From NCBI GenBank assembly GCA_900317515.1, contig ONHA01000022.1, positions 1 through 64,000 of the forward strand: a DNA stretch of 64,000 bases, in the 5' to 3' direction. Made by a program: the position numbers and the translations under genes. The notes beneath the pieces were generated by a model. It made no database searches and was not told where the DNA came from. It saw only the letters and a list, made by a program, of their open reading frames with translations. The DNA comes from an uncultured Eubacteriales bacterium. Lineage in GTDB: Bacteria > Bacillota > Clostridia > Lachnospirales > Lachnospiraceae. The first letter of the stretch is position 1. Each line of letters opens with the position of its first letter. Positions 1-64,000 of this stretch are shown here, piece after piece.

Positions 1-932
1 GCGCCGAGCACTTCCGTGATGGTTTTCATTTCCATCCCCATCTCGTGCATTTTTCGGGCGGTCTGTTTGCTGTTTTCGGTTTTACCTTCCGCTATTCCAT
101 CAGCCTTCCCGGCATTATAGGCTCTTTTTGTCTCGTAATCCAGAACTTTTCCACCCATGATCTCTCCGACTCCTTTCCTTACCGTATTGTATTTTGCAGC
201 GATGTGTTCAAGAACTCTCCGTGACATGTCGAGAATCGTCCCGCGTTCATAAACGGACAGCCTGCCGTCCGTCACAGCCTGCTCCAGCTGCTCCATAAAG
301 GTGACATATTCATCCGTCAGATGTCTTCTTTTTTCCTTGTCTTCATTATACACCCCAAACTGCATCTCGTGTACAAAAATATAGAAGGGGAGCAGGAAAT
401 AAAGCTCCTTTTCAAAGAGCTCCCTGAGGCTGTAATCCCTGATTTTCATGACATGGAAATCGAAGCTGACGCTCCCGCCCGGTGTCGTCAGGCTGATCTT
501 CATGACAGCCGGTGTGCTTTTTGTGCTCCGGAGGAACAGCACGGCCGCATTCGGGATGGTGATGTGAAGTGTGTTCCCCCTGATCTCCCGGGTATCGATC
601 GCCTCCTGGGTCGCATACTCGAACATCCTGATAATCATGCTGTTATCGGGCCTTGACTGGCACTCGAAGATATAGTTTTCCGGTTTCTCACCCATGATCG
701 TGAAGGCGCTGTCGGTGATGCGCTTTTTATTTTCGGAATTCATCCCGGGCAGAAAATGCTCGTTCGCCCGGAGTACGACCTGCTCACGGCCCGTATAGGA
801 CTTCCCGAACACCTCGTTGACCACGGGGATCAACAGCCTGGGGCAGTCGACGAGGAGCGTCTTGAACGCGTCATCGTAGGGTGTCCCGAATGCCTTGTTT
901 TTTGTGTCTTTGGGGCTTTTTTGTTTTCTCAT
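1..932 (-). CDS. Rpn-type / PD-(D/E)XK nuclease family transposase-like protein, 3' end cut by window
   Basis: The reverse strand is open from an ATG at 932 to the window edge, about 310 codons without a stop. GGGAGGA lies 6 nt before the ATG. The N-terminal part reads TPYDDAFKTLL. Near residues 70-95 there is an Asp (ITDSAF) followed by FECQSRPDN, the D...ExQ pattern of the PD-(D/E)XK nuclease fold in Rpn-like proteins (TIGR01784/PF12784 group). The C-terminal part ends in an Ala/Gly/Glu-rich stretch (AYNAGKADGIAEGKTE), typical of this family just before its end, so little is missing. Members are recombination-promoting nucleases or domesticated transposases; the role here is not known. No terminal inverted repeats are visible beside it. 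Confidence 0.8.
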   Translation of the reverse strand, partial: MRKQKSPKDTKNKAFGTPYDDAFKTLLVDCPRLLIPVVNEVFGKSYTGREQVVLRANEHFLPGMNSENKKRITDSAFTIMGEKPENYIFECQSRPDNSMIIRMFEYATQEAIDTREIRGNTLHITIPNAAVLFLRSTKSTPAVMKISLTTPGGSVSFDFHVMKIRDYSLRELFEKELYFLLPFYIFVHEMQFGVYNEDKEKRRHLTDEYVTFMEQLEQAVTDGRLSVYERGTILDMSRRVLEHIAAKYNTVRKGVGEIMGGKVLDYETKRAYNAGKADGIAEGKTENSKQTARKMHEMGMEMKTITEVLG

Positions 933-1041
933 AGCGTGTCCTCCCACATAAATCCATGTTCGCTCCATGGAAGTCTCTCCTTTTCCTAAGGAGAACACTA
1001 CTGGATTTATGCTGCAAAGTCAAGAGCGGATTTGGGGAGGA

Positions 1042-1094
1042 TTCGACGTGTGGGGACGGTTCTCCTCCGCGAAGAACCGTCCCCACACGTCGAA
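1042..1094. repeat. Long perfect palindrome of the GGGACGGTTCT family
   Basis: A 22-bp arm at 1042-1063 is an exact inverted copy of 1073-1094 with a 9-nt loop. The core is GGGGACGGTTCT...AGAACCGTCCCC. It lies between the divergent Rpn-like gene and the 69-residue-repeat protein and has no T-run, so it is not a classical terminator. Related palindromes occur at 5337-5383, 7748-7782, 15681-15810 and 29535-29563. Confidence 0.85.
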
Positions 1095-1108
1095 ATTTCC
1101 CTCTCTCC

Positions 1109-1142
1109 TGTGACACTTCTGTGACAGGCCCCGTGATATAGT
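1109..1142 (+). promoter_or_regulatory. Tandem TGTGAC boxes overlapping a candidate promoter
   Basis: TGTGAC occurs at 1109-1114 and again at 1120-1125, separated by 5 nt, so the repeat period is 11 bp, one helical turn. A TATAGT -10-like hexamer follows at 1137-1142, about 90 nt before the next start codon. Hexamer-N5-hexamer direct repeats are the usual binding pattern of OmpR-type response regulators. The WalR box is TGTWAH-N5-TGTWAH, and this site differs from it at the fourth base. Regulator identity is inference. Confidence 0.4.
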
Positions 1143-1229
1143 GAAGTTGCTTCAAGAGAAGCACTGAAAAATAAAAAATAAATCGCAAGCCGATTTCCTA
1201 AAACTCAGACTAATAAAGGAGAAAAAATC

Positions 1230-2081
1230 ATGAAAAAGTCCATTAAAATCGCCGCAACCGTCGCTCTCTGCATCTCCCTCGCAGCCACCGCCTTCACGGT
1301 GTTCAAGCTCGGCAACAAGATGGCCGCCGCGCAGGCCGCCTCCGTAAGCCGGCCCGCAGCTGTCACAGCCGCCGTGATCAAGACCCCCGAGATCAAAAAT
1401 GTCACAAGCAAAGCCGCCGAGAACAAGGCCACCGAGGTCCGGAATTTCACCAGCAAGGACGCCGCCAAGAAGAAAGCCGAGGAGGTAAAGAAGGCCGAAG
1501 AGGCAAAGAAGGCTGAAGAGGCGAAGAAGGCCGAAGAGGCTAAGAAAGCTGAGGAAGCCAAGAAAGCTGAGGAGGCTAAAAAGGCTGCAGAGACCGAGGC
1601 CGCCGAGCCGGCAAGCATCAAGGACCTCCACAATCCGATGTACTCGAGAGTATACCCGGGTATGGAGTCCGAGTCCCAGGCTGACGCTGAGGAGGAATCC
1701 TACGGTGAGATCACCGATGAGTCCAAGGCGCTCCTCTTCGACACCTACGCAAATATCTACAGCGAGAAGCTGGTGAGCTCCCTCCGCGAGTACTTCGGGG
1801 ACGATAAGGCCCTCGATAAGCTCGCCGAGATCGAGCAGGCTCCCTTCCGCAGCAGAGTGTATCCGGGCATGGAGTCCGAAAATGAAAACACCGGAAACGA
1901 CGAGTCCATCGGCGAGCTGACCGAGGAGACCAGGCAGGTTCTCATCGAGTCCCTCACCGACACCTACGGCGAGAAGATGGTCAGCGCCTTCCGCGAGCAG
2001 TTCGGCGACGAGAGAGCGATCAGCATGCTCCTTTCGATGCGCAATGCCGTGTCCTACAGCAGAGTCTACACGGGCATGTGA
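1230..2081 (+). CDS. Secreted or membrane-anchored protein with KKAEEA coiled coil and exact 69-residue repeats
   Basis: 283 residues, ATG preceded by AAAGGAG. Residues 6-26 are hydrophobic and form a signal peptide or anchor; AAAQA-AS near residue 35 could be a signal peptidase site. Residues 81-116 are six KKAEE(V/A) units, predicted to form a long charged helix. The C-terminal half holds SRVYPGM at 139-145 and 208-214 and SRVYTGM at 277-283, the last seven residues: a period of exactly 69. Between the copies the sequence is acidic then helical, with matching FGDDKA / FGDERA segments. No family is recognised. It is monocistronic between a palindrome and a strong terminator. A role at the cell surface is inference. 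Confidence 0.85.
   Translation: MKKSIKIAATVALCISLAATAFTVFKLGNKMAAAQAASVSRPAAVTAAVIKTPEIKNVTSKAAENKATEVRNFTSKDAAKKKAEEVKKAEEAKKAEEAKKAEEAKKAEEAKKAEEAKKAAETEAAEPASIKDLHNPMYSRVYPGMESESQADAEEESYGEITDESKALLFDTYANIYSEKLVSSLREYFGDDKALDKLAEIEQAPFRSRVYPGMESENENTGNDESIGELTEETRQVLIESLTDTYGEKMVSAFREQFGDERAISMLLSMRNAVSYSRVYTGM
1470..1577 (+). repeat. Six 18-bp tandem repeats coding KKAEE(A/V)
   Basis: In-frame 18-bp units (AAG-AAG-GCC-GAA-GAG-GCN type) with synonymous differences between copies, so selection on the protein repeat is likely. Confidence 0.85.
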
Positions 2082-2118
2082 TCCGATTGAACCAGACAGA
2101 TCAAAATACCCCCCCATA

Positions 2119-2166
2119 AAAGAGCGGGAGCCCCGCCGGATCGATCCGGCGGGGCTCCCGCTCTTT
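2119..2166. terminator. Strong bidirectional terminator
   Basis: Perfect 24-bp inverted repeat (2119-2142 with 2143-2166) with A-run and T-run at its ends, just after the repeat protein gene. It is one of the most stable hairpins in the window. Confidence 0.9.
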
Positions 2167-2267
2167 ATGTCCGGTGCAAACACTCCGCGAGGTATGTGTT
2201 GAAAATACAAAGGATTTATGTTATTTTTTGAACATTACAGACGTTTGCGATGCTGCAAGGGGTGGGT

Positions 2268-2426
2268 ATGAAAAAGATGCTTAAGATAATCGGAATCATT
2301 GTGCTTGTCTTCGCGGTGCTCGTTGTTCTTCTGTTCGTGAAGGCGGCCGCGAAGGCCTTTATCGGTGAGAAGCCGGAGCTTATGGAAAATGAACTGTATG
2401 AGAGGCAGCAGATCGATCTTGGATAA
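2268..2426 (+). CDS. 52-residue single-pass membrane peptide, unknown function
   Basis: An ATG at 2268 after AAGGGGTG opens a 52-codon frame ending TAA at 2424-2426. The peptide has a lysine-rich start (MKKMLK), a hydrophobic helix at residues 7-24 (IIGIIVLVFAVLVVLLFV) and a charged tail with KPELMENELYERQQ. The frame is followed at once by a hairpin terminator, so it looks like its own transcription unit. The topology is that of a small membrane modulator or a type I toxin-like peptide, but no antisense RNA or family match is visible. Function unknown. Confidence 0.6.
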   Translation: MKKMLKIIGIIVLVFAVLVVLLFVKAAAKAFIGEKPELMENELYERQQIDLG

Positions 2427-2431
2427 AGGCG

Positions 2432-2485
2432 GGAGGGCCGGAAGTTAGAACGCTAAGCGTTCTCACTTCCGGCCCTCCTGTTATT
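2432..2485 (+). terminator. Terminator after the 52-residue peptide gene
   Basis: Arms 2432-2454 and 2456-2478 pair with one mismatch (GGAGGGCCGGAAGT with its complement), followed by TGTTATTT. It abuts the stop of the opposite-strand gene, so it may act in both directions. Confidence 0.75.
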
Positions 2486-3479
2486 TCACTGCCATGTCCG
2501 TCTGGATATACCGCTGCTTCACCAGCAGGAAGTCCTCGAGACTCATCAGGATATGGTAGAGCACCGCGCGATTCTCGAACTCGTCCCGGGTGACTGGGAG
2601 GGGTTCATTTTTCATATGGGCGAAAATATCGTCAAGGCGCGCAAGCTGCTCCGTCGGGACGTTCATCGCGGTCACGTATTTGCTCATGTAGCGGATGTAG
2701 TCCTCGACGACGGCAACCTGCTTCGGCAGGCTTTTGATCTTCCGAAGTTCGGCGTGGAGCTCCTCGAGGATCTCGCACTGGCGCTCCCGCATCTCGAAAT
2801 ACCGGATGTAGTACTCGGGATTGTCCTCGAACGAGTTGCCCTCGTACTCCGCGGAGAGATGGATCCAGCGGTTTAGGCCTGAGAGGAGCACGTCGATCTC
2901 CTTCCAGATGTCGCGGTCGCCCAGTGTCCCGGCGAGGTAATCGGCGGTGCCGGTCAGGATCGACTGCATTTCATTTTGAATGCTCGCGATTCCGCCGTCG
3001 AGCTTCTTCTTGGTGGTGTCCGTCGCGCGGAAGAGGTTGAAGAGGAAGGCGAAGACCATGCCGATGATGACGATGTAGAACTCATTTATGATGACGCCGG
3101 TCGTGAAATCGTCGACGCTTAAAAAATGCGTTCCCGCGACCACATTGGCCGAGAGGGCCGCGCCCCAGCCGAAGAGCTCGCTCACCATGACGGTGATGAA
3201 AATGAAGATCCCGAACGCGACCCACTCGCTGGGGACATAGTGGAAGAGAACAAAGGCCGCGGCGGCCGTGATGCCGAAGCTGATGAGTCTCGCGACGGAG
3301 AGCTTCAGCGTGTCCTTGGCGGTCGTCAGCATCGAGAAAATGCAGATCACGCCGGCCTGGGTGTAGAAGAGCAGGCCGCAGGCATGGGCGGTCAGGACCG
3401 CGAGGGAGCTGCCGAGGGCGATGCGGAGGGAGTAGATGAACCATTTTTTCCAGTTGGCTTTAAGGCGGTCGAGGTACAT
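2481..3479 (-). CDS. Aromatic acid exporter / FUSC-like membrane protein
   Basis: 332 residues from ATG at 3479, chosen because AAAGGAGG lies 6-7 nt upstream; a longer frame to 3524 has no binding site. The first ~150 residues form four to six membrane helices (LGSSLAVLTAHACGLLFYTQAG, ITAAAAFVLFHYV, FIFITVMVSELFG). The remainder is a soluble, charged, helical cytoplasmic domain. This matches the ArAE_1/DUF939 and FUSC group, proposed exporters of aromatic carboxylic acids related to E. coli AaeB halves. The substrate is unknown. It is monocistronic. Confidence 0.75.
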   Translation of the reverse strand: MYLDRLKANWKKWFIYSLRIALGSSLAVLTAHACGLLFYTQAGVICIFSMLTTAKDTLKLSVARLISFGITAAAAFVLFHYVPSEWVAFGIFIFITVMVSELFGWGAALSANVVAGTHFLSVDDFTTGVIINEFYIVIIGMVFAFLFNLFRATDTTKKKLDGGIASIQNEMQSILTGTADYLAGTLGDRDIWKEIDVLLSGLNRWIHLSAEYEGNSFEDNPEYYIRYFEMRERQCEILEELHAELRKIKSLPKQVAVVEDYIRYMSKYVTAMNVPTEQLARLDDIFAHMKNEPLPVTRDEFENRAVLYHILMSLEDFLLVKQRYIQTDMAVK

Positions 3480-3609
3480 GGGGGCCTCCTTTGGGAAGTG
3501 CGGAAAAACAGGAAAATTATACAATTATTATAGCATAAAAGAGCAGATTTGGAAGAATAATTACTGATTTACCGGGCAGTTATGTCTTTATGAAAACAAC
3601 TCTTTACGG

Positions 3610-3615
3610 TATAAT
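3610..3615 (+). promoter_or_regulatory. Candidate -10 element TATAAT
   Basis: Consensus TATAAT 28 nt before the ATG at 3643; the -35 region (TTTATG) is poor. Confidence 0.35.
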
Positions 3616-3642
3616 GATAGGAGAGCCACGGAGGTGCATATC

Positions 3643-5331
3643 ATGGAAAATAAAAACAGATTCAAAAAGTCCAATACGACACTAAAGTGCGGGCTATTTA
3701 CAGCTGCGTTCGCGGTGATCTTCTACTATTTTTATCTGCCGCCCGTCAACATCAAGAGCGCGAGATGCATGTCGTATCTCTTTATCGTCTCGCTGGTCTT
3801 CACGATCCTCTACTATTTCAGCGGGGGCAATGCGCCTGTGCGCATCCAGGGCAACACGATCTCCTTTGACCCGCAGGCGAAAGCGAAGTCGAAGATACCG
3901 GGGATGATCACGGCGGGGCTGTTCATTTTACCGGTGGTGATCACGTTCATTTTCAGCAGCACGATCTTTCATGCGAGAGCCTACAGCCGGATCCTCACGG
4001 TGACGGAGGGAACCGTCGCGGACATCCCCTCGGCGGAGAAGACGGCCTCGATCGCGCTCATGGACACTGCGTCGGCGGAGAAGCTCGGCAACCGCGAGAT
4101 CGGGTCCCTCTCCAGGGTGGTCAGCCAGTACAATGTGAGCGGCTACACGCAGATCGACTACCAGGGAACCCCGGTCAAGACCTCGCCGCTCCGCTATGAC
4201 GGCATCATCAAGTGGTGGAAGAACCGCAAAAACGGTGTCCCGGGCTACGTCCTCGTGGACCCGGTCCGGATGGATGCGGACTATACCGAGCTGCCGAAGG
4301 GGATGATCTACGTCCCGTCGGCGTACTTCAATGAGAATCTGGAGAGGCATATCCGGTTTCATTTTCCGACCGTGATGTTCGACGATGTGCATTTTGAGAT
4401 CGACGAGGAGGGCAATCCCTGGTACGTGGCCTCGGTCTACGACCATCTGGTCGGCCTCTACGGCGGCGACCAGGTCGTCGGCGCGATCCTGGTGGACCCG
4501 GTGACGGGCGCGTGCGAGAAGAAGGCGGTCGGCGACATCCCGCGCTGGGTGGACGTGGTTTTCCCGGGCGACCTCATCTGTGCCCAGTACAACAACGCGG
4601 CTCAGCTGCATTCCGGGTTCATCAACTCGGTGATCGGCCAGAGCGGCTGCCGCAAGATCACGGAGTACGAAAGTGACGACGAGTACACCTCGGACTACGG
4701 TTACATTTCCAAGGACGGAGATATCTGGATCTACACGGGCGTGACCTCGCTCAACAATGACAGCTCGAACATCGGGTTCATCCTTTCAAATGAGCGGACG
4801 GAAGAGACCATCTTCATCACCTGCTCGGGCGCGGACGAGTTCTCCGCGATGGCCTCGGCCCAGGGCGAGGTGCAGGAGAAGCGCTACGCGGCCTCCTTCC
4901 CGTCGCTGATCCTGCTCGACGAGGTTCCGACCTACATCATGGTCCTTAAGGACGCGAGCGGCCTCGTCAAAATGTACGCCTGCGTCAATGTCGAGCAGTA
5001 CAACATGGTCGCGACCGCCACGACCCAGGCTGACTGCATCGCAAAGTACAAGGCGCTGGTCGCGGGCCGCATCAGCCAGGCGGAGGCGACGGCGGAGGGC
5101 ACCGTGGTCGATGTGCCGGAGGAGACGGATACGTCTTCCTGGGAGACCCGGACGGTGACGATCGCGAAGATGCGGGAGATCGTCAGGGACGGCAACACCT
5201 ATCTCTACATTGTCGATGAAAATGAAAACATCTACTCCGCCCGCTACACGGACGTCATCGATATGATCCTCGTCGAGGAGGGCGATACGGTGACGATCCT
5301 TACGGACGGGGAGAGATTTGTGATGAAGTAA
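3643..5331 (+). CDS. Membrane-anchored protein of unknown function
   Basis: 562 residues from ATG at 3643, which has GGAGG 8 nt upstream; an in-frame GTG at 3634 lies inside that site. Three hydrophobic segments occur in the first ~105 residues (LFTAAFAVIFYYFYL, YLFIVSLVFTILYYF, GLFILPVVITFIFSS), followed by about 450 residues likely outside the membrane. The large domain contains YIMVLKDASGLVKMYACVNVEQYN. It ends in a small beta-rich module (GNTYLYIVDENENIYSAR) with two sequential VEEGDTV-type strands. I do not recognise the family. It is a single gene ended by a palindromic hairpin. Confidence 0.75.
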   Translation: MENKNRFKKSNTTLKCGLFTAAFAVIFYYFYLPPVNIKSARCMSYLFIVSLVFTILYYFSGGNAPVRIQGNTISFDPQAKAKSKIPGMITAGLFILPVVITFIFSSTIFHARAYSRILTVTEGTVADIPSAEKTASIALMDTASAEKLGNREIGSLSRVVSQYNVSGYTQIDYQGTPVKTSPLRYDGIIKWWKNRKNGVPGYVLVDPVRMDADYTELPKGMIYVPSAYFNENLERHIRFHFPTVMFDDVHFEIDEEGNPWYVASVYDHLVGLYGGDQVVGAILVDPVTGACEKKAVGDIPRWVDVVFPGDLICAQYNNAAQLHSGFINSVIGQSGCRKITEYESDDEYTSDYGYISKDGDIWIYTGVTSLNNDSSNIGFILSNERTEETIFITCSGADEFSAMASAQGEVQEKRYAASFPSLILLDEVPTYIMVLKDASGLVKMYACVNVEQYNMVATATTQADCIAKYKALVAGRISQAEATAEGTVVDVPEETDTSSWETRTVTIAKMREIVRDGNTYLYIVDENENIYSARYTDVIDMILVEEGDTVTILTDGERFVMK

Positions 5332-5336
5332 GGCTG

Positions 5337-5383
5337 AGGGACGGCTCTTTCGAGTCGTCCTTTTCGGCTTCAGAACCGTCCCT
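5337..5383 (+). terminator. Terminator formed by a GGGACGG-family palindrome
   Basis: Outer arms AGGGACGGCTCT (5337-5348) and AGAACCGTCCCT (5372-5383) pair with one mismatch. A nested stem, GGACGGCTC with GAGTCGTCC (5339-5360), is followed by TTTT and could end transcription of the upstream gene. Confidence 0.65.
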
Positions 5384-6242
5384 TCACCTGCGCAAGGAAC
5401 CGTTCCGCGACCGGAGTGAAGGCCTGGTAGCGGTTCCAGATGAGGTACAGCTTTACCTCGAGCCTCGGAGTGAGCGGGCGGAAGACAAGGCCGCTCCCCT
5501 CGGAGACGTCGACGAGGTCGCGGAAGGAGAGCTGGTACCCGAGCCCCTCCTTCACGAAGAGGGAGGCGTTGTAGGCGAGGCGGAAGGAGCCCTCGAGGCG
5601 GAGCTCGCCGAACCGGTCGCCGGCCCACGCCCTGATGTCTCCCTCCCAGCCCTGCTCGGAGGTGAAGAGGGGGAGACCTGCGAGGTCATCGATCAGGATT
5701 TCATTTTTCTCAGCCAGCGGCGAATCGGCGGGGAGGATCAGACCCCAGACGTCCCCTTCCGGGAACGGGACGAACTCGTACTTTCGCGTGTCGGGAGCGT
5801 CGCAGATCACCGCAAAGTCGAGAAGTCCCTTATCAAGTTTTTCGGTCACCTGCTCGGTGTCTCCGCTTGTGATGTGGTAGCGGAGGCCCGGGCAGGTTTC
5901 TTTAAATGCGCGGATCTCCCGGGCGAGGTAGCGGATCTGGTAGGATTCGGCGAGACCGAAATAGAGGTCGCCCCCGGCGATATCGTCCAGCGAGAGAAAC
6001 TCCTTTTCAATCTTGTCCGCCATCGTGACGAGGTCCTCCGCCCGGTCGCGAAGGAGGGCGCCTTCCTCGGTCAGCGCGATGCTGAAGCTGCGGCGGATGA
6101 ACAGCTTCTTGCCAAGCTCATCCTCCAGCGCTTTCAGCGCCTTGGAGAGGGTGGGCTGGGTGACGTGCAGAAGGTCGGCGGCGCGGGTCATATTTTCCTC
6201 GCGCGCGACAGCCAGGAAGTAGCGAAGGGTTCTTATTTCCAT
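5370..6242 (-). CDS. LysR-family transcriptional regulator
   Basis: 290 residues from ATG at 6242, with GAGAGGT upstream. The N-terminal winged helix-turn-helix reads MEIRTLRYFLAVAREENMTRAADLLHVTQPTLSKALK, a textbook LysR start. It is followed by a linker helix and a type 2 periplasmic-binding-like effector domain (residues 90-290), including PADSPLAEKNEI. It is divergent from the small protein at 6359 and the aldo/keto reductase at 6603, so these are its likely targets. The intergenic region holds a perfect palindrome (6272-6287) suited to be its operator. The co-inducer is unknown. Confidence 0.9.
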   Translation of the reverse strand: MEIRTLRYFLAVAREENMTRAADLLHVTQPTLSKALKALEDELGKKLFIRRSFSIALTEEGALLRDRAEDLVTMADKIEKEFLSLDDIAGGDLYFGLAESYQIRYLAREIRAFKETCPGLRYHITSGDTEQVTEKLDKGLLDFAVICDAPDTRKYEFVPFPEGDVWGLILPADSPLAEKNEILIDDLAGLPLFTSEQGWEGDIRAWAGDRFGELRLEGSFRLAYNASLFVKEGLGYQLSFRDLVDVSEGSGLVFRPLTPRLEVKLYLIWNRYQAFTPVAERFLAQVKGRF

Positions 6243-6271
6243 GAAAATACCTCTCGGGATATGCCTTAAAA

Positions 6272-6287
6272 GAATATCGTGATATTC
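6272..6287. promoter_or_regulatory. Candidate LysR operator palindrome
   Basis: GAATATCGTGATATTC is a perfect 7-2-7 inverted repeat located 30 nt before the regulator start and 72 nt before the divergent gene start. It contains the A/T-rich dyad expected of LysR boxes. A TACAAT -10-like hexamer for the rightward gene follows at 6322-6327. Confidence 0.5.
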
Positions 6288-6358
6288 ATTATAACCATTA
6301 GCGCAAAATCCCGCAAGAAGATACAATAAAACTGCAGATAATGAGAAAGGAGAGCGCC

Positions 6359-6589
6359 ATGGACGAACGGCTTGAGAAAATGACGATCGCGCTCGAAGAT
6401 GCCGGCTGCGGTGAGGAGGTCATCGCAAAGGCTGCGAGGCTTCTTGAGGCCGGGCGGGGAGAGGAGCTGGTGCGGCACCTTCGGCTCTGCCGCTGTGACC
6501 TGATGGAGGACCTGCACGAAACCCAGAAAAAAGTGGACCGCATGGACTATCTGATCCGGCAGACGGAGAAGACGATTACAGTGAAATGA
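6359..6589 (+). CDS. Small helical protein of unknown function
   Basis: 76 residues from ATG at 6359, which has AAAGGAG 7 nt upstream; an in-frame ATG at 6341 has none. The protein is charged and helical (LEKMTIALEDAGCGEEVIAK, LHETQKKVDRMDYLIRQTEK), with a likely coiled coil in the last 30 residues and a CRC pair in the middle. It lies 13 nt before the aldo/keto reductase and presumably shares its transcript. The family is not recognised; it may be a regulator partner of the reductase operon. Confidence 0.75.
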   Translation: MDERLEKMTIALEDAGCGEEVIAKAARLLEAGRGEELVRHLRLCRCDLMEDLHETQKKVDRMDYLIRQTEKTITVK

Positions 6590-6602
6590 GAGGAGGAAAC
6601 CA

Positions 6603-7736
6603 ATGATTTACAGAGATTTTCAGGATATCAAACTGTCGGCGCTCGGCTTCGGCGCGATGCGCCTTCCGGTGCTTGATGGAGATGACGGCAGGATCGATGA
6701 GGAGGCTGCGCTCCGCATGGTGGACACGGCCATGAAGAACGGTATCAACTATTACGACACCGCCTGGGGCTACCACGATGAGAACTCGGAGCTGGTTCTG
6801 GGCAAGGCTCTGGCCCGCTATCCGCGGGAGAGCTTCCATGTCGCGACCAAGTTCCCGGGGTATGACCCGTCCAACTGGGGAAAGGCGGAGGAGATCTTCG
6901 AGAGGCAGCTTGAGAAGCTGGGGGTTTCCTATTTTGACTTCTATCTCTTCCACAATGTGTGTGAAATGAACATCGATGCCTATCTCGACGATGAGAAGTA
7001 CGGCATTTTCAGTTATCTGATGGAGCAGAAAAAGAACGGACGCATCAGGCACCTCGGGTTCTCCTGCCACGGGGACCTGCCGGTTCTCACGCGCTTCCTC
7101 GATGCATACGGCGATCACATGGAGTTCTGCCAACTGCAGCTCAACTATCTCGACTGGACCTTCCAGAACGGCAGGGAAAAGGTGGAGATCTTAAATAAGC
7201 GGAACATCCCGGTGTGGGTCATGGAGCCGCTGCGCGGCGGAAAGCTCGCGAAGCTCGCCCCGGAGTACGAGGCGCGTCTTAAGGCGCTCCGCCCGGACGA
7301 GGAGATTCCGGCGTGGGCGTTCCGCTTCCTCACGAGCATCCCGTCCGTGACCATGATCCTCTCCGGGATGTCAAACGAGGAGCAGCTTGAGAAGAACCTT
7401 GCTACATTTTCGGAGGATAAGAAGCTCTCCGAGGCGGAGATGAAGGAGCTCATGGATGTTGCGGACAGGATGCTCTCGGTCGGCACGGTGCCCTGCACGG
7501 CCTGCCACTACTGCGTGAGCCACTGCCCGCAGGGGCTTGATATCCCGAATCTCATTTCGCTCTACAATGAGCATGTCTACACGGGAGGCGGGTTCATCGC
7601 GCCGATGGCGCTCGCGGCGCTCCCGGAGGAGAAGCAGCCGCAGTCCTGCCTCGGGTGCAGGAGCTGCGAGGTGGTGTGTCCGCAGCAGATTAAGATATCT
7701 GAGGTGCTGGCGGATTTTTCGGAAAAGTTAAGGTGA
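6603..7736 (+). CDS. Aldo/keto reductase with C-terminal 4Fe-4S ferredoxin domain
   Basis: 377 residues after GAGAGGAGG. Residues 1-285 form the aldo/keto reductase barrel: GFGAMRLP near the start, the catalytic Asp-Tyr pair in NYYDTAWGYHDENSE, Lys in VATKFP, and the FYLFHNVCE and HLGFSCHGD segments. Residues ~298-360 carry cysteine sets CTACHYCVSHCP and CLGCRSCEVVCP for two [4Fe-4S] clusters. This architecture is common in anaerobes and suggests ferredoxin-linked reduction of an aldehyde or ketone, but the substrate is unknown. It is likely controlled by the divergent LysR protein. Confidence 0.92.
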   Translation: MIYRDFQDIKLSALGFGAMRLPVLDGDDGRIDEEAALRMVDTAMKNGINYYDTAWGYHDENSELVLGKALARYPRESFHVATKFPGYDPSNWGKAEEIFERQLEKLGVSYFDFYLFHNVCEMNIDAYLDDEKYGIFSYLMEQKKNGRIRHLGFSCHGDLPVLTRFLDAYGDHMEFCQLQLNYLDWTFQNGREKVEILNKRNIPVWVMEPLRGGKLAKLAPEYEARLKALRPDEEIPAWAFRFLTSIPSVTMILSGMSNEEQLEKNLATFSEDKKLSEAEMKELMDVADRMLSVGTVPCTACHYCVSHCPQGLDIPNLISLYNEHVYTGGGFIAPMALAALPEEKQPQSCLGCRSCEVVCPQQIKISEVLADFSEKLR

Positions 7737-7747
7737 GATGAAAATAC

Positions 7748-7782
7748 GAAGGGACGGATCTTTTTTTAAGATCCGTCCCTTC
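7748..7782. terminator. Bidirectional terminator, GGGACGG-family palindrome
   Basis: Perfect 15-bp arms 7748-7762 and 7768-7782 (core GGGACGGATCTT). It separates two convergent genes. Confidence 0.75.
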
Positions 7783-7795
7783 AGACTGTCTGTTT

Positions 7796-9163
7796 TTACC
7801 TTCTGCCGCCGGGCATCTGGCCCCGGCCTCCGAAGCCGCCCTCGGGCATCTCGGGCATCGTGCCGTCTTCGGGCATCTGGCCCTGGCCGAACTGACCGCC
7901 CATCCGACCGCCCATCATGCCGCCTCCCATCATCTGGGTCGTCATCTCGGTGACCTGCGAACCGTTCACGGTGACGGTGCCGCCGTAGATCGCGCCGCCC
8001 CGCTCGTAGTCGAATGCGGACATTCCGGTGATCGTGATCGTGCCGTCGTAGACGTAGATGTAACCGTTGGAGTCGACCGCGTCGGTGTCGCCCTGGCCCA
8101 TCACGATGGTGGTGTCGCCGCCGTGGAACTCGATTAAAATGTCAACCGCGGTGGACTTGTCGGAGGCGTTGATGCCGTCGTCGGAGGCCTCAATGTAGAT
8201 CGTGCCGTCATTGATCGTGACGCTTGTGGACTCGAGACCTTCCTCGGCGGAGATATTGATGTTGCCGCCGTTAATCGTGAGGGTAGTCGTCGCCTGAATG
8301 CCGTCGGAACCCGCGTCGATATCGAAGGTGCCGCCGCTGATGTAGACGGAGCCGACCGTGAGGTCTTCGTCATTTTCACAGTGGATGCCGTCGCCGCCGG
8401 CTGTGATCGTGAAGGTGCCGCCGCAGATCGAGACGGAGTCGTTCACGTCGATGCCCTTGCCCTCAGCATTGATGATCCATGTGCCGCCGGTCGCCTTGAA
8501 GTCGTCCTTGGCCGCGATGCCGTGGTCGGTGGAGTTAATCGTCAGAGTTCCGAGACCGTTCAGGACCAGATCATCCTTGGAGAAGATCACCGCGTCGGTG
8601 TTGGTGTCGCCGTCCGCCGTGAAGGTGCCCGTGACGGAGAGGGTATTGTCGCTGCCCTCAGCGGTTGTGACGAAGACCTTGTCTGCGCTCTTTACATAAA
8701 TGGCGGGAGAGTCATCGTTCGTGATGCTCACGTTGTCGAGCACGAGCTGGACTTTGGCGTCATCCGCTGCTTCGACGATGATGGTTGCATTTTCAGCAGT
8801 TCCGGTGATTATGTAGGTGCCTGCCTCGGAGATCGTGATGTCCTCGTTGTCTGCGACCTCGATCGTCTCGGCCTCGGAGGTGTCGGCCTCCTGGAGAAGA
8901 TCCCGGTCCGTGAAGATGTCGCTGTCGTTTATCTCCGTCCCGGAGGAGGTGCTGTCAGAGGCAGATGCTTCGGAGGACCCGGCTGTTACGGTCTGTGTGT
9001 CTTCCTCGAAGATCACCTGGCCGCTTGCCGGCTCCGTCTCCGCCTCAAAGGTGACGGATGTTTTGGAAGCTTTGGTTTCTGTATTGGAAGAGCTGCAGCC
9101 CGTGATAAGGAGGGAAGAGCTGACCATGACTGCGAGTGCGGCTGCGATGAACTGTTTTTTCAT
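7796..9163 (-). CDS. Cthe_2159-like (DUF4353) carbohydrate-binding lipoprotein
   Basis: 455 residues from ATG at 9163 (AAAGGAGA upstream). A signal peptide ends in a lipobox, LLITGC, so it is anchored outside the membrane. A Ser/Thr/Glu-rich linker precedes residues ~105-400. These contain repeated beta-helix rungs: INSTDHGIAAKDDFKATGGTW, ITAGGDGIHCENDEDL and IDAGSDGIQATTTLTI, each with the D-G-I pattern. This matches the Cthe_2159 family, whose Clostridium thermocellum member binds acidic polysaccharide (polygalacturonic acid) on a calcium-binding parallel beta-helix. The last ~50 residues are an unusual Met/Gly/Gln/Pro-rich tail (MMGGGMMGGRMGGQFGQ). Confidence 0.85.
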   Translation of the reverse strand: MKKQFIAAALAVMVSSSLLITGCSSSNTETKASKTSVTFEAETEPASGQVIFEEDTQTVTAGSSEASASDSTSSGTEINDSDIFTDRDLLQEADTSEAETIEVADNEDITISEAGTYIITGTAENATIIVEAADDAKVQLVLDNVSITNDDSPAIYVKSADKVFVTTAEGSDNTLSVTGTFTADGDTNTDAVIFSKDDLVLNGLGTLTINSTDHGIAAKDDFKATGGTWIINAEGKGIDVNDSVSICGGTFTITAGGDGIHCENDEDLTVGSVYISGGTFDIDAGSDGIQATTTLTINGGNINISAEEGLESTSVTINDGTIYIEASDDGINASDKSTAVDILIEFHGGDTTIVMGQGDTDAVDSNGYIYVYDGTITITGMSAFDYERGGAIYGGTVTVNGSQVTEMTTQMMGGGMMGGRMGGQFGQGQMPEDGTMPEMPEGGFGGRGQMPGGRR

Positions 9164-9240
9164 TTTTGGAAATCTCCTTTCGATTTGATGATGCATACGA
9201 TACAGGGAGATTTAGAACATTCTGTGTCCAAAATCGTGGG

Positions 9241-9274
9241 GATTTGTGAAAAACATGTTTGTGATTTGTGAAAA
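9241..9274. promoter_or_regulatory. Direct repeats GATTTGTGAAAA with central palindrome
   Basis: GATTTGTGAAAA occurs at 9241-9252 and 9263-9274, a 22-bp period (two helical turns), with AAACATGTTT centred between them. It lies 78 nt upstream of the Cthe_2159-like gene and looks like an operator for it. Apart from this site and the promoter at 9395, nothing else is seen in the 9164-9466 gap. Confidence 0.4.
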
Positions 9275-9394
9275 CCTCTCTGCGGGCGGGTTTTTACCTA
9301 TTATTAAGCGGAATTCGGGGAGCTGTCAATGGGAAAGAGCCCGGAAGGTGCACGGGTGTATGAAATTATTCATATAATCTTCACAATTTCAATC

Positions 9395-9422
9395 TTGAAT
9401 TATCGAAAAAGGATGGTACACT
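9395..9422 (+). promoter_or_regulatory. Candidate promoter TTGAAT-N16-TACACT
   Basis: TTGAAT at 9395-9400 and TACACT at 9417-9422, about 45 nt before the ATG of the Bax-inhibitor-1 gene. Confidence 0.45.
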
Positions 9423-9466
9423 ACATTCTATAAGGAAGGAAAACTTCCGGAAAGGAGATCTATCAT

Positions 9467-10273
9467 ATGAATAATGATTACAACAGGGATTATGAAAATC
9501 CTTACTATGAAAATGAAACCAATCAGAATTCCTACAACTACGGAACCGGCGGCTACAACGTCATGGCCGGCATGGGTGCAGTCACTGAGTCGCTCAGCAG
9601 CTACATCGCAAAGACCTTCATGTGGATGGCTCTTGGCCTCCTGGTCACATTCGGCGTATCGATGGGACTTGCGCTCTCGGGATTCATGAACAGGCTTATG
9701 ATGAGCGGAGCTCTCAGCATCGTCCTGATCGTCTGCACGGTCGCCCAGCTTGCCGTTGTGGCGGTTATGGGTATCCGGGTCCGCAAGCTTTCCGTCGGTT
9801 CGGCGAGAGGAATGTTCCTCGCATACGCGGCGCTCACGGGCGTGACGTTCTCCATGTACTTCTACATGTTTGACCTCAGGATCCTCATGTTTGCGTTTGC
9901 GGCGACGGCAATTCTGTTCGCCGGCATGGCGATCGCGGCAAGAGTTTTCAATATGCAGCTTGACACGATCCGCCCGTATCTCTTTGCGGGGCTGATCGCG
10001 CTTCTTATTTTCGGTATTGTCCGGATCTTCCTCCGCATCGATATCCTGGATCTTGCATTCTGCTATCTCGGTGTGGCGATCTTCCTCGGCTATACAGCCT
10101 ATGACACGACCAAGATCCGCGACAACTACTATTACTACACGAATTCGGGCGACGGCACCATGCTGGCCAAGGCTTCGATCTTCTCGGCTCTGCAGCTCTA
10201 CCTCGATTTCGTAAATCTTTTCCTCTACATCCTGCGGATCCTCAGCAGGAACAGCGGAAGCAGCAGGAAATAA
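9467..10273 (+). CDS. Bax inhibitor-1 / YccA family membrane protein
   Basis: 268 residues after GGAAAGGAG. A Tyr/Asn-rich cytoplasmic start (~40 residues) leads into seven hydrophobic helices. The segment GVAIFLGYTAYDTTKIRD is the conserved C-terminal BI-1 signature with the two Asp of the pH-sensing pair, and ALQLYLDFVNLFLYILRIL is the usual last helix. Bacterial members (YccA, YetJ) are calcium-leak or protease-interacting membrane proteins. It is a single gene with its own promoter and terminator. Confidence 0.9.
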   Translation: MNNDYNRDYENPYYENETNQNSYNYGTGGYNVMAGMGAVTESLSSYIAKTFMWMALGLLVTFGVSMGLALSGFMNRLMMSGALSIVLIVCTVAQLAVVAVMGIRVRKLSVGSARGMFLAYAALTGVTFSMYFYMFDLRILMFAFAATAILFAGMAIAARVFNMQLDTIRPYLFAGLIALLIFGIVRIFLRIDILDLAFCYLGVAIFLGYTAYDTTKIRDNYYYYTNSGDGTMLAKASIFSALQLYLDFVNLFLYILRILSRNSGSSRK

Positions 10274-10287
10274 ACAAGAACGGCAGC

Positions 10288-10322
10288 AAAAAGGCGGTTC
10301 CCTTGCGGGAGCCGCCTTTTTT
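10288..10322. terminator. Bidirectional terminator
   Basis: GGCGGTTCCC and GGGAGCCGCC arms with flanking A- and T-runs, between convergent genes. Confidence 0.85.
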
Positions 10323-10331
10323 ATTGCAGCA

Positions 10332-11054
10332 TCAATGTCTCGTATCGTCCGTAAACCGCTCGCAGAACCGGGCGTGGAACGAGGGCTCCTCGCCGCGGGA
10401 GGAGAGGTGGGATGTGTCCCCGAAGGTGAGCATCCGGAAGGAGGCGATCCCCTCTTCCCGTTCCTCGGTAACCAGGGTCGTGACGGAGGCGGGCAGTGCG
10501 CAGGTCCCGTGCAGGAGCGGCACCAGAGGGAGATTCAGAAGCCGGGAGAGGAGCACACACTCGAGCCCGAAATGGCAGAAGAGCGCAACCGTCTCCGCGT
10601 TCGGCTTCTCCGCCCGGTAAATATAGCCGTCCCGCCGGTAGCCGTGCTTTGCAAGGAGCGCATCGAGGCCGTCTGCAGCCTCCTCGTAGCGGCCCTTAAC
10701 GTCGCCGCTTCTTGAAACGGGGGTCTCAAGCCAGTGATCGATCGTGAAATTCTCGGGGTGACGGGTCCAGTCGGCCGGCAGATAGTCCCACGGGATTCCC
10801 TTGTGCGTCCCATCCTCGAGCGTGACGCGGACGTCGAACTCGCGAAGCCAGGGGAGAATGTGCTCCTCCTCGCCCCGGCGGGCGAGCGCCGGCGCGGCGG
10901 TCATTCTGGCCCGCCCGTAGGGGGAGACATAGAAGTGGTCGATCGGAGCATGCTCCAGCCGGTCCGCCAGGAGCTGCGCCTCCCGAAGACCTTTTTCGGT
11001 GAGGCTGTCGTGCTCGTAGTCGGGTTCAGCGTGCCGGATGATCAGTATTTTCAT
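10332..11054 (-). CDS. Histidine phosphatase family protein
   Basis: 240 residues. The phosphohistidine motif is at the start (ILIIRHAEPDYE), a second conserved arginine lies in VSPYGRARMTA, and the second catalytic histidine is in CHFGLE near residue 175. This is the phosphoglycerate-mutase-like fold, here of the longer RHAEP type often annotated as a phosphatase of unknown substrate. The start codon lies inside the 3' end of the polymerase gene (29-nt overlap), with AGAAAGGA upstream, so the two are translationally linked. Confidence 0.85.
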   Translation of the reverse strand: MKILIIRHAEPDYEHDSLTEKGLREAQLLADRLEHAPIDHFYVSPYGRARMTAAPALARRGEEEHILPWLREFDVRVTLEDGTHKGIPWDYLPADWTRHPENFTIDHWLETPVSRSGDVKGRYEEAADGLDALLAKHGYRRDGYIYRAEKPNAETVALFCHFGLECVLLSRLLNLPLVPLLHGTCALPASVTTLVTEEREEGIASFRMLTFGDTSHLSSRGEEPSFHARFCERFTDDTRH

Positions 11055-12351
11055 TTTTAAATCCTTTCTGCCCGCGGCTTATTGCGCCGCTGCCGTATTT
11101 ATCATTGATCTTCTGCATCATGCCCGTGAGCTTGTCGTCGCGGGCTTTCTTTTTTTGGGCGGCCGCATCGTTCTTCTTTTTCTCCTCCGCCCAGGAGAAG
11201 AGATCGAGCTGGTCAAATGTGCTCTCGGTGAGCGTCGTCACGCCGACCCCGACAAGGCGGATGGCCTCCCCGTGCGCAAACAGGCCGGAGGGCGGCATGA
11301 GAAGCTCGCTCGCGAGGAGGAGAGCGGATTCTGTGATGCGGCCGGCGTCATTTGTCGGGTTATCGATCCGCATCTGCCGGGAGTGGCGCCTGAAGAGGGC
11401 GGTCTTTACGGAAATGAAAACCGTCGAGCCCCTCACCCTGTCCCTCTGAAGGCGCTCCGCGACGCGGCCGGAGAGTTTTTTTATGGTGGGCACGCAGGCG
11501 GAGTCAAAATTCTCCAGTGTGATGTCCTCGGGAGTGGTCGTCTCGTTGGAGTAACTCTTGGCTTTTTCGCGCGTGATTACGACTTCGCTTCTCGAGAGGC
11601 CGTTCGCGGCGCGGTGGATGTAGCTGCCGGCCTTGTCCCCGAGAATGGAAATGAGAAGATCCGGATCTGCCTTCGCGGCGTCGCCGATGGTCTTAAGACC
11701 GAGGCCGGTCAGCCGCTCGGCGGTTTTGGGCCCGCAGCCGTAGAGCTCGCCGATCGGGAGCGGCCAGAGCTTTTCGGGGACCTCCTCCGGGTAGAGCGTG
11801 TGGATCTTGTCGGGCTTCGTGAAATCGCTGGCCATCTTTGCGAGAAGCTTGTTGGAGGAGATGCCGACATTGACGGTGAAGCCTAAGGTATCGCGGATTT
11901 CATTTTTAATAACTTCCGCGGCGCAGCGCGGGAAGGTGCCGCCGGCATTCAGCTCTTTCTGAAACCGGTCTTCCAGCCCGGTCATGTCGAGGTAGGCTTC
12001 ATCGATCGAGGCTTTCTCGACGACGGGGCAGTATTTTTTCAGGATCTTCATGAAGGCGTTCGAGTATTTCCGGTAGGTCGTGAAATCGGAAGGAATGAGG
12101 ACGAGCTCGGGACATTTCTCGAGGGCCCGCATGACCGGCTCGCCGGTTTTCACCCCGATTTTTTTGGCGGGGATCGACTTCGCGGTGATGACCCCGTGGC
12201 GGGTCTTCACGTCCCCGCCGACCGCCGAGGGGATCAGGCGGAGGTCCGGTGCGTTCGGATCCTCGGACAGCCGTTTGACCGCGCTCCAGGAGAGGAACGC
12301 GGAGTTGACGTCGATATGGAAGATGATGCGGTTGTCCTGAGTGTCTTTCAT
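11026..12351 (-). CDS. dinB: DNA polymerase Y family protein (DinB/Pol IV-like)
   Basis: 441 residues from ATG at 12351 with GGGAGG upstream; the frame is open further but without a start signal. The palm motif IIFHIDVNSAFLSWSAV holds the first metal-binding Asp, and SIDEAYLDMTG (residues ~128-138) holds the second Asp-Glu pair. FGCGPKTAERL-like residues (YGCGPKTAERLTGLGLKTIGD) form the helix-hairpin-helix. The little-finger domain follows. Compared with E. coli DinB (351 aa) it has a C-terminal extension that is Lys-rich and could carry a beta-clamp-binding motif (QLDLFSW, a clamp-binding-like peptide). It performs translesion synthesis. Confidence 0.93.
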   Translation of the reverse strand: MKDTQDNRIIFHIDVNSAFLSWSAVKRLSEDPNAPDLRLIPSAVGGDVKTRHGVITAKSIPAKKIGVKTGEPVMRALEKCPELVLIPSDFTTYRKYSNAFMKILKKYCPVVEKASIDEAYLDMTGLEDRFQKELNAGGTFPRCAAEVIKNEIRDTLGFTVNVGISSNKLLAKMASDFTKPDKIHTLYPEEVPEKLWPLPIGELYGCGPKTAERLTGLGLKTIGDAAKADPDLLISILGDKAGSYIHRAANGLSRSEVVITREKAKSYSNETTTPEDITLENFDSACVPTIKKLSGRVAERLQRDRVRGSTVFISVKTALFRRHSRQMRIDNPTNDAGRITESALLLASELLMPPSGLFAHGEAIRLVGVGVTTLTESTFDQLDLFSWAEEKKKNDAAAQKKKARDDKLTGMMQKINDKYGSGAISRGQKGFKNENTDHPAR

Positions 12352-12451
12352 GGCGGCCTCCCTTATGAGGAGTATAGCATAAAAGTGTGGGGAGCGGGAG
12401 AGACCTGTTGTAAAATCAGGATATAATCCCGGGATACTGCCCAAAAGGGAC

Positions 12452-12480
12452 TTGCATATTATTCTAAAAAGTTGTAAAAT
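12452..12480 (+). promoter_or_regulatory. Promoter TTGCAT-N17-TAAAAT of the TRAP operon
   Basis: TTGCAT at 12452-12457 and TAAAAT at 12475-12480 with ideal 17-nt spacing. Predicted transcript start is near 12487, giving a leader of about 58 nt. Confidence 0.6.
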
Positions 12481-12544
12481 AAATTCGTTTTTGGAATATA
12501 AATTGTGCCGGCCCCAAGTTCGAACCGGCAAAAAGGAGGTAATT

Positions 12545-13615
12545 ATGAAAAAGAAATCTTTGAAGGCACTCGGGATTCTCATGGCGGGCATCATGTCTCT
12601 CGGAATGCTCGCAGGATGCGGCGGCTCCTCGTCCTCTTCTGCGGCTCCGGCAGCGGAGAGCACCGCGGCAGCCAGCACCGCAGCAGCGGAGAGCACCGCT
12701 CCGGCAGCAGCGTCCGATGTCTCCGCCAACCTGACCATGGGCACCGGCGGTGAGTCCGGCACCTACTACGCATTCGGCGGCGTCCTTGCAAACTACATCG
12801 GCCAGAACACCGGCGTCAAGATCAACGTCGTTTCTTCCGGCGGATCCGCAGCCAACATCAGCGATATCGTCCTCAACAAGACGGTTGAGCTCGCGACGGT
12901 TCAGTCCGACGTTATGACCTACGCGTACAACGGCACCAACTCCTTCGCGGAGACCGGCGCCATGAGCGACTTCCGTGTTATCGGCGGCCTTTACGCCGAG
13001 ACGGTACAGATGGTCACCTGCAACCCGGATATCAAGTCCGTTGCCGATTTCAAGGGCAAGAATGTCTGCGTCGGCGATGTAGGCTCCGGCACATACTACA
13101 ATACCATCGACATCCTCAATGCTTACGGCCTCACCCTTGACGACATCACTCCGATCTATCAGTCCTTCGGTGATTCCGCAGAGAGCCTTAAGGACGGCAA
13201 GATCGACGTCGCATTCATCTGCGCGGGCGCTCCGACCACAGCTGTCACGGACCTTGCTACATCCAAGCCGGTTTACCTGGTCTCGATCGATGACGAGCAT
13301 ATGAAGAAGCTCCTTGCCGACTGCCCGTGGTACGCTTCCCTCACGATTCCGGGCGGCACATACCAGGGATTTGACGAGGATGCTGTGACCATCACGGTCA
13401 AGGCTACGCTCATCGCAAGCGCTGACATGGATGAGGAAGTCGCCTACACGATCACCAAGACCATCTTCGACGGCGCTGCCGACATCGCCGCCCTTCACGG
13501 CAAGGGTGCTGAGCTCTCCCTCGAGTTCGCGACCGACGGCATCGCGGTTCCGTTCCATGCGGGCGCTGCAAAGTATTTCGCAGAGAACGGCATTACGGTC
13601 GAGACGGCTGAATAA
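12545..13615 (+). CDS. TAXI-type TRAP transporter solute-binding lipoprotein
   Basis: 356 residues from ATG at 12545 (AAAGGAGG upstream). A signal peptide ends in lipobox LGMLAGC, then comes a Ser/Ala-rich linker. The TAXI signature follows at residues ~60-110: LTMGTGGESGTYYAFGG, INVVSSGGSAANI and a VQSDVMTYAY segment. TAXI proteins capture small dicarboxylates or amino acids and deliver them to a fused TRAP permease, which is the next gene. A hairpin between the two probably keeps this subunit in excess. Substrate not determinable. Confidence 0.93.
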   Translation: MKKKSLKALGILMAGIMSLGMLAGCGGSSSSSAAPAAESTAAASTAAAESTAPAAASDVSANLTMGTGGESGTYYAFGGVLANYIGQNTGVKINVVSSGGSAANISDIVLNKTVELATVQSDVMTYAYNGTNSFAETGAMSDFRVIGGLYAETVQMVTCNPDIKSVADFKGKNVCVGDVGSGTYYNTIDILNAYGLTLDDITPIYQSFGDSAESLKDGKIDVAFICAGAPTTAVTDLATSKPVYLVSIDDEHMKKLLADCPWYASLTIPGGTYQGFDEDAVTITVKATLIASADMDEEVAYTITKTIFDGAADIAALHGKGAELSLEFATDGIAVPFHAGAAKYFAENGITVETAE

Positions 13616-13634
13616 TCCGAAACAGTAACAAGGC

Positions 13635-13666
13635 AAGTGCTGTCTCATCGGAGGCAGCACTTTTTT
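13635..13666 (+). terminator. Intra-operon hairpin (attenuator) between binding protein and permease
   Basis: GTGCTGTCTC and GAGGCAGCAC pair with one mismatch around a 4-nt loop, followed by TTTTTT. The permease start is 20 nt further on with no new promoter, which fits partial termination or 3'-end protection of the binding-protein mRNA. Confidence 0.75.
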
Positions 13667-13685
13667 CCAATATAAGGAGGTACGG

Positions 13686-15656
13686 ATGGCAGACAAGGAT
13701 AAAAATATAAAAACAAACACACAACCGGCAAGCGACATCGCCTCAAAAGAAGAGCTCGAGGCGGTCATGAAGAAATACGACCGGGAATCCAACACCCGCG
13801 TGTGGGAGGGGACGCCCCGGATCATCGTGTATGCGATCATGGCTGCATTTTCCGTATTTGTCATCTATGTCACGCTGTTCGCTACCTGGCTTGACCTCAT
13901 CCGCTATCCCTCCTTCGTCGGCTGCATCATCATAATCGGTTACCTGATGTACCCGGCAAAGAAAGGCGTGCAGAAGACAAACCATATCCCCTGGTATGAC
14001 TGGATCATCATGATCCTCGGCGCAGGCGCCTATTTCTATATCGTCGCCAATGCGCAGGATCTCACCGTCCGCCTCGGCATGATGAACGTGAAGCCCTATG
14101 AGATCGTGATCGGCATCATCGGAATCCTCGCGACCTTCGAGCTCTGCCGCCGCGCGGTCGGCATCCCGATCCTCTGCGTTGCGAGCGTGTTTGTCATTTA
14201 CGCGCTGTATTATTACGGTATTACCAAGGGCCTCGGCATGCAGAGGGCCGTCACGAACCTCACGATCGGCCTTTTCTACCGCACGACCGGCATCCTCACG
14301 ACGCCGATCCAGGTCTGCGCGAAGTTCATCGTCGTCTTCATCATTTTCGGGTCCTTCCTGGAGTGCACGGGTATTTCCGATTTCTTCATCCAGCTGGCCA
14401 ACTGCGTGGCGGGCGCGTCCTCGGGCGGTCCGGCCAAGGTTGCGGTCATTTCCTCGGCACTCTGCGGCATGGTCTCCGGATCCTCGGTCGGCAACACCGT
14501 CACCACGGGTTCCGTCACGATCCCGATGATGAAAAAGACCGGCTACAAGCCGGAGTTCGCGGGAGCGGTTGAGGCGGCGGCCTCCACGGGCGGCCAGATC
14601 ATGCCCCCGATCATGGGCGCGGCTGCGTTCCTGATGGCGGAGTATGTCGGCGTTCCCTACTCGAACATCATCGTCAGGGCGATCCTGCCGGCGGTCCTTT
14701 ATTTCCTCGGCATCTTTATCTGTGTCCATCTCGAGGCGCAGAAGCTGGGACTTAAGGGCATCAGCCGCGACCAGCTTCCGAAATTCGGCAAGCTGATCAG
14801 GAAGATCTACCTGCTGATCCCGCTCATTCTCCTTGTCTACATGGTCTCCAGCGGCCGCAACACGATGGCGTTCTCGGCCGCGGTGGCGATCATCGCCTCC
14901 ATCGTCGTGAGCCTCTTCAACAAGGACTCCCGGATGACTCCGAAAATGTTCTTCGAAGCCCTGGCGGGCGGCGGCAAGAGCTCCATCTCCGTCGCAGTGG
15001 CCTGCGCGATCGCCGGCGTCATCGCGGGCAGCATCGCCATGACGGGTCTCGCTTCCCAGCTCATTACCGCGATCATCACGATCGCGAACGGCTCCAAGTT
15101 CATCGCCCTGTTCTTCACGATGCTCTGCTGCATCGTCCTCGGTATGGGCGTTCCGACGACGGCCAACTACTGCATCATGGCCTCCACCTGCGCACCGATC
15201 CTGATCCAGATTGGGATCCCTGCGATGGCGGCGCACTTCTTCGTATTCTACTTCGGCATCGTGGCGGACATCACGCCGCCGGTCGCGCTGGCGGCCTACG
15301 CGGGCTCCGCGATTGCCCGCAGTAAGCCGATGAAGACGGCGCTCAACGCGACCAAGCTCGCGATCGCGGCCTTCGTCGTGCCGTACGTTTTCGCTCTTAA
15401 CCCTGCGATGCTCCTCATCGACACAAATCCGCTGGAGGTCATCCAGGTCATCATCACCTCGGTCGTCGGTATCGTTGCGATCGCGGCGGGCCTTGAGGGC
15501 TACCTTGAGGGCAGTCTGATGATCGTGTTCCGGATCGTGCTGATCGCGGCCGGCCTTCTGCTGCTGGTGCCGGGCACCCTCACCGATGTGATCGGTATCG
15601 GCGTTGTGGCGCTCGTGATGGTGTTCCAGATCATAAGAAAGAAAAAGGCTGCATAA
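13686..15656 (+). CDS. TRAP transporter permease, 4TM/12TM fusion
   Basis: 656 residues after AAGGAGG. About 60 cytoplasmic residues lead into four helices (DctQ-like small subunit), then a DctM-like 12-helix domain. Signatures include GGPAKVAVISSALCGMVSGSSVGNTVTTGSVTIPMMKK and the GQIMPPIMGAAAFLMAEY segment, the TIGR02123 fusion type that pairs with TAXI binding proteins. Transport is driven by an ion gradient (H+ or Na+). It follows its binding protein and has no periplasmic partner elsewhere in the window. Confidence 0.94.
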   Translation: MADKDKNIKTNTQPASDIASKEELEAVMKKYDRESNTRVWEGTPRIIVYAIMAAFSVFVIYVTLFATWLDLIRYPSFVGCIIIIGYLMYPAKKGVQKTNHIPWYDWIIMILGAGAYFYIVANAQDLTVRLGMMNVKPYEIVIGIIGILATFELCRRAVGIPILCVASVFVIYALYYYGITKGLGMQRAVTNLTIGLFYRTTGILTTPIQVCAKFIVVFIIFGSFLECTGISDFFIQLANCVAGASSGGPAKVAVISSALCGMVSGSSVGNTVTTGSVTIPMMKKTGYKPEFAGAVEAAASTGGQIMPPIMGAAAFLMAEYVGVPYSNIIVRAILPAVLYFLGIFICVHLEAQKLGLKGISRDQLPKFGKLIRKIYLLIPLILLVYMVSSGRNTMAFSAAVAIIASIVVSLFNKDSRMTPKMFFEALAGGGKSSISVAVACAIAGVIAGSIAMTGLASQLITAIITIANGSKFIALFFTMLCCIVLGMGVPTTANYCIMASTCAPILIQIGIPAMAAHFFVFYFGIVADITPPVALAAYAGSAIARSKPMKTALNATKLAIAAFVVPYVFALNPAMLLIDTNPLEVIQVIITSVVGIVAIAAGLEGYLEGSLMIVFRIVLIAAGLLLLVPGTLTDVIGIGVVALVMVFQIIRKKKAA

Positions 15657-15680
15657 ATCAGATCATGATGTTTATTTACG

Positions 15681-15815
15681 GAGGGACGGCTCTGACATTG
15701 TCAGGACCGTCCCTTCGCCGTTGCGGGGACAGTCCCTTCGCCGTTGTGGGGACAGTCCCCGCGCCGTTGTGGGGACAGTCCCCGCAACGTTGTCAGAACC
15801 GTCCCCACGGCGGTG
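15681..15815. repeat. Array of GGGACGG / GGGGACAGTCCCC palindromic units
   Basis: The array starts with a hairpin GGGACGGCTCTGACA...TGTCAGGACCGTCCC (15683-15713). Three direct 23-bp units follow at 15717-15739, 15740-15762 and 15763-15785, each holding GGGGACAGTCCC; the last two are identical. It ends with TTGTCAGAACCGTCCCC (15790-15806), complementary to the first arm. The outer parts belong to the same family as the palindromes at 1042, 5337, 7748 and 29535. It probably also ends the TRAP operon transcript. Confidence 0.85.
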
Positions 15816-15967
15816 CAGCACTGATTTTTTATCCGGTTTTGCAGGATGGCACAGATTTTCTTACAAATTTGCAAAAACCCCGCCATTTTCATCAAATATG
15901 TTGTATACTGGTATCATCGGATATGATTTTATTTTTCATACAACAACAATGAAAGGTGATTACGGAA

Positions 15968-16990
15968 ATGAAAAAAGAATTTGATCTTCTTGCCCTCGGA
16001 GAAGTCCTCCTTCGTCTCTCCCCGGTAAACGACGACCGCCTTGTCCGCGGCGACACCTTCGAGAAGCGTGTCGGCGGCGCGGAGCTGAACGTCCTGACCG
16101 GCGCCTCTCTTTTAGGGCTTCGAACCGGTATCATCTCGAGGCTCCCGGACAATGACATCGGCAAATACGCGAAAAATGCAATCCGTTTCTCCGGTGTCAG
16201 CGATGACTACCTGGCGTACGACAGCTCGAAGGACGCGCGTCTCGGCATCTACTACTACGAGTCCGGGCTCTATCCCAGAAAGCCGCGCGTCGTCTATGAC
16301 CGCGCCTACAGCTCCTTCCAGAAGATCAGCATCGACGATTTCGACGATTCGATCTTTGAGTCCGCCAGATGCTTCCACACCTCCGGCATCACGCTGGCTC
16401 TCTGCCCCGAATCCCGGGCAACCGCAATCGAGATGATCAAGCGGTTCAAGGCGGCTGGAGCGATGATCTCATTTGACGTCAACTTCCGCGGCAACCTCTG
16501 GTCCGGCGATGAGGCCAGGGCCTGCATCGAGACGATCCTGCCGTATGTGGACATTTTCTTCTGCTCCGAAGACACGGCCCGCCTGACCTTCCTCAAGGAG
16601 GGAACCGCGGAGGAGATCATGAAGAGCTTCACTGCGGAGTACCCGATCTCGGTCGTCGCCTCCACACAGCGCGTCGTCCACAGCCCGCGTCACCATGATT
16701 TCGGCTCCGTCATCTACAGCAAGGCGACGGACACCTACTACAAGGAGGAGCCCTACAAGAGGATCCAGGTCATCGACCGTATCGGCTCCGGCGACTCCTA
16801 CGTCGGTGGCGTGCTCTACGCGCTCCTCTCCGAGCCGGACAACTTCCAGCGCGCGGTGGAGTTCGGAAATGCCTACTCGGCGGTCAAGAACACGGTCAGA
16901 GGCGATATGCCGCTCTCCGGCTGCGACGAGATCGAGTCGGTCATCAAGGACCACAAGAGCACCGGCTACCAGAGCGAGATGTCGAGATAA
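15968..16990 (+). CDS. kdgK: PfkB-family sugar kinase, probable 2-dehydro-3-deoxygluconokinase
   Basis: 340 residues. ATG at 15968 gives the family start MKKEFDLLALGEVLLRLSP; AAAGG lies about 12 nt upstream, and an in-frame GTG at 15956 sits on that site. KRVGGAELNVL near residue 35 is the substrate-binding signature. IDRIGSGDSYVGGVLYALL (~residue 270) is the C-terminal PfkB signature with the catalytic Asp; the usual GAGD reads GSGD. KdgK phosphorylates 2-keto-3-deoxygluconate in uronate breakdown, but no other pathway gene is nearby, so the exact sugar is uncertain. Confidence 0.8.
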   Translation: MKKEFDLLALGEVLLRLSPVNDDRLVRGDTFEKRVGGAELNVLTGASLLGLRTGIISRLPDNDIGKYAKNAIRFSGVSDDYLAYDSSKDARLGIYYYESGLYPRKPRVVYDRAYSSFQKISIDDFDDSIFESARCFHTSGITLALCPESRATAIEMIKRFKAAGAMISFDVNFRGNLWSGDEARACIETILPYVDIFFCSEDTARLTFLKEGTAEEIMKSFTAEYPISVVASTQRVVHSPRHHDFGSVIYSKATDTYYKEEPYKRIQVIDRIGSGDSYVGGVLYALLSEPDNFQRAVEFGNAYSAVKNTVRGDMPLSGCDEIESVIKDHKSTGYQSEMSR

Positions 16991-17059
16991 AGGGCGCCTG
17001 TAGGTGCATATTGACGATAAAAAAGTAAAATTTCTGTAAAACTTGCTATAGTCATAACT

Positions 17060-17107
17060 CCCCCGGAGGATGTATAATAAAATGCATCCTTTCGGGGGTT
17101 TTATTAT
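17060..17107 (+). terminator. Terminator after the sugar kinase, with embedded TATAAT
   Basis: CCCCCGGAGGATG pairs with CATCCTTTCGGGGG, followed by TTTTATTATT. The loop holds TATAATA (17073-17079), which could serve as a -10 for the next gene, though no -35 at proper distance is seen. Confidence 0.75.
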
Positions 17108-17163
17108 TGGATTTATTGTGCAGCTTCTGCTGCGGCCGCTTACGAAAGATAAGAGGTGTCCCA

Positions 17164-17709
17164 TTGCTGGAGAGAGTCAAAAAGATCGATCACAATTCGC
17201 TGCCCTGGATTCAGGACAGGATGCAGACCGAACGGATGGACAGGTTTTTTAAGGCCTATACCGCCACCGGGGATTCCGGAAAGCTGATGATAGGGACAAC
17301 TGCGGCATTTCTGCTCTTTAAGAAGACCCGGACCGCGGGCCTCACGGCCGGTCTGGCTCTGGCAAATGAAGCCATCCTGACAAACCTGATCATCAAGCCC
17401 ATATTTAAGCGGGATCGCCCCTGGATCACGCTGGAGGATTTTGATCCGCTGATCTTTGAGGATGATCCGAATTCCTTCCCCTCGGGCCACACCGGGGCGG
17501 CCTTCTCGGTCGCGATGGCGGTGGTCAGGACCTTCACCAGACGCTGGTGCAAGTTCGTCGGGATGATCCTGGCGACGCTGATGGGATTCTCGCGGATGTA
17601 CGTGGGGGTTCATTTCCTGTCGGATGTGACGGTCGGCGCGGTGATCGGCGTCATTTCCGGGCTGAGTGCCGACAGGATGGTGAAGATGATTGCGGCGAAG
17701 AGAAAATAA
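17164..17709 (+). CDS. PAP2-family membrane phosphatase
   Basis: About 181 residues from TTG at 17164, preferred because AGAGGTG precedes it by 8 nt; an upstream TTG at 17107 would add 19 Cys-rich residues without a binding site. All three PAP2 signature blocks are present: KPIFKRDRP, PSGHT, and SRMYVGVHFLSDV with the catalytic His and Asp. The length and motif order fit undecaprenyl-diphosphate or phosphatidylglycerophosphate phosphatases. It acts on lipid phosphates at the membrane. Exact substrate unknown. Confidence 0.85.
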   Translation: MLERVKKIDHNSLPWIQDRMQTERMDRFFKAYTATGDSGKLMIGTTAAFLLFKKTRTAGLTAGLALANEAILTNLIIKPIFKRDRPWITLEDFDPLIFEDDPNSFPSGHTGAAFSVAMAVVRTFTRRWCKFVGMILATLMGFSRMYVGVHFLSDVTVGAVIGVISGLSADRMVKMIAAKRK

Positions 17710-17718
17710 GGATAACGT

Positions 17719-17750
17719 AAAAAGCAGGTCCGGACAGACCTGCTTTTTTT
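17719..17750. terminator. Bidirectional terminator
   Basis: AAAAGCAGGTC and GACCTGCTTTT arms around a 6-nt loop, between convergent genes. Confidence 0.88.
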
Positions 17751-17770
17751 GTGAGAAACTTTCCTGAAAA

Positions 17771-20290
17771 TCACAGCTTAATCACGTCGCTGAACTTTGC
17801 ATGCTCCTTGACCTTCATCGTGAGCTCGGCGAGGCGGGAGGTGTCCCCGACCAGGATCACGCCGACCAGGCGGTTCTTGTCGAACGTGTACTTCTCGTAG
17901 TGTCTCCGGCGAAGATCCGTGGTCTCGACGGTCTTGTAGAGCTTCGCGGGGTCATTCCCGTTGTCGCCGATCGCGAAGAGCGAGGTGTTCATGCCGTTGA
18001 AGGCAAGCGCACCGTCGACGGTCTCGTAGGACACATCGTCGCCGGCGGCGTTGGCGCCTGCGGTCTTGCCTTGCTCGACGGACTGGCTCCAGAGCGCGTA
18101 GTTGATTCCGTTGTACTCCGCGCAGTCGCCGGCGGCATAGATATCGGGCAGACTGGTCTCCATATGGTCATTGACTTTGATCGAGCGGCCGATCTCAAGG
18201 CCGGCTGTCTGGGCGGGACCGAGGTTGCTGCGGACGCCGGTTGAGACGATGACGAGCTCCGCAGGGATGAGCGTGCCGTCGGCGAGAAGGACCCCTTCCT
18301 CGTTGATCTCGGCGGTGCTGGCGGCTGTCAGGACACGGATGCCGGCGTCTTCCGCGATCGTCTTTAAGAGTGCGGAGGCTGCCGGGTTTAACTGGCGCGC
18401 CATGAGTGCCGGCGCTCCCTCGATGACGGTGACTTCGAGTTTTGCGCGGCGCAGTGCCCAGGCGGCCTCGAGGCCCAGGACGCCGCCGCCGATGACGGCA
18501 GCCGTACGGATCTGCGGGATCATATTCTTGATTTTGGAGGCATCCTCGATCGTGCGGATGGCGACGACCTTGTCGAGCTCCGCGCCCTTGAACGGCGGCA
18601 CAAAGCAGTAGGAGCCGAGCGCGTAGATCAGCTTGTCGTACGCGTATACCGCTCCGCCGGCTTTTACAAACTTCTGGGCCGGATCGATGGATTCGACGAA
18701 GGTGCCGGGTATGAAGCGGATTTCATTTTCAGCAAACCAGGAAGCCTGCTCGACCGCCATCTGGTTGTCGGAAAAGTCGGAGAGCAGGGCCTTGGTGAGC
18801 ATCGGACGGTTGTAGGGCAGGTGCTCCTCGCCGGAAATGATCGTGATCCTGCCGGTCTTATCCCGCTCGCGGATCGCCCGTGCGGCCTCAAGTCCGGCGA
18901 CACCGCCTCCGAGGATGAGGTAACTCATGTCTGTGTCTTTCTGATAACCGCTTCCCGCGTCCCCGGCAGGGACGAAGTTCTCCGGCCCGACACCGCAGAC
19001 GGGACACTCTTCGAGGGACGAATCGAAGATGGCACCGCACACAAGGCATTTTACCAGCGTGCGCGCACCCGGAGCGCTCTGCTTCTTCTGTTCCTTCTTG
19101 AGCAGCACGCAGCCGAAGTTGTAGCCGAAATCGTAGGCGTCCGCGAGCTGATTGGCATCCGGCCGGAAGCGGACGCGGAAACCGTCGAGAACGCGCAGGC
19201 GGATCTGTTTCAGGCGCTCGATGATGTGGGGGACGCCCTCACCGGACCAGCCGTAGCTGCCGAATGCGGAGGCGAGCCTGCCTTTGAAGACCGGTGGGTA
19301 CATGCCGAGAGTCAGGTTGTAGACCGGCTCCAGGGCTTCACCGAGGATCGTGGGTGTGCCGAAGAGATAACCGTCGGCGGCAGCCATGTCGGCGGGAAGA
19401 TTTGTCTTGTCGTCAAAGACGAGATCGTAGCGGTGCACCTCGGCGCCGGCCTCCTCGACACCCTTTGCGATCGCCTCGGAAAGCGCTTTCGTGTAGCCGT
19501 AGGCGCTGACGTAGGGCATGACGACCAGCTTCTTTTCCTTTTTGGCGGGCGCCTTGCACCACTCCCGGTACCAGCCGAAGATCTGTTCAAAATGAGAATC
19601 CAGCACAGGGCCGTGGCCGCAGCAGATGTGCTTGATCTCGAGATCCCGGATCCGCTCGAGGGCATTGTACATATAAGGATAGGCGAAGGGGCCGATGATG
19701 CAGTCAAAATAGTATTTTGTGGCATCCGCGTAGCCTTCCTCGTCCCTGACGGAGGAGCGGAGGATGCCCGGAGCCGCAAAATGGGACCCGAAGGAGTCGC
19801 AGGTGAACAGGGTTTGTATTTCATGGACATAGGTGTACATGGTGTCCGGCCAGTGGAGATTCGGCAGGACCATGAATTCCAGGGTCTTATCGCCGAGCGA
19901 GAGGGTCATTCCGTCGGAGACGGCGATGCTGTTGAAGTCCGTGTTGATGATATGCTTCAGGAACTGAAGGGCGGGGCCTGTCGCGACGATCGTGATGTGG
20001 GGGTTCAGGTCGAGGAGCTTTGCGATGGAGCCGGCGTGATCGGGCTCGGTGTGGTCCATGATCAGGTAATCGATCTCGGAGACAGAGGCGACGGATTCGA
20101 TGTAGCCGACCATCTCGTCGAAGAAGGCCTCCTTGGCGGTCTCGAAGAGAGCGGTCTTCTCGCTGCCCTCGAGAAGGTAGGAATTGTAGGACGTGCCGTA
20201 TCTGGTCTCCATGATAATGTCGAATACACGCAGCTCGGGGTCAAGGACGCCGGTCCAGTACAGGTTTTGCTTAATTTTGAAAGCTTTCAT
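17771..20290 (-). CDS. Multidomain flavodiiron protein: diiron-flavodoxin-rubredoxin-NADH:rubredoxin oxidoreductase
   Basis: 839 residues, ATG after AAGGAGGTG. Residues 1-250 are the metallo-beta-lactamase-like diiron domain with all ligands: H80, E82, D84, H85 (DHTEPDH), H146 (NLHWPD), D165 (CDSFGSH) and H226 (CGHGPV). Residues 254-395 are flavodoxin. Residues 412-440 are a short-spaced rubredoxin (C415, C418, C429, C432). Residues 455-839 are an FAD/NADH domain with GGGVAGLEAA, GGGVLGLEAAW and YAAGDCAEY. The same order is known for the class F protein of Clostridioides difficile, an NADH:oxygen oxidoreductase that reduces O2 to water. It is a monocistronic oxygen-defence enzyme carrying its own electron chain. 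Confidence 0.93.
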   Translation of the reverse strand: MKAFKIKQNLYWTGVLDPELRVFDIIMETRYGTSYNSYLLEGSEKTALFETAKEAFFDEMVGYIESVASVSEIDYLIMDHTEPDHAGSIAKLLDLNPHITIVATGPALQFLKHIINTDFNSIAVSDGMTLSLGDKTLEFMVLPNLHWPDTMYTYVHEIQTLFTCDSFGSHFAAPGILRSSVRDEEGYADATKYYFDCIIGPFAYPYMYNALERIRDLEIKHICCGHGPVLDSHFEQIFGWYREWCKAPAKKEKKLVVMPYVSAYGYTKALSEAIAKGVEEAGAEVHRYDLVFDDKTNLPADMAAADGYLFGTPTILGEALEPVYNLTLGMYPPVFKGRLASAFGSYGWSGEGVPHIIERLKQIRLRVLDGFRVRFRPDANQLADAYDFGYNFGCVLLKKEQKKQSAPGARTLVKCLVCGAIFDSSLEECPVCGVGPENFVPAGDAGSGYQKDTDMSYLILGGGVAGLEAARAIRERDKTGRITIISGEEHLPYNRPMLTKALLSDFSDNQMAVEQASWFAENEIRFIPGTFVESIDPAQKFVKAGGAVYAYDKLIYALGSYCFVPPFKGAELDKVVAIRTIEDASKIKNMIPQIRTAAVIGGGVLGLEAAWALRRAKLEVTVIEGAPALMARQLNPAASALLKTIAEDAGIRVLTAASTAEINEEGVLLADGTLIPAELVIVSTGVRSNLGPAQTAGLEIGRSIKVNDHMETSLPDIYAAGDCAEYNGINYALWSQSVEQGKTAGANAAGDDVSYETVDGALAFNGMNTSLFAIGDNGNDPAKLYKTVETTDLRRRHYEKYTFDKNRLVGVILVGDTSRLAELTMKVKEHAKFSDVIKL

Positions 20291-20403
20291 GGGTCACCTC
20301 CTTGAAAATGAAAACAATGGGTATATAGTGCAAGTATACTATAAAAAGGAGGAAATGGAAAGAAAAATGTATACAATTATGACGGGAGAGGGCTTTGCAC
20401 AAC

Positions 20404-20430
20404 AAAAAAAGCAGGTTCATCTGAACCTGC
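20404..20430 (-). terminator. Terminator of the tRNA-Lys gene
   Basis: GCAGGTTCA and TGAACCTGC arms followed on the minus strand by seven T. Confidence 0.85.
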
Positions 20431-20436
20431 CTTTCG

Positions 20437-20509
20437 TGCACCTCCAGGGGCTCGAACCCTGGACACCCTGATTAAGAGTCAGGTGCTCTACCAACTGAGC
20501 TAGAGGTGC
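20437..20509 (-). tRNA. tRNA-Lys (anticodon CTT)
   Basis: The minus strand folds as a full cloverleaf: acceptor GCACCTC/GAGGTGC, D arm GCTC...GAGC, anticodon stem CCTGA/TCAGG with loop CTCTTAA, and T arm with GGTTCGAGCC. The anticodon is CTT. The CCA end is not encoded. It has its own promoter and terminator and reads AAG, the lysine codon preferred in this GC-rich genome. Confidence 0.95.
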
Positions 20510-20538
20510 GTTTGCTCGCTTTCCGCGGCGCAAGTGTT

Positions 20539-20567
20539 ATTATAGTCACTTGCTCCGGAAAATGCAA
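20539..20567 (-). promoter_or_regulatory. tRNA promoter TTGCAT-N17-TATAAT
   Basis: On the minus strand TTGCAT (20567-20562) and TATAAT (20544-20539) are 17 nt apart, about 30 nt before the tRNA 5' end. Confidence 0.75.
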
Positions 20568-20603
20568 GCCTTTTTTTTATTTTTTTTAAAATTTTTTTCA
20601 GGC

Positions 20604-21209
20604 TCAGAGAGAACCCTTGGTGGACCACACGCCGGCTACGCGCGGATCGAACCCGGTCGCCATGTCGAGCGCCTTCGCGAACGCCTTGAAGGAGGCCTCG
20701 GCGATGTGGTGGTTATTTCCACCGGTGATCATATGGAAATGAAGATTCATCTGCGCGGAGTAGGAGACCGCGTAGAAGAACTCGCGGACCATCTCGGTGT
20801 CCATCTCCCCGATCTTCGGGACCGAGAAGGTGACGTCGGAGGAGAAGTAGGGCCTGCCCGAGAGGTCTACCGCGCAGAGGATCAGGGTCTCGTCCATCGG
20901 GAGGGCAAAGCTGCCGTAGCGGCGGATCCCGGCCTTGTCGCCGACCGCCTCGCGGATCGCGGTGCCGAGCACGATCCCGACATCCTCGATCGTGTGGTGG
21001 GAGTCGACGGCGAGGTCGCCCCTGCATGTGCAGGTGAGGTCGAAGAGGCCGTGGCGCGTGAAGCCGTCCAGCATATGGTCGAAGAAGCCGATCCCGGTGT
21101 CGATGGAGGAGACGCCGGTTCCGTCGAGGTTCAGGGTGACGGTGATATCGGTCTCCTTTGTGGTGCGGGTGACGGTGGCGGTGCGGTCATTCATTTTATT
21201 AGAGGACAT
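20604..21209 (-). CDS. hisB: Imidazoleglycerol-phosphate dehydratase
   Basis: 201 residues from ATG at 21209 with AAGGAG 8 nt upstream; the frame continues to 21272 without a good start. Family signatures are complete: IDTGIGFFDHMLDGFTRHG, VDSHHTIEDVGIVLG and GGNNHHIAEASFKAFAKAL carry the His and Glu residues that bind the two Mn ions. The enzyme forms imidazole-acetol phosphate in histidine synthesis. It stands alone, with no other his gene in the window, which is unusual because these genes are normally an operon. Confidence 0.95.
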   Translation of the reverse strand: MSSNKMNDRTATVTRTTKETDITVTLNLDGTGVSSIDTGIGFFDHMLDGFTRHGLFDLTCTCRGDLAVDSHHTIEDVGIVLGTAIREAVGDKAGIRRYGSFALPMDETLILCAVDLSGRPYFSSDVTFSVPKIGEMDTEMVREFFYAVSYSAQMNLHFHMITGGNNHHIAEASFKAFAKALDMATGFDPRVAGVWSTKGSL

Positions 21210-21306
21210 GGTAAAAACTCCTTGTAAAAACCTTCTTAGAAGAACTTTACCACAGATTGGGGGCGCGTGCAAGAACCGTCCCGGAGAAACACGGTAAGAA
21301 AGCCCC

Positions 21307-21335
21307 TTTATATCAGCTTAAAAATCGTGTATAAT
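21307..21335 (+). promoter_or_regulatory. Candidate promoter TTTATA-N17-TATAAT
   Basis: TTTATA at 21307-21312 and TATAAT at 21330-21335, 40 nt before the AI-2E family gene. Confidence 0.5.
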
Positions 21336-21374
21336 AGATAGGCTGCAAAGACCCGAAAAAAGAGGCATAAGACT

Positions 21375-22523
21375 ATGAAAGACAAATTCAAGAAAATGAT
21401 GGAGACTCCCTGGATCTCGCTCACGTTCGCGCTCTCGTTTGCGGTGGTGCTGTATTTTCTGCTGCAGCACATCGGCACATTTGTGGGATTCCTGGGCAGC
21501 TTCTACGGAACCGTGCGGACGATCGTCGTGGGTATCGCGATTGCGTATATTTTCAATCCGCTGATGGTGTTTCTGGAGGAGAGAGTCTTCGGGAATATTA
21601 AAAAGGAATCAAGGCGGCACATCGTATCCGTCGTCGTGACATTCGTGTTCGTGATCGCGTTTATAGCGGTGCTCTTTGTCATGCTGGTCCCGTCGGTCGT
21701 GGACGGTGTGGTCACGATCTTCAACAACAGGTGGCGGTACGCCCAGACGATCTCCGACCTGCTGGCAAGACTGAATGAGACGGCTTCCGGCCTCAACATC
21801 GACACGACGAAGATCAGCACCATGGTCGTGGATAAGGTAAATGAACTGCTCGCGGCGATACCGAACAACGCCGACACGATCATCGCGACATCGGTCAACA
21901 TCGGATCGAGTATCTTCAATATCGTGATCTCGTTTATCCTGGCCATCTATTTCCTGATGGAGAAACAGTCGCTGCTTGCCGGCATCGACCGGCTCAGGCA
22001 CGCATTTCTCACGGATAAGACTTACGGGCGCAACTCCCGCTTCTTCATGCGCTGTCACACGATCCTGGTCCGCTACGTCGGCTGCGACATTCTGGACGGC
22101 ATCATCGTCGGTGCGCTTAACGCAATCTTCATGATCGTCATGGGCATGGCCTATGCGCCTCTGGTCTCGGTGCTGGTCGGCGTGACCAACCTGCTGCCCA
22201 CGTTCGGTCCGCTGATCGGCGGCGTCCTGGGCGCCTTTATCCTCCTCATGTCGAATCCGTGGCATTCGGTCTGGTTCATTGTATTTACGATCTTTCTCCA
22301 GACCCTGGACGGCTACTACATCAAGCCCAAGCTCTTCGGCGACACGCTGGGCGTCTCTCCGGTGTGGATCCTGATCACGATCATCGTCGGCGGGAAAATG
22401 TTCGGCATCATCGGCGTGCTTCTCGCCATTCCGTTTGCGGCGATCTTTACATTTATCTATCAGGAGTTCATTATGAACCGGCTGGAGAAAAATAAAGCCC
22501 GCAAGGATGAAGTGTTGCATTGA
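21375..22523 (+). CDS. AI-2E family transporter (membrane protein)
   Basis: 382 residues. Eight hydrophobic segments are seen: one or two at the N-terminus, then a central soluble part (~residues 115-190) and a C-terminal bundle. GVTNLLPTFGPLIGGVLGAFI and LDGYYIKPKLFGDTLGVSPVWILITIIVGG are the conserved family blocks, as in TqsA and YdiK. Known members export AI-2 or act as Na+/H+ antiporters, so the substrate cannot be assigned. AGAGG lies 10 nt before the ATG. Confidence 0.88.
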   Translation: MKDKFKKMMETPWISLTFALSFAVVLYFLLQHIGTFVGFLGSFYGTVRTIVVGIAIAYIFNPLMVFLEERVFGNIKKESRRHIVSVVVTFVFVIAFIAVLFVMLVPSVVDGVVTIFNNRWRYAQTISDLLARLNETASGLNIDTTKISTMVVDKVNELLAAIPNNADTIIATSVNIGSSIFNIVISFILAIYFLMEKQSLLAGIDRLRHAFLTDKTYGRNSRFFMRCHTILVRYVGCDILDGIIVGALNAIFMIVMGMAYAPLVSVLVGVTNLLPTFGPLIGGVLGAFILLMSNPWHSVWFIVFTIFLQTLDGYYIKPKLFGDTLGVSPVWILITIIVGGKMFGIIGVLLAIPFAAIFTFIYQEFIMNRLEKNKARKDEVLH

Positions 22524-22543
22524 GAAGCAGAAAATTATATAAT
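22515..22543 (+). promoter_or_regulatory. Promoter TTGCAT-N17-TATAAT of the aquaporin gene
   Basis: TTGCAT at 22515-22520 lies in the last codons of the preceding gene, TATAAT at 22538-22543, with ideal spacing, so the aquaporin has its own promoter. Confidence 0.65.
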
Positions 22544-22580
22544 GTAAAATGTCCGTAAAGGACAGAAAGGGGGGTTCGCT

Positions 22581-23267
22581 ATGAAAAAATATGTAGCGGA
22601 ATTCATTGGAACTATGGTACTTGTACTCCTGGGCTGCGGGACAGCGATGCTTGTCGGCTGCGACGCTGCCATGGGCGGCGGTTACATACTGACAGCTCTG
22701 GCATTCGGCCTGGTGATCGTCGGGATGGCGTACACGATCGGAAATGTCTCCGGCTGCCACATCAACCCGGCTGTCTCCCTGGGGTGCCTGCTGGCCGGCC
22801 GCATGGACGGAAAGGATTTTGTGCCCTATGTGATCGCGCAGTGCGCGGGTGCGTTTGTCGGTGCGATTCTCCTCGCCGTTATTTTTGCGCTCGGCGGCGT
22901 GACGGACATGACCGGCGGTTTCGGCTCGAACGGCCTGGCCGGTGTGAACGGAAGCATCCTTGCCGGACTCCTGGTTGAGGTACTGCTGACATTCATTTTC
23001 GTGCTCACGATCCTCGGCGTCACGGATTCCAAGTTCAAGCACGGCTCCTTCGGCGGACTTATCATCGGCCTCACGCTGACTCTGGTTCACATCTTCGGCA
23101 TCGGCCTCACCGGCACGTCGGTCAACCCGGCGAGATCCCTGGGCCCGGCGATCATCGCGGCGTTCACAGGAAACATCCGTGCCCTGCTTGCGCTTCCGGT
23201 TTTCATCATCGGACCGTTTGTGGGTGCGGCGCTCGCAGCTATGTGCTACAATTTCATGACAGAATAA
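22581..23267 (+). CDS. MIP-family channel (aquaporin)
   Basis: 228 residues after AAAGGGGGG. Six membrane helices and both half-helices with the NPA motifs: CHINPAVSLGCLLAGRM and GTSVNPARSLGPAI. The loop following the second NPA and the NPARSLGPA form resemble water-selective AqpZ more than GlpF, where the second motif is usually NPARDFGP. It moves water and perhaps small neutral solutes. Its promoter lies in the upstream gene and a hairpin follows. Confidence 0.92.
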   Translation: MKKYVAEFIGTMVLVLLGCGTAMLVGCDAAMGGGYILTALAFGLVIVGMAYTIGNVSGCHINPAVSLGCLLAGRMDGKDFVPYVIAQCAGAFVGAILLAVIFALGGVTDMTGGFGSNGLAGVNGSILAGLLVEVLLTFIFVLTILGVTDSKFKHGSFGGLIIGLTLTLVHIFGIGLTGTSVNPARSLGPAIIAAFTGNIRALLALPVFIIGPFVGAALAAMCYNFMTE

Positions 23268-23285
23268 GAGCGAAGAAAAGGCTCA

Positions 23286-23320
23286 AAAAAAGGAGTTCTC
23301 CGGGCGGAGAACTCCTTTTG
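23286..23320. terminator. Bidirectional terminator
   Basis: AAAGGAGTTCTCC and GGAGAACTCCTTT arms with A- and T-runs, between convergent genes. Confidence 0.85.
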
Positions 23321-23332
23321 TCTTGGAAAATG

Positions 23333-24730
23333 TTATCCGAGAATACCCTTCTTCGAGTTCTTCAGAACCGGGATCTCGGTGGTATCCTTATCGGTTATGT
23401 GGCTGCCGCTGTACTTCTTCGTCTCGTCGGCGATGACCTTGGAGAGGAGAAGGACTGCGAAGATGTTCGGGACCGCCATGAGGCCGTTTAAGAGGTCGGC
23501 GATGTTCCAGATCAGGTTCAGCTCGACCAGAGAGCCGACGAAGACGCCGATGACCCAGAGGACCTTGTAGACGATGATGACCTTCTCACCGAGGAGGTAG
23601 ACCGCGCAGCGCTCGCCGTAGTAGTACCAGCCGAGGATCGTGGAGAACGCGAAGGTGATGAGGCCGACGATCAGGATCGGAAGGCCGATGCCCGGGATCG
23701 TGGAGAAGGCCATGGAGGTCAGCGCGCTGCCGTTGCCGGAGAGAGCGTCGATCGACGGATGCTTGATGATGCAGGAGACGAGGACGAGACCGGTCATGAG
23801 ACAGATGATGACGGTGTCCCAGAACGTGCCGGTCATGGAGACCAGCGCCTGTCTCTTCGGGTTGCGGGTCTGGGCTGCGGACGCGACAAGCGGCGCGGAA
23901 CCCATACCGGATTCATTGGAGAAAAGTCCGCGGGCGAAGCCGTAGCGGCAGGCCATGGCGACCGTGCTGCCGATGAAGCCGCCGGTGGCAGCCTTCGTCG
24001 TGAAAGCGGAGGTGACGATCGTGACAACAGCCTCGCCGAGAACGTCAACGTTCATGATGAGGATGATGAGGCAGCCGATGACGTAGAAGACGGCCATGAA
24101 CGGCACGAGCCTCTCGGAAACTCTGGTGATCGACTGGATGCCGCCGATGATGACGAGGCCGACCAGGACACTTAAGACGATCGCGATGATCCACGGGGCG
24201 ACGCCGAAGTTCGTGGTGAAGTTGGCGGCAACCGCATTGGCCTGAACCATGCAGCCGATACCGAACGCGCAGACAGCCGCGAGGATCGCGAAGATGATGC
24301 CTGCCCAGCGGGCCTTGAGGCCGCGGTCGAGGGCGTACATCGCGCCGCCGATCATGGTGCCGTCCTCACTCTTAACGCGGTACTTGACCGCGATCAGGGT
24401 CTCGGCGTACTTGGTGGCGATGCCGAAGATACCGGTCAGCCACATCCAGAGGACGGAGCCCGGGCCGCCGCAGGCGATCGCGGTGCCGACGCCGATGATG
24501 TTGCCGGTGCCGATCGTCGAGGAGAGCGCGGTCGTGAGCGCTCCGAACTGGGAGACGTCGCCCTCCGCATCCGGATCCTTCGTGACGGACAGCTTGATCG
24601 CCTTGAAGATATCCTTCTGGATGAAGCCCGTGCGGAATGTCATGAATATGTGGGTGCCGAAGAGCAGGATGATGAGCGGCCAGCCCCAGATAAAGTTGTC
24701 GATGGTTGAGATAAGATCACTGAAACTCAT
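23333..24730 (-). CDS. Alanine/glycine:cation symporter family protein
   Basis: 465 residues after AAAGGGGG. FIWGWPLIILLFGTHIFMTFRTGF is the family start. The signature GALTTALSSTIGTGNIIGVGTAIACGGPGSVLWMW is near residue 65. GFARGLFSNESGMGSAPLVASAA and FDTVIICLMTGL-like (WDTVIICLMTGL) blocks follow. About 11 membrane helices are expected. AGCS proteins import L- or D-alanine or glycine with Na+. The gene is single and divergent from the MoxR operon. Confidence 0.93.
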   Translation of the reverse strand: MSFSDLISTIDNFIWGWPLIILLFGTHIFMTFRTGFIQKDIFKAIKLSVTKDPDAEGDVSQFGALTTALSSTIGTGNIIGVGTAIACGGPGSVLWMWLTGIFGIATKYAETLIAVKYRVKSEDGTMIGGAMYALDRGLKARWAGIIFAILAAVCAFGIGCMVQANAVAANFTTNFGVAPWIIAIVLSVLVGLVIIGGIQSITRVSERLVPFMAVFYVIGCLIILIMNVDVLGEAVVTIVTSAFTTKAATGGFIGSTVAMACRYGFARGLFSNESGMGSAPLVASAAQTRNPKRQALVSMTGTFWDTVIICLMTGLVLVSCIIKHPSIDALSGNGSALTSMAFSTIPGIGLPILIVGLITFAFSTILGWYYYGERCAVYLLGEKVIIVYKVLWVIGVFVGSLVELNLIWNIADLLNGLMAVPNIFAVLLLSKVIADETKKYSGSHITDKDTTEIPVLKNSKKGILG

Positions 24731-24816
24731 TAAGGTTCCCCCTTTATAAAAATTTTAGAATTATTTTATCACTTTACTACGCAAAAGTAAATATAAATAT
24801 ACTCATCTATGCGGTC

Positions 24817-24845
24817 TTGCGCTCGCCCTTCATTTCCTCTATACT
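24817..24845 (+). promoter_or_regulatory. Promoter TTGCGC-N17-TATACT of the MoxR operon
   Basis: TTGCGC at 24817-24822 and TATACT at 24840-24845, 25 nt before the start codon. Confidence 0.55.
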
Positions 24846-24869
24846 GAAGGTATGTGAGGTGTTTTTTTT

Positions 24870-25811
24870 ATGGGAAGAGAAAATATTCTGGCAGTTGAGG
24901 AAAATATAAACCGCGTCCTCATCGGACGCGAAAAATGCGTGCGGAAGGTCCTGGCCGCCCTGATCGCGGGCGGGCACGTGCTCCTTGAGGACGTCCCGGG
25001 GACCGGCAAGACGACGCTTGCGCGGGTGCTGGCGGCGTCGTTCCGGGCTTCATTTTCAAGGATCCAGTTCACGCCGGACCTTCTGCCCTCGGACGTGACG
25101 GGACTCACGGTCCTGAACCGGAAGAGCGGCGAGTTTGAGTTCAGGAAGGGACCCGTGTTCACGGACATCCTGCTCGCGGACGAGATCAACCGTGCGACGC
25201 CGAGAACCCAGGCGGGACTCCTCGAGTGCATGGAGGAGCGGCAGGTGACGACGGACGGGGTGAGCCGGAAGCTGCCGGCGACCTTCTTTGTCATCGCGAC
25301 CCAGAATCCGGTCGAGACGAGCGGGACATTTCCGCTGCCGGAGGCCCAGCTCGACCGCTTCATGATGAAGCTCTCTCTGGGACTCCCGGACCTCTACGAG
25401 GAGACCCAGATCATGCGGAGCCGCCTGAAGGGGGACCCGATGGCGCAGATTACTCCCTGCGCCTCGCCGGAGGACATCGCGGCGGCGCAGAAGGAGATGA
25501 AAACCGTCGAGATCGCCCCCGAGCTCATCAAATACATCGCTAAGATCGTCGGCGCGACCCGGGAGCACCCGGACACGGCCTCCGGCGCGAGCCCGCGCGG
25601 GACCCTCATGCTGATGCGGGCCTCCCAGGCCATGGCCTACCTCGACGGGCGCGCGTACGTGATCCCGGAGGACATCAAGGCGCTCGCGGAGCCCGTGCTG
25701 GCCCACCGCCTGCTCCTTCTGGGCAATTACGGGAGCATCCGGTCGGGAAATGAGATCGTGCGGGACATCCTCCGGGGCATCACGGTCCCGACGGAGAATT
25801 TCGGGCGGTGA
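24870..25811 (+). CDS. MoxR-family AAA+ ATPase
   Basis: 313 residues. Walker A is GHVLLEDVPGTGKTTLARVLA, Walker B is DILLADEINRATPRTQAGLLECMEERQV, and sensor 1 is FFVIATQNPVE. An Arg finger region and the lid (SPRGTLMLMRASQAMAYLDGRAYV) follow. MoxR ATPases act as chaperones for the maturation or assembly of partner proteins, commonly with a DUF58 protein encoded next door, as here. It is the first gene of a three-gene operon. Confidence 0.95.
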   Translation: MGRENILAVEENINRVLIGREKCVRKVLAALIAGGHVLLEDVPGTGKTTLARVLAASFRASFSRIQFTPDLLPSDVTGLTVLNRKSGEFEFRKGPVFTDILLADEINRATPRTQAGLLECMEERQVTTDGVSRKLPATFFVIATQNPVETSGTFPLPEAQLDRFMMKLSLGLPDLYEETQIMRSRLKGDPMAQITPCASPEDIAAAQKEMKTVEIAPELIKYIAKIVGATREHPDTASGASPRGTLMLMRASQAMAYLDGRAYVIPEDIKALAEPVLAHRLLLLGNYGSIRSGNEIVRDILRGITVPTENFGR

Positions 25812-25830
25812 GGCCCGGAGGGAGGCATTT

Positions 25831-26973
25831 TTGCTTATCATTTTTATCCCTGCCGGGATCATCATACTTTTTTTAGTGTTCCACCTGGTTTTCACGAGCC
25901 TCTGGGACCGGGGGCTTTCGGCCGACATCGCCTTCTCCTCGGAGAGGGTGCACGCCGGGAGCAAAACCGGCCTTCTTTTAACGCTCACGAACGCGAAGCG
26001 CATGCCGATCCCGGTCATGATCCTCGAGTTCAAGGTGCGCAAGGGGCTTGATTTTTCGGAAAATGAAAACATCACCGTCACCGACCGCGTCAACGTCCTC
26101 GAATACTTCTCGGTCGGCGGGCGGGAGGAGATCACGAGAACCTGCGACATCACGGCCGCAAAGAGGGGGATCTACCGGATCGACGAGCTCTTTCTCACGG
26201 TCCCGGAGATCTTCGGGGTGGGAACCCAGCGCCTGCGCGTCAGGGCCGGCACGCGGCTTACCGTGGTGCCGAAGAAGCGCGATGCGGGCGAGATCGAGGG
26301 GATCAGCGAGCTTCTCTTAGGCGAGGCGGCCGCGAAGAAGCGGCTCTATGAGGATGTGTTTTCGTTTCGCGGGATCAGGGAGTACACGACGTCGGACCCG
26401 CTCTCGGCGGTCAACTGGAAGGCCTCGGCGCGCACCGGGGAGCTCATGGTGAACGAGCGCGACTTTACGTTCGGCCGGGAGGTGAAGATCTTCCTCAATG
26501 TCGACGTGCCGGGCATCCGCTACGACGGGAACCTTCTCGAGGAGGGGATCTCGATCGCATTTGCGGCGGCCGCGGCTGCTCTGGCGGCCAAAATGCCGGT
26601 CTCGCTCTTCACGAACGGCTGCGGCATTTCCGGAAAAATGATCAGAATCGAAGCCGGGAGCTCCCGGGGCCACCTTGTCCAGATCGGGGATGCGCTCGCG
26701 GCGATCGAGCTTGAGCAGAGAGTCGTGCCGTTCGAGGAGGTCCTTGGCAGCATGAAACTCTCGCCGGCGGACGCGAGCGTCACCCATGTGCTCATCTCGA
26801 GCGCGATGGGGGATAAGCTGATCCGCGCCGCGTCGGATTTTTCGTTCCGCGCGGGGGGCCTTATCTGGCTCTGTCCGCTCTCGCCGGGCATGGAGGCGAA
26901 GAGGGTTCCGTCGAATATTCTGTTTCGGACGATGGTCATAAAGGGAGGGGAGGAGACGGCTCATGAAAAATGA
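25831..26973 (+). CDS. DUF58 domain protein, partner of MoxR
   Basis: 380 residues from TTG at 25831, chosen because GGGAGG lies 6 nt upstream, 19 nt after the MoxR stop. The N-terminus is one hydrophobic helix (LIIFIPAGIIILFLVFHLVF), followed by a beta-rich extracytoplasmic or cytoplasmic domain. The DUF58 core IREYTTSDPLSAVNWKASARTGELMV is near residue 175 of this start. A vWA-like domain follows but lacks an obvious MIDAS motif. It overlaps the next gene by 11 nt. Confidence 0.9.
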   Translation: MLIIFIPAGIIILFLVFHLVFTSLWDRGLSADIAFSSERVHAGSKTGLLLTLTNAKRMPIPVMILEFKVRKGLDFSENENITVTDRVNVLEYFSVGGREEITRTCDITAAKRGIYRIDELFLTVPEIFGVGTQRLRVRAGTRLTVVPKKRDAGEIEGISELLLGEAAAKKRLYEDVFSFRGIREYTTSDPLSAVNWKASARTGELMVNERDFTFGREVKIFLNVDVPGIRYDGNLLEEGISIAFAAAAAALAAKMPVSLFTNGCGISGKMIRIEAGSSRGHLVQIGDALAAIELEQRVVPFEEVLGSMKLSPADASVTHVLISSAMGDKLIRAASDFSFRAGGLIWLCPLSPGMEAKRVPSNILFRTMVIKGGEETAHEK

Positions 26974-28231
26974 AAAGCAGATCCCGCCCGAGGAGCGCCG
27001 CCTTTCAGTGATCCGGTACCTCACGAATCTGGTGATCCTTTACCCGGCGTTTCTTGCCGCGGTGATCCTTCTTAAGGTGCCCCTTTACGAGGCCTGGGGG
27101 GCTGCCGCGCTCTTCTTTGTCCTCATGAATCTGCTCTTTTTTGCCCACTATGTGGAAAATCTCACGGTCTTTCTGGTGATGCACTTTGCGGGAGCGGCAG
27201 TCGTCGCCCTCGCCGCTCCGGGAAACCGCTGGGTCAACGGGGTGCTGGCGGTTCTGGCCGCCTGGGCCTCCATGGCGGGGCGGGCCGCGGGGAAGCGCTA
27301 TTTTTATCCGGAGGCCGGCTGGCTCGTCTATCCGTTCGTCATCTATGCGTTCGGGACGGGCTTTAAGAATGAGACGGTGATGACGCTTGCCTTTGCGGCG
27401 GAGGTCGTGATCGTTGTGCTTTTCATTTTCTATAAAAATGCGGTCAGCCTCGAGCACACGTTCCTCGCGGCGAAGGAGCACGTGCGCGTGCCCTACCTGA
27501 AGATCAGAAAGCTGAACACGGCCATGCTCTCGCTCTTTCTTGTGCTCACGGCGATCACGGTTGCGGTCCTCGGAACGTTGTTTGACGGGCAGAAGATCGT
27601 GGATGCAGTCGGCCGCCTGCTCTTTACGTTCTACGCGGCGGTCATGCTGCTCATCCTGAAGCTGCTCAGCCTTCTCCCGCTCTCGGGGGGCGGCACGGCG
27701 GCTGCCGCGGAGGAGGCCGCGGGGGCGCAGGAGCCCCTTGAGGCCGCGGCGAATAATCCGTTGCTCGAGCTCATCTGGCTCTGGCTCGAGCGGATCGTTC
27801 TTGTCATCACGGCAGCGGCGATCCTCTTTATCATTTACTATCTGCTTAAGGAATTCGTCTTTGACCTCAAGGCGTCGGATGCGGAGGGCAGGGATGTCCG
27901 GAAGCGCATCGACCGGGCGGAGACGAAGAAGAAGATCCCGCGGGAGAAGGAGCCGGGGCTGTCGGTGTTTGATTTTTCACCTGCAGCGCGGATCAGGCGG
28001 CTGTACCTTGGCTACATGAAGCTGCAGCCCGGCGCAAAAAATATCAGAAGCTCCGAGACACCGGAGGAGCAGATGGAGACGGCCGGATGTGTCTCCGACG
28101 CGAGGGAGGAGATCCGTGCGCTCTACGAGGAGGCGCGATACGCGCCGGAACGGGCGGACGCGGAGATGCTCACCGCAATGCGGGAGGCGATCGAGCGGCC
28201 GGACGGGGGTTTTAAGCCCCTTGCGCCTTAA
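26963..28231 (+). CDS. Membrane protein with C-terminal DUF4129-like domain
   Basis: 422 residues, translationally coupled to the DUF58 gene. There are six or seven membrane helices in residues 18-240, a further helix near 280-300 (IVLVITAAAILFIIYYLL), then a cytoplasmic domain. The domain ends RRLYLGYMKLQPGA...ETPEEQ...REEIRALYEEARYAPE, which resembles the DUF4129 end of transglutaminase-type proteins. Those proteins normally carry an external transglutaminase-like domain in the middle; it is missing here and no separate gene for it follows. Confidence 0.75.
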   Translation: MKNEKQIPPEERRLSVIRYLTNLVILYPAFLAAVILLKVPLYEAWGAAALFFVLMNLLFFAHYVENLTVFLVMHFAGAAVVALAAPGNRWVNGVLAVLAAWASMAGRAAGKRYFYPEAGWLVYPFVIYAFGTGFKNETVMTLAFAAEVVIVVLFIFYKNAVSLEHTFLAAKEHVRVPYLKIRKLNTAMLSLFLVLTAITVAVLGTLFDGQKIVDAVGRLLFTFYAAVMLLILKLLSLLPLSGGGTAAAAEEAAGAQEPLEAAANNPLLELIWLWLERIVLVITAAAILFIIYYLLKEFVFDLKASDAEGRDVRKRIDRAETKKKIPREKEPGLSVFDFSPAARIRRLYLGYMKLQPGAKNIRSSETPEEQMETAGCVSDAREEIRALYEEARYAPERADAEMLTAMREAIERPDGGFKPLAP

Positions 28232-28270
28232 GGAAAACCGTAGTACACTTGAATACGATGTAATATGGTA

Positions 28271-28355
28271 ACTATTCAGCACCCCTATTCGCAGCCGCTG
28301 CGCGGCTGCTTCATGTGGCGGTCAGAGGCGCTTCGCGCCTTGCCCGCCCCCTGAA
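28271..28355. repeat. Structured intergenic element with three nested hairpins
   Basis: TTCAG (28275-28279) pairs with CTGAA (28351-28355) and encloses two hairpins. The first is GCAGCCGC/GCGGCTGC (28291-28309). The second is AGGCGC/GCGCCT (28326-28340), extended by GGCGG (28317-28321) with CCGCC (28344-28348). There is no T-run, so it is not a terminator. It could be a miniature mobile repeat or structured RNA in the 171-nt gap between two genes. Confidence 0.5.
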
Positions 28356-28402
28356 AACCAACTAAATCAGTCTGGAATGCGGAACGTTAAGGGGAGTTAT
28401 AA

Positions 28403-29521
28403 ATGGCAAGGCAGGAGAAGGCGGTTCACAGCGCCGAATACTGGGAGAAGCGGGCAAGGCGGAAGAAACTTGCGAGGCAGAGGCAGCTGCGCCGGAGAAT
28501 TGCCGCGGCAGCTGTCGTTTTTGTTGTCCTCGCGGTCATAATCGGCGTGGCGGTGCGTATGAGAAAGCCCGCGGAGGCGCCGCCTGCAGAACCGGTCAGA
28601 GAGCCGGTGGTCATCACCCCGGAAGCGACGGGGAGCACGGTTTCCGTAGCGGAGAGTGACGCCGCGGCGGAGGCGGCAGCGGCAGCGGCGGCCGCGGTGG
28701 AGAAAAACAACACTGAAAATGAAATGCCGGCCGAGGCCGCGGAAGCGGCGGAACCAGCGGAAGCAGCGGAACCGGCGGAGGCAGAGCCGGCACCTGCGGA
28801 GCCGACGCCCGAGCCTGAGCCGATCGACATATCGAATGATGCGAGGGCTTCATTTGCAGTAGATCCCTCGTTTACGGACTGGAACTACGACGGGGACGGG
28901 ACGAAGACGGTGTATCTCACGTTTGACGACGGGCCGTCGCCGAATACTCCGGAAGTGCTTAACATACTGGACAATTACGGGATCAAGGCGACGTTCTTTG
29001 TGACGGCCCAGCTGCCCCAGTACGCTTCCTATATAAGGGAGGCATACCTCAGGGGCCACACGATCGGGCTGCACAGCTTTTCGCATGATTATTCCGTCTA
29101 CAGCTCGGAGGAGGTATTTCTGACGGATCTTGCCCAGATCGGGGATGTCGTGAAAACCCAGATCGGGTATGTGCCCTGCTTCATCCGCTTCCCGGGCGGG
29201 TCCTCCAACGAGACCTCGAAGGAGTACTCGGAGGGGATCATGTCGATCCTCACGACCAGGGTCCAGGAGCTGGGCTATCAGTACTATGACTGGAATGTGG
29301 CGGTCGGCGACGGCGCCGAGACCGTGACGGTCGAGGAGGAGCTTGCGCGCGCGATGGATACGGACGCCGACACGGTGCTCCTGCTTGCCCATGACGGGGA
29401 GAGCAAGCACGTGACGGTGGAGGCCCTGCCCCAGATCATCGAGGGGTACATCGCGAGGGGCTACAGCTTCAGGGCGCTTGACCGGACGAGCAAGGTGATC
29501 CATCATCCGGTGATGAATTGA
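28403..29521 (+). CDS. Polysaccharide deacetylase (NodB domain), membrane anchored
   Basis: 372 residues after AAGGGGAG. A basic cytoplasmic start leads to one membrane helix (residues 33-50). A low-complexity Ala/Glu/Pro linker covers 55-145, and the catalytic domain covers ~160-365. Motifs: YLTFDDGPSPN (catalytic and metal Asp), HSFSHDYS (the two metal His), RFPGGSSN, DWNVAVGDG and LLAHDG. This is the peptidoglycan GlcNAc deacetylase (PgdA-like) arrangement, which gives lysozyme resistance; chitin-like or exopolysaccharide substrates are also possible. A palindromic terminator follows. Confidence 0.9.
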   Translation: MARQEKAVHSAEYWEKRARRKKLARQRQLRRRIAAAAVVFVVLAVIIGVAVRMRKPAEAPPAEPVREPVVITPEATGSTVSVAESDAAAEAAAAAAAAVEKNNTENEMPAEAAEAAEPAEAAEPAEAEPAPAEPTPEPEPIDISNDARASFAVDPSFTDWNYDGDGTKTVYLTFDDGPSPNTPEVLNILDNYGIKATFFVTAQLPQYASYIREAYLRGHTIGLHSFSHDYSVYSSEEVFLTDLAQIGDVVKTQIGYVPCFIRFPGGSSNETSKEYSEGIMSILTTRVQELGYQYYDWNVAVGDGAETVTVEEELARAMDTDADTVLLLAHDGESKHVTVEALPQIIEGYIARGYSFRALDRTSKVIHHPVMN

Positions 29522-29534
29522 GCGGAATAGAGAA

Positions 29535-29568
29535 GGACGGTTCTGACGAGGTCAGAACCGTCCGTTTT
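29535..29568. terminator. Terminator, GGGACGG-family palindrome
   Basis: Perfect 13-bp arms GGACGGTTCTGAC (29535-29547) and GTCAGAACCGTCC (29551-29563), then GTTTTT. Its right part overlaps the end of the convergent pepT gene. Confidence 0.8.
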
Positions 29569-30814
29569 TCGTTGAAAGCTCCACCAGATTGAGAAGAATC
29601 TCGACATTCTTAACCATGGACTGGATCGGCACGTACTCGAACCGGCCGTGGGCATTTTCGTAGCCGGCGGAGAGGTTAGGGCATGGGAGTCCCCGGAAGG
29701 TCAGCGCGGACCCGTCCGTGCCCCCGCGGAAGGGCTCGCACACCGGGGTGAGCCCCAAAGCGCTGATCGCGGCCTTAAGGCGCTCCGTAAGGTGCGGGAC
29801 CGTGTCAAGGACCTCCTTCATGTTGCGGTACTGCTCCGTGATCGTGACGGTAACCGTGTCCGGGCCGTAGAGTTTGTTCAGAGTTTCGGCAATTTCATAC
29901 AAAAGCGCCTCCCGCGCGGCAAACGCCTCCGCATCGAAATCCCTGATGATGAGGGAGAGCGCGGCGTTCTCGCATACCGCGGAGCAGGAGATCATGTGAA
30001 AGAAGCCCTGGGTGCCTTCGGTGTACTGGGGCTTTTCATTTTTCGGAAGTGCGTTCATGAACTCCGCGGCGATGTCGACGGCGTTCTTCATGATCCCCTT
30101 GGCGGTCCCGGTGTGGACGCTTCTGCCGCGGATCGTGACATGCGCCTCGGAGGCGTTGAAGGTCTCGTCCTCGTACCAGCCCAGGTGGTCCCCATCGAGC
30201 GTGTAGGCGGTCTTTGAGCCGAAGCGGTCAAGGTCCAGCGTGTGGGCGAGCCCGCCGACCTCCTCGTCGGGGGTGAAGGCTAGCGCGATGGGGCCTCGGG
30301 GAATCTCCGGGTGGGCAAGGAGGTGCTCCGCCATCGTCATGATCGCGGCGATGGAGGCCTTGTCGTCCCCGCCTAAGAGCGTGGTGCCGTCGGTTAAGAT
30401 GAGGTCCTGGCCGACGTAGAGGCTCAGGTTTTCGTAGTCGGCGCGGTGCATGATGATATTTTTCTCTTTATTTAAAATGATATCGCCGCCGTCGTAGTCT
30501 GTGAGGACCCAGGGGCGGACATTTTCCCCGCTTGCGTCCGGGGCGGTGTCCATGTGGGCGATGAGGCCCAGGGGCTCTGCCTCACCGGGCAGGTTCGAGG
30601 GGATCTTGGCGTAGACCACGCAGTTCTCCTCGTCATAGAAGACGTCGGAGGCTCCGATTTCCCGGAGCTCCCGGAAGAGCACCTCGGCGAGGTCCCTCTG
30701 GCGGGCGGTCGTCGGCCAGGTGCCTTCGTAATGGGCTGACTGGGTGTTGATTTTTGCGTAGCGGATGAGGCGGTCTTGGACCTTTTCGTAGATTGACATG
30801 CTGCTCTCGCTCAT
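29552..30814 (-). CDS. pepT: Peptidase T (tripeptidase)
   Basis: 420 residues (415 if the ATG at 30799 is used). M20B metallopeptidase motifs: LIAHMDTAPDASGENV (zinc His and catalytic Asp), DGTTLLGGDDKAS (bridging Asp), FTPDEEVGG (catalytic and zinc Glu), LDGDHLG, and C-terminal AGYENAHGRFEYV (zinc His). The enzyme removes the N-terminal residue from tripeptides in the cytoplasm. The start overlaps the pepC stop as ATGA, so the two peptidases are coupled and probably finish breakdown of imported peptides together. Confidence 0.95.
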   Translation of the reverse strand: MSESSMSIYEKVQDRLIRYAKINTQSAHYEGTWPTTARQRDLAEVLFRELREIGASDVFYDEENCVVYAKIPSNLPGEAEPLGLIAHMDTAPDASGENVRPWVLTDYDGGDIILNKEKNIIMHRADYENLSLYVGQDLILTDGTTLLGGDDKASIAAIMTMAEHLLAHPEIPRGPIALAFTPDEEVGGLAHTLDLDRFGSKTAYTLDGDHLGWYEDETFNASEAHVTIRGRSVHTGTAKGIMKNAVDIAAEFMNALPKNEKPQYTEGTQGFFHMISCSAVCENAALSLIIRDFDAEAFAAREALLYEIAETLNKLYGPDTVTVTITEQYRNMKEVLDTVPHLTERLKAAISALGLTPVCEPFRGGTDGSALTFRGLPCPNLSAGYENAHGRFEYVPIQSMVKNVEILLNLVELSTKNGRF

Positions 30815-32124
30815 CGGAAATCGCTCTCCCAGGCCGGAATCTCCTCCGCGGGGGCCGCAAGAAGGGCAGCCTGGCGCTCGTCAAGGAGCGAGCGGTGGAT
30901 GATCGCCTCGTAGACGTACTCCCGGAAATAGGCCTCGCTGCAGACGAAATATCCCTTGTCGCCGACCTCGCCGCCCCAGCTGTTCTCGATCTTCCAGCGG
31001 TTGGGCCGGCCGTTCTCATCGAAGTTGACCCCGACCAGGATCATTGCGTGGGTCGCGTAGCTCGCCATCGCGCGCAGGCGCTCGCCCTTCTCCATCCGGA
31101 GGCTCACGCCGCCCATGATGCCCTCGAAATTGAGGCTCGCGGGGTCCCAGACGCCCGCCTGCCGGTCGCCGAAGGCGCCCGAATCGCACCCGAACCAGAC
31201 CGGCATTCCGCTCTTGAGCTGCCTTACGCAGAGGTCCTCGAGCTCGTCCATCGTGAGGTTCAGGTTGTCGACGTCCTTATCCGCCATCGAGCCGATGTAG
31301 TGGAAGCGGTAGTGGAGGTCCATCGGAAGGCCCGGCGTCGGATGGTGGGTGATCGTCGCGTACTCCCTGAGGTCAAGGCCGATGAACTGTTCATAGAATG
31401 TCTTCGGGGTGAGGCCGCGGTTTTTATGGTAGACCCCGTCCGCATCCCGGTAGTCGAAATCAAAGGTTCTGACGGGCTCACCGAAGACGATCGAGAGAAC
31501 CTTGTAGATCTCGGCGAGCATTTCATTTTTACGGATCTCCGTGTCCTTTCCGGCCTTTGCGAGCTCCCTGAGCTCATAGGCGTCCTTCCGCACCAGCACC
31601 ATGAACTTCTTCATGAAGGTGTCCGTGTGCTCCGACTGGTAGGACTCGGGCATGGCGCTCTTCGGCACGGCCCCGTATTTTTTGACCAGGTCGGCCGCCA
31701 TGTCCCAGTAGCCGCCGTCGCCGAAGCCCTTGAAAATATACTCCGTCATCCGGTCATTGTAGGGGAGGTCGGCGTGCTCGACGGCCATCGAAAGCACGTT
31801 GTTGGCCTTCTCAAATTTGTCGTAGAAGGAGAGATAGTTGCCGGAGAGGGCAAAGTCGGTGAGGCCGGTCTTCTTGATGACCTCCTCGCGGAGTATGTTG
31901 AGCGCGGCGAAGAGCCAGCAGCGGCCGCTCTTTTCCTGGGCGGTGATGCCGTGGGTTTTTATTTCCACCTCAAAGCTCCCGGCCAGCTTTGCGGCCTCCG
32001 TCGGCACGAACGCGAGGTCCGCCATGGGCGTCTTCGCCATCGCGGCGGTGAGGGCTTTTGCGGCGGGATCATTTTCATAGTTCATGCGGAATGTTTCGAT
32101 GTCGGAAAGAGAGATTCCGTTCAT
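30811..32124 (-). CDS. pepC: Aminopeptidase C (C1B, bleomycin hydrolase family)
   Basis: 437 residues after AAGGAGG, close to the usual ~445. The papain-like active site is intact: Q63 and C69 in TAQEKSGRCWLFAAL, His in YATHAMILVGV, and Asn in KIENSWGGEVGDKGYF. The family forms hexamers with the active sites inside and a C-terminal tail that sets aminopeptidase specificity. Here the tail ends in ESDFR. First gene of the pepC-pepT operon. A cystatin-like lipoprotein is encoded 0.7 kb away, though probably in another compartment. Confidence 0.95.
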   Translation of the reverse strand: MNGISLSDIETFRMNYENDPAAKALTAAMAKTPMADLAFVPTEAAKLAGSFEVEIKTHGITAQEKSGRCWLFAALNILREEVIKKTGLTDFALSGNYLSFYDKFEKANNVLSMAVEHADLPYNDRMTEYIFKGFGDGGYWDMAADLVKKYGAVPKSAMPESYQSEHTDTFMKKFMVLVRKDAYELRELAKAGKDTEIRKNEMLAEIYKVLSIVFGEPVRTFDFDYRDADGVYHKNRGLTPKTFYEQFIGLDLREYATITHHPTPGLPMDLHYRFHYIGSMADKDVDNLNLTMDELEDLCVRQLKSGMPVWFGCDSGAFGDRQAGVWDPASLNFEGIMGGVSLRMEKGERLRAMASYATHAMILVGVNFDENGRPNRWKIENSWGGEVGDKGYFVCSEAYFREYVYEAIIHRSLLDERQAALLAAPAEEIPAWESDFR

Positions 32125-32199
32125 TTTACAGTACCTCCTTGGATGTTTTGCGTATTAAACCAGTATACCCCAAAATGAGAAAAAGGCAACGCGCTTTCT

Positions 32200-32227
32200 T
32201 TGAAATTAAGGCGCGGTGTGTTATAAT
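32200..32227 (+). promoter_or_regulatory. Promoter TTGAAA-N16-TATAAT with extended -10
   Basis: TTGAAA at 32200-32205, TG at 32219-32220 and TATAAT at 32222-32227, 37 nt before the nitroreductase start. Confidence 0.7.
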
Positions 32228-32264
32228 GCAATTAACTGATATAGTCAGATGAAAGGAGATCATC

Positions 32265-32777
32265 ATGGAGTTTAAGGACGTTATCAAAAACCGTTATTCA
32301 TGCAAGAAATACAGTGACCGACAGGTGGAAAATGAAAAGCTTGCGGCAATCCTCGCCGCCGGCCGGCTCGCCCCGACCGCAAAGAACCTGCAGGAGCATC
32401 ACATCTACGTGATCCAGTCCCCGGAAGGGCTCGCGAAGGTCGACAGCGTGACCCCGTGCCGCTACGGCGCGCCGACGGTGCTCGCGGTCGCATTTGACAA
32501 AAACAATGTCTTCACGTACCCGGGCGGAAAGCGCGATTCGGGTGTCGAGGATGCCTCGATCGTCGCGACTCACCTCATGCTCGCGGCTGCGGATGAAGGG
32601 GTGGATTCCTGCTGGCTGAATTTCCTCGATCCGGACAAGGCAGCCGAGGCCCTCGGACTTCCGGAAAATGAAGAGATCCTCATGTTCCTGGATCTCGGCT
32701 ACGCGGCGGAGGGTGCGGGCCCGCTTCCGAACCACGGCAGCCGGAAGGCTCTTGCGGAGACCGTGAGTTACCTCTGA
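32265..32777 (+). CDS. Nitroreductase family protein
   Basis: 170 residues after AAAGGAG. The start MEFKDVIKNRYSCKKYSDRQVENEKL has the family RxSxRxF-like FMN-binding pattern (here RYSCKKYSD). LAAGRLAPTAKNLQEHHIYVI and EDASIVATHLMLAAADEGVDSCWL are the other FMN contacts. It is a short form, typical of clostridial NAD(P)H:FMN oxidoreductases acting as a dimer. Substrate unknown. The lipoprotein gene 31 nt downstream has its own ribosome site and may be cotranscribed. Confidence 0.9.
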   Translation: MEFKDVIKNRYSCKKYSDRQVENEKLAAILAAGRLAPTAKNLQEHHIYVIQSPEGLAKVDSVTPCRYGAPTVLAVAFDKNNVFTYPGGKRDSGVEDASIVATHLMLAAADEGVDSCWLNFLDPDKAAEALGLPENEEILMFLDLGYAAEGAGPLPNHGSRKALAETVSYL

Positions 32778-32808
32778 GAAAAAGTCTGAACCGTTAAAGG
32801 AGGAAGGT

Positions 32809-33624
32809 ATGATAAAGCGCTTTTTTAAGAAGATGATCGCCGCCGCGGCGGCAGGTGCCCTCACACTTTCCCTTATGGCCTGCGGCGGAGGCGGCAGTAC
32901 CGGGAGCACGGCGGCTGAGAGCACGAAGACCGAAAGCACGAAGACCGAAAGCACGAAGACCGAGAGCGCGGCGGCCGGGAGCACAGCCGCGGAGAGCAGC
33001 GCGGCGGAATCTCTTCCCGCAGAGGAGAGCTTCGCCGGGGAAGGAGAGGATGTGATCGTCGGCGGATGGAGTCTGAATACGGAAGGCACGGCCGTTGAGG
33101 GCAACCCGGATCTCGAGGATGTCTTTTCAAAGGCGGTCGAACCGATGACGGATTTTCAGTACGAAGCGGCAGCGATCCTCGCGACCCAGCTTGTCTCGGG
33201 GACCAACTACTGCTTCCTGGCCAGAAAATGCGCTGCAGCCCCGGACGCAAAGCCGACATTTGAACTTCTCTATGTGTACAGGGATTTTTCCGGCAATGCT
33301 TCTGTTCTTCAGGAGACGGAGCTTATAGGGGAGGGAATGCTCGGGAGCTTTGAAGTGAACGACGGCGCCATTCCGGCCCTGGAGAACGAGAACGTGAAAA
33401 ATGCCTTCGACAAGGCCACGGAAACCCTTCTGGGCGTCAACTATGAGCCGGTCGCCTATCTCGCAAAGCAGATCGTAAACGGCACGAACTACATGATCCT
33501 CTGCCGGACGCAGGTCGTCTCCCCCGAGGCGGTCCCGGAGTTCTCCCTTGTGACCATCTATGAGAGCCTTGACGGGAACGCAAAGTTCGGAGAGAGCGAA
33601 CCGATCGAGATTGGTGTAAGCTGA
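32809..33624 (+). CDS. Lipoprotein with two cystatin-like domains
   Basis: 271 residues after AAAGGAGGAAGG. The signal peptide ends in LMAC (C25). Residues 30-80 are a Ser/Thr/Glu linker with three KTEST repeats. Residues 84-173 and 179-271 are two related domains. The first begins GGWSLN and contains QLVSGTNY (127-134); the second contains QIVNGTNY (221-228). The QxVxG loop followed by TNY, after an N-terminal glycine and a helix, is the hallmark of cystatins, inhibitors of papain-like proteases. Surface-exposed inhibition of host, dietary or bacterial C1 proteases is inference. A structural role of the fold is the alternative. Confidence 0.75.
   Translation: MIKRFFKKMIAAAAAGALTLSLMACGGGGSTGSTAAESTKTESTKTESTKTESAAAGSTAAESSAAESLPAEESFAGEGEDVIVGGWSLNTEGTAVEGNPDLEDVFSKAVEPMTDFQYEAAAILATQLVSGTNYCFLARKCAAAPDAKPTFELLYVYRDFSGNASVLQETELIGEGMLGSFEVNDGAIPALENENVKNAFDKATETLLGVNYEPVAYLAKQIVNGTNYMILCRTQVVSPEAVPEFSLVTIYESLDGNAKFGESEPIEIGVS
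32920..32964 (+). repeat. Three 15-bp tandem repeats in the lipoprotein linker
   Basis: AGCACGAAGACCGAA at 32920-32934 and 32935-32949, and the same unit ending in GAG at 32950-32964, coding STKTE. Confidence 0.85.
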
Positions 33625-33638
33625 TACAGATTACTGTG

Positions 33639-33665
33639 AAAACGGCCGCATAAGCGGCCGTTTTT
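33639..33665 (+). terminator. Terminator after the cystatin-like lipoprotein
   Basis: AACGGCCGC and GCGGCCGTT arms with a 4-nt loop followed by T5. An extended -10 (TGGTATACT, 33667-33675) lies directly behind it and could start the ABC operon. Confidence 0.85.
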
Positions 33666-33708
33666 GTGGTATACTGTAAAAAGACTATCTTTGCGGAGGT
33701 TATTGAAA

Positions 33709-35442
33709 TTGAAACGACTCCTGACATTTCTCAAGGATTACCGACGGGAGGCGGTGCTTGCGCCGGCTCTCAAGATGCTGGAGGCATTTTTTGACCTGTT
33801 TGTACCGCTGGTCACGGCCGACATCATCAACCGGGGCATCGGAAACGGGGATACCGGCTACATCATGTCCCATGTCATGATTCTTATTTTACTGGGACTT
33901 CTGGGCCTTGCGGCCTCGATCACGGCCCAGTACTTTGCGGCGAAGGCTGCGGTCGGGGTCTCCACCGCGATGCGGCACACCCTCTTTGACCACATCCAGT
34001 CCTTCGGGTTCTCCGACCTCGACAAGGCCGGCACGGGAACCCTCATCACCCGCATGACCTCGGATATCAACCAGGTGCAGAACGGCGTCAACCTCTTTCT
34101 GCGCCTCTTCCTGCGCTCGCCCTTCATCGTCTTCGGCGCGATGATCATGGCCTTCACGATCAGCGTGAAGGCGGCTCTCATCTTCGTCGTCGCGATCCCG
34201 GTGCTGGCCGTGATCGTCTTCGGCATCATGAAGGTGACGAGACCTCTCTACCGGGGCGTGCAGGGGAACCTTGATGCGCTCACCGGGGCGGTCCGCGAGA
34301 ACCTGACCGGCATCCGCGTCGTGCGCGCCTTCGGGCGGGAGGAGGCCGAGACGGCCCGCTTCCACAAGGAAAATGCAAGGCTCACCCGCTCCCAGCTCCA
34401 TGTCGGGAGTATTTCGGCCCTCATGAACCCGCTTACCTTCGCCGTCGTAAACATCGCTCTCATCGTGCTCCTTAACACGGGGGCATTTGAGATCAATGTG
34501 GGCGGGCTCGCCCAGGGCGACGTCATCGCGCTCGTAAACTACCTGAACCAGATCCTTGTCGAGCTTGTAAAGCTCGCGAATCTCATCGTCCAGGTGACGC
34601 GCGCGCTGGCCTCCGCGGACCGCGTGGATGAGATCTTAAGGACCGAGCCCGTGATGCAGTACGGTGCAAGGGACTTTGCGAAGGCGGATCCGAACGCACC
34701 GGCGGTTCTCTTCGACCATGTACATTTAACCTACCCGGGAGGCGGTGGAGAGAGCCTTACGGACATCTCCTTCACTGCGATGCCGGGCGAGACGATCGGC
34801 GTCATCGGCGGCACGGGCTCCGGCAAATCCTCGCTGGTGAACCTCATTCCGCGCTTCTATGACCGGACGGACGGCACGATCCGCCTCTTCGGGATCCGGG
34901 TGGAGAACCTTAAGAAGGAGGCCATCGACGAGACGGTGTCCATCGCGCTCCAGAAAGCGGCGCTCTTCTCGGGCACGATCCGCTCGAACCTTCTCATGGG
35001 GAAGAAGGATGCAACAGAGGAGGACATGTGGCGGGCGCTTACGGCAGCCCAGGGAGCCGATTTTGTGCGCGGTAAGAAGGACGGGCTCGATGCGGTCGTG
35101 GAGCAGGGCGGCCGGAACTTCTCCGGCGGCCAGCGGCAGCGCCTCACGGTTGCCCGGGCTCTCATAGCGGAGCCGAAGATCCTCATTTTAGATGATTCCG
35201 CGAGCGCCCTCGATTACGCGACGGATGCGGCGCTCCGCCGGGCCATCCGGGAGATGTCCGGCAAAATGACCGTCTTCATCGTGAGCCAGCGGGCCAACTC
35301 GGTCATGCAGGCCGACAAGATCATCGTGCTCGATGAGGGGCGCGCGGTCGGCATGGGCACCCACGAGGAGCTCCTCCGCACATGTGAAGTCTACCGGGAT
35401 ATCTACGAGAGCCAGTTCGGAAAGGGGGCGGCCGCAAGATGA
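33709..35442 (+). CDS. Heterodimeric ABC exporter, subunit with degenerate Walker B
   Basis: 577 residues from TTG at 33709, chosen for GGAGG 9 nt upstream. Six membrane helices cover residues ~1-300, the nucleotide-binding domain ~330-577. Walker A is GGTGSGKSSLV and the signature is FSGGQRQRL. After Walker B the sequence is ILDDSASALD, so the catalytic Glu is replaced by Asp, as in the regulatory half of TM287/288-type and BmrC/D-type exporters. The partner starts within its stop codon (ATGA). Multidrug or lipid export is usual for this class; the substrate is unknown. Confidence 0.92.
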   Translation: MKRLLTFLKDYRREAVLAPALKMLEAFFDLFVPLVTADIINRGIGNGDTGYIMSHVMILILLGLLGLAASITAQYFAAKAAVGVSTAMRHTLFDHIQSFGFSDLDKAGTGTLITRMTSDINQVQNGVNLFLRLFLRSPFIVFGAMIMAFTISVKAALIFVVAIPVLAVIVFGIMKVTRPLYRGVQGNLDALTGAVRENLTGIRVVRAFGREEAETARFHKENARLTRSQLHVGSISALMNPLTFAVVNIALIVLLNTGAFEINVGGLAQGDVIALVNYLNQILVELVKLANLIVQVTRALASADRVDEILRTEPVMQYGARDFAKADPNAPAVLFDHVHLTYPGGGGESLTDISFTAMPGETIGVIGGTGSGKSSLVNLIPRFYDRTDGTIRLFGIRVENLKKEAIDETVSIALQKAALFSGTIRSNLLMGKKDATEEDMWRALTAAQGADFVRGKKDGLDAVVEQGGRNFSGGQRQRLTVARALIAEPKILILDDSASALDYATDAALRRAIREMSGKMTVFIVSQRANSVMQADKIIVLDEGRAVGMGTHEELLRTCEVYRDIYESQFGKGAAAR

Positions 35443-37220
35443 AGAAGAAAAATGAAAAAATGAGCCGCGAAAAAATGGCAGCCACCCTGAAGCGGGTACT
35501 GATTCTCATTCGCCCTTATCGCTTCTTCGTGATCGCGAGCCTTGTCGCGGCGGCGGTCTCCGTGGGAGGGCAGCTCCTCATTCCGATCCTGACCGGCGAC
35601 GCGATCGACTATATGATCGGCCTCGGGAGAGTTGATTTTCCGGCGGTCGGCAAGACCGCGGTCTTCATCGGCCTTGCGCTCCTTTTATCCGCGGCGGCCC
35701 AGTGGGTCATGGGGATCTGCAACAACAGGATCACCTACAATGTGACGCGGGATCTCCGCAACAAGGCGGTGAGAAAGATCGAGACGCTTCCCCTGTCCTA
35801 CCTTGACACCCACCTGACCGGCGACCTGGTCTCCCGCGTGATCGCGGACGCCGACCTGGTCTCCGACGGACTCTTAATGGGCTTCACCCAGCTCTTTACC
35901 GGTGTCCTGACCATCATCGGCACTCTGGTCTTCATGCTCAGGGTGAGCCTTCCGATCGCGCTCGTCGTGATCCTGGTCACGCCGCTCTCGCTTATCGTGG
36001 CGGCCTTCATCGCGAACAAAACCTACCGGTTCTTCCATCTGCAGAGCGATATCCGCGGCGAGGAGACCGCCATCGTAAATGAAGACATCGAGGGTATGCG
36101 CGTCATCCGCGCCTTCGGAGCCGAGAAGGAGGCCCTGGAGCGGTTCGACAAAGTGAACAATGAACTCGCCGGGGCGAGCCTTAAGGCGACATTTTACTCC
36201 AGCATCACGAACCCGGCGACCAGATTTGTCAACAGCGTGGTCTACGCGGGCGTAATTCTGGCCGGAGCCCTGTTCGCGGTGTCGGGCGGCATCACGGTCG
36301 GCCAGCTGTCCGTCTTTCTGACCTACGCGAACCAGTACACAAAGCCCTTCAACGAGATCTCGGGGGTTGTGACGGAGCTCACCAACGCGCTGGCCTGCGC
36401 GGCCCGCATTTTCGAGCTCTATGACGCCGAGCCGGATCCGGCGGACACGGCGGACGCGCGGGAGCTTCTGCCGGAGGAGGCGGACGGCCATGTATCGCTC
36501 GACCGCGTTGCCTTCCGCTATGTGCCGGATCGGCCCCTCATCGAGAATTTCTCGCTGGACGTTATGCCGGGTCAGCGCGTCGCGATCGTCGGCCCGACCG
36601 GCTGCGGCAAGACGACGCTTATCAACCTCCTGATGCGGTTCTACGACGTGGACGAGGGTTCGATCAGCGTCTCAGGCACGGATATTCGAAAAATAAGAAG
36701 AAAGAGCCTCCGCGCCTCCTACGGCATGGTGCTGCAGGAGACCTGGCTCAAGGCCGGAACGATTGCGGAAAATATCGCCTACGGAGACCCCCACGCCTCC
36801 CACGAGGAGATCGAGGCGGCGGCGAGGGCGGCGCATGCGCATGGTTTCATTTCCAGACTTCCGGAAGGGTATGATACGGTGATCTCCGAGGACGGCGGCC
36901 AGCTCTCCCAGGGTGAGAAGCAGCTCCTGTGCATCGCCCGCGTTATGCTTTCCCTGCCGCCGATGCTGATCCTCGACGAGGCGACCTCCAGCATCGACAC
37001 CCGCACGGAGATGCGGATCCAGAAGGCCTTCAACCGGATGATGGAGGGCAGGACTTCCTTCATTGTCGCCCACAGGCTCTCGACGATCCGGGAGGCGGAC
37101 GTGATCCTGGTCATGAACGACGGCCATATCGTGGAGAAGGGGACCCACGACGAGCTGCTCCTTAAGGGCGGCTTCTATGCGAAGCTCTACAACTCCCAGT
37201 TCGAGGGCGCGGCGATCTGA
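35439..37220 (+). CDS. Heterodimeric ABC exporter, catalytic subunit
   Basis: 593 residues, coupled by ATGA overlap. Membrane domain to ~residue 320, then Walker A GPTGCGKTTLI, signature LSQGEKQLL and Walker B MLILDEATSSID with an intact catalytic Glu. The altered signature (LSQGE rather than LSGGQ) would pair with the degenerate Walker B of the partner to make the inactive site, while this subunit's Walker B with the partner's FSGGQ makes the active site. This complementary pattern strongly supports a functional heterodimer. Confidence 0.93.
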   Translation: MKKKNEKMSREKMAATLKRVLILIRPYRFFVIASLVAAAVSVGGQLLIPILTGDAIDYMIGLGRVDFPAVGKTAVFIGLALLLSAAAQWVMGICNNRITYNVTRDLRNKAVRKIETLPLSYLDTHLTGDLVSRVIADADLVSDGLLMGFTQLFTGVLTIIGTLVFMLRVSLPIALVVILVTPLSLIVAAFIANKTYRFFHLQSDIRGEETAIVNEDIEGMRVIRAFGAEKEALERFDKVNNELAGASLKATFYSSITNPATRFVNSVVYAGVILAGALFAVSGGITVGQLSVFLTYANQYTKPFNEISGVVTELTNALACAARIFELYDAEPDPADTADARELLPEEADGHVSLDRVAFRYVPDRPLIENFSLDVMPGQRVAIVGPTGCGKTTLINLLMRFYDVDEGSISVSGTDIRKIRRKSLRASYGMVLQETWLKAGTIAENIAYGDPHASHEEIEAAARAAHAHGFISRLPEGYDTVISEDGGQLSQGEKQLLCIARVMLSLPPMLILDEATSSIDTRTEMRIQKAFNRMMEGRTSFIVAHRLSTIREADVILVMNDGHIVEKGTHDELLLKGGFYAKLYNSQFEGAAI

Positions 37221-37340
37221 CGCATAAAAGGATTAAGTTTTTATAAAACCGCCCGGCCTCTTCTTGCCACGCCTGACCTTTCGCGTTATAGTTAGGGGAA
37301 TGAACCGCGGGAGCGGTCCGTCAAAACGGAGGACTATACT

Positions 37341-37769
37341 ATGAGAAACTTTTTAGCGAGACTCGGAGACGGCATGAGGAGATTTATGCAGGGGCGCTAC
37401 GGGATGGATGATCTCAACCGGTGCCTTTACTGGTCGTTTCTGGTGCTCTTTATTCTGGAACTGATTATTCCCTTCCGCCCGGTCAAAGCGGTGCTGGGAT
37501 GGGTCACCCTCGCCATCATCATCTGGGAGACCTTCCGCATGTTCTCGAGAAACATCCCGAAGCGGTATTCCGAGAACCTGAAGTTCCTCGACATGACCGC
37601 GGGACTGCGCAGGGCGATGCGCTTAAACCGGAGGAAATTCGACGACCGGAAGACCTACCGCTACTTTAAGTGCCCGGGCTGCGGCCAGGAGGTGCGCGTC
37701 CCGAAGGGCAAGGGCCGCATCAGGATCACCTGCCCGAAGTGTCATCAGTCTTTTGAGAAGACGGTCTGA
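37341..37769 (+). CDS. Small membrane protein with C-terminal zinc ribbon
   Basis: 142 residues after ACGGAGGA. Two hydrophobic helices (LYWSFLVLFILELIIPF and VLGWVTLAIIIWETF) are followed by a basic region. The C-terminal zinc ribbon is FKCPGCGQEVRVPKGKGRIRITCPKCHQSF, with CPxC pairs at residues ~114-137. Homologues in Clostridia are of unknown function. It is the first of three clustered genes, with DUF5685 and a DnaJ-like protein. Confidence 0.8.
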   Translation: MRNFLARLGDGMRRFMQGRYGMDDLNRCLYWSFLVLFILELIIPFRPVKAVLGWVTLAIIIWETFRMFSRNIPKRYSENLKFLDMTAGLRRAMRLNRRKFDDRKTYRYFKCPGCGQEVRVPKGKGRIRITCPKCHQSFEKTV

Positions 37770-37801
37770 AGCATTTTCAAATCCTGCAAGGAGGTTTTTC
37801 G

Positions 37802-38635
37802 GTGTTCGGCTATATTACGGTGAATCAGGATGAACTGAAAATGAAAGACGTTCGCCGCTATAAAAGCTACTACTGCGGTCTCTGCCATGAGCTTGGGGAG
37901 CGGCACGGAAATATAGGGCGCCTGACGCTCAATTATGATATGACCTTTCTTGCGATCCTTCTCGCCGCTCTCTACGAGACGCCGATGAAGACGGAGAAGA
38001 AGCGGTGCGTGCCGCATCCCTTCACGAAGCAGGAGATGCTCTACGGCGAATACACCGGCTATACGGCCGACATGGACATGCTGCTGACCTGGTACAAGAT
38101 GGCGGACGACGTGAGCGACGAGAACAGCGTGAAAGCCCGCGCGTTCATGAGGACCAGGAAAAAGGATATCGAGAAGCTGAAGGCTGCCTATCCGCGTCAG
38201 TCGAAGGCGATGGAGGAGAACTTTAAGAAGCTCTCCGAAGCCGAGTTTGCCAATATCCATGACCTCGACTATGTCTCCGGCCTTTTCGGCGGCATGATCG
38301 CGGAGGTGTTCGTCCCGAAGCAGGACGAGTGGGCCGACGAGCTCTACCGCATGGGCTTCTATCTCGGAAAATTCATCTACCTGCTGGATGCCTACGAAGA
38401 TCTGGAGAAGGATGCCAAAAACGGTGAGTACAATCCCTGGGAGAACCAGAAAGGCCGGAAGGATTTCGACGCGCTGGTTGAGAACACGCTGACCATGATG
38501 ATCGCGGAGAGCGCCAGGGAGTTTGAGAAGCTGCCGATCCTTGAGGATGTTGACATTTTAAGAAACATCATGTATTCCGGAGTCTGGTCCAGATATGAGA
38601 CCGTTAAGAAGAAACGGGAAGAGGGAAAGAAATGA
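37802..38635 (+). CDS. DUF5685 family protein
   Basis: 277 residues from GTG at 37802, preceded by AAGGAGG at 7 nt. The start MFGYITVNQDELKMKDVRRYKSYYCGLCHELG is the family signature with CGLC. A conserved RLTLNYDMTFLAILLAALYE segment follows, then YVSGLFGGMIAEVF and FYLGKFIYLLDAYEDLEKD near residue 190. These DxxED-like helices resemble an all-alpha prenyltransferase fold, but this is an impression only. Function unknown. It overlaps the DnaJ-like gene by ATGA. Confidence 0.85.
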   Translation: MFGYITVNQDELKMKDVRRYKSYYCGLCHELGERHGNIGRLTLNYDMTFLAILLAALYETPMKTEKKRCVPHPFTKQEMLYGEYTGYTADMDMLLTWYKMADDVSDENSVKARAFMRTRKKDIEKLKAAYPRQSKAMEENFKKLSEAEFANIHDLDYVSGLFGGMIAEVFVPKQDEWADELYRMGFYLGKFIYLLDAYEDLEKDAKNGEYNPWENQKGRKDFDALVENTLTMMIAESAREFEKLPILEDVDILRNIMYSGVWSRYETVKKKREEGKK

Positions 38636-39384
38636 TAGCAGATCCATACAAGGTGCTCGGCGTAGATCCGGGCTGTACGGACGCCGAGCTGAAAAAATCA
38701 TACAGGGACCTGAGCAAGAGGTGGCATCCGGACCAGAATCCCAACAATGAGAAGATGGCGGAAGAGCGCTTCAAGGAGATCCAGGAGGCCTACCGCCAGA
38801 TCGTTGACGCCAGAGAGCGGGGGACCAGCCCCTACGGAAGCTCCTACGGACAGAGCTCCTACGGTCAGAGTTCTTACGGGCAGAGCTCCTACAGCGGACA
38901 GAATTCGCAGCAGGGCGGTTCCGGGTACGCGGATTACGGGTACGGTTCATTTTTCAACCAGTTTAACCAGTGGCAGCAGTATTCGAGCGGCAGGCGGCAG
39001 GAGCAGGAATCCTCCGAGGAGATGGCGGCGCGCAACTACATCAACAGCGGGTACTACCGGGAGGCGCTGAATGCGCTTGAGGGCGTCGAGATCGGCCGCC
39101 GCGGCGCGAAATGGTACTACTATGCGGCCATGGCCAACCAGGGACTCGGCAACAACGTGACCGCTCTCGAGTACGCCAAGCGGGCCTCGGACATGGAGCC
39201 GGACAACATGATCTACGCGTCCTTCCTGTCCCAGCTTAACAACAGCGGCAGCTGGTACCAGCGGCAGAACGTCAATTACGGGTTCGGCGGAATGGGCAGG
39301 GCCGGCAACAGCTCATGGTGCCTGTCGATCATCATGCTCAATCTCTGCTGCAATTTGATGGGCGGCCGGATTTTCTGGTGTTAA
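38632..39384 (+). CDS. DnaJ-domain protein with SYGQS repeats, TPR-like region and Cys-rich tail
   Basis: 250 residues. The J domain covers residues 3-65 with the HPD motif (RWHPDQNPNN). Residues 66-110 are low complexity with SYGQS repeats and Gly/Gln/Tyr, like phase-separating prion-type segments. Residues ~125-205 are helical with a TPR-like pattern (YREALNALEG...ALEYAKRASDMEPDN). The last 16 residues are hydrophobic and Cys-rich (LNLCCNLMGG, ending FWC). It is an Hsp70 co-chaperone of the specialised class. Coupling to DUF5685 suggests that protein as client or partner. Confidence 0.88.
   Translation: MIADPYKVLGVDPGCTDAELKKSYRDLSKRWHPDQNPNNEKMAEERFKEIQEAYRQIVDARERGTSPYGSSYGQSSYGQSSYGQSSYSGQNSQQGGSGYADYGYGSFFNQFNQWQQYSSGRRQEQESSEEMAARNYINSGYYREALNALEGVEIGRRGAKWYYYAAMANQGLGNNVTALEYAKRASDMEPDNMIYASFLSQLNNSGSWYQRQNVNYGFGGMGRAGNSSWCLSIIMLNLCCNLMGGRIFWC
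38839..38902 (+). repeat. Four imperfect 15-bp repeats coding SYGQS
   Basis: AGCTCCTACGGACAG-like units with synonymous changes within the DnaJ-like gene. Confidence 0.75.
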
Positions 39385-39398
39385 ATCTTAAATTTTAT

Positions 39399-39436
39399 GC
39401 GGAGCGTGAAGGAAACCTCACTCTCCGCTTTTCTTT
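39399..39436 (+). terminator. Terminator after the DnaJ-like gene
   Basis: GCGGAG...GTGA pairs with TCAC...CTCCGC, then CTTTTCTTT. Confidence 0.7.
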
Positions 39437-39457
39437 ATCAGGCTTTTGTGTTAAAAT
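39429..39457 (+). promoter_or_regulatory. Candidate promoter of the polysaccharide operon, extended -10
   Basis: TAAAAT at 39452-39457 preceded by TG at 39449-39450; the -35 (TTTTCT, 39429-39434) is weak. It lies 45 nt before the first operon gene. Confidence 0.4.
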
Positions 39458-39501
39458 ATTGTGAGTTTTAAGCTTTAAGCCCGGAGGATATTACACGTAA
39501 A

Positions 39502-40872
39502 ATGAGTGAAATGAGACACGATCTCCTTCTTCGGACAATCAAACTGGGAAATGCCGTCCTCATGACGCTGCCGTTTGCCGCGGCGTGGATGCTGTTCTAC
39601 GGTCACCAGCTCTATCTCGAGCCGTTCTTCTTCAAGGGGAACTGGCTTGTTATTGTGCTGTATTTTCTGGTGTACGCGATGTACGGGCGGGTCTACGACG
39701 CGTTTCTGGTATCCCTCAATCCGATCTCCGAGATGGTCTACAGCCAGAGCCTTGCGGCGGCCGTCTCCGACGTGATCGCCTTCATCGTCATCTGGCTCCT
39801 CATGCGCTACTTCCCGAGCATCCTGCCGATGCTCATCGTGTTTGGTGCGCAGGTCGCCGTCTCGACCGCCTGGTCGGTGATCGTCCATAAGTGGTATTTC
39901 AGGACCTTTCCGGCCAAGCGCACGATCGTCGTCTACGATATGAGGGAGGGCATGGAGGAGCTGATCGCGGAGTACGGTCTCAGCAAGAAGTTCAAGGTGG
40001 AAAAGATCATCCCGGTCGACGACTGCATTAAGGAAGGGCTCTCGAACCTGAAAGCCGCGGAGGCCGTATACCTGTGCGGCATCCACAGCCGGGAGAGGAA
40101 TATCATTTTAAAATACTGCATCAAGGAGGGCATCACGGTCTACGTGATCCCGCGCATCGGCGACATCCTGATGAGCGGCGCAAAGAAAATGCACATGTTC
40201 CACCTGCCGGTCATGCGGGTGGACCGCTACAGCCCGCCGCCGGAATATGTCTTTGTGAAGCGCCTGATCGATATTCTGGTATCCCTTGTCATGCTGCTGA
40301 TCTTCTCGCCGGTCATGCTCATTACGGCGGCAGCCATCTGGGTGGAGGACCGCGGACCGGTCTTCTATAAGCAGTGTCGGCTCACGAAGGACGGAAAGAA
40401 ATTCAATGTCCTGAAATTCCGCAGCATGAGGACCGATGCCGAGCGCGACGGCGTTGCACGTCTGTCGAGCGGCAAGGATGACGACCGCGTGACGCACGTC
40501 GGAAGAGTGATCCGGAAATACAGGATCGACGAGCTGCCCCAGCTCCTGAATGTCCTTTCGGGCTCCATGAGCCTGGTCGGACCGAGGCCCGAGCGGCCGG
40601 AGATCGCCGCCCAGTACGAGGAGGAGCTGCCGGAGTTTTCACTCCGCCTGCAGGCCAAGGCGGGCCTCACGGGTCTTGCGCAGGTCTACGGAAAATACAA
40701 TACGAGTCCTTATGACAAGCTCCAGATGGATCTTATGTACATCGTGTCCCCGAGCATTCTCGAGGATCTCCGGATCATATTTGCGACCGTGAAGATCGTC
40801 TTTATGCCGGAGTCGACGGAGGGCGTTGAGAAGGGGCAGGAGACCGCAATGAGGAAGAAGGACGGAAAGTGA
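39502..40872 (+). CDS. Polyprenyl glycosylphosphotransferase (exopolysaccharide priming enzyme)
   Basis: 456 residues. Four N-terminal membrane helices (residues ~12-125) and a CoA-binding-like middle part come first. A helix follows (residues ~258-275) before the catalytic PglC-like domain with FVKRLIDILVSLVMLLIFSP, VEDRGPVFYKQCRLTKDGKKFNVLKFRSM, YRIDELPQLLNVLSGSMSLVGPRPERPE and KAGLTGLAQVYGK. These are the WcaJ/CpsE signatures. It attaches the first sugar phosphate to undecaprenyl phosphate and so starts the repeat unit made by the genes that follow. Confidence 0.94.
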   Translation: MSEMRHDLLLRTIKLGNAVLMTLPFAAAWMLFYGHQLYLEPFFFKGNWLVIVLYFLVYAMYGRVYDAFLVSLNPISEMVYSQSLAAAVSDVIAFIVIWLLMRYFPSILPMLIVFGAQVAVSTAWSVIVHKWYFRTFPAKRTIVVYDMREGMEELIAEYGLSKKFKVEKIIPVDDCIKEGLSNLKAAEAVYLCGIHSRERNIILKYCIKEGITVYVIPRIGDILMSGAKKMHMFHLPVMRVDRYSPPPEYVFVKRLIDILVSLVMLLIFSPVMLITAAAIWVEDRGPVFYKQCRLTKDGKKFNVLKFRSMRTDAERDGVARLSSGKDDDRVTHVGRVIRKYRIDELPQLLNVLSGSMSLVGPRPERPEIAAQYEEELPEFSLRLQAKAGLTGLAQVYGKYNTSPYDKLQMDLMYIVSPSILEDLRIIFATVKIVFMPESTEGVEKGQETAMRKKDGK

Positions 40873-40883
40873 CGGGAGAGAAC

Positions 40884-42047
40884 ATGAAGGAACGTTTATG
40901 CTACATCAGTGATACGGTCGGCTGGGTGGACGGCAATCCGGACGGCATTTTAAAGAAGAAGGCCTCCCAGATGGAGATCCTGTCCGGGTACTATGACGTG
41001 GATATGCTCGGCTTTGACCAGAGCCATGAACACATCGGCATAAGAAAGGCGGACGGCAGCTTCCATCCGATCAAGGATGTCCCGTCGAACCTCTTCGGAA
41101 AGGTCCTGAAACGGGAGCTCTTCTACCGAATGGCGGCGGCTTACTGCAGAAGAAAGAATATCCGCCGGGTCTATGTGCGCTATGCGCTGACGGACCCGAG
41201 CTTCCTCCGGTTCCTTAAATCGCTCCCGAAGGATGCCCAGGTCATGGTGGAGATCCCGACTTACCCTTATGACAAGGAGCGGGCGCAGAATCTGAAGGGC
41301 AGGATCCTGTCGGCGGAGGACCGCCATCTGATGCCCCGGCTCAAAAAATACGTGGACTACATTGCGACCTATTCGAAGGACGAGACCATTGCCGGCGTGC
41401 CCTGCGTAAACATGCAGAACGGGGTGGTCGTCGACAATATCAAGCTGAGGGAAATCAACACCGATCCCGGCGAGATCCGGCTTCTTGCGGTGGCCTCCAT
41501 GAACTTCTGGCACGGGTATGACCGGGTCATCATGGGCATGGGTGCCTACAAAAAGCAGCCCGGGGAGAAGAAGAGGATCGTTCTGCACCTGGTCGGCGAC
41601 GGCCCGGAAGTTCCGAATCTCAAAAAGATGGCGGAGGAGCAGGGCGTCGCGGAGGATGTCATTTTTCACGGCTTTAAGAGCGGCCGGGAGCTCGATGAGA
41701 TCTCCTTTATGTGCGACATCGCCGTGACCAACCTGGGACTGCACCGCCTGGGAGTCAATGAGAAATTCAGCCCCCTGAAGGTCCGCGAATACATGGCCCA
41801 GGGCTTCCCGATGATCAGCGTTCCCTCGGTCGACATCACGGATCTCCTCACGGGCCACCAGCTGCTGGTGCCGGTCGGAGATGAGCCTGTCAATATCGAG
41901 GATGTGGTTTCATTTTACAATGAGAAGGACCTCGGAAACCCGGAGAGCGCAAGGAAGGAAGCGGAGGCGCTGAGAAAGCTTGCCTCGGAATACTGCGACA
42001 TGAAGGTCGTCTTTGCCCCGGCTGTGGAAGCATTCCAAAAAGGATAA
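40884..42047 (+). CDS. Glycosyltransferase, GT4-like
   Basis: 387 residues from ATG at 40884 with GGGAGAG upstream; an overlapping GTG at 40869 is possible. The C-terminal Rossmann half has LHLVGDGPEVPNLKKMAEEQGVAEDVIFHGF, a DIAVTNLGLHRLGVNEKFSPLKVREYMAQGFPMIS segment and the family E-x7-E region in altered form. The donor sugar is unknown; GDP-mannose is plausible because its synthesis genes follow directly. Confidence 0.8.
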   Translation: MKERLCYISDTVGWVDGNPDGILKKKASQMEILSGYYDVDMLGFDQSHEHIGIRKADGSFHPIKDVPSNLFGKVLKRELFYRMAAAYCRRKNIRRVYVRYALTDPSFLRFLKSLPKDAQVMVEIPTYPYDKERAQNLKGRILSAEDRHLMPRLKKYVDYIATYSKDETIAGVPCVNMQNGVVVDNIKLREINTDPGEIRLLAVASMNFWHGYDRVIMGMGAYKKQPGEKKRIVLHLVGDGPEVPNLKKMAEEQGVAEDVIFHGFKSGRELDEISFMCDIAVTNLGLHRLGVNEKFSPLKVREYMAQGFPMISVPSVDITDLLTGHQLLVPVGDEPVNIEDVVSFYNEKDLGNPESARKEAEALRKLASEYCDMKVVFAPAVEAFQKG

Positions 42048-42062
42048 AACGCGGAGTTACAC

Positions 42063-43418
42063 ATGAACATTATCTTACTGTCGGGCGGCTCGGGCAAGCG
42101 CCTCTGGCCGCTCTCCAACGAAATAAGGTCCAAGCAGTTCATCCGCCTCTTCAAGGATGAGCAGGGCGAGTATGAATCCATGGTGCAGCGGGTGTACCGG
42201 CAGATCAGGACGGCGGACCCGGAGGCCAACGTGACGATCGCAACGAGCAAAACCCAGGTCTCGGCAATCAGAAACCAGCTGGGAAATGCTGTTTCGGTCT
42301 GCGTGGAGCCGATGCGGAGGGATACATTTCCCGCGATCGCGCTCGCGGCGGCCTACCTCCGCTACGAGGAGGGAGTCGGCGAGGAGGAGACGGCGGTCGT
42401 ATGCCCGGTTGACCCGTATGTGGAGAACAGCTACTTTGAGAACCTTAAGAAGCTCGATGAACTGGCAAAGAACGGGGAGGCCAGACTGGTCCTCATGGGG
42501 ATCGAGCCGGATTCGCCCAGCGAAAAATACGGATATATTATCCCGGAGGACAAGGAGTTTGTGAGCTCCGTGAAGGCCTTCAAGGAGAAGCCGGACACCG
42601 CGACGGCGGAGGGATACCTCGCCCAGGGGGCGCTCTGGAACGCCGGCGTATTTGCCTTTAAGCTCTCCTACGTCCTTGACATCGCCCGCAGGGCGGTCGA
42701 TTTTGAGGATTACAGGGACCTCTATTTGAAATATGATAAGCTGCCGAAGATCAGCTTCGACTACGCGGTCGTGGAAAAAGAGCCTTCGATCCGCGTGATG
42801 CGCTATTTCGGCGAGTGGAAGGATGTCGGCACCTGGAACACCATGGCGGAGGCCATGGCGGACAAGACCAAAGGCAATGTCATGCTGGATGAGACCGCGG
42901 AGAATGTCCACGTTGTCAACGAGCTTGACATTCCGATCCTCGTGATGGGCGGAAAGGACATGATTATCGCGGCGTCCGGGGACGGGATCCTCGTGGCGGA
43001 CAAGGAGCGGTCCGGCTCCATGAAACCGTATGTCGAGAAGATCGTCACGGATGTCAGGTTTGCCGAGAAGTCCTGGGGCTCGATCACCGTGGTGGACGCA
43101 GAGCCGGGCTCCGTGACCATGAAGGTCGTGATGAAGCCCGGAACCCGGATGTCCTACCACAGCCATGAGCTGAGAAATGAGATCTGGACGGTCCTCTCCG
43201 GCCGCGGCATGACGGTCGTGGACGACATGGAGCAGCAGATAGGCCCCGGAGACGTGGTCTCGGTCGCGGCGGGCTGCCGCCATACGGTGATCGCCGACAC
43301 GGATCTCACGCTTCTCGAGATCCAGATCGGGTCGGAGATCAGCGCCGCCGACAAGAAAAAGTATGAGCTTAACGGCGCGCTTTTCATCGACGATGCACCG
43401 GACCGGTGGAATGAGTGA
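42063..43418 (+). CDS. manC: Mannose-1-phosphate guanylyltransferase with cupin domain (ManC-like)
   Basis: 451 residues. The nucleotide-binding signature LSGGSGKRLWPLSNEIRSKQFI is at the start. FKEKPDTATAEGYLAQGALWNAGVFAFK and the VVEKEPSIRVMRYFGEWKDVGTW block follow. Residues ~340-440 are a cupin (KPGTRMSYHSHELRNEIWTVLSGRGMTVV), the type II phosphomannose isomerase module. It makes GDP-mannose. It lies between two glycosyltransferases and overlaps the isomerase gene by 1 nt (TGATG). Confidence 0.92.
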   Translation: MNIILLSGGSGKRLWPLSNEIRSKQFIRLFKDEQGEYESMVQRVYRQIRTADPEANVTIATSKTQVSAIRNQLGNAVSVCVEPMRRDTFPAIALAAAYLRYEEGVGEEETAVVCPVDPYVENSYFENLKKLDELAKNGEARLVLMGIEPDSPSEKYGYIIPEDKEFVSSVKAFKEKPDTATAEGYLAQGALWNAGVFAFKLSYVLDIARRAVDFEDYRDLYLKYDKLPKISFDYAVVEKEPSIRVMRYFGEWKDVGTWNTMAEAMADKTKGNVMLDETAENVHVVNELDIPILVMGGKDMIIAASGDGILVADKERSGSMKPYVEKIVTDVRFAEKSWGSITVVDAEPGSVTMKVVMKPGTRMSYHSHELRNEIWTVLSGRGMTVVDDMEQQIGPGDVVSVAAGCRHTVIADTDLTLLEIQIGSEISAADKKKYELNGALFIDDAPDRWNE

Positions 43419-44374
43419 TGGCTGGGCGTTACCCGATGCTTCTCGCCCCCTGCGGGAAAGACTATCTATGGGGCGGGATAAGGCTTAAGGAACTTTTCGG
43501 AAAGAACCTCGATATGACGCCTCTCGCGGAGACCTGGGAGTGCTCCGTTCACCCGGACGGCCCCAGCACCGTGCAAAACGGTCTCTTTGCGGGAAAAACG
43601 CTGAAGGAAGTGCTGGATGCTCACCCGGAATTCCTCGGAACCAAGGGAAATCCCGCGGACGGGCTTCCGCTTCTGGTCAAGTTCATCGACGCCGCGAAGG
43701 ATCTGTCGATCCAGGTGCACCCGGATGATGCCTTCGCGAAGGAGTTTGAGGGCAGCCGGGGCAAGGCGGAGATGTGGTACGTGCTTAAGGCCGCGGAGGG
43801 CGCTAAGATCGTGCTCGGCTTTGAGCACCGCGTAAATGAAGAAATCCTCCGGGAAGCCCGAAAAAAGGGAGACTTTCGAAGACATCTGCACTACATACCG
43901 GTCAAAGCGGGCGACTCGTTCTTCGTTCCTCCCGGCACGGTCCACGCAATCGGTGCGGGGATCATCCTGGCGGAGGTGCAGGAGAGCTCGAACCTTACCT
44001 ATCGTGTCTACGACTACGACCGGACGGGAGCGGACGGAAAAATGCGGAAGCTCCACCTTGAGAAGGCATTTCGGGTGATGAATATGAATCCCGTCACGAT
44101 GCATGGGCGGGGCGGAAGAACCGTCCGCTACGAGACGGGCTGCAGCCGGGAGACGCTTTGCCGCTGCCGGTACTTTGAAGTGGAACATATAAGGTGCACG
44201 GACCACTTCTCCTTTGACGTGAGACGCGAGGCCTGCCAGATCCTGCTGTGTCTTGAAGGAGAGGGCACCGTCGAAGGCGATTGTGTTAAGGCCGGCGACT
44301 GCCTGTTTCTTCCAGCCGGGTACGGCGGGACGGAGGTGCGCGGCCGGATCGGACTCCTTAAAATAAGAAACTGA
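43418..44374 (+). CDS. manA: Class I mannose-6-phosphate isomerase
   Basis: 318 residues from ATG at 43418 in the TGATG overlap. Zinc-binding residues are seen in LSIQVHPDDAFAKE (Gln, His), KAEMWYVLKA (Glu) and VPPGTVHAIGAGIILAEVQESSNLTYRVYDYDR (His and the conserved Arg). It is about the length of Bacillus-type ManA. It converts fructose-6-phosphate to mannose-6-phosphate and supplies ManC. The phosphomannomutase step has no gene here, so it must come from elsewhere in the genome. Confidence 0.93.
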   Translation: MAGRYPMLLAPCGKDYLWGGIRLKELFGKNLDMTPLAETWECSVHPDGPSTVQNGLFAGKTLKEVLDAHPEFLGTKGNPADGLPLLVKFIDAAKDLSIQVHPDDAFAKEFEGSRGKAEMWYVLKAAEGAKIVLGFEHRVNEEILREARKKGDFRRHLHYIPVKAGDSFFVPPGTVHAIGAGIILAEVQESSNLTYRVYDYDRTGADGKMRKLHLEKAFRVMNMNPVTMHGRGGRTVRYETGCSRETLCRCRYFEVEHIRCTDHFSFDVRREACQILLCLEGEGTVEGDCVKAGDCLFLPAGYGGTEVRGRIGLLKIRN

Positions 44375-44383
44375 GGAAAAACT

Positions 44384-45451
44384 ATGAAGTCAATTTACGC
44401 CCCGTTTAAGCCGGACGGGAATCCATATGTCGAGATCGTGCAGCGCTCGCTTCACATGTACGGGATCGAGACGGTGCAGCTGCGGACCGCCTTTATGATC
44501 GGCGGCGCGAAGGAGATCAGGGTCGCCAACTTCAACTGGCTCGAGAACAAGCTGAACCGGAAGACGAAGGTCATGAGCCTTCTCAACTACCTCCTCTGCG
44601 TGGGGATCATCTCCTGGCTTAAGCTGCACCGCGTCAGGATCATCTTTACATTTCACAACCGGATCCAGCACGACAGCCGCCATCCGAAGATCGACAGGTC
44701 CTTCATACGCTACATGTGCCGGCAGGCGGATGCGGTCGTGATCCTGAGCGAGGCCTCCCGCAAGATCCTGAAGCAGTATATGCGGCCGGGCGATATGAAG
44801 AAGATCCATCACATCTCCCACCCGAATTACAGCCGCGAGTGCGGCCAGTATTACAAGAAGCTCGATGTGACCGGCGAGACCGTGAACATCCTCTTTGCGG
44901 GTGCGGTCAAGGCCTACAAGGGGATCGAGCACATCCTTGACGCCGCCGAGCGGTGCGAGAAGGAGCAGCTGCCGGTGCATTTCCATATCTGCGGCAGGGC
45001 TGCGGATCCGGCCTACAAGGCGATGATCGAGGAGCGCGCCGCGCAGCTTTCCAACGTGGACACGCGCCTTTCCTTTGTCCCGGACGAGGAGCTCTACCGG
45101 CTGATCGGGGAAAATGCACTGCTCGTCCTCCCCTACAACATGCGCTCCAGCCTGAACTCGGGCACCCTCTATCTGGCATTCTCCCTCGGCCGGACGGCTG
45201 TCTGCCCGAAGATCGGGACCGTCAGGGAGTTTCCGGAGGACCTCATCTACTCTTACACCTACAAGACCGAGGATGAGCACAGAGAAAAGCTGTTCCTCAT
45301 GATCAAAAAGGCCTGCGAGGACATCAAAAAGGACCCCGCGGCGCTGGCCGCGAAGGGCGAGGAGCTGAAGCGGATCGTGGAGACGGAGTGCTCCGAGGAG
45401 GAGATCGGCCGCAAATACAAGGAGCTCTACGAAGCCCTTGCGGCGAAGTAA
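44384..45451 (+). CDS. Glycosyltransferase, GT4-like
   Basis: 355 residues, 9 nt after manA. MKSIYAPFKPDGNPYVEIVQRSLHMYG begins the acceptor domain, TFHNRIQHDSRHPKIDRSFIRYMCRQADAVVILSEASRKIL follows. The donor half is NILFAGAVKAYKGIEHILDAAE, FHICGRAADPAYKAMIEERAAQL and MRSSLNSGTLYLAFSLGRTAVCPKIGTVREFPED. The pattern is that of retaining GT-B enzymes. Specificity is not visible from sequence. Confidence 0.82.
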   Translation: MKSIYAPFKPDGNPYVEIVQRSLHMYGIETVQLRTAFMIGGAKEIRVANFNWLENKLNRKTKVMSLLNYLLCVGIISWLKLHRVRIIFTFHNRIQHDSRHPKIDRSFIRYMCRQADAVVILSEASRKILKQYMRPGDMKKIHHISHPNYSRECGQYYKKLDVTGETVNILFAGAVKAYKGIEHILDAAERCEKEQLPVHFHICGRAADPAYKAMIEERAAQLSNVDTRLSFVPDEELYRLIGENALLVLPYNMRSSLNSGTLYLAFSLGRTAVCPKIGTVREFPEDLIYSYTYKTEDEHREKLFLMIKKACEDIKKDPAALAAKGEELKRIVETECSEEEIGRKYKELYEALAAK

Positions 45452-45466
45452 AGGGGGCCGGATCTC

Positions 45467-46426
45467 ATGGGATATGAAAAGGTGGTCCTCACCACCGTCA
45501 CCTACAACAGCAGCGGGTATCTTGAAAGGCTCCTCGCCGCGGCGGAGAGCTCGGGCTATCCCCTCTACGGAATTGTGGTGGCTGACAATGCGAGCAGCCC
45601 GGAGCACGCTGTCAGGGTAAAAGAGCTGGCCGCCCGCCATGACAACGTTCATTATATCAGGCTGGCTGAAAATACCGGCGGAGCCGGCGGCTTTGAGGCC
45701 GGATTCCGGTATGTCCTTGAGAACATCCCTGAAGCGGACTGGATCTGGGTCATGGACGACGACGCCTTTCCGCGCAAGGACACGCTGGAAAAGCTTTTAG
45801 CGCATCGGGATATACCGGGCATGGGGGCGCTTGCGCCTCTCATTTTCGGAAATGAACTGCAGAAAATGCAGATCTATCACCACAAAAAATTGAGCCGCTG
45901 TCTCGACACGGATATCACGATCGCAGGTTCTGAGGAGGACCTCACGGAGGAATGCACCCCCATCGAGGCCAACGCCTTTGTGGGACCGCTTGTGAAGATG
46001 TCCGTCGTGAGAGATATCGGGGTTCCGGACGGGAGCCTTTTCATCTACGGCGATGACACGGAGTACACCTACCGGATCAGCCGGAAATACGGGCTCTATC
46101 TCGTGAAGGATGCGGTGATAGGCCACCGGGACGTCTTTACGGGCTCCGGCGTCCGCCGGCCGAACGAGTTCTGGAAGGATTATTACAAGTTCCGGAACAG
46201 GTTTCTCCTGATCAGGAAATACAGAAGGAGCGCAAAGGACGGCCTGACAGGCACTCTCATTGTGATGAAGAGAGCGCTTGGCGGCATTAAGGCGGCCCTC
46301 ATGAGCCCCGCATTCCGGGGTCACCGGGCGCTTCTCGCCTCCTGCTACCTTAAGGCGCTCGGGGACGGGCTTTGCGGCAGGTCCGGAAAGCGCCTTGATC
46401 CGGCGGATTTTTCAAAATATAAATAA
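45467..46426 (+). CDS. Glycosyltransferase family 2, GlfT2-like
   Basis: 319 residues after AAGGGGG. The GT-A start is VVLTTVTYNSSGYLERLL, with VVADNASSPEH. NTGGAGGFEAGFRYVLE and WIWVMDDDAFPRKD hold the D-x-D metal motif. The NTGGAGGF and WVMDDDA form is characteristic of galactofuranosyltransferases and rhamnosyl GT2 enzymes. A galactofuranose mutase gene is not in the window, so the sugar remains open. Confidence 0.85.
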   Translation: MGYEKVVLTTVTYNSSGYLERLLAAAESSGYPLYGIVVADNASSPEHAVRVKELAARHDNVHYIRLAENTGGAGGFEAGFRYVLENIPEADWIWVMDDDAFPRKDTLEKLLAHRDIPGMGALAPLIFGNELQKMQIYHHKKLSRCLDTDITIAGSEEDLTEECTPIEANAFVGPLVKMSVVRDIGVPDGSLFIYGDDTEYTYRISRKYGLYLVKDAVIGHRDVFTGSGVRRPNEFWKDYYKFRNRFLLIRKYRRSAKDGLTGTLIVMKRALGGIKAALMSPAFRGHRALLASCYLKALGDGLCGRSGKRLDPADFSKYK

Positions 46427-46446
46427 AGTAAGAAGAAGGGCCGCCC

Positions 46447-47913
46447 ATGGCGAAGCAGAGTTCTCTCAAACGGAATTATGTGATGAACGTGATCCTTACG
46501 GGATCTTCTTTTATCGTACCGATCATCACGTTCCGGTATGTCTCGAGAACGCTTCTGCCGCCCGCCAACGGCAAGGTCCAGCTGGCGCTCTCGGTGATCT
46601 CTTATTTTAATATGCTGGCCCAGCTGGGAATTCCGACCTATGGAATCAGAGTCTGCGCAAAAGTCCGGGATGACCGGAAGAAGCTCACAAAGACCGCACA
46701 TGAGCTGCTTGGAATCAGCCTCATCATGAGCGCCGTGTCCTACATCCTGCTCTTTGCGGCCATCCTTTTCGTGCCGAAGCTCAGGGCGGAGAAGCTGCTC
46801 TACCTTATCGTGAGCTCCCAGATCCTCATGAATGCGATCGGGATGGAATGGCTCTTCAAGGCTCTTGAGCAGTACACCTACATCACGGTGCGGTCACTCA
46901 TTTTCCAGCTGATCGCGATCTGCGCCATGTTCCTCATGGTCAAAAGTCCGGCGGACTATGTGCTCTACGGAGGGATCAGCGTGCTCGGCGCGGCTCTCTC
47001 CGGAATTTTTAATTTTGTCAATGCCCGCCGCTTCATCGACGGGAAGCCGGAAGGAGCGATCAGCCTTAAGAGGCACCTGAAACCGGTGGCGATCTTCTTT
47101 GCGATGGCCTCCGCCACGATCATCTACACGCAGCTCGACGCGGTCATGCTCGGGTTCATGAAGACGGATGCGGACGTCGCCTACTATCACGCGGCCGTGA
47201 AGGTCAAGGGGATCCTGGTCGGGGTGATCACCTCCCTCGGCGCCGTGCTTCTCCCCAGGGTCTCCTACTATGTGGAGAAGAGGATGACCGATGAATTCCG
47301 GCGTCTCATTGGGAAGGCGGTCAATTACGTGTTCCTGACGGCGGCTCCGCTCATGGTGTATTTCATGATCTTCGCCGGGGACGGCATCCTCTTTCTGTCA
47401 GGCCCCGCCTATGATAGCGCGGTCCTGCCGATGAAGATCATCATGCCGACCCTGCTCTTTATCGGGCTCTCCAACGTGACCGGCATCCAGATCCTGGTGC
47501 CGACCGGCCGGGAGAAGACGGTTCTTTACTCCGAGATCGCCGGAGCACTGGTGGATCTTGTCCTGAACCTGCTCCTCATTCCGAAAATGGCGTCCGCCGG
47601 CGCCGCGATCGGCACACTTGCCGCGGAGGCGGTCGTTCTGGCCGTTCAGGTGTGCGCGCTCAAAGATGAGATCGGCGCGGCCTTCCGGACCGTCCGGCCG
47701 GGAAAGATCCTGGTGTCTCTTGCAGCGGGCTGCGCCGCTTCCTTCTGGGTAATTTTTACGGGTCTTGCCGGGTTCCCCGCACTGCTGGTCTCGGCCGCCT
47801 GTTTCTTTGCCGCCTACGGGGCGGTTCTCCTCCTCACGAAGGAGGAGCTTGCGACGGAAATAGTTTTCGGCATCCTCGCGGAAAAGCTCCGCAAACTGGT
47901 CGGAAAATCATAA
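46447..47913 (+). CDS. Wzx-type oligosaccharide flippase
   Basis: 488 residues with 12-14 hydrophobic helices. SLKRNYVMNVILTGSSFIVPIITFRYVSRTLLPPANGKVQLALSVISYFNMLAQLGIPTYGIR is a typical MATE/MOP start. It moves lipid-linked repeat units across the membrane. Directly downstream of the GT2 gene, 20 nt apart. Confidence 0.92.
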   Translation: MAKQSSLKRNYVMNVILTGSSFIVPIITFRYVSRTLLPPANGKVQLALSVISYFNMLAQLGIPTYGIRVCAKVRDDRKKLTKTAHELLGISLIMSAVSYILLFAAILFVPKLRAEKLLYLIVSSQILMNAIGMEWLFKALEQYTYITVRSLIFQLIAICAMFLMVKSPADYVLYGGISVLGAALSGIFNFVNARRFIDGKPEGAISLKRHLKPVAIFFAMASATIIYTQLDAVMLGFMKTDADVAYYHAAVKVKGILVGVITSLGAVLLPRVSYYVEKRMTDEFRRLIGKAVNYVFLTAAPLMVYFMIFAGDGILFLSGPAYDSAVLPMKIIMPTLLFIGLSNVTGIQILVPTGREKTVLYSEIAGALVDLVLNLLLIPKMASAGAAIGTLAAEAVVLAVQVCALKDEIGAAFRTVRPGKILVSLAAGCAASFWVIFTGLAGFPALLVSAACFFAAYGAVLLLTKEELATEIVFGILAEKLRKLVGKS

Positions 47914-47954
47914 GATATGGACGCTGCGTGAGATGCAGCCGACGGAGATACGAT

Positions 47955-48719
47955 ATGGATCCTTTGAAAGTGTCAATCATAACCCCCTGCTGGAACGGGG
48001 AAAAATATATCGGGGAGACGATTGAATCTGTTCTCGCACAGACCTATCCCGACTGGGAGATGGTGATCGTGGATGACGGCTCCACCGACAACTCCCGTGA
48101 GATCATCATGGGCTACGCCGCGAAAGACAAACGGATCCGCTTCTTTTCCCAGGAAAACGCGGGCTCCGCAGCCGCAAGAAACCACGGAATCAAAGAAGCC
48201 TCCGGCCGCTATATCGCACTGCTCGACGCGGACGATCTCTGGGATCCGGAGTTTCTCGAAAAGCAGCTTGCCTTTATGAAGGAGAAGAAGGCGGTCTGCG
48301 TGTGCTGCTCCTATCGATACATGGATGAGAATTCCGAGCCGACGGGGAAGATTGCCCCGGCAAAGGCGGAAATCACCGAGAGAGACATGCTTGTCATGAA
48401 CCGCGTCGGATGCCTGACCGGGCTCTACGACACGTCCTGCTTCGGGAAAATCTATCTCAAGGAGGAGCTCAGAAGCATCAGGGACGACTACGCCTACTGG
48501 TATGACATCGTAAAGCTCTCCGACCGGATCTGGGGAAATCCGGAGGTCCTCGCCTCCTACCGGGTCCTGGCAGGCTCGACGACCGGCAACAAGAGAAAGC
48601 TTATCGCCAAACAGTATCGTTTTTATCGGGATTATCTGCACCTTCCCCGCGCAAAGAGCGCGATAAATATTCTTATCTGGGGTGTTTCCGGGATCCTTAA
48701 ATTTTCGTCCAAAAGGTGA
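47955..48719 (+). CDS. Glycosyltransferase family 2
   Basis: 254 residues from ATG at 47955, with GGAGA at 6 nt upstream. VSIITPCWNGEKYIGETIESVLAQTYPDWEMVIVDDGSTDNSREII is the GT2 signature, and IALLDADDLWDPEFLEKQL carries D-x-D. GCLTGLYDTSCFG and the DDYAYWYDIVKLSD block contain the catalytic base region. The closest described relatives are WcaA/SpsA-like enzymes with galactosyl, glucosyl or rhamnosyl specificity. Confidence 0.9.
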   Translation: MDPLKVSIITPCWNGEKYIGETIESVLAQTYPDWEMVIVDDGSTDNSREIIMGYAAKDKRIRFFSQENAGSAAARNHGIKEASGRYIALLDADDLWDPEFLEKQLAFMKEKKAVCVCCSYRYMDENSEPTGKIAPAKAEITERDMLVMNRVGCLTGLYDTSCFGKIYLKEELRSIRDDYAYWYDIVKLSDRIWGNPEVLASYRVLAGSTTGNKRKLIAKQYRFYRDYLHLPRAKSAINILIWGVSGILKFSSKR

Positions 48720-48723
48720 GACC

Positions 48724-50703
48724 ATGAAGAAAGTACTGATTATCGCGACAACGCCCATGCAGCACGACGGGCTCACCAAGGTGATCCTTGAGATGCTTGA
48801 CCGTGCGGACAAAACACGAGTCCGGCTGTATCTCGTGCCGGGCATGGGTTTTGCCCCGGGCTTTGAACAGAAAATAAAAGAAAAGGGCGTCGTCTGCCTT
48901 CCGGTTCCCGACCGGAAGGGGCGGCTGCCCTTTTATCTTGCCGCCCTCCTTGCCGCCATGCGGCGGGAGCACTTTGACGCGGTCCATATCCACGGCAACA
49001 GCGCCACGATGGCCTTTGATCTTGTGCCGGCAGCTCTTGCCGGCATTCCCGTCCGTATTCCTCACGTCCACAACAATGTGACTGCTCACCCGGTCCTTCA
49101 CAGAGCCCTGAAGCCGCTTCTTAACATGCTTGCGACGGACTGCGCCGCCTGCTCGATGCCGGCGGGAGAGTGGCTCTACGATAAGCCCTTCACCGTGGTG
49201 AAAAACGGGATCGACCCGGAGATCTTCCGTTTTGATCCGGAGGTCCGGGAGCGGGTCCGCAGGGAAATTAAGGCGGAAGACGCCTTCGTGGTCGGCCATG
49301 TCGGCCGCTTTACCAGGCAGAAAAATCATGATTTTCTTCTGGATGTCTTTGCCGCGATCGCGGAAAGGCGGGCGGATGCGGTCCTGCTCCTCGTCGGTGA
49401 GGGAGAGCTTTACGATGCGGTGAGGAAGAAAGCGGAGAAGCTGGGGATCCTGCCGAAAGTCATTTTCTACGGGACGACCGACCGTGTCGGGGACCTTTAC
49501 ATGGCGATGGATGTCTTTTTGCTGCCCTCGCTCTACGAGGGACTCGGGATCGCGGCGGTGGAGGCCCAGGCGGCCGGACTTCCGGCGGTAATCTCCGATG
49601 AGGTGCCGGCGGAGGCCGTTTTTGAGGAAAATGTTCTTCGCCTTCCCCTGGGCAATGGTCCGGAAGAGTGGGCGGAGGCCGCCCTTTCGGAGGCCGCGCC
49701 GAGGACGGACCGGCGGAGGGATGTCAAGGAGGCGGGCTACGACATCGCCGACATGGGGAAGACGCTGGACGCACTCTGGCATCTGCCCGAAAGAGCGCCT
49801 TCCGGCGGGAAGATCTCCGTCGCGATGGCGGTCTATAACGGGAAGAAATACCTGAAGGAGCAGCTCGACTCCGTCCGAAACCAGACCTGCCCGCCCGATG
49901 AGGTGGTCATCTCGGACGACGGCTCCGGGGACGGCACGCCGGAAATCATCTTATCTTATATACAGGAGTACGGTCTTCGGGGCTGGAGGCTTGTCCGGCA
50001 CGAAGAAAGGACCGGCGTCGGCGGGAACTTTGCGGCCGCGCTTTCAAACGCGTCCGGGGATATTATCTTCCTGGCGGACCAGGATGACGTCTGGCTTCCG
50101 GATAAGATCGAGCGGATGCGGGAGGCATTTTCGGATCCGGCAGTCTCTCTCGCGGTGAGCAGCATCCGTTATATGGATGCCGACGGAAATGAAAAGCGCA
50201 TAAGGACACAGCTCTCCTCCCGCAGGGACCACGAGGTTTCCCTGAGGGAATCCTTTGCGGTCTGCTCGTATCTTGGCATGTCGATGGCGATGCGGCGGGA
50301 AGTATATGAGAAGGCGGACCATGCCCTGTGGGAGAAGAGCTCCCACGACTGGGCGCTTCTTCTTGCGGCCCATTGTCTCGGGAAGGTCGTCTTTTTGGGG
50401 ACGCCCGGTCAGTTTTACCGGCAGCACGAGGGGAATGCCTCCGGGATCCGCGAAAAAAGCAGGAGAGAGATGCGCCTTGCGCTCATAAGGAGGCAGCGGA
50501 TGCATGCTGCGGCAGCGGCATTTTCGGAAAATGAAGCGGTCCGGGCCGCAGCCGTAAGAGCGGAGCGCTTCTACGGAGCCCGGGAGAAGGCGGTCCTTTC
50601 AGGCAGTACGCTCAGACTTGTCAGGATGGTGTTTTTCTACAAAAAGCACGGGTTTACGGCGCGCACATTTGCGGGAGATGTTTTTTCGTCACTCTCTTGC
50701 TAA
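48724..50703 (+). CDS. Two-domain glycosyltransferase, GT4 fused to GT2
   Basis: 659 residues from ATG at 48724 (AAAAGGTGAG, 4 nt after the previous stop). Residues 1-365 are a GT4 enzyme: TTPMQHDGLTKVILEML, VVGHVGRFTRQKNHDFLLDVF, LLVGEGELYDAVRKKAEKLG, and LLPSLYEGLGIAAVEAQAAGLP with the catalytic E-x7-E. Residues ~375-659 are a GT2 enzyme: ISVAMAVYNGKKYLKEQLDSVRNQT, DEVVISDDGSGD, FLADQDDVWLPDKI and HDWALLLAA. Two donors may be used in succession. A fusion joins steps that would otherwise be separate enzymes. Confidence 0.9.
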   Translation: MKKVLIIATTPMQHDGLTKVILEMLDRADKTRVRLYLVPGMGFAPGFEQKIKEKGVVCLPVPDRKGRLPFYLAALLAAMRREHFDAVHIHGNSATMAFDLVPAALAGIPVRIPHVHNNVTAHPVLHRALKPLLNMLATDCAACSMPAGEWLYDKPFTVVKNGIDPEIFRFDPEVRERVRREIKAEDAFVVGHVGRFTRQKNHDFLLDVFAAIAERRADAVLLLVGEGELYDAVRKKAEKLGILPKVIFYGTTDRVGDLYMAMDVFLLPSLYEGLGIAAVEAQAAGLPAVISDEVPAEAVFEENVLRLPLGNGPEEWAEAALSEAAPRTDRRRDVKEAGYDIADMGKTLDALWHLPERAPSGGKISVAMAVYNGKKYLKEQLDSVRNQTCPPDEVVISDDGSGDGTPEIILSYIQEYGLRGWRLVRHEERTGVGGNFAAALSNASGDIIFLADQDDVWLPDKIERMREAFSDPAVSLAVSSIRYMDADGNEKRIRTQLSSRRDHEVSLRESFAVCSYLGMSMAMRREVYEKADHALWEKSSHDWALLLAAHCLGKVVFLGTPGQFYRQHEGNASGIREKSRREMRLALIRRQRMHAAAAAFSENEAVRAAAVRAERFYGAREKAVLSGSTLRLVRMVFFYKKHGFTARTFAGDVFSSLSC

Positions 50704-50802
50704 AAAATACGTTATGTTGTATGATATATCGGAATAAGTACAATATATGTAATGCGGCCGGAATTTTTAACAAAAAATGAGACTTGACAAGGAGGACGCG
50801 TA

Positions 50803-51861
50803 TTGCTTACGGCAAATAATATCATAATCGCGGTTCTCATCATGGGGCTTGTGCCGCTCTTTATCGGTGCCGGAGTCTGCCGGATCCTGCGCCTGCGCAA
50901 AACCGTATCGGCGTTTTATGCGGTCGGAATGTTCTCGGTGTGGGCGCTCGCACAGCTGCTCATCGTGCCCTGCATTTTCATGCAGACCTCTTTTCAGTTT
51001 GCCTGCATGTTCTATCTGGCTGTCCTACTGATCTGCTCCCTTGCGGGCATCGCGGCGCTGGTATTTATGGTCATGCAGCCGGAGGAGAGTGAAGACAAAA
51101 AGAAGCAGAAGGGGTGGAAGAAAGCGGAGGTCGTCATCATCCACATCCTCATGGCGGGTGTCGTCGGATTTGTGATCTATAATACGGCGGTGCTGCAGCA
51201 CACGGACGCCGATGACGCGACGTATGTCGTCAATGCGGTGGACATGCTCCGGACGGATACCATGTTCCGGACGATGGTGACCGGCGAATACACGGACAAC
51301 ATGCTTCAGTTCATCAAGTACCTCGTCGCCCCCTGGTCGTTCTTCGGAGCTTTTGCTGCCTTCTTCAGCGGGATCAAGGTGACGGTGCTGTTCCACACGG
51401 TTTTCCCGCAGGTCATGATCCTGCTTGTGACGGCTGTCTATTATGAGCTGGGGACTTCGTTCTTTATGAAGTCGGCGGTCTACCGGCCGGTATTTGTCAT
51501 ATTTGCGTGGATGTTCAACCTGTTCGGCTGTGCTTCCATCTATTCATCGGAGACCTTTCTCATGATGCGGAGCTGGCAGGGAAAGGCTGTTGTCGCCGGC
51601 ATCGGGATCCCGATGATGATCCTTATATTTATTGAAATGTATGCGGACATCGAAAAGACGGAACTTTTCCTTCTGCTGGCAGTGGTGAACTGCTCCATGT
51701 GCTTTATGTCCGGCGTGGGACTGGCTTTAAGCTGCATCATGACGGGAAGTTATGCGGTGATCTACTCACTGCTGTTTAAGAAACCGAAAATGCTGCTTTA
51801 CTTCGGTGCGGCTCTCCTGCCGAATGCCGTTTACGGGGCTTTCTACCTGAGCCTTTTGTAA
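50803..51861 (+). CDS. N-terminal part of a large membrane protein, probably frameshifted
   Basis: 352 residues from TTG at 50803, preceded by AAGGAGG at 7-8 nt. About nine hydrophobic helices. The external loop DADDATYVVNAVDMLRTDTMFRTMVTGEY is acidic, as in GT-C enzymes, whose catalytic Asp pair sits in an external loop. The protein resembles DUF6077 membrane proteins from memory. The frame stops at 51859-51861 just after FYLSLL, while the +1 frame continues with QVRLEELVTADN into the next reading frame. Removing one T from TTTT at 51854-51857 joins them into about 620 residues. A polysaccharide-linked role is inferred from position. Confidence 0.65.
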   Translation: MLTANNIIIAVLIMGLVPLFIGAGVCRILRLRKTVSAFYAVGMFSVWALAQLLIVPCIFMQTSFQFACMFYLAVLLICSLAGIAALVFMVMQPEESEDKKKQKGWKKAEVVIIHILMAGVVGFVIYNTAVLQHTDADDATYVVNAVDMLRTDTMFRTMVTGEYTDNMLQFIKYLVAPWSFFGAFAAFFSGIKVTVLFHTVFPQVMILLVTAVYYELGTSFFMKSAVYRPVFVIFAWMFNLFGCASIYSSETFLMMRSWQGKAVVAGIGIPMMILIFIEMYADIEKTELFLLLAVVNCSMCFMSGVGLALSCIMTGSYAVIYSLLFKKPKMLLYFGAALLPNAVYGAFYLSLL

Positions 51862-52675
51862 CGACGGGCAGGTCCGTTTGGAGGAACTTGTGACAGCGGA
51901 TAACACATTTATTGCGGGCTTTTTGGAATCATTTCACAGCTATTACGGGAACAAGGCGATGTTCATGATCGCCGTTGTATCTTGTCTGTACCTGATCATC
52001 ACGACAAGGCGGGAGAGAAGACGCCTTGTTTTTCCCATGCTCTTTATTCTCGTGGCTATCCTCAATCCGGTTTTCTACAGGCTGACAACCGAGCACGGTA
52101 TCTACTGGTACTGGCGGTTCCTGTGGATGTTCTCGGAGACGATCATCTCGGCGCTGGCGATCACGCGGCTCATAAAGGCCGTCGAGGGGGTCTATCTGAA
52201 GCCGGTCTTCTTCACCGCATTCTGCGTCCTCATCATCATGTGCGGGTCCTACGCATTTCGGACCAGCGCATTTTCGAAAGCGAGGTCCCTCGAGAAGCTT
52301 CGCATCGGGACGGCGGATATCTGTGACATGATCCTTGAGGTGGATAAGACGCCTCATGTCGTGATGTGCTACATCCACGCGAGCGACGCGCGGCAGTATG
52401 ACGGCGATATCACGCTGTATTTCGACCGTTACTCCTATGAGGTCAATTCGCCGCACAATACCCACGAGGGAAAGATGTGCTGGGAACTTGAGCAGACCTC
52501 ACCGGATTACGACTATGTATTTTCCACGGCGGCTCTCGACGGTTTTAATTTTATCGTCTCCTACGGAAACAGGCCGGTTGCACCGGGGCTCGCCGAGAGC
52601 TACGGCTACCGGAATATCGGCGGTACGGCGGGCGTTGATATCTGGTATAACCAGACGGTCATCGAAGCCGAATAA
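51851..52675 (+). pseudogene. C-terminal part of the frameshifted membrane protein
   Basis: The frame is open from 51851 to the stop at 52675. If translated alone it could start at TTG 51878 or at GTG 51890, which has GGAGG 5 nt upstream, giving about 260 residues. Three or four more helices (MFMIAVVSCLYLIITTRRERR, LVFPMLFILVAILNPVFY, YWRFLWMFSETIISALAITRL) are followed by an external domain ending WYNQTVIEAE. It completes the upstream gene 16 nt away. It may be a sequencing error, a true mutation, a separate protein or a recoding site; a terminator follows only after this part. Confidence 0.55.
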
Positions 52676-52696
52676 TTGAGTAAAGTATATGATGCG

Positions 52697-52730
52697 AAAC
52701 GGTTCCTCTTTGGGGGAACCGTTTTTTTTA
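52697..52730 (+). terminator. Terminator of the polysaccharide region
   Basis: AAACGGTTCC and GGAACCGTTT arms followed by a long T-run. Confidence 0.88.
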
Positions 52731-52816
52731 TCACATCTTTTTCACAATGAGCCCATTTTTGATTCACATTTTCCATGTATCCTTGCCTCATACAAAAAAC
52801 GAAGGGGGTAAGAGAC

Positions 52817-53587
52817 ATGGCCGGTTTCAATACCGTTTTTAAGAGAGTCGAAGTCAAGTACTTCATCCCGAAGGAGAAAATCGACGCATTTAAGAGAGCC
52901 GTCGACCCGTATATGCAGCTTGATGATTACGGGCTTACGACGATCATGAATATCTATTACGACAATGAGGAAAATGATCTCCTCGTCCGTTCGCTGGCAA
53001 AGCCGAAGTACAAGGAAAAGCTCAGGCTTCGGACGTACGGCATTCCCGGAAAGGACAGCACGGCCTTCATCGAGCTCAAGAAGAAAGCGGACGGGATCGT
53101 CTACAAGAGAAGGGCGGCGATGAAGCTCTCCGAGGCAGAGCGGTTCTTAAATGAAGGGATCGCGCCGGAGGAAAAGACGCAGATCATACGCGAGATCGAG
53201 TATTTTCTTTCATTTTACAGGCCGGTGCCGAAAACGATGATCGCGTATGACCGGGAAGCCTACTTCGGGAGAGAGGATCCGAACTTTCGGATGACGCTCG
53301 ACCGGAGAATTCGCTACCGGGAGGACGACCTCGTGCTCTCCGACGGTGACCGCGGGACCCTTCTTGACAAGAACGGCGGGTACCTCCTCGAGATCAAGGT
53401 GAACGGAGCGATGCCTCTTTTTATGAGCCGCATCCTGACAGGACTTCGGATCTATCCGGTCTCCTTCTCGAAGGTCGGAAAGGCCTATGAGATCATCCAC
53501 GGCGGTGAGACGCATAAGCTCATGAATGTCTACGGATATGAGAGAAACAATAGTACGGAAATCGGAGGATATGCATTATGTTCGTAA
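52817..53587 (+). CDS. VTC-domain (polyphosphate polymerase-like) protein
   Basis: 256 residues from ATG at 52817 with AAGGGGG upstream. The VTC tunnel residues are visible: FKRVEVKYFIPKEKIDAF, MNIYYDNEENDLLVRSL, KEKLRLRTYG, AFIELKKKADGIVYKRR, and YDREAYFG with LTLDRRIRYR-like TLDRRIRYRED, ending in LLEIKVNGAMPL. In yeast Vtc4 this fold makes polyphosphate from ATP. Bacterial stand-alone members are common next to DUF4956, as here; their product is not proven. Overlaps the next gene by 10 nt. Confidence 0.88.
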   Translation: MAGFNTVFKRVEVKYFIPKEKIDAFKRAVDPYMQLDDYGLTTIMNIYYDNEENDLLVRSLAKPKYKEKLRLRTYGIPGKDSTAFIELKKKADGIVYKRRAAMKLSEAERFLNEGIAPEEKTQIIREIEYFLSFYRPVPKTMIAYDREAYFGREDPNFRMTLDRRIRYREDDLVLSDGDRGTLLDKNGGYLLEIKVNGAMPLFMSRILTGLRIYPVSFSKVGKAYEIIHGGETHKLMNVYGYERNNSTEIGGYALCS

Positions 53588-54252
53588 GTATACTTGACAC
53601 CACATCGGGAACCATCAGTTTGGAGAGTGCGGCCCTCTGCGCGGCGGCGGCTCTCATCTGCGGACTCATAGCCGCCTTTATCTACACAGTCGGCAGCGAG
53701 CGGTACACGAAAAACTTCGTCGTGACCCTGGCGCTCCTGCCCATCCTCGTTGAAGCCGTCATCCTCATGACCAGCGGCAACCTGGGAACGGCCGTCGCGG
53801 TGGCCGGCGCATTCTCCCTCGTCCGCTTCCGTTCGGTCCCGGGCACATCCAAGGAGATCGTCGCCGTGTTCTTCGCCATGGCGATCGGCCTCGCCTGCGG
53901 GATGGGGCAGGTCCTCTTTGCGGGACTCTTCACGGTTCTTGTATCCCTCGCGATGCTGGTTCTTCAGAAAGTAAGCTTCGGCAGCACCGGCAGCGGCAGG
54001 CTTCTCAAGGTGACGATCCCGGAGGATCTCGATTACACCGAGATATTCGATGACATTTTCAAAAAATACACCGTGAAGTCCGAACTTCTCCGCGTCCGCA
54101 CCGTGAACCTTGGCAGCATGTATGAGCTCGACTATGACGTCATTCTCAAAAATGACAGGGACGAGAAGAAGATGATCGATGATATCCGCGTCCGCAACGG
54201 CAACCTGACCATCGTGTGCGGCAGGCATGCGGAGAAATCCGAACAGCTTTAA
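53578..54252 (+). CDS. DUF4956 membrane protein
   Basis: 224 residues. Four helices in residues ~18-130 are followed by a cytoplasmic domain. GNLGTAVAVAGAFSLVRFRSVPGTSKEIVAVFFAMAIGLACGMG is the family signature. The ~75-residue soluble end is ferredoxin-like in pattern (LRVRTVNLGSMYELDYDVILKN). It is translationally coupled to the VTC gene and may form a membrane channel or anchor for it, by analogy with Vtc4 and its membrane domain. The 3' end meets the opposing small gene with a 1-nt gap. Confidence 0.9.
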   Translation: MFVSILDTTSGTISLESAALCAAAALICGLIAAFIYTVGSERYTKNFVVTLALLPILVEAVILMTSGNLGTAVAVAGAFSLVRFRSVPGTSKEIVAVFFAMAIGLACGMGQVLFAGLFTVLVSLAMLVLQKVSFGSTGSGRLLKVTIPEDLDYTEIFDDIFKKYTVKSELLRVRTVNLGSMYELDYDVILKNDRDEKKMIDDIRVRNGNLTIVCGRHAEKSEQL

Positions 54253-54253
54253 A

Positions 54254-54481
54254 TCAGGCGCGGACCGTTACGTAGCGGGAGAGGCGGATCCCCTTCTGAA
54301 GCTCGGAGGCGTAGCTCTCCGGTATCTCCGCCAGGCGGGCCAGCTCCCTGGGACGGATGCCCGAGGCGGTGATGACTTCCGCATAGCGGATGCCGAAGAG
54401 TATGACGGATACGGCCGTGTCGGCCCTGCCGGCGGCGATATAGATCTGGCGCAGCCGCAAGGCTAACGTCTCCTTATGCAT
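54254..54481 (-). CDS. Small HTH-like protein
   Basis: 75 residues from ATG at 54481 with GGGAGG 5 nt upstream. The C-terminal half RPRELARLAEIPESYASELQKGIRLSRYV looks like a helix-turn-helix recognition pair, similar in layout to part of the 142-residue protein encoded upstream on the same strand. No clear family. A long inverted repeat separates the two genes and probably blocks read-through. Related function with the divergent kinase is inference. Confidence 0.6.
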   Translation of the reverse strand: MHKETLALRLRQIYIAAGRADTAVSVILFGIRYAEVITASGIRPRELARLAEIPESYASELQKGIRLSRYVTVRA

Positions 54482-54514
54482 AAGAACCTCCCTGCACATA
54501 GATTTGTAAGAGTA

Positions 54515-54577
54515 TAGCACATGAAAAAAGTGTATTTTACCCTTCTGACGGGTAAAATACACTTTTTTTATGTGCTA
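54515..54577. terminator. 28-bp inverted repeat between the HTH-like genes, terminator-like
   Basis: Arms 54515-54542 and 54550-54577 match with a single mismatch around a 7-nt loop (TTCTGAC). The inner stem GTATTTTACCC/GGGTAAAATAC is flanked by A and T runs, so it can end transcription in both directions. Its AT-rich symmetry is unlike the GC-rich terminators elsewhere in the window. Confidence 0.75.
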
Positions 54578-54603
54578 TGATTAGGGCTGAAATACTTTTT
54601 CCC

Positions 54604-55032
54604 TTAAAGAAGCGGTTTTTCCCCTTCTTTCAACAGCCACTCGTTTACCAGCTCGAGATCATAGATCCTGTGATACAAGGCGTAGATGAGTATGGCGTCC
54701 CTGTAACTGTGTGGTGAGAGAACGGCGGTCGTATGGAGTTTCAGCGCCCGCTGACATTCGGCAAGCGTTGCGCGGAGCGCGAAGAGGATCCTGATGAGAC
54801 GGTCTCTGTCTCCGGACTGGATCTCGCCGCTCAAAAGCTTATAGCCGTAGTTTTCCCGGATGTCCGCGATGCGGAAAAGCTCGATCCGGCTTCGCCCGCT
54901 TTTCTCAATGAGCCGATCCATGTAGGCTCTGTAATCAGTGACACGTCCTTTGAGCTGCGTTTCCCTGTAGCGGAAGAGTGCGGCGCGGTCTGCATTTTCA
55001 AGATAGGAAAGGAGATTGGCTGTCGTATTCAT
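54604..55032 (-). CDS. HTH-like protein divergent from a Ser/Thr kinase
   Basis: 142 residues, ATG at 55032 with GGAG 8 nt upstream. Helical throughout. IEKSGRSRIELFRIADIRENYGYKLLSGEIQSGDRDRLIRILFALRATLAECQRALK is the layout of an XRE-like helix-turn-helix region, and it ends with ILIYALYHRIYDLELVNEWLLKEGEKPLL. Proteins of this kind are found next to small Ser/Thr kinases in Clostridia and may be their substrates. Here it is separated by 73 nt from the divergent kinase, so the two could share control. Function unproven. Confidence 0.7.
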   Translation of the reverse strand: MNTTANLLSYLENADRAALFRYRETQLKGRVTDYRAYMDRLIEKSGRSRIELFRIADIRENYGYKLLSGEIQSGDRDRLIRILFALRATLAECQRALKLHTTAVLSPHSYRDAILIYALYHRIYDLELVNEWLLKEGEKPLL

Positions 55033-55105
55033 GGTGCGGCTCCAGAGGATAAAAAATCCAAAGTTTTAGATGAAACACCGAATATTATAAGGGAATTTCA
55101 GTAGG

Positions 55106-55948
55106 ATGACAAGAATGAATGACAGCAAAATGAGCGGATCTATTAAAGAAGAAATGATGCGGACCCTGCCGGTCATGTGCTACGCGGAAATCGCGGAGAT
55201 CAATGCGGAGCACGAGGTCTTTCTGGTCCGGCATATTACATCGGGACGGATCGGCGTGCGGAAGAGGTACCCGGCCGCGGTCCTGCCTGTCTATGAGTAT
55301 CTGAAAAAGACAAAACCCGTGGGGATCCCGAGGATATATGAGCTCTGCCGGGAAAATGAAACCCTGACCGTCATAGAAGAGTTCATCCCCGGAAAATCAC
55401 TCCGTGAATACCTGAAGGATCACGGACCGATGAAGCCGGTGCGGGCTGCCTTCTGCACGGCGGTGCTTGCCTCGATCCTGGAACCCCTGCACCGCTTAAA
55501 ACCTCCGCTGATCCACCGGGACATAAAACCGGAAAACGTGATCCTTGCCGACAGCGGATGCCTATATCTGGTGGATTTCGGCGCGTCGATCTTTGCCCGG
55601 GAGGGAAGAAAGAGGGACACAAACCTTCTCGGAACACCGGGCTATGCGGCACCGGAACAGTACGGATACGCACCGTCCTCTCCGGGGACGGACGTGTACG
55701 GCCTGGGGATGGTATTTTACGAGATGGTCGGAAGATCCCGGGAGAAGGATGTGCCGGTGCGGCTCAGGATCGTCATGAAGAAGGCGACCAGTGCCCTGCC
55801 GGAGAACCGCTTCCGGAACGCCGGCGAGCTGAAAACGGCGCTTCTGTCCTGCCTCTCCCCACACCTTGTGCTGACCTTTCTTGCGGGGGAACATTATCGG
55901 AGATTTATCAACAGGATTCATAAACGAAAGGAGAAAAAGAAAAAATGA
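55106..55948 (+). CDS. Hanks-type Ser/Thr protein kinase, cytoplasmic
   Basis: 280 residues. The catalytic loop HRDIKPENVIL, the DFGAS metal site, and activation segment GTPGYAAPEQYG are intact, with the conserved TDVYGLGMVFYEMV segment after. The glycine-rich loop is poorly conserved, but a Lys is present in VRKRY. There is no membrane helix or PASTA repeat, unlike PrkC; the last residues are strongly basic (KRKEKKKK). The start may be ATG 55106 or 55115. It overlaps the prepilin peptidase gene by ATGA, which ties phosphorylation to the pilus-type genes. Confidence 0.92.
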   Translation: MTRMNDSKMSGSIKEEMMRTLPVMCYAEIAEINAEHEVFLVRHITSGRIGVRKRYPAAVLPVYEYLKKTKPVGIPRIYELCRENETLTVIEEFIPGKSLREYLKDHGPMKPVRAAFCTAVLASILEPLHRLKPPLIHRDIKPENVILADSGCLYLVDFGASIFAREGRKRDTNLLGTPGYAAPEQYGYAPSSPGTDVYGLGMVFYEMVGRSREKDVPVRLRIVMKKATSALPENRFRNAGELKTALLSCLSPHLVLTFLAGEHYRRFINRIHKRKEKKKK

Positions 55949-56448
55949 GATATTGTGCGGCCTTTTGCTGCGCGGTCCTTTCTGTATGCGACGCAAAAGA
56001 AGGAAGGATCCCGAACATCTGGGTCCTCCTCTTCTCGATGACCGGCCTTGCATGGTCCTTTTTATCGGACGGACTGCCGGGCCTTGCGGACTCGCTTGTC
56101 GGCGCCGCCGGCATGTTTGTGCTCCTTTGGCTCCTCTACACCCTGCGGCTCATGGGGGCGGGAGACGTGAAGCTTTTTATGATGCTGGGAGTCTTTTACA
56201 GATGGCCGGGCGTCCTCTATGTGTTTGCGGCATCTGTTTTGGCGGGAAGCATCCATGCGGTGATCCGTTTTTGGCGGAAAAAAGATGCGAAGAAACGGTT
56301 TTCGCAGCTGGCCTCTTACCTTGAGGAGATTCGTACCGGCGGAAAGCCGGAGAGCTATATTCGAACGGCCGGGAAGGATGCGCGGGTTTCATTTGCTGTT
56401 TTTGCGGCTCTGGGAGCCCTTGCCGTATCGGTTTTCGGAATCGGCTGA
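55945..56448 (+). CDS. A24-type prepilin peptidase, TadV/CpaA-like
   Basis: 167 residues, five or six hydrophobic helices. The two catalytic Asp occur in VCDAKEGRIPN and LMGAGDVKLFM (GxGD motif). The short form without the methylase domain is that of Tad/Flp pilus loci. It would cleave Flp-type prepilins in the membrane, but no prepilin gene is seen here. Confidence 0.9.
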   Translation: MRYCAAFCCAVLSVCDAKEGRIPNIWVLLFSMTGLAWSFLSDGLPGLADSLVGAAGMFVLLWLLYTLRLMGAGDVKLFMMLGVFYRWPGVLYVFAASVLAGSIHAVIRFWRKKDAKKRFSQLASYLEEIRTGGKPESYIRTAGKDARVSFAVFAALGALAVSVFGIG

Positions 56449-56467
56449 CAATACGGAGGAAAATGAA

Positions 56468-57466
56468 ATGAGACGAAAAATCATGGCACTTTGCGATCCC
56501 GACGCGGTGTATGCCGTTCATTTTACGGAGTATGCCTGCCGCCGGGCCAACATACCCTTCGAGATTCATGCGTTTACGGAAGTTCCGGCGCTCGCGGCAT
56601 TCGCCGCGGAGGAGAGAGTGGAGCTCCTCCTCATCTCATCCCGCCTAATGGGCCCGGAAGTTAAGAGCCTCGGGATCCCCGGTATCATCGTGCTCACCGA
56701 GGAGAAGGCGGGCGCGCCTTCCGGGAACGGGTACAAGGAGGTGTTCAAGTACCGGTCCCAGGCGGAGGTGATCCGGGAGGTCATGGCCGCCTACGGGCAG
56801 ACGGCCCCTAAGGGAGCGGGATCCCTCGTCAAACCGGGGATGCGTACGGTCGGGGTTTTCTCACCGGCAGGGCGGTGCGGGAAGACATCGCTTGCGCTTG
56901 CGCTGGGACAGATCCTTGGAAATGAGAAACGGACGCTTTATGTAAACCTTGAACCCTTTTCCGGGCTTTCGAGGGCATTTCCGGCCACGGCCGGAGGGAA
57001 TCTCACGGATCTCATCTTCTGCCTTCGGCAGGAGGAGGGGGCGGCCGCCGCGAGGCTTTCCGGCATGACGCTGCCGTTGGGGAGCCTTGACATCCTTCCG
57101 CCGGCGCGGCCCGGCCGGGAGATCTTCTCCGTCGGCGGGGAGGACTGGAAGCGCTTCTTTGAACTTGTGAGGGACGAATCAGGTTACGAGGTCCTGATCC
57201 TCGATATCGGCTGCGGGCTGAATGACTGTCTTGCGTGTCTTTTGGCCTGCGACGTTATCTTCATGCCTGTGAGGGGCGAGGCGGGACCTGCCGCGAAGAC
57301 GGAGGAGGTCTTTGACTGGCTCCGGGAAGAGGAGGCGGAGGAGGTCATCGGAAAGATCCGGCGGCTGTCCCTGAAGGATCCCGGAAACTGCGGAGAATTA
57401 AGGGACCTGCCCTACACGGTCTACGGAAGCTGGGCCAGGGAACTGATCAGAAAGGAAGGACTTTGA
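56468..57466 (+). CDS. TadZ/CpaE-like ATPase of the MinD family
   Basis: 332 residues from ATG at 56468, with GGAGG upstream, 19 nt after the peptidase stop. Residues 1-120 resemble a degenerate receiver domain (RVELLLISSRLM, IVLTEEKAGAPS). The P-loop VGVFSPAGRCGKTSLALALGQIL keeps the GKT core but lacks the MinD signature lysine. YEVLILDIGCGLNDCLACLLACDVIFMPV is the switch 2 region. TadZ proteins localise Tad pilus machinery at the pole. The ATPase (TadA), platform (TadB/C) and Flp genes do not follow. Confidence 0.85.
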   Translation: MRRKIMALCDPDAVYAVHFTEYACRRANIPFEIHAFTEVPALAAFAAEERVELLLISSRLMGPEVKSLGIPGIIVLTEEKAGAPSGNGYKEVFKYRSQAEVIREVMAAYGQTAPKGAGSLVKPGMRTVGVFSPAGRCGKTSLALALGQILGNEKRTLYVNLEPFSGLSRAFPATAGGNLTDLIFCLRQEEGAAAARLSGMTLPLGSLDILPPARPGREIFSVGGEDWKRFFELVRDESGYEVLILDIGCGLNDCLACLLACDVIFMPVRGEAGPAAKTEEVFDWLREEEAEEVIGKIRRLSLKDPGNCGELRDLPYTVYGSWARELIRKEGL

Positions 57467-57492
57467 AAGGAGGGCGCGCGGCGCCCTCCTTT
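57466..57492 (+). terminator. Terminator after the TadZ-like gene
   Basis: Perfect 12-bp arms AAAGGAGGGCGC and GCGCCCTCCTTT with a 3-nt loop, beginning on the last base of the stop codon. The T-run is weak. Confidence 0.65.
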
Positions 57493-57534
57493 GGAATTGT
57501 TTTCGGACAAGCCGGATTAGGGGAATCAAACAGC

Positions 57535-57563
57535 TTGACACATGAAAACAGACATTTTATAAT
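57535..57563 (+). promoter_or_regulatory. Consensus promoter TTGACA-N17-TATAAT of the tat operon
   Basis: TTGACA at 57535-57540 and TATAAT at 57558-57563 match the consensus at every position with ideal spacing. It is the strongest promoter in the window. The leader to the first tat start is about 120 nt and holds an upstream reading frame. Confidence 0.85.
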
Positions 57564-57577
57564 CTATTTATAAATAT

Positions 57578-57694
57578 ATGTGGGAAATGGATTTACGAAA
57601 GGCGGCGCGGGCGTGCATAGCACGGGGCGGCGTATTGTTTGTTTGGCGCAATAAAGGGCCGTTTGCGGCCGGCTTAAGGGGAAGGACTGCATGA
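57578..57694 (+). CDS. Possible 38-residue leader peptide overlapping the first tat gene
   Basis: An ATG at 57578 (or 57587) opens a frame that ends with TGA at 57692-57694, overlapping the next ATG as ATGA. The peptide is Arg/Ala/Gly-rich (MWEMDLRKAARACIARGG...). No good ribosome site precedes it, so translation is doubtful. Confidence 0.25.
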   Translation: MWEMDLRKAARACIARGGVLFVWRNKGPFAAGLRGRTA

Positions 57695-58122
57695 GAATAG
57701 GATTTCCGGAACTGATCGTTGTCTTCATCGTCGCGCTCGTTGTGATCGGGCCCGACAAGCTGCCCCTCTACGCAAAGAAGTTCGGGGCGGCGCTCAGGGA
57801 ATTCCGCAGCGCGACAAACGATGTGACGAGCGAGATCAAAAAGAATGTCGTCGAGCCGATCAATGAGGCGCAGGAACCGCTCCGGGAGGCCGTGAAGCCG
57901 TTTGAGGAAGTCACGGACGACATAAACGCGAGCGTGAAGGATCTTGGCCGGGCCGTGAACGATATCGGGAAGGAGCCTGTCAAAAAGGAGAAGCCCGAGC
58001 TCACAAAGCAGGAGGAGCAGATCCTGCGGCAGCAGGCGGAGATCGAGGAACTGAAGGCGCGTCTTGCGGCTTACGCGCCGGAAGAGAGCACGCCGGAACC
58101 TGAAACCGAGATTTTGTCATAA
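57691..58122 (+). CDS. tatB: Sec-independent translocase TatA/TatB family protein, long form
   Basis: 143 residues. MRIGFPELIVVFIVALVVIGPDKLPLYAKKFGAALREFR is the N-terminal helix, hinge (GPDKLP, with the FxxP-equivalent) and amphipathic helix of the TatA/B family. A long acidic and coiled tail follows (LTKQEEQILRQQAEIEELKARL). Length and tail fit TatB better than TatA. It acts with TatC to recognise folded proteins with twin-arginine signals. Confidence 0.85.
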   Translation: MRIGFPELIVVFIVALVVIGPDKLPLYAKKFGAALREFRSATNDVTSEIKKNVVEPINEAQEPLREAVKPFEEVTDDINASVKDLGRAVNDIGKEPVKKEKPELTKQEEQILRQQAEIEELKARLAAYAPEESTPEPETEILS

Positions 58123-58133
58123 GGAGGGGATAT

Positions 58134-58313
58134 ATGAGAATTGGCGTACCTGAACTTGTGGTCATTCTTCTGATCGTGGTGATCGTGTTCGGTCCCACGC
58201 AGATCCCGAAGCTCACGAAGATGTTCGGAAAGAGCATTAAGGGATTCCGGGAAGGAATGGCCGAAGAAGAGGATAAGAACGAGCATGCCGGATCCGAAAA
58301 AGAAGGCGAATGA
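58134..58313 (+). CDS. tatA: Twin-arginine translocase subunit TatA, short form
   Basis: 59 residues, ATG at 58134 after AAGGAGGGG. MRIGVPELVVILLIVVIVFGPTQIPKLTKMFGKSIKGFREGM is a complete TatA: membrane helix, FGP hinge, amphipathic helix, then a short acidic tail. It forms the protein-conducting pore. It overlaps the tatC start by 29 nt. Confidence 0.92.
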   Translation: MRIGVPELVVILLIVVIVFGPTQIPKLTKMFGKSIKGFREGMAEEEDKNEHAGSEKEGE

Positions 58314-59037
58314 ACCGGATGACGGCTCCATGAGCCTTGCGGAGCATCTCCGGGAGCTCAGAAACCGGATCATTGTCTGTGTCTTATTTTTTGCGGCGGG
58401 ACTTCTTGTGTGTCTCGCATTCGCACCAAAAATCGTAACAAATCTGGCAGACCTGGGTCTTCGGTATAATTACAATTTCGTATATCTGGCGCCCCAGGAG
58501 CTGCTCATGTGCTATATGACGATCGCCCTCATCGGGGGCATCGTTGCCGCTGCGCCGGCGATCGCATACGAAGGCTATGCGTTCGCGAGTCCCGGATTGT
58601 CCGGCAGGGAGAAAACCTTTTTCAGGATCGCCCTGGTATTCGGATCAGTCTTTTTTGTTCTGGGTGTTCTCTTTGCCTATGGGATCACGGTTCCGTTCAT
58701 GCTGCATTTCCTGATCGGCTTCAGCGCGGATGTGGCGGTGACGGATTCGATCAGTATCGCGGAGTATCTGAATTTCATCCTGACGGTGTTTCTGATCTTC
58801 GGGATTATTTTCGAGCTTCCGGTTGTCTCCGTGGTCCTGACAAGACTGGGAATATTGAGGCCCGAATGGCTGATCAAGGCGCGCAAGGTGATGATCGTGG
58901 CGGTGTTTTTGATCGCGGCGGTGATCACGCCGCCGGATGTGGTATCCCAGATCATGGTCGCCGTGCCGATGCTCATTCTCTATGAGCTCTCGATACGGCT
59001 GTCCGCGCTCACGCGCAGATTCATGAAGGATACATGA
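58285..59037 (+). CDS. tatC: Twin-arginine translocase subunit TatC
   Basis: 250 residues, ATG 58285 with GAGGA upstream, inside tatA. SLAEHLRELRNRIIVCVLFF is the conserved cytoplasmic cap that binds twin-arginine signals. Six helices follow, with FRIALVFGSVFFVLGVLFAYGITVPFMLHFLIGF, FIL-x-FGIIFELPVV (loop Glu region), and the VITPPDVVSQ block. TatC is the receptor. A shorter start at 58330 is possible. Confidence 0.95.
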   Translation: MPDPKKKANEPDDGSMSLAEHLRELRNRIIVCVLFFAAGLLVCLAFAPKIVTNLADLGLRYNYNFVYLAPQELLMCYMTIALIGGIVAAAPAIAYEGYAFASPGLSGREKTFFRIALVFGSVFFVLGVLFAYGITVPFMLHFLIGFSADVAVTDSISIAEYLNFILTVFLIFGIIFELPVVSVVLTRLGILRPEWLIKARKVMIVAVFLIAAVITPPDVVSQIMVAVPMLILYELSIRLSALTRRFMKDT

Positions 59038-59093
59038 TTTTATGTAAGTGCATTAATGCTGCAAAACAACATTATTCATAGAAAGGATGCAAG

Positions 59094-60440
59094 ATGGCTG
59101 TTTATTCATTCAAAGGTGGTGTCCATCCGAAGGGGAATAAAGAACTGACTGCGGAGAAGGCTCTCACGGAGCTCATCCCGCAGGGGGATATGGTCTATCC
59201 CTTAAGCCAGCACATCGGTAAGCCGGCCGCGCCTGTCGTAAAGAAGAACGACATGGTGCTTGCGGGCCAGCTGATCGCGCAGGCGGACGGTTTTATTTCC
59301 GCAAACATTCACAGTGCCTGCTCCGGCAAGGTGAAGGCGATCGATCGCAGACTGAATGCCTCGGGCGTTCCCTGCGACTGCATCGTCATTGAAAATGACG
59401 GACAGTTCACACCCGCCCCGGGTGTGGGAGAACCCGTCGACTATTCCGGCTTCACACCGCAGGAAATCATCGCAAAGATCAAGGATGCGGGGATCGTCGG
59501 TCTCGGCGGCGCGGGCTTCCCGACCAACGTCAAGATGATGCCGAAGAACCCGGAGGAGATCCGCTATATCATCGCGAACGGTGCGGAGTGCGAGCCCGGG
59601 ATCACCTGCGACGACCGTCTGATGCGCGAGCATACGGACTGGGTCGTCGAGGGTCTCAAGATCGTGCTTTCCATTTTCCCGAACGCGAAGGGCGTGATTG
59701 CCATCGAGGACAACAAGCCCGGGGCGATCAAGGCGATGGAAGAGGCTGTTAAGGGAAATGAAAAACTCTCTGTCCTCACGCTCAAAACCAAGTACCCGCA
59801 GGGCGGTGAGCGCAACCTTGTCCATGCCGTGACAGGCATGTACATGGAGTCCGGCGCTCTTCCGGCCAGCCTCGGCGTCATCGTGGACAACGTGGCGACG
59901 CTCGCCGCGATCTACCGTGCCGTGGCTTACAATGAGCCGATCATGACGAAGGGGTTCACGGCGACCGGCGATGCCTTCAATAACCCGGGCAACTTCACGG
60001 TCCGCCTCGGAACCTCCTTAAAGGAGATCGTCGAAGCTGCCGGCGGTCTTAAGGAGGGCGCAAAGAAGATCATCTTAGGCGGCCCGATGATGGGTCCGGC
60101 CATCTCAAACCTCGATGCTCCGATCGTCAAGGCGAACAACGCCCTGACGGCTTATATGGAGGATGAGGTCGAGAAGGCGGAGCTTCAGATGAATGCCTGC
60201 ATCCGCTGCGGCAGATGCACCCGCGTATGTCCGCTCGGCCTGATGCCCCAGCAGATGGCGAAGGCCTGCGAGAGAGGCGACATCGAGCGCTTTGTGAAGC
60301 TCTCGGGTGCCGACTGCATCCAGTGCGGAACCTGCTCCTTCATCTGCCCGGCAAAACGCCCGCTCACCCAGCTCTTTAAACAGACAAAGCCGGTTGCGAT
60401 GTCCTACATCCGCATGCAGGCACAGAAGAAGGAGGCATAA
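59094..60440 (+). CDS. rnfC: Electron transport complex subunit RnfC
   Basis: 448 residues. FKGGVHPKGNKELT is the family start. A barrel-sandwich part covers residues 45-90 and a NADH/FMN-binding fold follows (AGIVGLGGAGFPTNVKM, NGAECEPGITCDDRLM, GGERNLVHAVTGMYME). Two [4Fe-4S] cysteine sets come near residues 368-430 (CIRCGRCTRVCP, CIQCGTCSFICP). RnfC receives or gives electrons to NAD(H). First gene of the rnf operon, 56 nt after tatC. Confidence 0.95.
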   Translation: MAVYSFKGGVHPKGNKELTAEKALTELIPQGDMVYPLSQHIGKPAAPVVKKNDMVLAGQLIAQADGFISANIHSACSGKVKAIDRRLNASGVPCDCIVIENDGQFTPAPGVGEPVDYSGFTPQEIIAKIKDAGIVGLGGAGFPTNVKMMPKNPEEIRYIIANGAECEPGITCDDRLMREHTDWVVEGLKIVLSIFPNAKGVIAIEDNKPGAIKAMEEAVKGNEKLSVLTLKTKYPQGGERNLVHAVTGMYMESGALPASLGVIVDNVATLAAIYRAVAYNEPIMTKGFTATGDAFNNPGNFTVRLGTSLKEIVEAAGGLKEGAKKIILGGPMMGPAISNLDAPIVKANNALTAYMEDEVEKAELQMNACIRCGRCTRVCPLGLMPQQMAKACERGDIERFVKLSGADCIQCGTCSFICPAKRPLTQLFKQTKPVAMSYIRMQAQKKEA

Positions 60441-60442
60441 GT

Positions 60443-62026
60443 ATGGAAGAGAAAAGACTTTTTAACCTTACCTCCTCCCCGCATTTAAGGAGTGAACACA
60501 CCGTCACGTCCGAGATGCTGAATGTGATCATCGCGCTGCTCCCGGCGACGGTATTTGCGGTTTTCCATTTCGGGCTTCATTCGCTGCTGGTCATTTTAAT
60601 GAGCGTCGTGTCGGCCTGCCTGACGGAGTTCGTGTTTGACTACATCGCAAAGAAACCCAACACACTTATGGACGGTTCGGCGATCGTCACGGGTCTTCTC
60701 CTGGCGCTCTGTCTGCCGCCTTCGGTACCGCTCTACATTCCGTACATCGGCTCTCTCTTCGCGGTCCTCTTTGCGAAGTGTATGTTCGGCGGTCTCGGCA
60801 AGAACTTCATGAACCCGGCTCTGGCCGGCCGTGCATTCCTGCTGATCTCCTTCGGCAAGGTCATGACGGACTACAGCACGGACGCGCTCTCCGGCGCGAC
60901 GCCGCTCGCAATCTTAAATGAGGGCAGAACCGTCAACATCGGCGATATGTTCCTCGGCAATGTCAGCGGCCACATCGGTGTGAGTGTCTGCCTGCTTCTC
61001 ATCGGCGGTATCTACCTCATCTGGAAGGGCACGATCAAGTGGCTGATCCCGGTCTCGACGCTCGGCTCCTTTGTGATCCTGATGGCGCTCTTCGGCACCG
61101 AGGGATTTGATGTCAAGTATCTCCTCACGGAGCTCTGCGGCGGCGGTATCGTCCTCGGCGCGTTCTTCATGGCGACGGACCCGGTTACCAGCCCGATGGC
61201 GGAGATCAACCAGATCATCTACGGCTGCTTCATCGGCTTCCTGTCCATGATCTTCCGCACCAAGAGCGGCATGGCGGACGGAACATCCTACGCGATCATC
61301 GTCGCGAACATGGTCGTTCCGATGCTCGACAAGTACATCGTTCCACATCCGTTCGGGATCGGCAAGAAGGGCCAGACCCTTCCGGTACCGGGCGATGACA
61401 CGAAGAAGAAAGGCCTTGCGCTTCCGACATCGGCTGTCCTTCTGGCGGCGATCACTCTCATCGCAGGTGTGGCTCTGGCCGGCGCCAACGCTCTGACGGT
61501 CGACAAGATCGCGGAGAACCAGCTCGCCAAGAAGCTTGAATCCTACGCTTCGGTTATCCCGGGCGCGGAGGAATTCGGCTACGATGACGAAGTCGTCAAG
61601 GCGATCGAAGGCTTTGACGGCGGTATCTACGGCGGCGGTTCCTACGGAAAGTCCTACATCAATGAGGCTGTCGTCGGCAAGGACGCCTCCGGCAATCCCG
61701 TCGGCTACGCGGTGAGCGTGACGAACATGGAAGGCTTTGACGGCGAGATCACGCTTTCCGTCGGTTTTGACACGGAAGGCACGGTCCTCGGCATCGAGTT
61801 CACCGTGATCAATGAGACCGCCGGCATGGGCATGCTCGCGACGGAAGCTTCCTGGAAGGCCCAGTTTGCGGGCGTCAAGACGGATTCGTTCATCCTGAAC
61901 AAGGGCGGCGGATCTACGGCGGCCAATGAGATCGACTCGGTCTCCGGCGCTTCGGTAACCTCCGGTGCGGTTGTCAACGCGGTCAACGCAGCGGTCAATT
62001 TCTATCAGACTTATTTAGCGGCGTGA
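60443..62026 (+). CDS. RnfD-RnfG fusion protein
   Basis: 527 residues, 2 nt after rnfC. Residues 1-305 are RnfD with about nine helices and the flavinylation motif DALSGAT (Thr near 153). Residues ~306-330 are a charged linker (KKGQTLPVPGDDTKKK). Residues 331-527 are RnfG: one membrane helix (VLLAAITLIAGVALAGANAL), then an extracytoplasmic FMN domain with TAGMGMLATEASWKAQF and the acceptor motif DSVSGAS (Ser near 504, where Thr is usual). Both FMNs would be attached by ApbE. In most genomes RnfD and RnfG are separate; no separate rnfG exists here. No frameshift is needed to explain the fusion. Confidence 0.93.
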   Translation: MEEKRLFNLTSSPHLRSEHTVTSEMLNVIIALLPATVFAVFHFGLHSLLVILMSVVSACLTEFVFDYIAKKPNTLMDGSAIVTGLLLALCLPPSVPLYIPYIGSLFAVLFAKCMFGGLGKNFMNPALAGRAFLLISFGKVMTDYSTDALSGATPLAILNEGRTVNIGDMFLGNVSGHIGVSVCLLLIGGIYLIWKGTIKWLIPVSTLGSFVILMALFGTEGFDVKYLLTELCGGGIVLGAFFMATDPVTSPMAEINQIIYGCFIGFLSMIFRTKSGMADGTSYAIIVANMVVPMLDKYIVPHPFGIGKKGQTLPVPGDDTKKKGLALPTSAVLLAAITLIAGVALAGANALTVDKIAENQLAKKLESYASVIPGAEEFGYDDEVVKAIEGFDGGIYGGGSYGKSYINEAVVGKDASGNPVGYAVSVTNMEGFDGEITLSVGFDTEGTVLGIEFTVINETAGMGMLATEASWKAQFAGVKTDSFILNKGGGSTAANEIDSVSGASVTSGAVVNAVNAAVNFYQTYLAA

Positions 62027-62040
62027 GGAGGTGAAGAGAA

Positions 62041-62742
62041 ATGAATTCAAGCATGGAACGTATTTATAACGGTATCGTGAAGGAGAATCCTGTCTTCATC
62101 ATGATGCTCGGCATGTGCCCCTGCCTCGCGGTCACGACTTCGGTCACCAACGCGATCGGCATGGGTGTCTCGACAACAGCCGTTCTGGTCGCTTCGAACG
62201 TGGTTATTTCCCTTGTCCGCAAGATCATTCCGGATGAAGTCCGTCTTCCGGCAGAGATCGTCATCGTGGCATCTCTGGTCACGGTCGTCCAGCTGATCAT
62301 GCAGGCATATTTCGTAGCGCTGAACGAATCTCTGGGTGTTTACATCCCCCTGATCGTCGTCAACTGCATCATCCTCGGCCGCGCGGAAGCGTACGCCATG
62401 AAAAATGATGTGTTTCCGTCACTGTTTGACGGTATCGGCATGGGGCTGGGCTTCACGATCGGCATCACGATCCTCGCGTTCTTCCGCGAGCTCTTAGGTG
62501 CCGGCACGGTGGCCGGGTTCCGGGTCATGCCGTCCTTCTACAAGCCGATCGACATGCTGGTCAAGGCTCCGGGAGCATTCCTGGTGCTGGGCGTCATCAT
62601 CATGGTGATGAACGCCTGGGGAATTTCCTCCCGCCAGGCGGAGCTGGTCTCCGGCGACGGCTGCGTAGGCTGTGCGGCGGCAGACAGCTGCGGGGCTAAG
62701 GGCAAAGAAAACTGCGAAAAGAAGGAGGAGGCTAAGGCATGA
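62041..62742 (+). CDS. rnfE: Electron transport complex subunit RnfE with Cys-rich C-terminal tail
   Basis: 233 residues after GAGGAGGTG. Six membrane helices: NPVFIMMLGMCPCLAVTTSVTNAIGMGV holds the conserved half-site cysteine, and GFRVMPSFY is conserved. The last 26 residues form a hydrophilic tail with four cysteines (C208, C211, C217, C225) not found in typical RnfE proteins. They could bind a metal or an Fe-S cluster. Overlaps rnfA by ATGA. Confidence 0.93.
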   Translation: MNSSMERIYNGIVKENPVFIMMLGMCPCLAVTTSVTNAIGMGVSTTAVLVASNVVISLVRKIIPDEVRLPAEIVIVASLVTVVQLIMQAYFVALNESLGVYIPLIVVNCIILGRAEAYAMKNDVFPSLFDGIGMGLGFTIGITILAFFRELLGAGTVAGFRVMPSFYKPIDMLVKAPGAFLVLGVIIMVMNAWGISSRQAELVSGDGCVGCAAADSCGAKGKENCEKKEEAKA

Positions 62743-63323
62743 GCGGCGAAACATCTCTTATCATGATTATTATCGGTGCGGCTCTGGTCAACAACGTAGT
62801 CTTAAGCCAGTTCCTCGGCATCTGCTCGTTCCTCGGCGTTTCCAGCCAGGTCAAGACCTCTGCCTCACTCGGCGGCGCGGTTATCTTCGTCATGACGATC
62901 GCTTCCGCGGTCGCCAACCTGCTCTACACATTCATTCTGGCCCCGCTGGGTCTCGATTACCTGCAGACGATCGTCTTCATCCTGGTTATCGCGGCTCTGG
63001 TCCAGATCGTCGAGATGTTCCTGAAGAAGACATCTCCGGGCCTGTATCAGGCACTCGGCATCTTCCTTCCGCTGATCACGACGAACTGCGCGGTTCTGGG
63101 CGTTGCCCTGAACAATGTCACGGACGGCTACAACTTCATCGAGTCCGTGGTCTCCGGCTTCGGCACGGCGGTAGGCTACACGATCGCAATCGTTCTTCTC
63201 GCCGGCATCCGTGAAAACATCGATGAGAGCGACCTTCCGGCTCCTGTCAAGGGAGCGCCGATCGTCCTTTTCTGCGCGGCGCTGATGGGCATTGCATTTT
63301 TCGGATTCAGTTCGCTGAGCTAA
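62739..63323 (+). CDS. rnfA: Electron transport complex subunit RnfA
   Basis: 194 residues, six helices. NNVVLSQFLGICSFLGVS holds the conserved cysteine that, with RnfE, binds the membrane-embedded [2Fe-2S] cluster. LPLITTNCAVLGVALNN supplies a second conserved cysteine. The IxF-DES part reads GIRENIDESDLPAPVKGAPI. Confidence 0.95.
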   Translation: MSGETSLIMIIIGAALVNNVVLSQFLGICSFLGVSSQVKTSASLGGAVIFVMTIASAVANLLYTFILAPLGLDYLQTIVFILVIAALVQIVEMFLKKTSPGLYQALGIFLPLITTNCAVLGVALNNVTDGYNFIESVVSGFGTAVGYTIAIVLLAGIRENIDESDLPAPVKGAPIVLFCAALMGIAFFGFSSLS

Positions 63324-63338
63324 GGAGGAGAGAAGAGT

Positions 63339-64000
63339 ATGAATGCGATTACACTGGTCATAATTACTGTTATTCTCCTCGCGGTCATCGGACTTCTGAT
63401 CGGCGTTCTTCTGGTCTTTGCGGGCCACAAGTTCCACGTGGAGGTTGATGAGCGCGAAGCGGCTGTCCGTGAAGTGCTTCCCGGCAACAACTGCGGCGCC
63501 TGCGGATACCCCGGCTGCGACGGCTGCGCGGCGGCGATCGTAAAGGGAGAAGCGGCGGTCAACGCCTGTCCGGTCGGCGGAGCTCCGGTAGCCGAGAAGA
63601 TCGGAAATATCATGGGTGTCGCCGCTGAGGCAGCCGAGAAGAAGGTGGCATTTGTCAAATGTGCCGGCGACTGCACGAAGGCTCACACCAAGGGTGCCTA
63701 TGTGGGCATCAAGACCTGCACGGCGGCTGCTGCGCTGCCGGGCAAGGGCGACAAGGTGTGCCAGCAGGGCTGCTTAGGCCTCGGCGAGTGCGTCTCGGTC
63801 TGCGAATTCGATGCGATCCACATCGTGAACGGCATCGCAAAGGTCGACCGCAATAAGTGCGTGGCCTGCGGCAGATGCGCGAAGATCTGTCCGCAGCACC
63901 TGATCGAGATCATCCCGGACAAGGCTGAGTACGCGGTTGAGTGCGCGAACACCGAGAAGGGCAAGCTCGTCAAGGAACAGTGCGACACCGGCTGCATCGG
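63339..64000 (+). CDS. rnfB: Electron transport complex subunit RnfB, cut by window end
   Basis: The frame is open from ATG 63339 (AAGGAGGAG upstream) to the end, 220 codons. One N-terminal helix (IITVILLAVIGLLIGVLLVF) is followed by the [4Fe-4S] module NNCGACGYPGCDGCAAAI. A cysteine-rich region comes next (CAGDC, CTAA, CQQGCLGLGECVSVCEFDAI) and then a 2x[4Fe-4S] ferredoxin repeat with CVACGRCAKICPQ. RnfB takes electrons from ferredoxin. Clostridial RnfB is usually 270-330 residues, so about a quarter is missing. Confidence 0.95.
   Translation, partial: MNAITLVIITVILLAVIGLLIGVLLVFAGHKFHVEVDEREAAVREVLPGNNCGACGYPGCDGCAAAIVKGEAAVNACPVGGAPVAEKIGNIMGVAAEAAEKKVAFVKCAGDCTKAHTKGAYVGIKTCTAAAALPGKGDKVCQQGCLGLGECVSVCEFDAIHIVNGIAKVDRNKCVACGRCAKICPQHLIEIIPDKAEYAVECANTEKGKLVKEQCDTGCI

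Follow-up and report, generated by a model that had tools for sequence, protein, structure and literature searches.

Cystatins are textbook eukaryotic inhibitors, and members of the family block papain-like proteases in animals and plants. Related proteins also occur in bacteria, where stefins and cystatins fall under MEROPS family I25. In passages of their survey, Kordis and Turk described both kinds of protein from bacteria, with stefins in, among others, Clostridia and Oribacterium (Kordis and Turk, 2009; PMC2784779). The same passages report a scattered distribution and a domain triplication in Polaribacter, and propose a role in defence against host proteases. The gene described here lies in a window of 64,000 nucleotides, the whole stretch of DNA that was analysed, and its product is a member of a real, Pfam-invisible family of stefin-like tandem lipoproteins.

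Layout and predicted fold of the tandem lipoprotein

The initial annotation placed an open reading frame at 32809-33624 and read it as a lipoprotein with the motifs GGWS, QLVSGTNY and QIVNGTNY; a lipobox and all three motifs are present in the sequence. The features of the gene are as follows, with the basis of each in brackets:

32809..33624, + strand: double-cystatin lipoprotein of 271 aa with two tandem cystatin-like domains (ORF, sequence, repeat comparison, model)
32809..32883, + strand: lipoprotein signal peptide with lipobox LMAC (residues 22-25), Cys25 being the predicted lipid anchor (sequence; lipobox of most relatives)
32884..33060, + strand: linker rich in Ser, Thr, Glu, Lys and Ala, with STKTE repeats, about 59 residues (sequence)
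33061..33330, + strand: cystatin-like domain 1, GGWS ... QLVSGTNY ... RDFSGN (single-domain model, Foldseek)
33187..33210, + strand: predicted first binding hairpin of domain 1, QLVSGTNY, residues 127-134 (model, conservation)
33280..33297, + strand: predicted second binding hairpin of domain 1, RDFSGN, stefin-type, without Trp (model, conservation)
33343..33621, + strand: cystatin-like domain 2, GSFEV ... QIVNGTNY ... ESLDGN (two-domain model; identity to domain 1)
33469..33492, + strand: predicted first binding hairpin of domain 2, QIVNGTNY, residues 221-228 (sequence, motif conservation)
33562..33579, + strand: predicted second binding hairpin of domain 2, ESLDGN (sequence, conservation)

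The ATG is preceded by the Shine-Dalgarno-like aaaggaggaagg. Domain 1 starts at residue 85 with GGWS and domain 2 at residue 179; both are about 90 aa long and they are homologous, sharing 36% identity over 80 residues with an E-value of 1e-18 in a single comparison. Judged by their sequences, the two domains are true repeats, which bears out the tandem arrangement first proposed. Cysteines are found at position 25 in the lipobox, at 135 and 141 in domain 1 and at 232 in domain 2. A nitroreductase-family gene lies before the cystatin gene and two ABC transporter genes lie after it. Also upstream, at 29552-32124 on the minus strand, genes for a Peptidase T and a PepC-type aminopeptidase adjoin each other.

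At E<=1 the window protein matches no Pfam family, cystatin included, and PF00031 finds no match at E<=10 in the bacterium's own 2.7-Mb genome. Among 64 family domains, 12 are matched weakly by PF00031, with a best E-value of 0.0082. The small stefin-like ORFs of L020 and L021 were tried as a bridge to PF00031 and rejected, as they have no Pfam match at E<=5. PDB sequences were searched as well. With domain 2 as a single query, Dictyostelium cystatin-A2 was retrieved at E=0.029, and a nine-domain profile gave 15 matches at E<=10, of which ranks 1-10 are cystatins or stefins throughout, though no match is significant by itself. The 64-domain profile gave 30 matches at E<=10, and ranks 1-23 are all cystatins or stefins (a few, such as CPI and mialostatin, judged by name), with a best E-value of 3.8e-4; three chorismate mutases stand among the last seven.

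The initial annotation had called for an AlphaFold model to be compared with cystatin structures, and the models, searched with Foldseek, display the cystatin helix-on-sheet fold. Both the two-domain region (mean pLDDT 92.9, pTM 0.88) and domain 1 alone (pLDDT 94.4) are predicted as a helix on a four-stranded sheet, with the helix wrapped by the sheet in the order beta-alpha-beta-beta-beta-beta. In domain 1 the elements are E3-5, H16-26, E32-45, E47-58, E66-74 and E80-89, which puts QLVSGTN on the beta2-beta3 turn and RDFSGN on the beta4-beta5 turn, the sites that the two protease-binding hairpins occupy in cystatins. For the two-domain model, Foldseek returned three PDB matches at E<=0.001: phytocystatin 2mzv (2.1e-5), fetuin-B (6.5e-4) and the NTF2-like protein 3ub1 (6.5e-4). 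The rmsd in this search was large (16.2 for the best match), in our reading because of domain orientation, and the single-domain model was therefore made. With domain 1, ranks 1-8 are all cystatins, namely sialostatin L2 (two entries), Fasciola type-1 cystatin, cystatin E/M, oryzacystatin, ricistatin, Al-CPI and chicken cystatin, at probabilities of 0.98-1.00, E-values of 0.01-0.13 and TM-scores by query of 0.54-0.66. A ketosteroid isomerase follows at rank 9, and none of the domain 1 matches reaches an E-value of 0.001, the best being 0.01. Individual matches are modest, and as a group result the predicted cystatin fold is well supported. The idea that the cystatin-like fold arose by convergence and that the QxVxG match is a coincidence draws on the silence of Pfam and on the weak matches to NTF2-like and other sheet-helix folds, but it is very improbable given that cystatins fill the first 23 ranks of the 64-domain profile and that motif, topology and second hairpin coincide.

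As to the class of cystatin, each window domain has a Gly ahead of the helix (GGW in domain 1, G-S-F in domain 2), a strict QxVxG first hairpin and a second hairpin without Trp, the last being a feature of type-1 cystatins (stefins). The second hairpin had been called unclear in the initial annotation; its Trp is indeed absent, but the hairpin itself is present in both domains, in the stefin form RDFSGN or ESLDGN at the beta4-beta5 turn. Whereas type-1 cystatins are single-domain, intracellular proteins that lack a signal peptide, the window protein is a tandem with a lipobox signal peptide, and it has neither the PW second hairpin of type-2 cystatins nor enough Cys per domain for their two disulfides. 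Type-1 cystatins are also free of disulfides, and in the window protein Cys135 and Cys141 of domain 1 might form a pair. The name cystatin therefore holds at the level of the superfamily, with stefin-like as the more exact term.

Relatives and conservation of the binding segments

Homologues were sought in a contig collection with patterns based on the helix and on the second hairpin, and at least 44 loci (L037-L080) were found. Because identical proteins were dropped (L037, L057, L059 and L064), counts per protein cover 40 of the 44. Most of these relatives have two domains (28), while 10 have one, one has three and one has four. Lipid anchoring, implied by the name lipoprotein in the initial annotation, is a common trait, with a lipobox in 29/40 by rule and in two more by eye (L050 and L052). 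Five others appear by eye to carry ordinary signal peptides (L038, L043, L045, L047 and L048), L075 has a transmembrane segment, L056 is cytosolic-looking, and L078 and L079 are ambiguous.

The distribution of the cystatin-like family is scattered. The bacterium itself is placed in the Lachnospiraceae by two identities, one between the L010 domain and L037 and the other between the L012 protein and L057. At E<=1e-4, and with the bacterium's own genome included in each sample, members occur in 28/397 Lachnospiraceae genomes, in 8/291 genomes of the class sample and in 3/299 genomes of the phylum sample, one of these three being a 44-aa fragment; within the genus, they occur in 18/42 genomes at E<=0.01. 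RUG, hRUG, RUI or RGIG names, which denote ruminant sets, appear in the titles of 28/44 listed loci, eight of which name a ruminant; these are raw counts rather than a measure of enrichment. Carriage by mobile elements was considered and rejected: the phage search gave no match to the family, none was confirmed among viral contigs, and a single distant plasmid match was obtained, a tandem cystatin-like protein annotated as hypothetical in Aureibacter tunicatorum (Bacteroidota), where it is encoded at L152:2974-3537 on a plasmid of 615 kb. A separate group of stefin-like frames of 85-95 aa without a signal peptide was observed in five Lachnospiraceae genomes of 5.6-6.9 Mb (L103-L106 and L108); a GGW lies close to their start, replaced by GSW in L108, and C1A genes are present in all five genomes.

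Since the patterns used in the scan lie outside the first-hairpin segment, the scan did not select for it. Among 74 domains from the proteins of the 40 relatives, 70 carry Q-x-[VTI]-x-G-x-[NK], 68 carry QxVxG and 67 carry QxVxGxN; in a stricter set of 69 domains (>=50 bits, >75 aa), the loose motif is found in 67 and the strict one in 65. An alignment of 64 rows was built with an 80% identity cut, with the motif-less L078 and L079 left out and the two window domains added. In this alignment, 10/16 of the most conserved columns fall within the 17 wedge positions (1-3, 43-50 and 74-79, assigned by reference to cystatins) out of 90 (p=1.6e-5), a result flattered by the omission of L078 and L079. 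A repeat with 73 rows, including weak domains, L078 and one L079 domain, again placed 10/16 conserved columns in the wedge (p=1.6e-5). When the second hairpin, as part of the scan pattern, was removed from the wedge, 8/14 conserved columns fell in 11 positions of 84 (p=9.1e-6); both p-values are generous, since the wedge positions were picked after the alignment had been seen and the rows are related. The N-terminal Gly is retained as well, with Gly1 in 69/69 and Gly2 in 65/72 of the rows that have a letter there. The binding segments pointed out in the initial annotation, QxVxG and the N-terminal Gly, are thus kept across relatives beyond what a chance motif would give.

Exceptions do exist. 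QxVxG is gone from the second domain in L012, L015 and L101. In the tandem relative L107, it is absent from both domains and the fold is kept. For tandem members, the two-domain alignment covers 27/30 two-domain stretches, with L052, L068 and L079 left out. A single Cys after GTNYxxL (alignment column 54, residue 232 in domain 2 of the window protein) is kept in 52/64 domains.

Possible targets and the sigma-factor context

The predicted layout is that of a surface lipoprotein whose two stefin-like domains would be carried outside the cytoplasmic membrane by a flexible stalk. In each of them the N-terminal Gly, the Q-x-V-x-G hairpin and a second x-G hairpin would make up the classical wedge, and this wedge most likely fills, in a reversible manner, the active-site cleft of cysteine proteases of the papain family (C1A). 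With two domains, two proteases might be bound at once, and in kininogens, which have tandem cystatin domains, two proteases can be bound. Inhibition of some C1A enzyme is likely. That the double cystatin inhibits papain-like proteases and that its target lies outside the cell is a narrower claim, and slightly more probable than not. Several observations speak against this reading: domain 2 begins with GSF rather than GGW, some relatives are hairpin-less, Pfam does not detect the window protein, the two-domain model also matches an NTF2-like protein, single-domain structural matches are modest, and the genome has three C1A-type genes of its own with exported-looking products. The likely external targets would be enzymes of rumen or gut ciliates, of the host or diet, or of competing bacteria. 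Among ciliates, the strongly bacterivorous rumen species Entodinium caudatum highly expresses C1A proteases and also produces a protein that resembles cystatin B (PMC6925433).

The target could also lie closer to home, in that the protein might restrain the bacterium's own surface papain-like proteases and so spare its envelope. Its genome does hold three genes for C1A-like proteins that were judged by eye to be exported, and lipoprotein and enzymes alike would then sit on one side of the membrane. Yet cystatin genes do not track C1A genes, which occur in 12/28 cystatin-bearing and 173/369 other Lachnospiraceae genomes (p=0.70) and in 11/18 cystatin-bearing and 15/24 other genomes of the genus (p=1.0), a few matches at this threshold being possibly PepC. 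Without the five carriers of small stefin-like frames, the first fraction becomes 7/23 (p=0.14). Moreover, a phmmer search with the five C1 proteins of the bacterium found no C1 peptidase gene in the flanks of L037-L080, which span up to 8 kb a side. This lack of tracking makes an outside target more likely and is still compatible with a role on the strain's own enzymes; such restraint is nonetheless unlikely, and control of bacterial C1 peptidases, one of the functions offered in the initial annotation, is weakened. We infer that protection from outside proteases is the better fit. The product of the neighbouring PepC-type gene was also considered as a target and rejected, PepC being intracellular and C1 peptidase genes being absent from the flanks of the 44 loci.

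The papain-like frames of the genome were themselves read by eye. One of 588 aa is exported-looking with a dockerin-like tail (L030, C60:13281), one of 426 aa is a lipoprotein (L031, C37:2854), and one of 790 aa has a sortase-like C-terminus (L032, C24:6239-7165). Two PepC-type genes are also carried by the genome.

The surroundings of the relatives bring in a further possible function. In 11/40 loci (L039, L042, L044, L045, L046, L048, L051, L063, L067, L069 and L075), the cystatin gene has an ECF sigma gene as its direct neighbour or, in L067, at a distance of one gene, and Pfam Sigma70 models match all three that were tested (L042, L044 and L075). With the exception of L075, each of these 11 sigma genes is adjoined by a DUF4367-like gene, a label that stems from one Pfam match over the cut-off (L044) among three membrane genes, with none for L039 and L042 and the fused L050 below it. 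The same DUF4367-like domain, with its ISGDYxxY-type motif, is found both on membrane genes beside ECF sigma genes and fused to cystatin domains in L046, L048, L050, L052 and L063. At L075:6734-8570, an ECF sigma gene is followed by a gene for a membrane protein in which the cystatin pair forms the outer part, after the transmembrane segment; Pfam gives no match for this protein, and its place and layout suggest that it may be an anti-sigma factor whose ectodomain consists of cystatin domains. Sigma genes fill 10/151 near gene slots (within two genes) vs 2/292 far ones (p=5.7e-4, relatedness uncorrected), as counted over a non-overlapping ORF set from 42 loci in which overlapping frames hide the sigma genes of L048 and L063.

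These links raise the question of whether the domains serve mainly in an ECF sigma/anti-sigma module, where they would sense or bind a ligand, rather than as an inhibitor. The neighbouring sigma and DUF4367-like genes, the fusions, the L075 layout and the gene-slot enrichment would all fit a sensor, as would L107, in which the cystatin fold is kept and both hairpins are gone. However, the window cystatin gene has no sigma-gene neighbour, there is no sigma gene in 29/40 loci, though some contigs end nearby, and the loci are related, so that the gene-slot test overstates their independence. Furthermore, a mere sensor has no need of conserved protease-binding segments, and a mainly sensory role is unlikely. 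The two functions may also be combined: the tethered tandem cystatins of Bacillota could form a system for sensing and defence, in which the lipoprotein would trap external papain-like proteases and, in some lineages, the same domains would feed an ECF sigma/anti-sigma pathway that turns attack into response, although this is improbable. No report of a sigma-factor link of cystatin domains was found in the literature searched. Under the preferred reading, inhibition of outside proteases, the family would be a scattered set of Pfam-invisible, membrane-anchored tandem cystatins of gut and rumen bacteria that may protect them from being digested by ciliates, host or diet. For some relatives, the sigma-factor link would add a testable means for bacteria to notice proteases.

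Comparison with known systems

By single domain, a close likeness is to Dictyostelium cystatin-A2 (8gqq) and type-1 cystatins or stefins, with which the family shares a near full-domain alignment (profile 5-85 of 89), QxVxGTNY and a second hairpin that lacks Trp. Those proteins are single-domain, whereas the window protein is exported and duplicated and, by eye, has a longer beta3-beta4 loop. Tandem domains are likewise found in the two-domain phytocystatin 2mzv, the best Foldseek match of the pair, with 11% identity in the alignment, and in kininogens and multicystatins, all of which are eukaryotic and not known to be lipid-anchored. A tethered tandem form with a sigma-factor context was not found in the literature searched. 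With the bacterial stefins and cystatins, the family shares cystatin-superfamily domains and a scattered occurrence in bacteria, while the lipid-anchored tandem pair of the window family and the sigma-factor context and DUF4367-like fusions of its relatives are not described in the passages of that survey, and the word lipoprotein is absent from its main text (PMC2784779). Bacterial cystatins have been known since 2009, and what is new here is their membrane-tethered tandem form.
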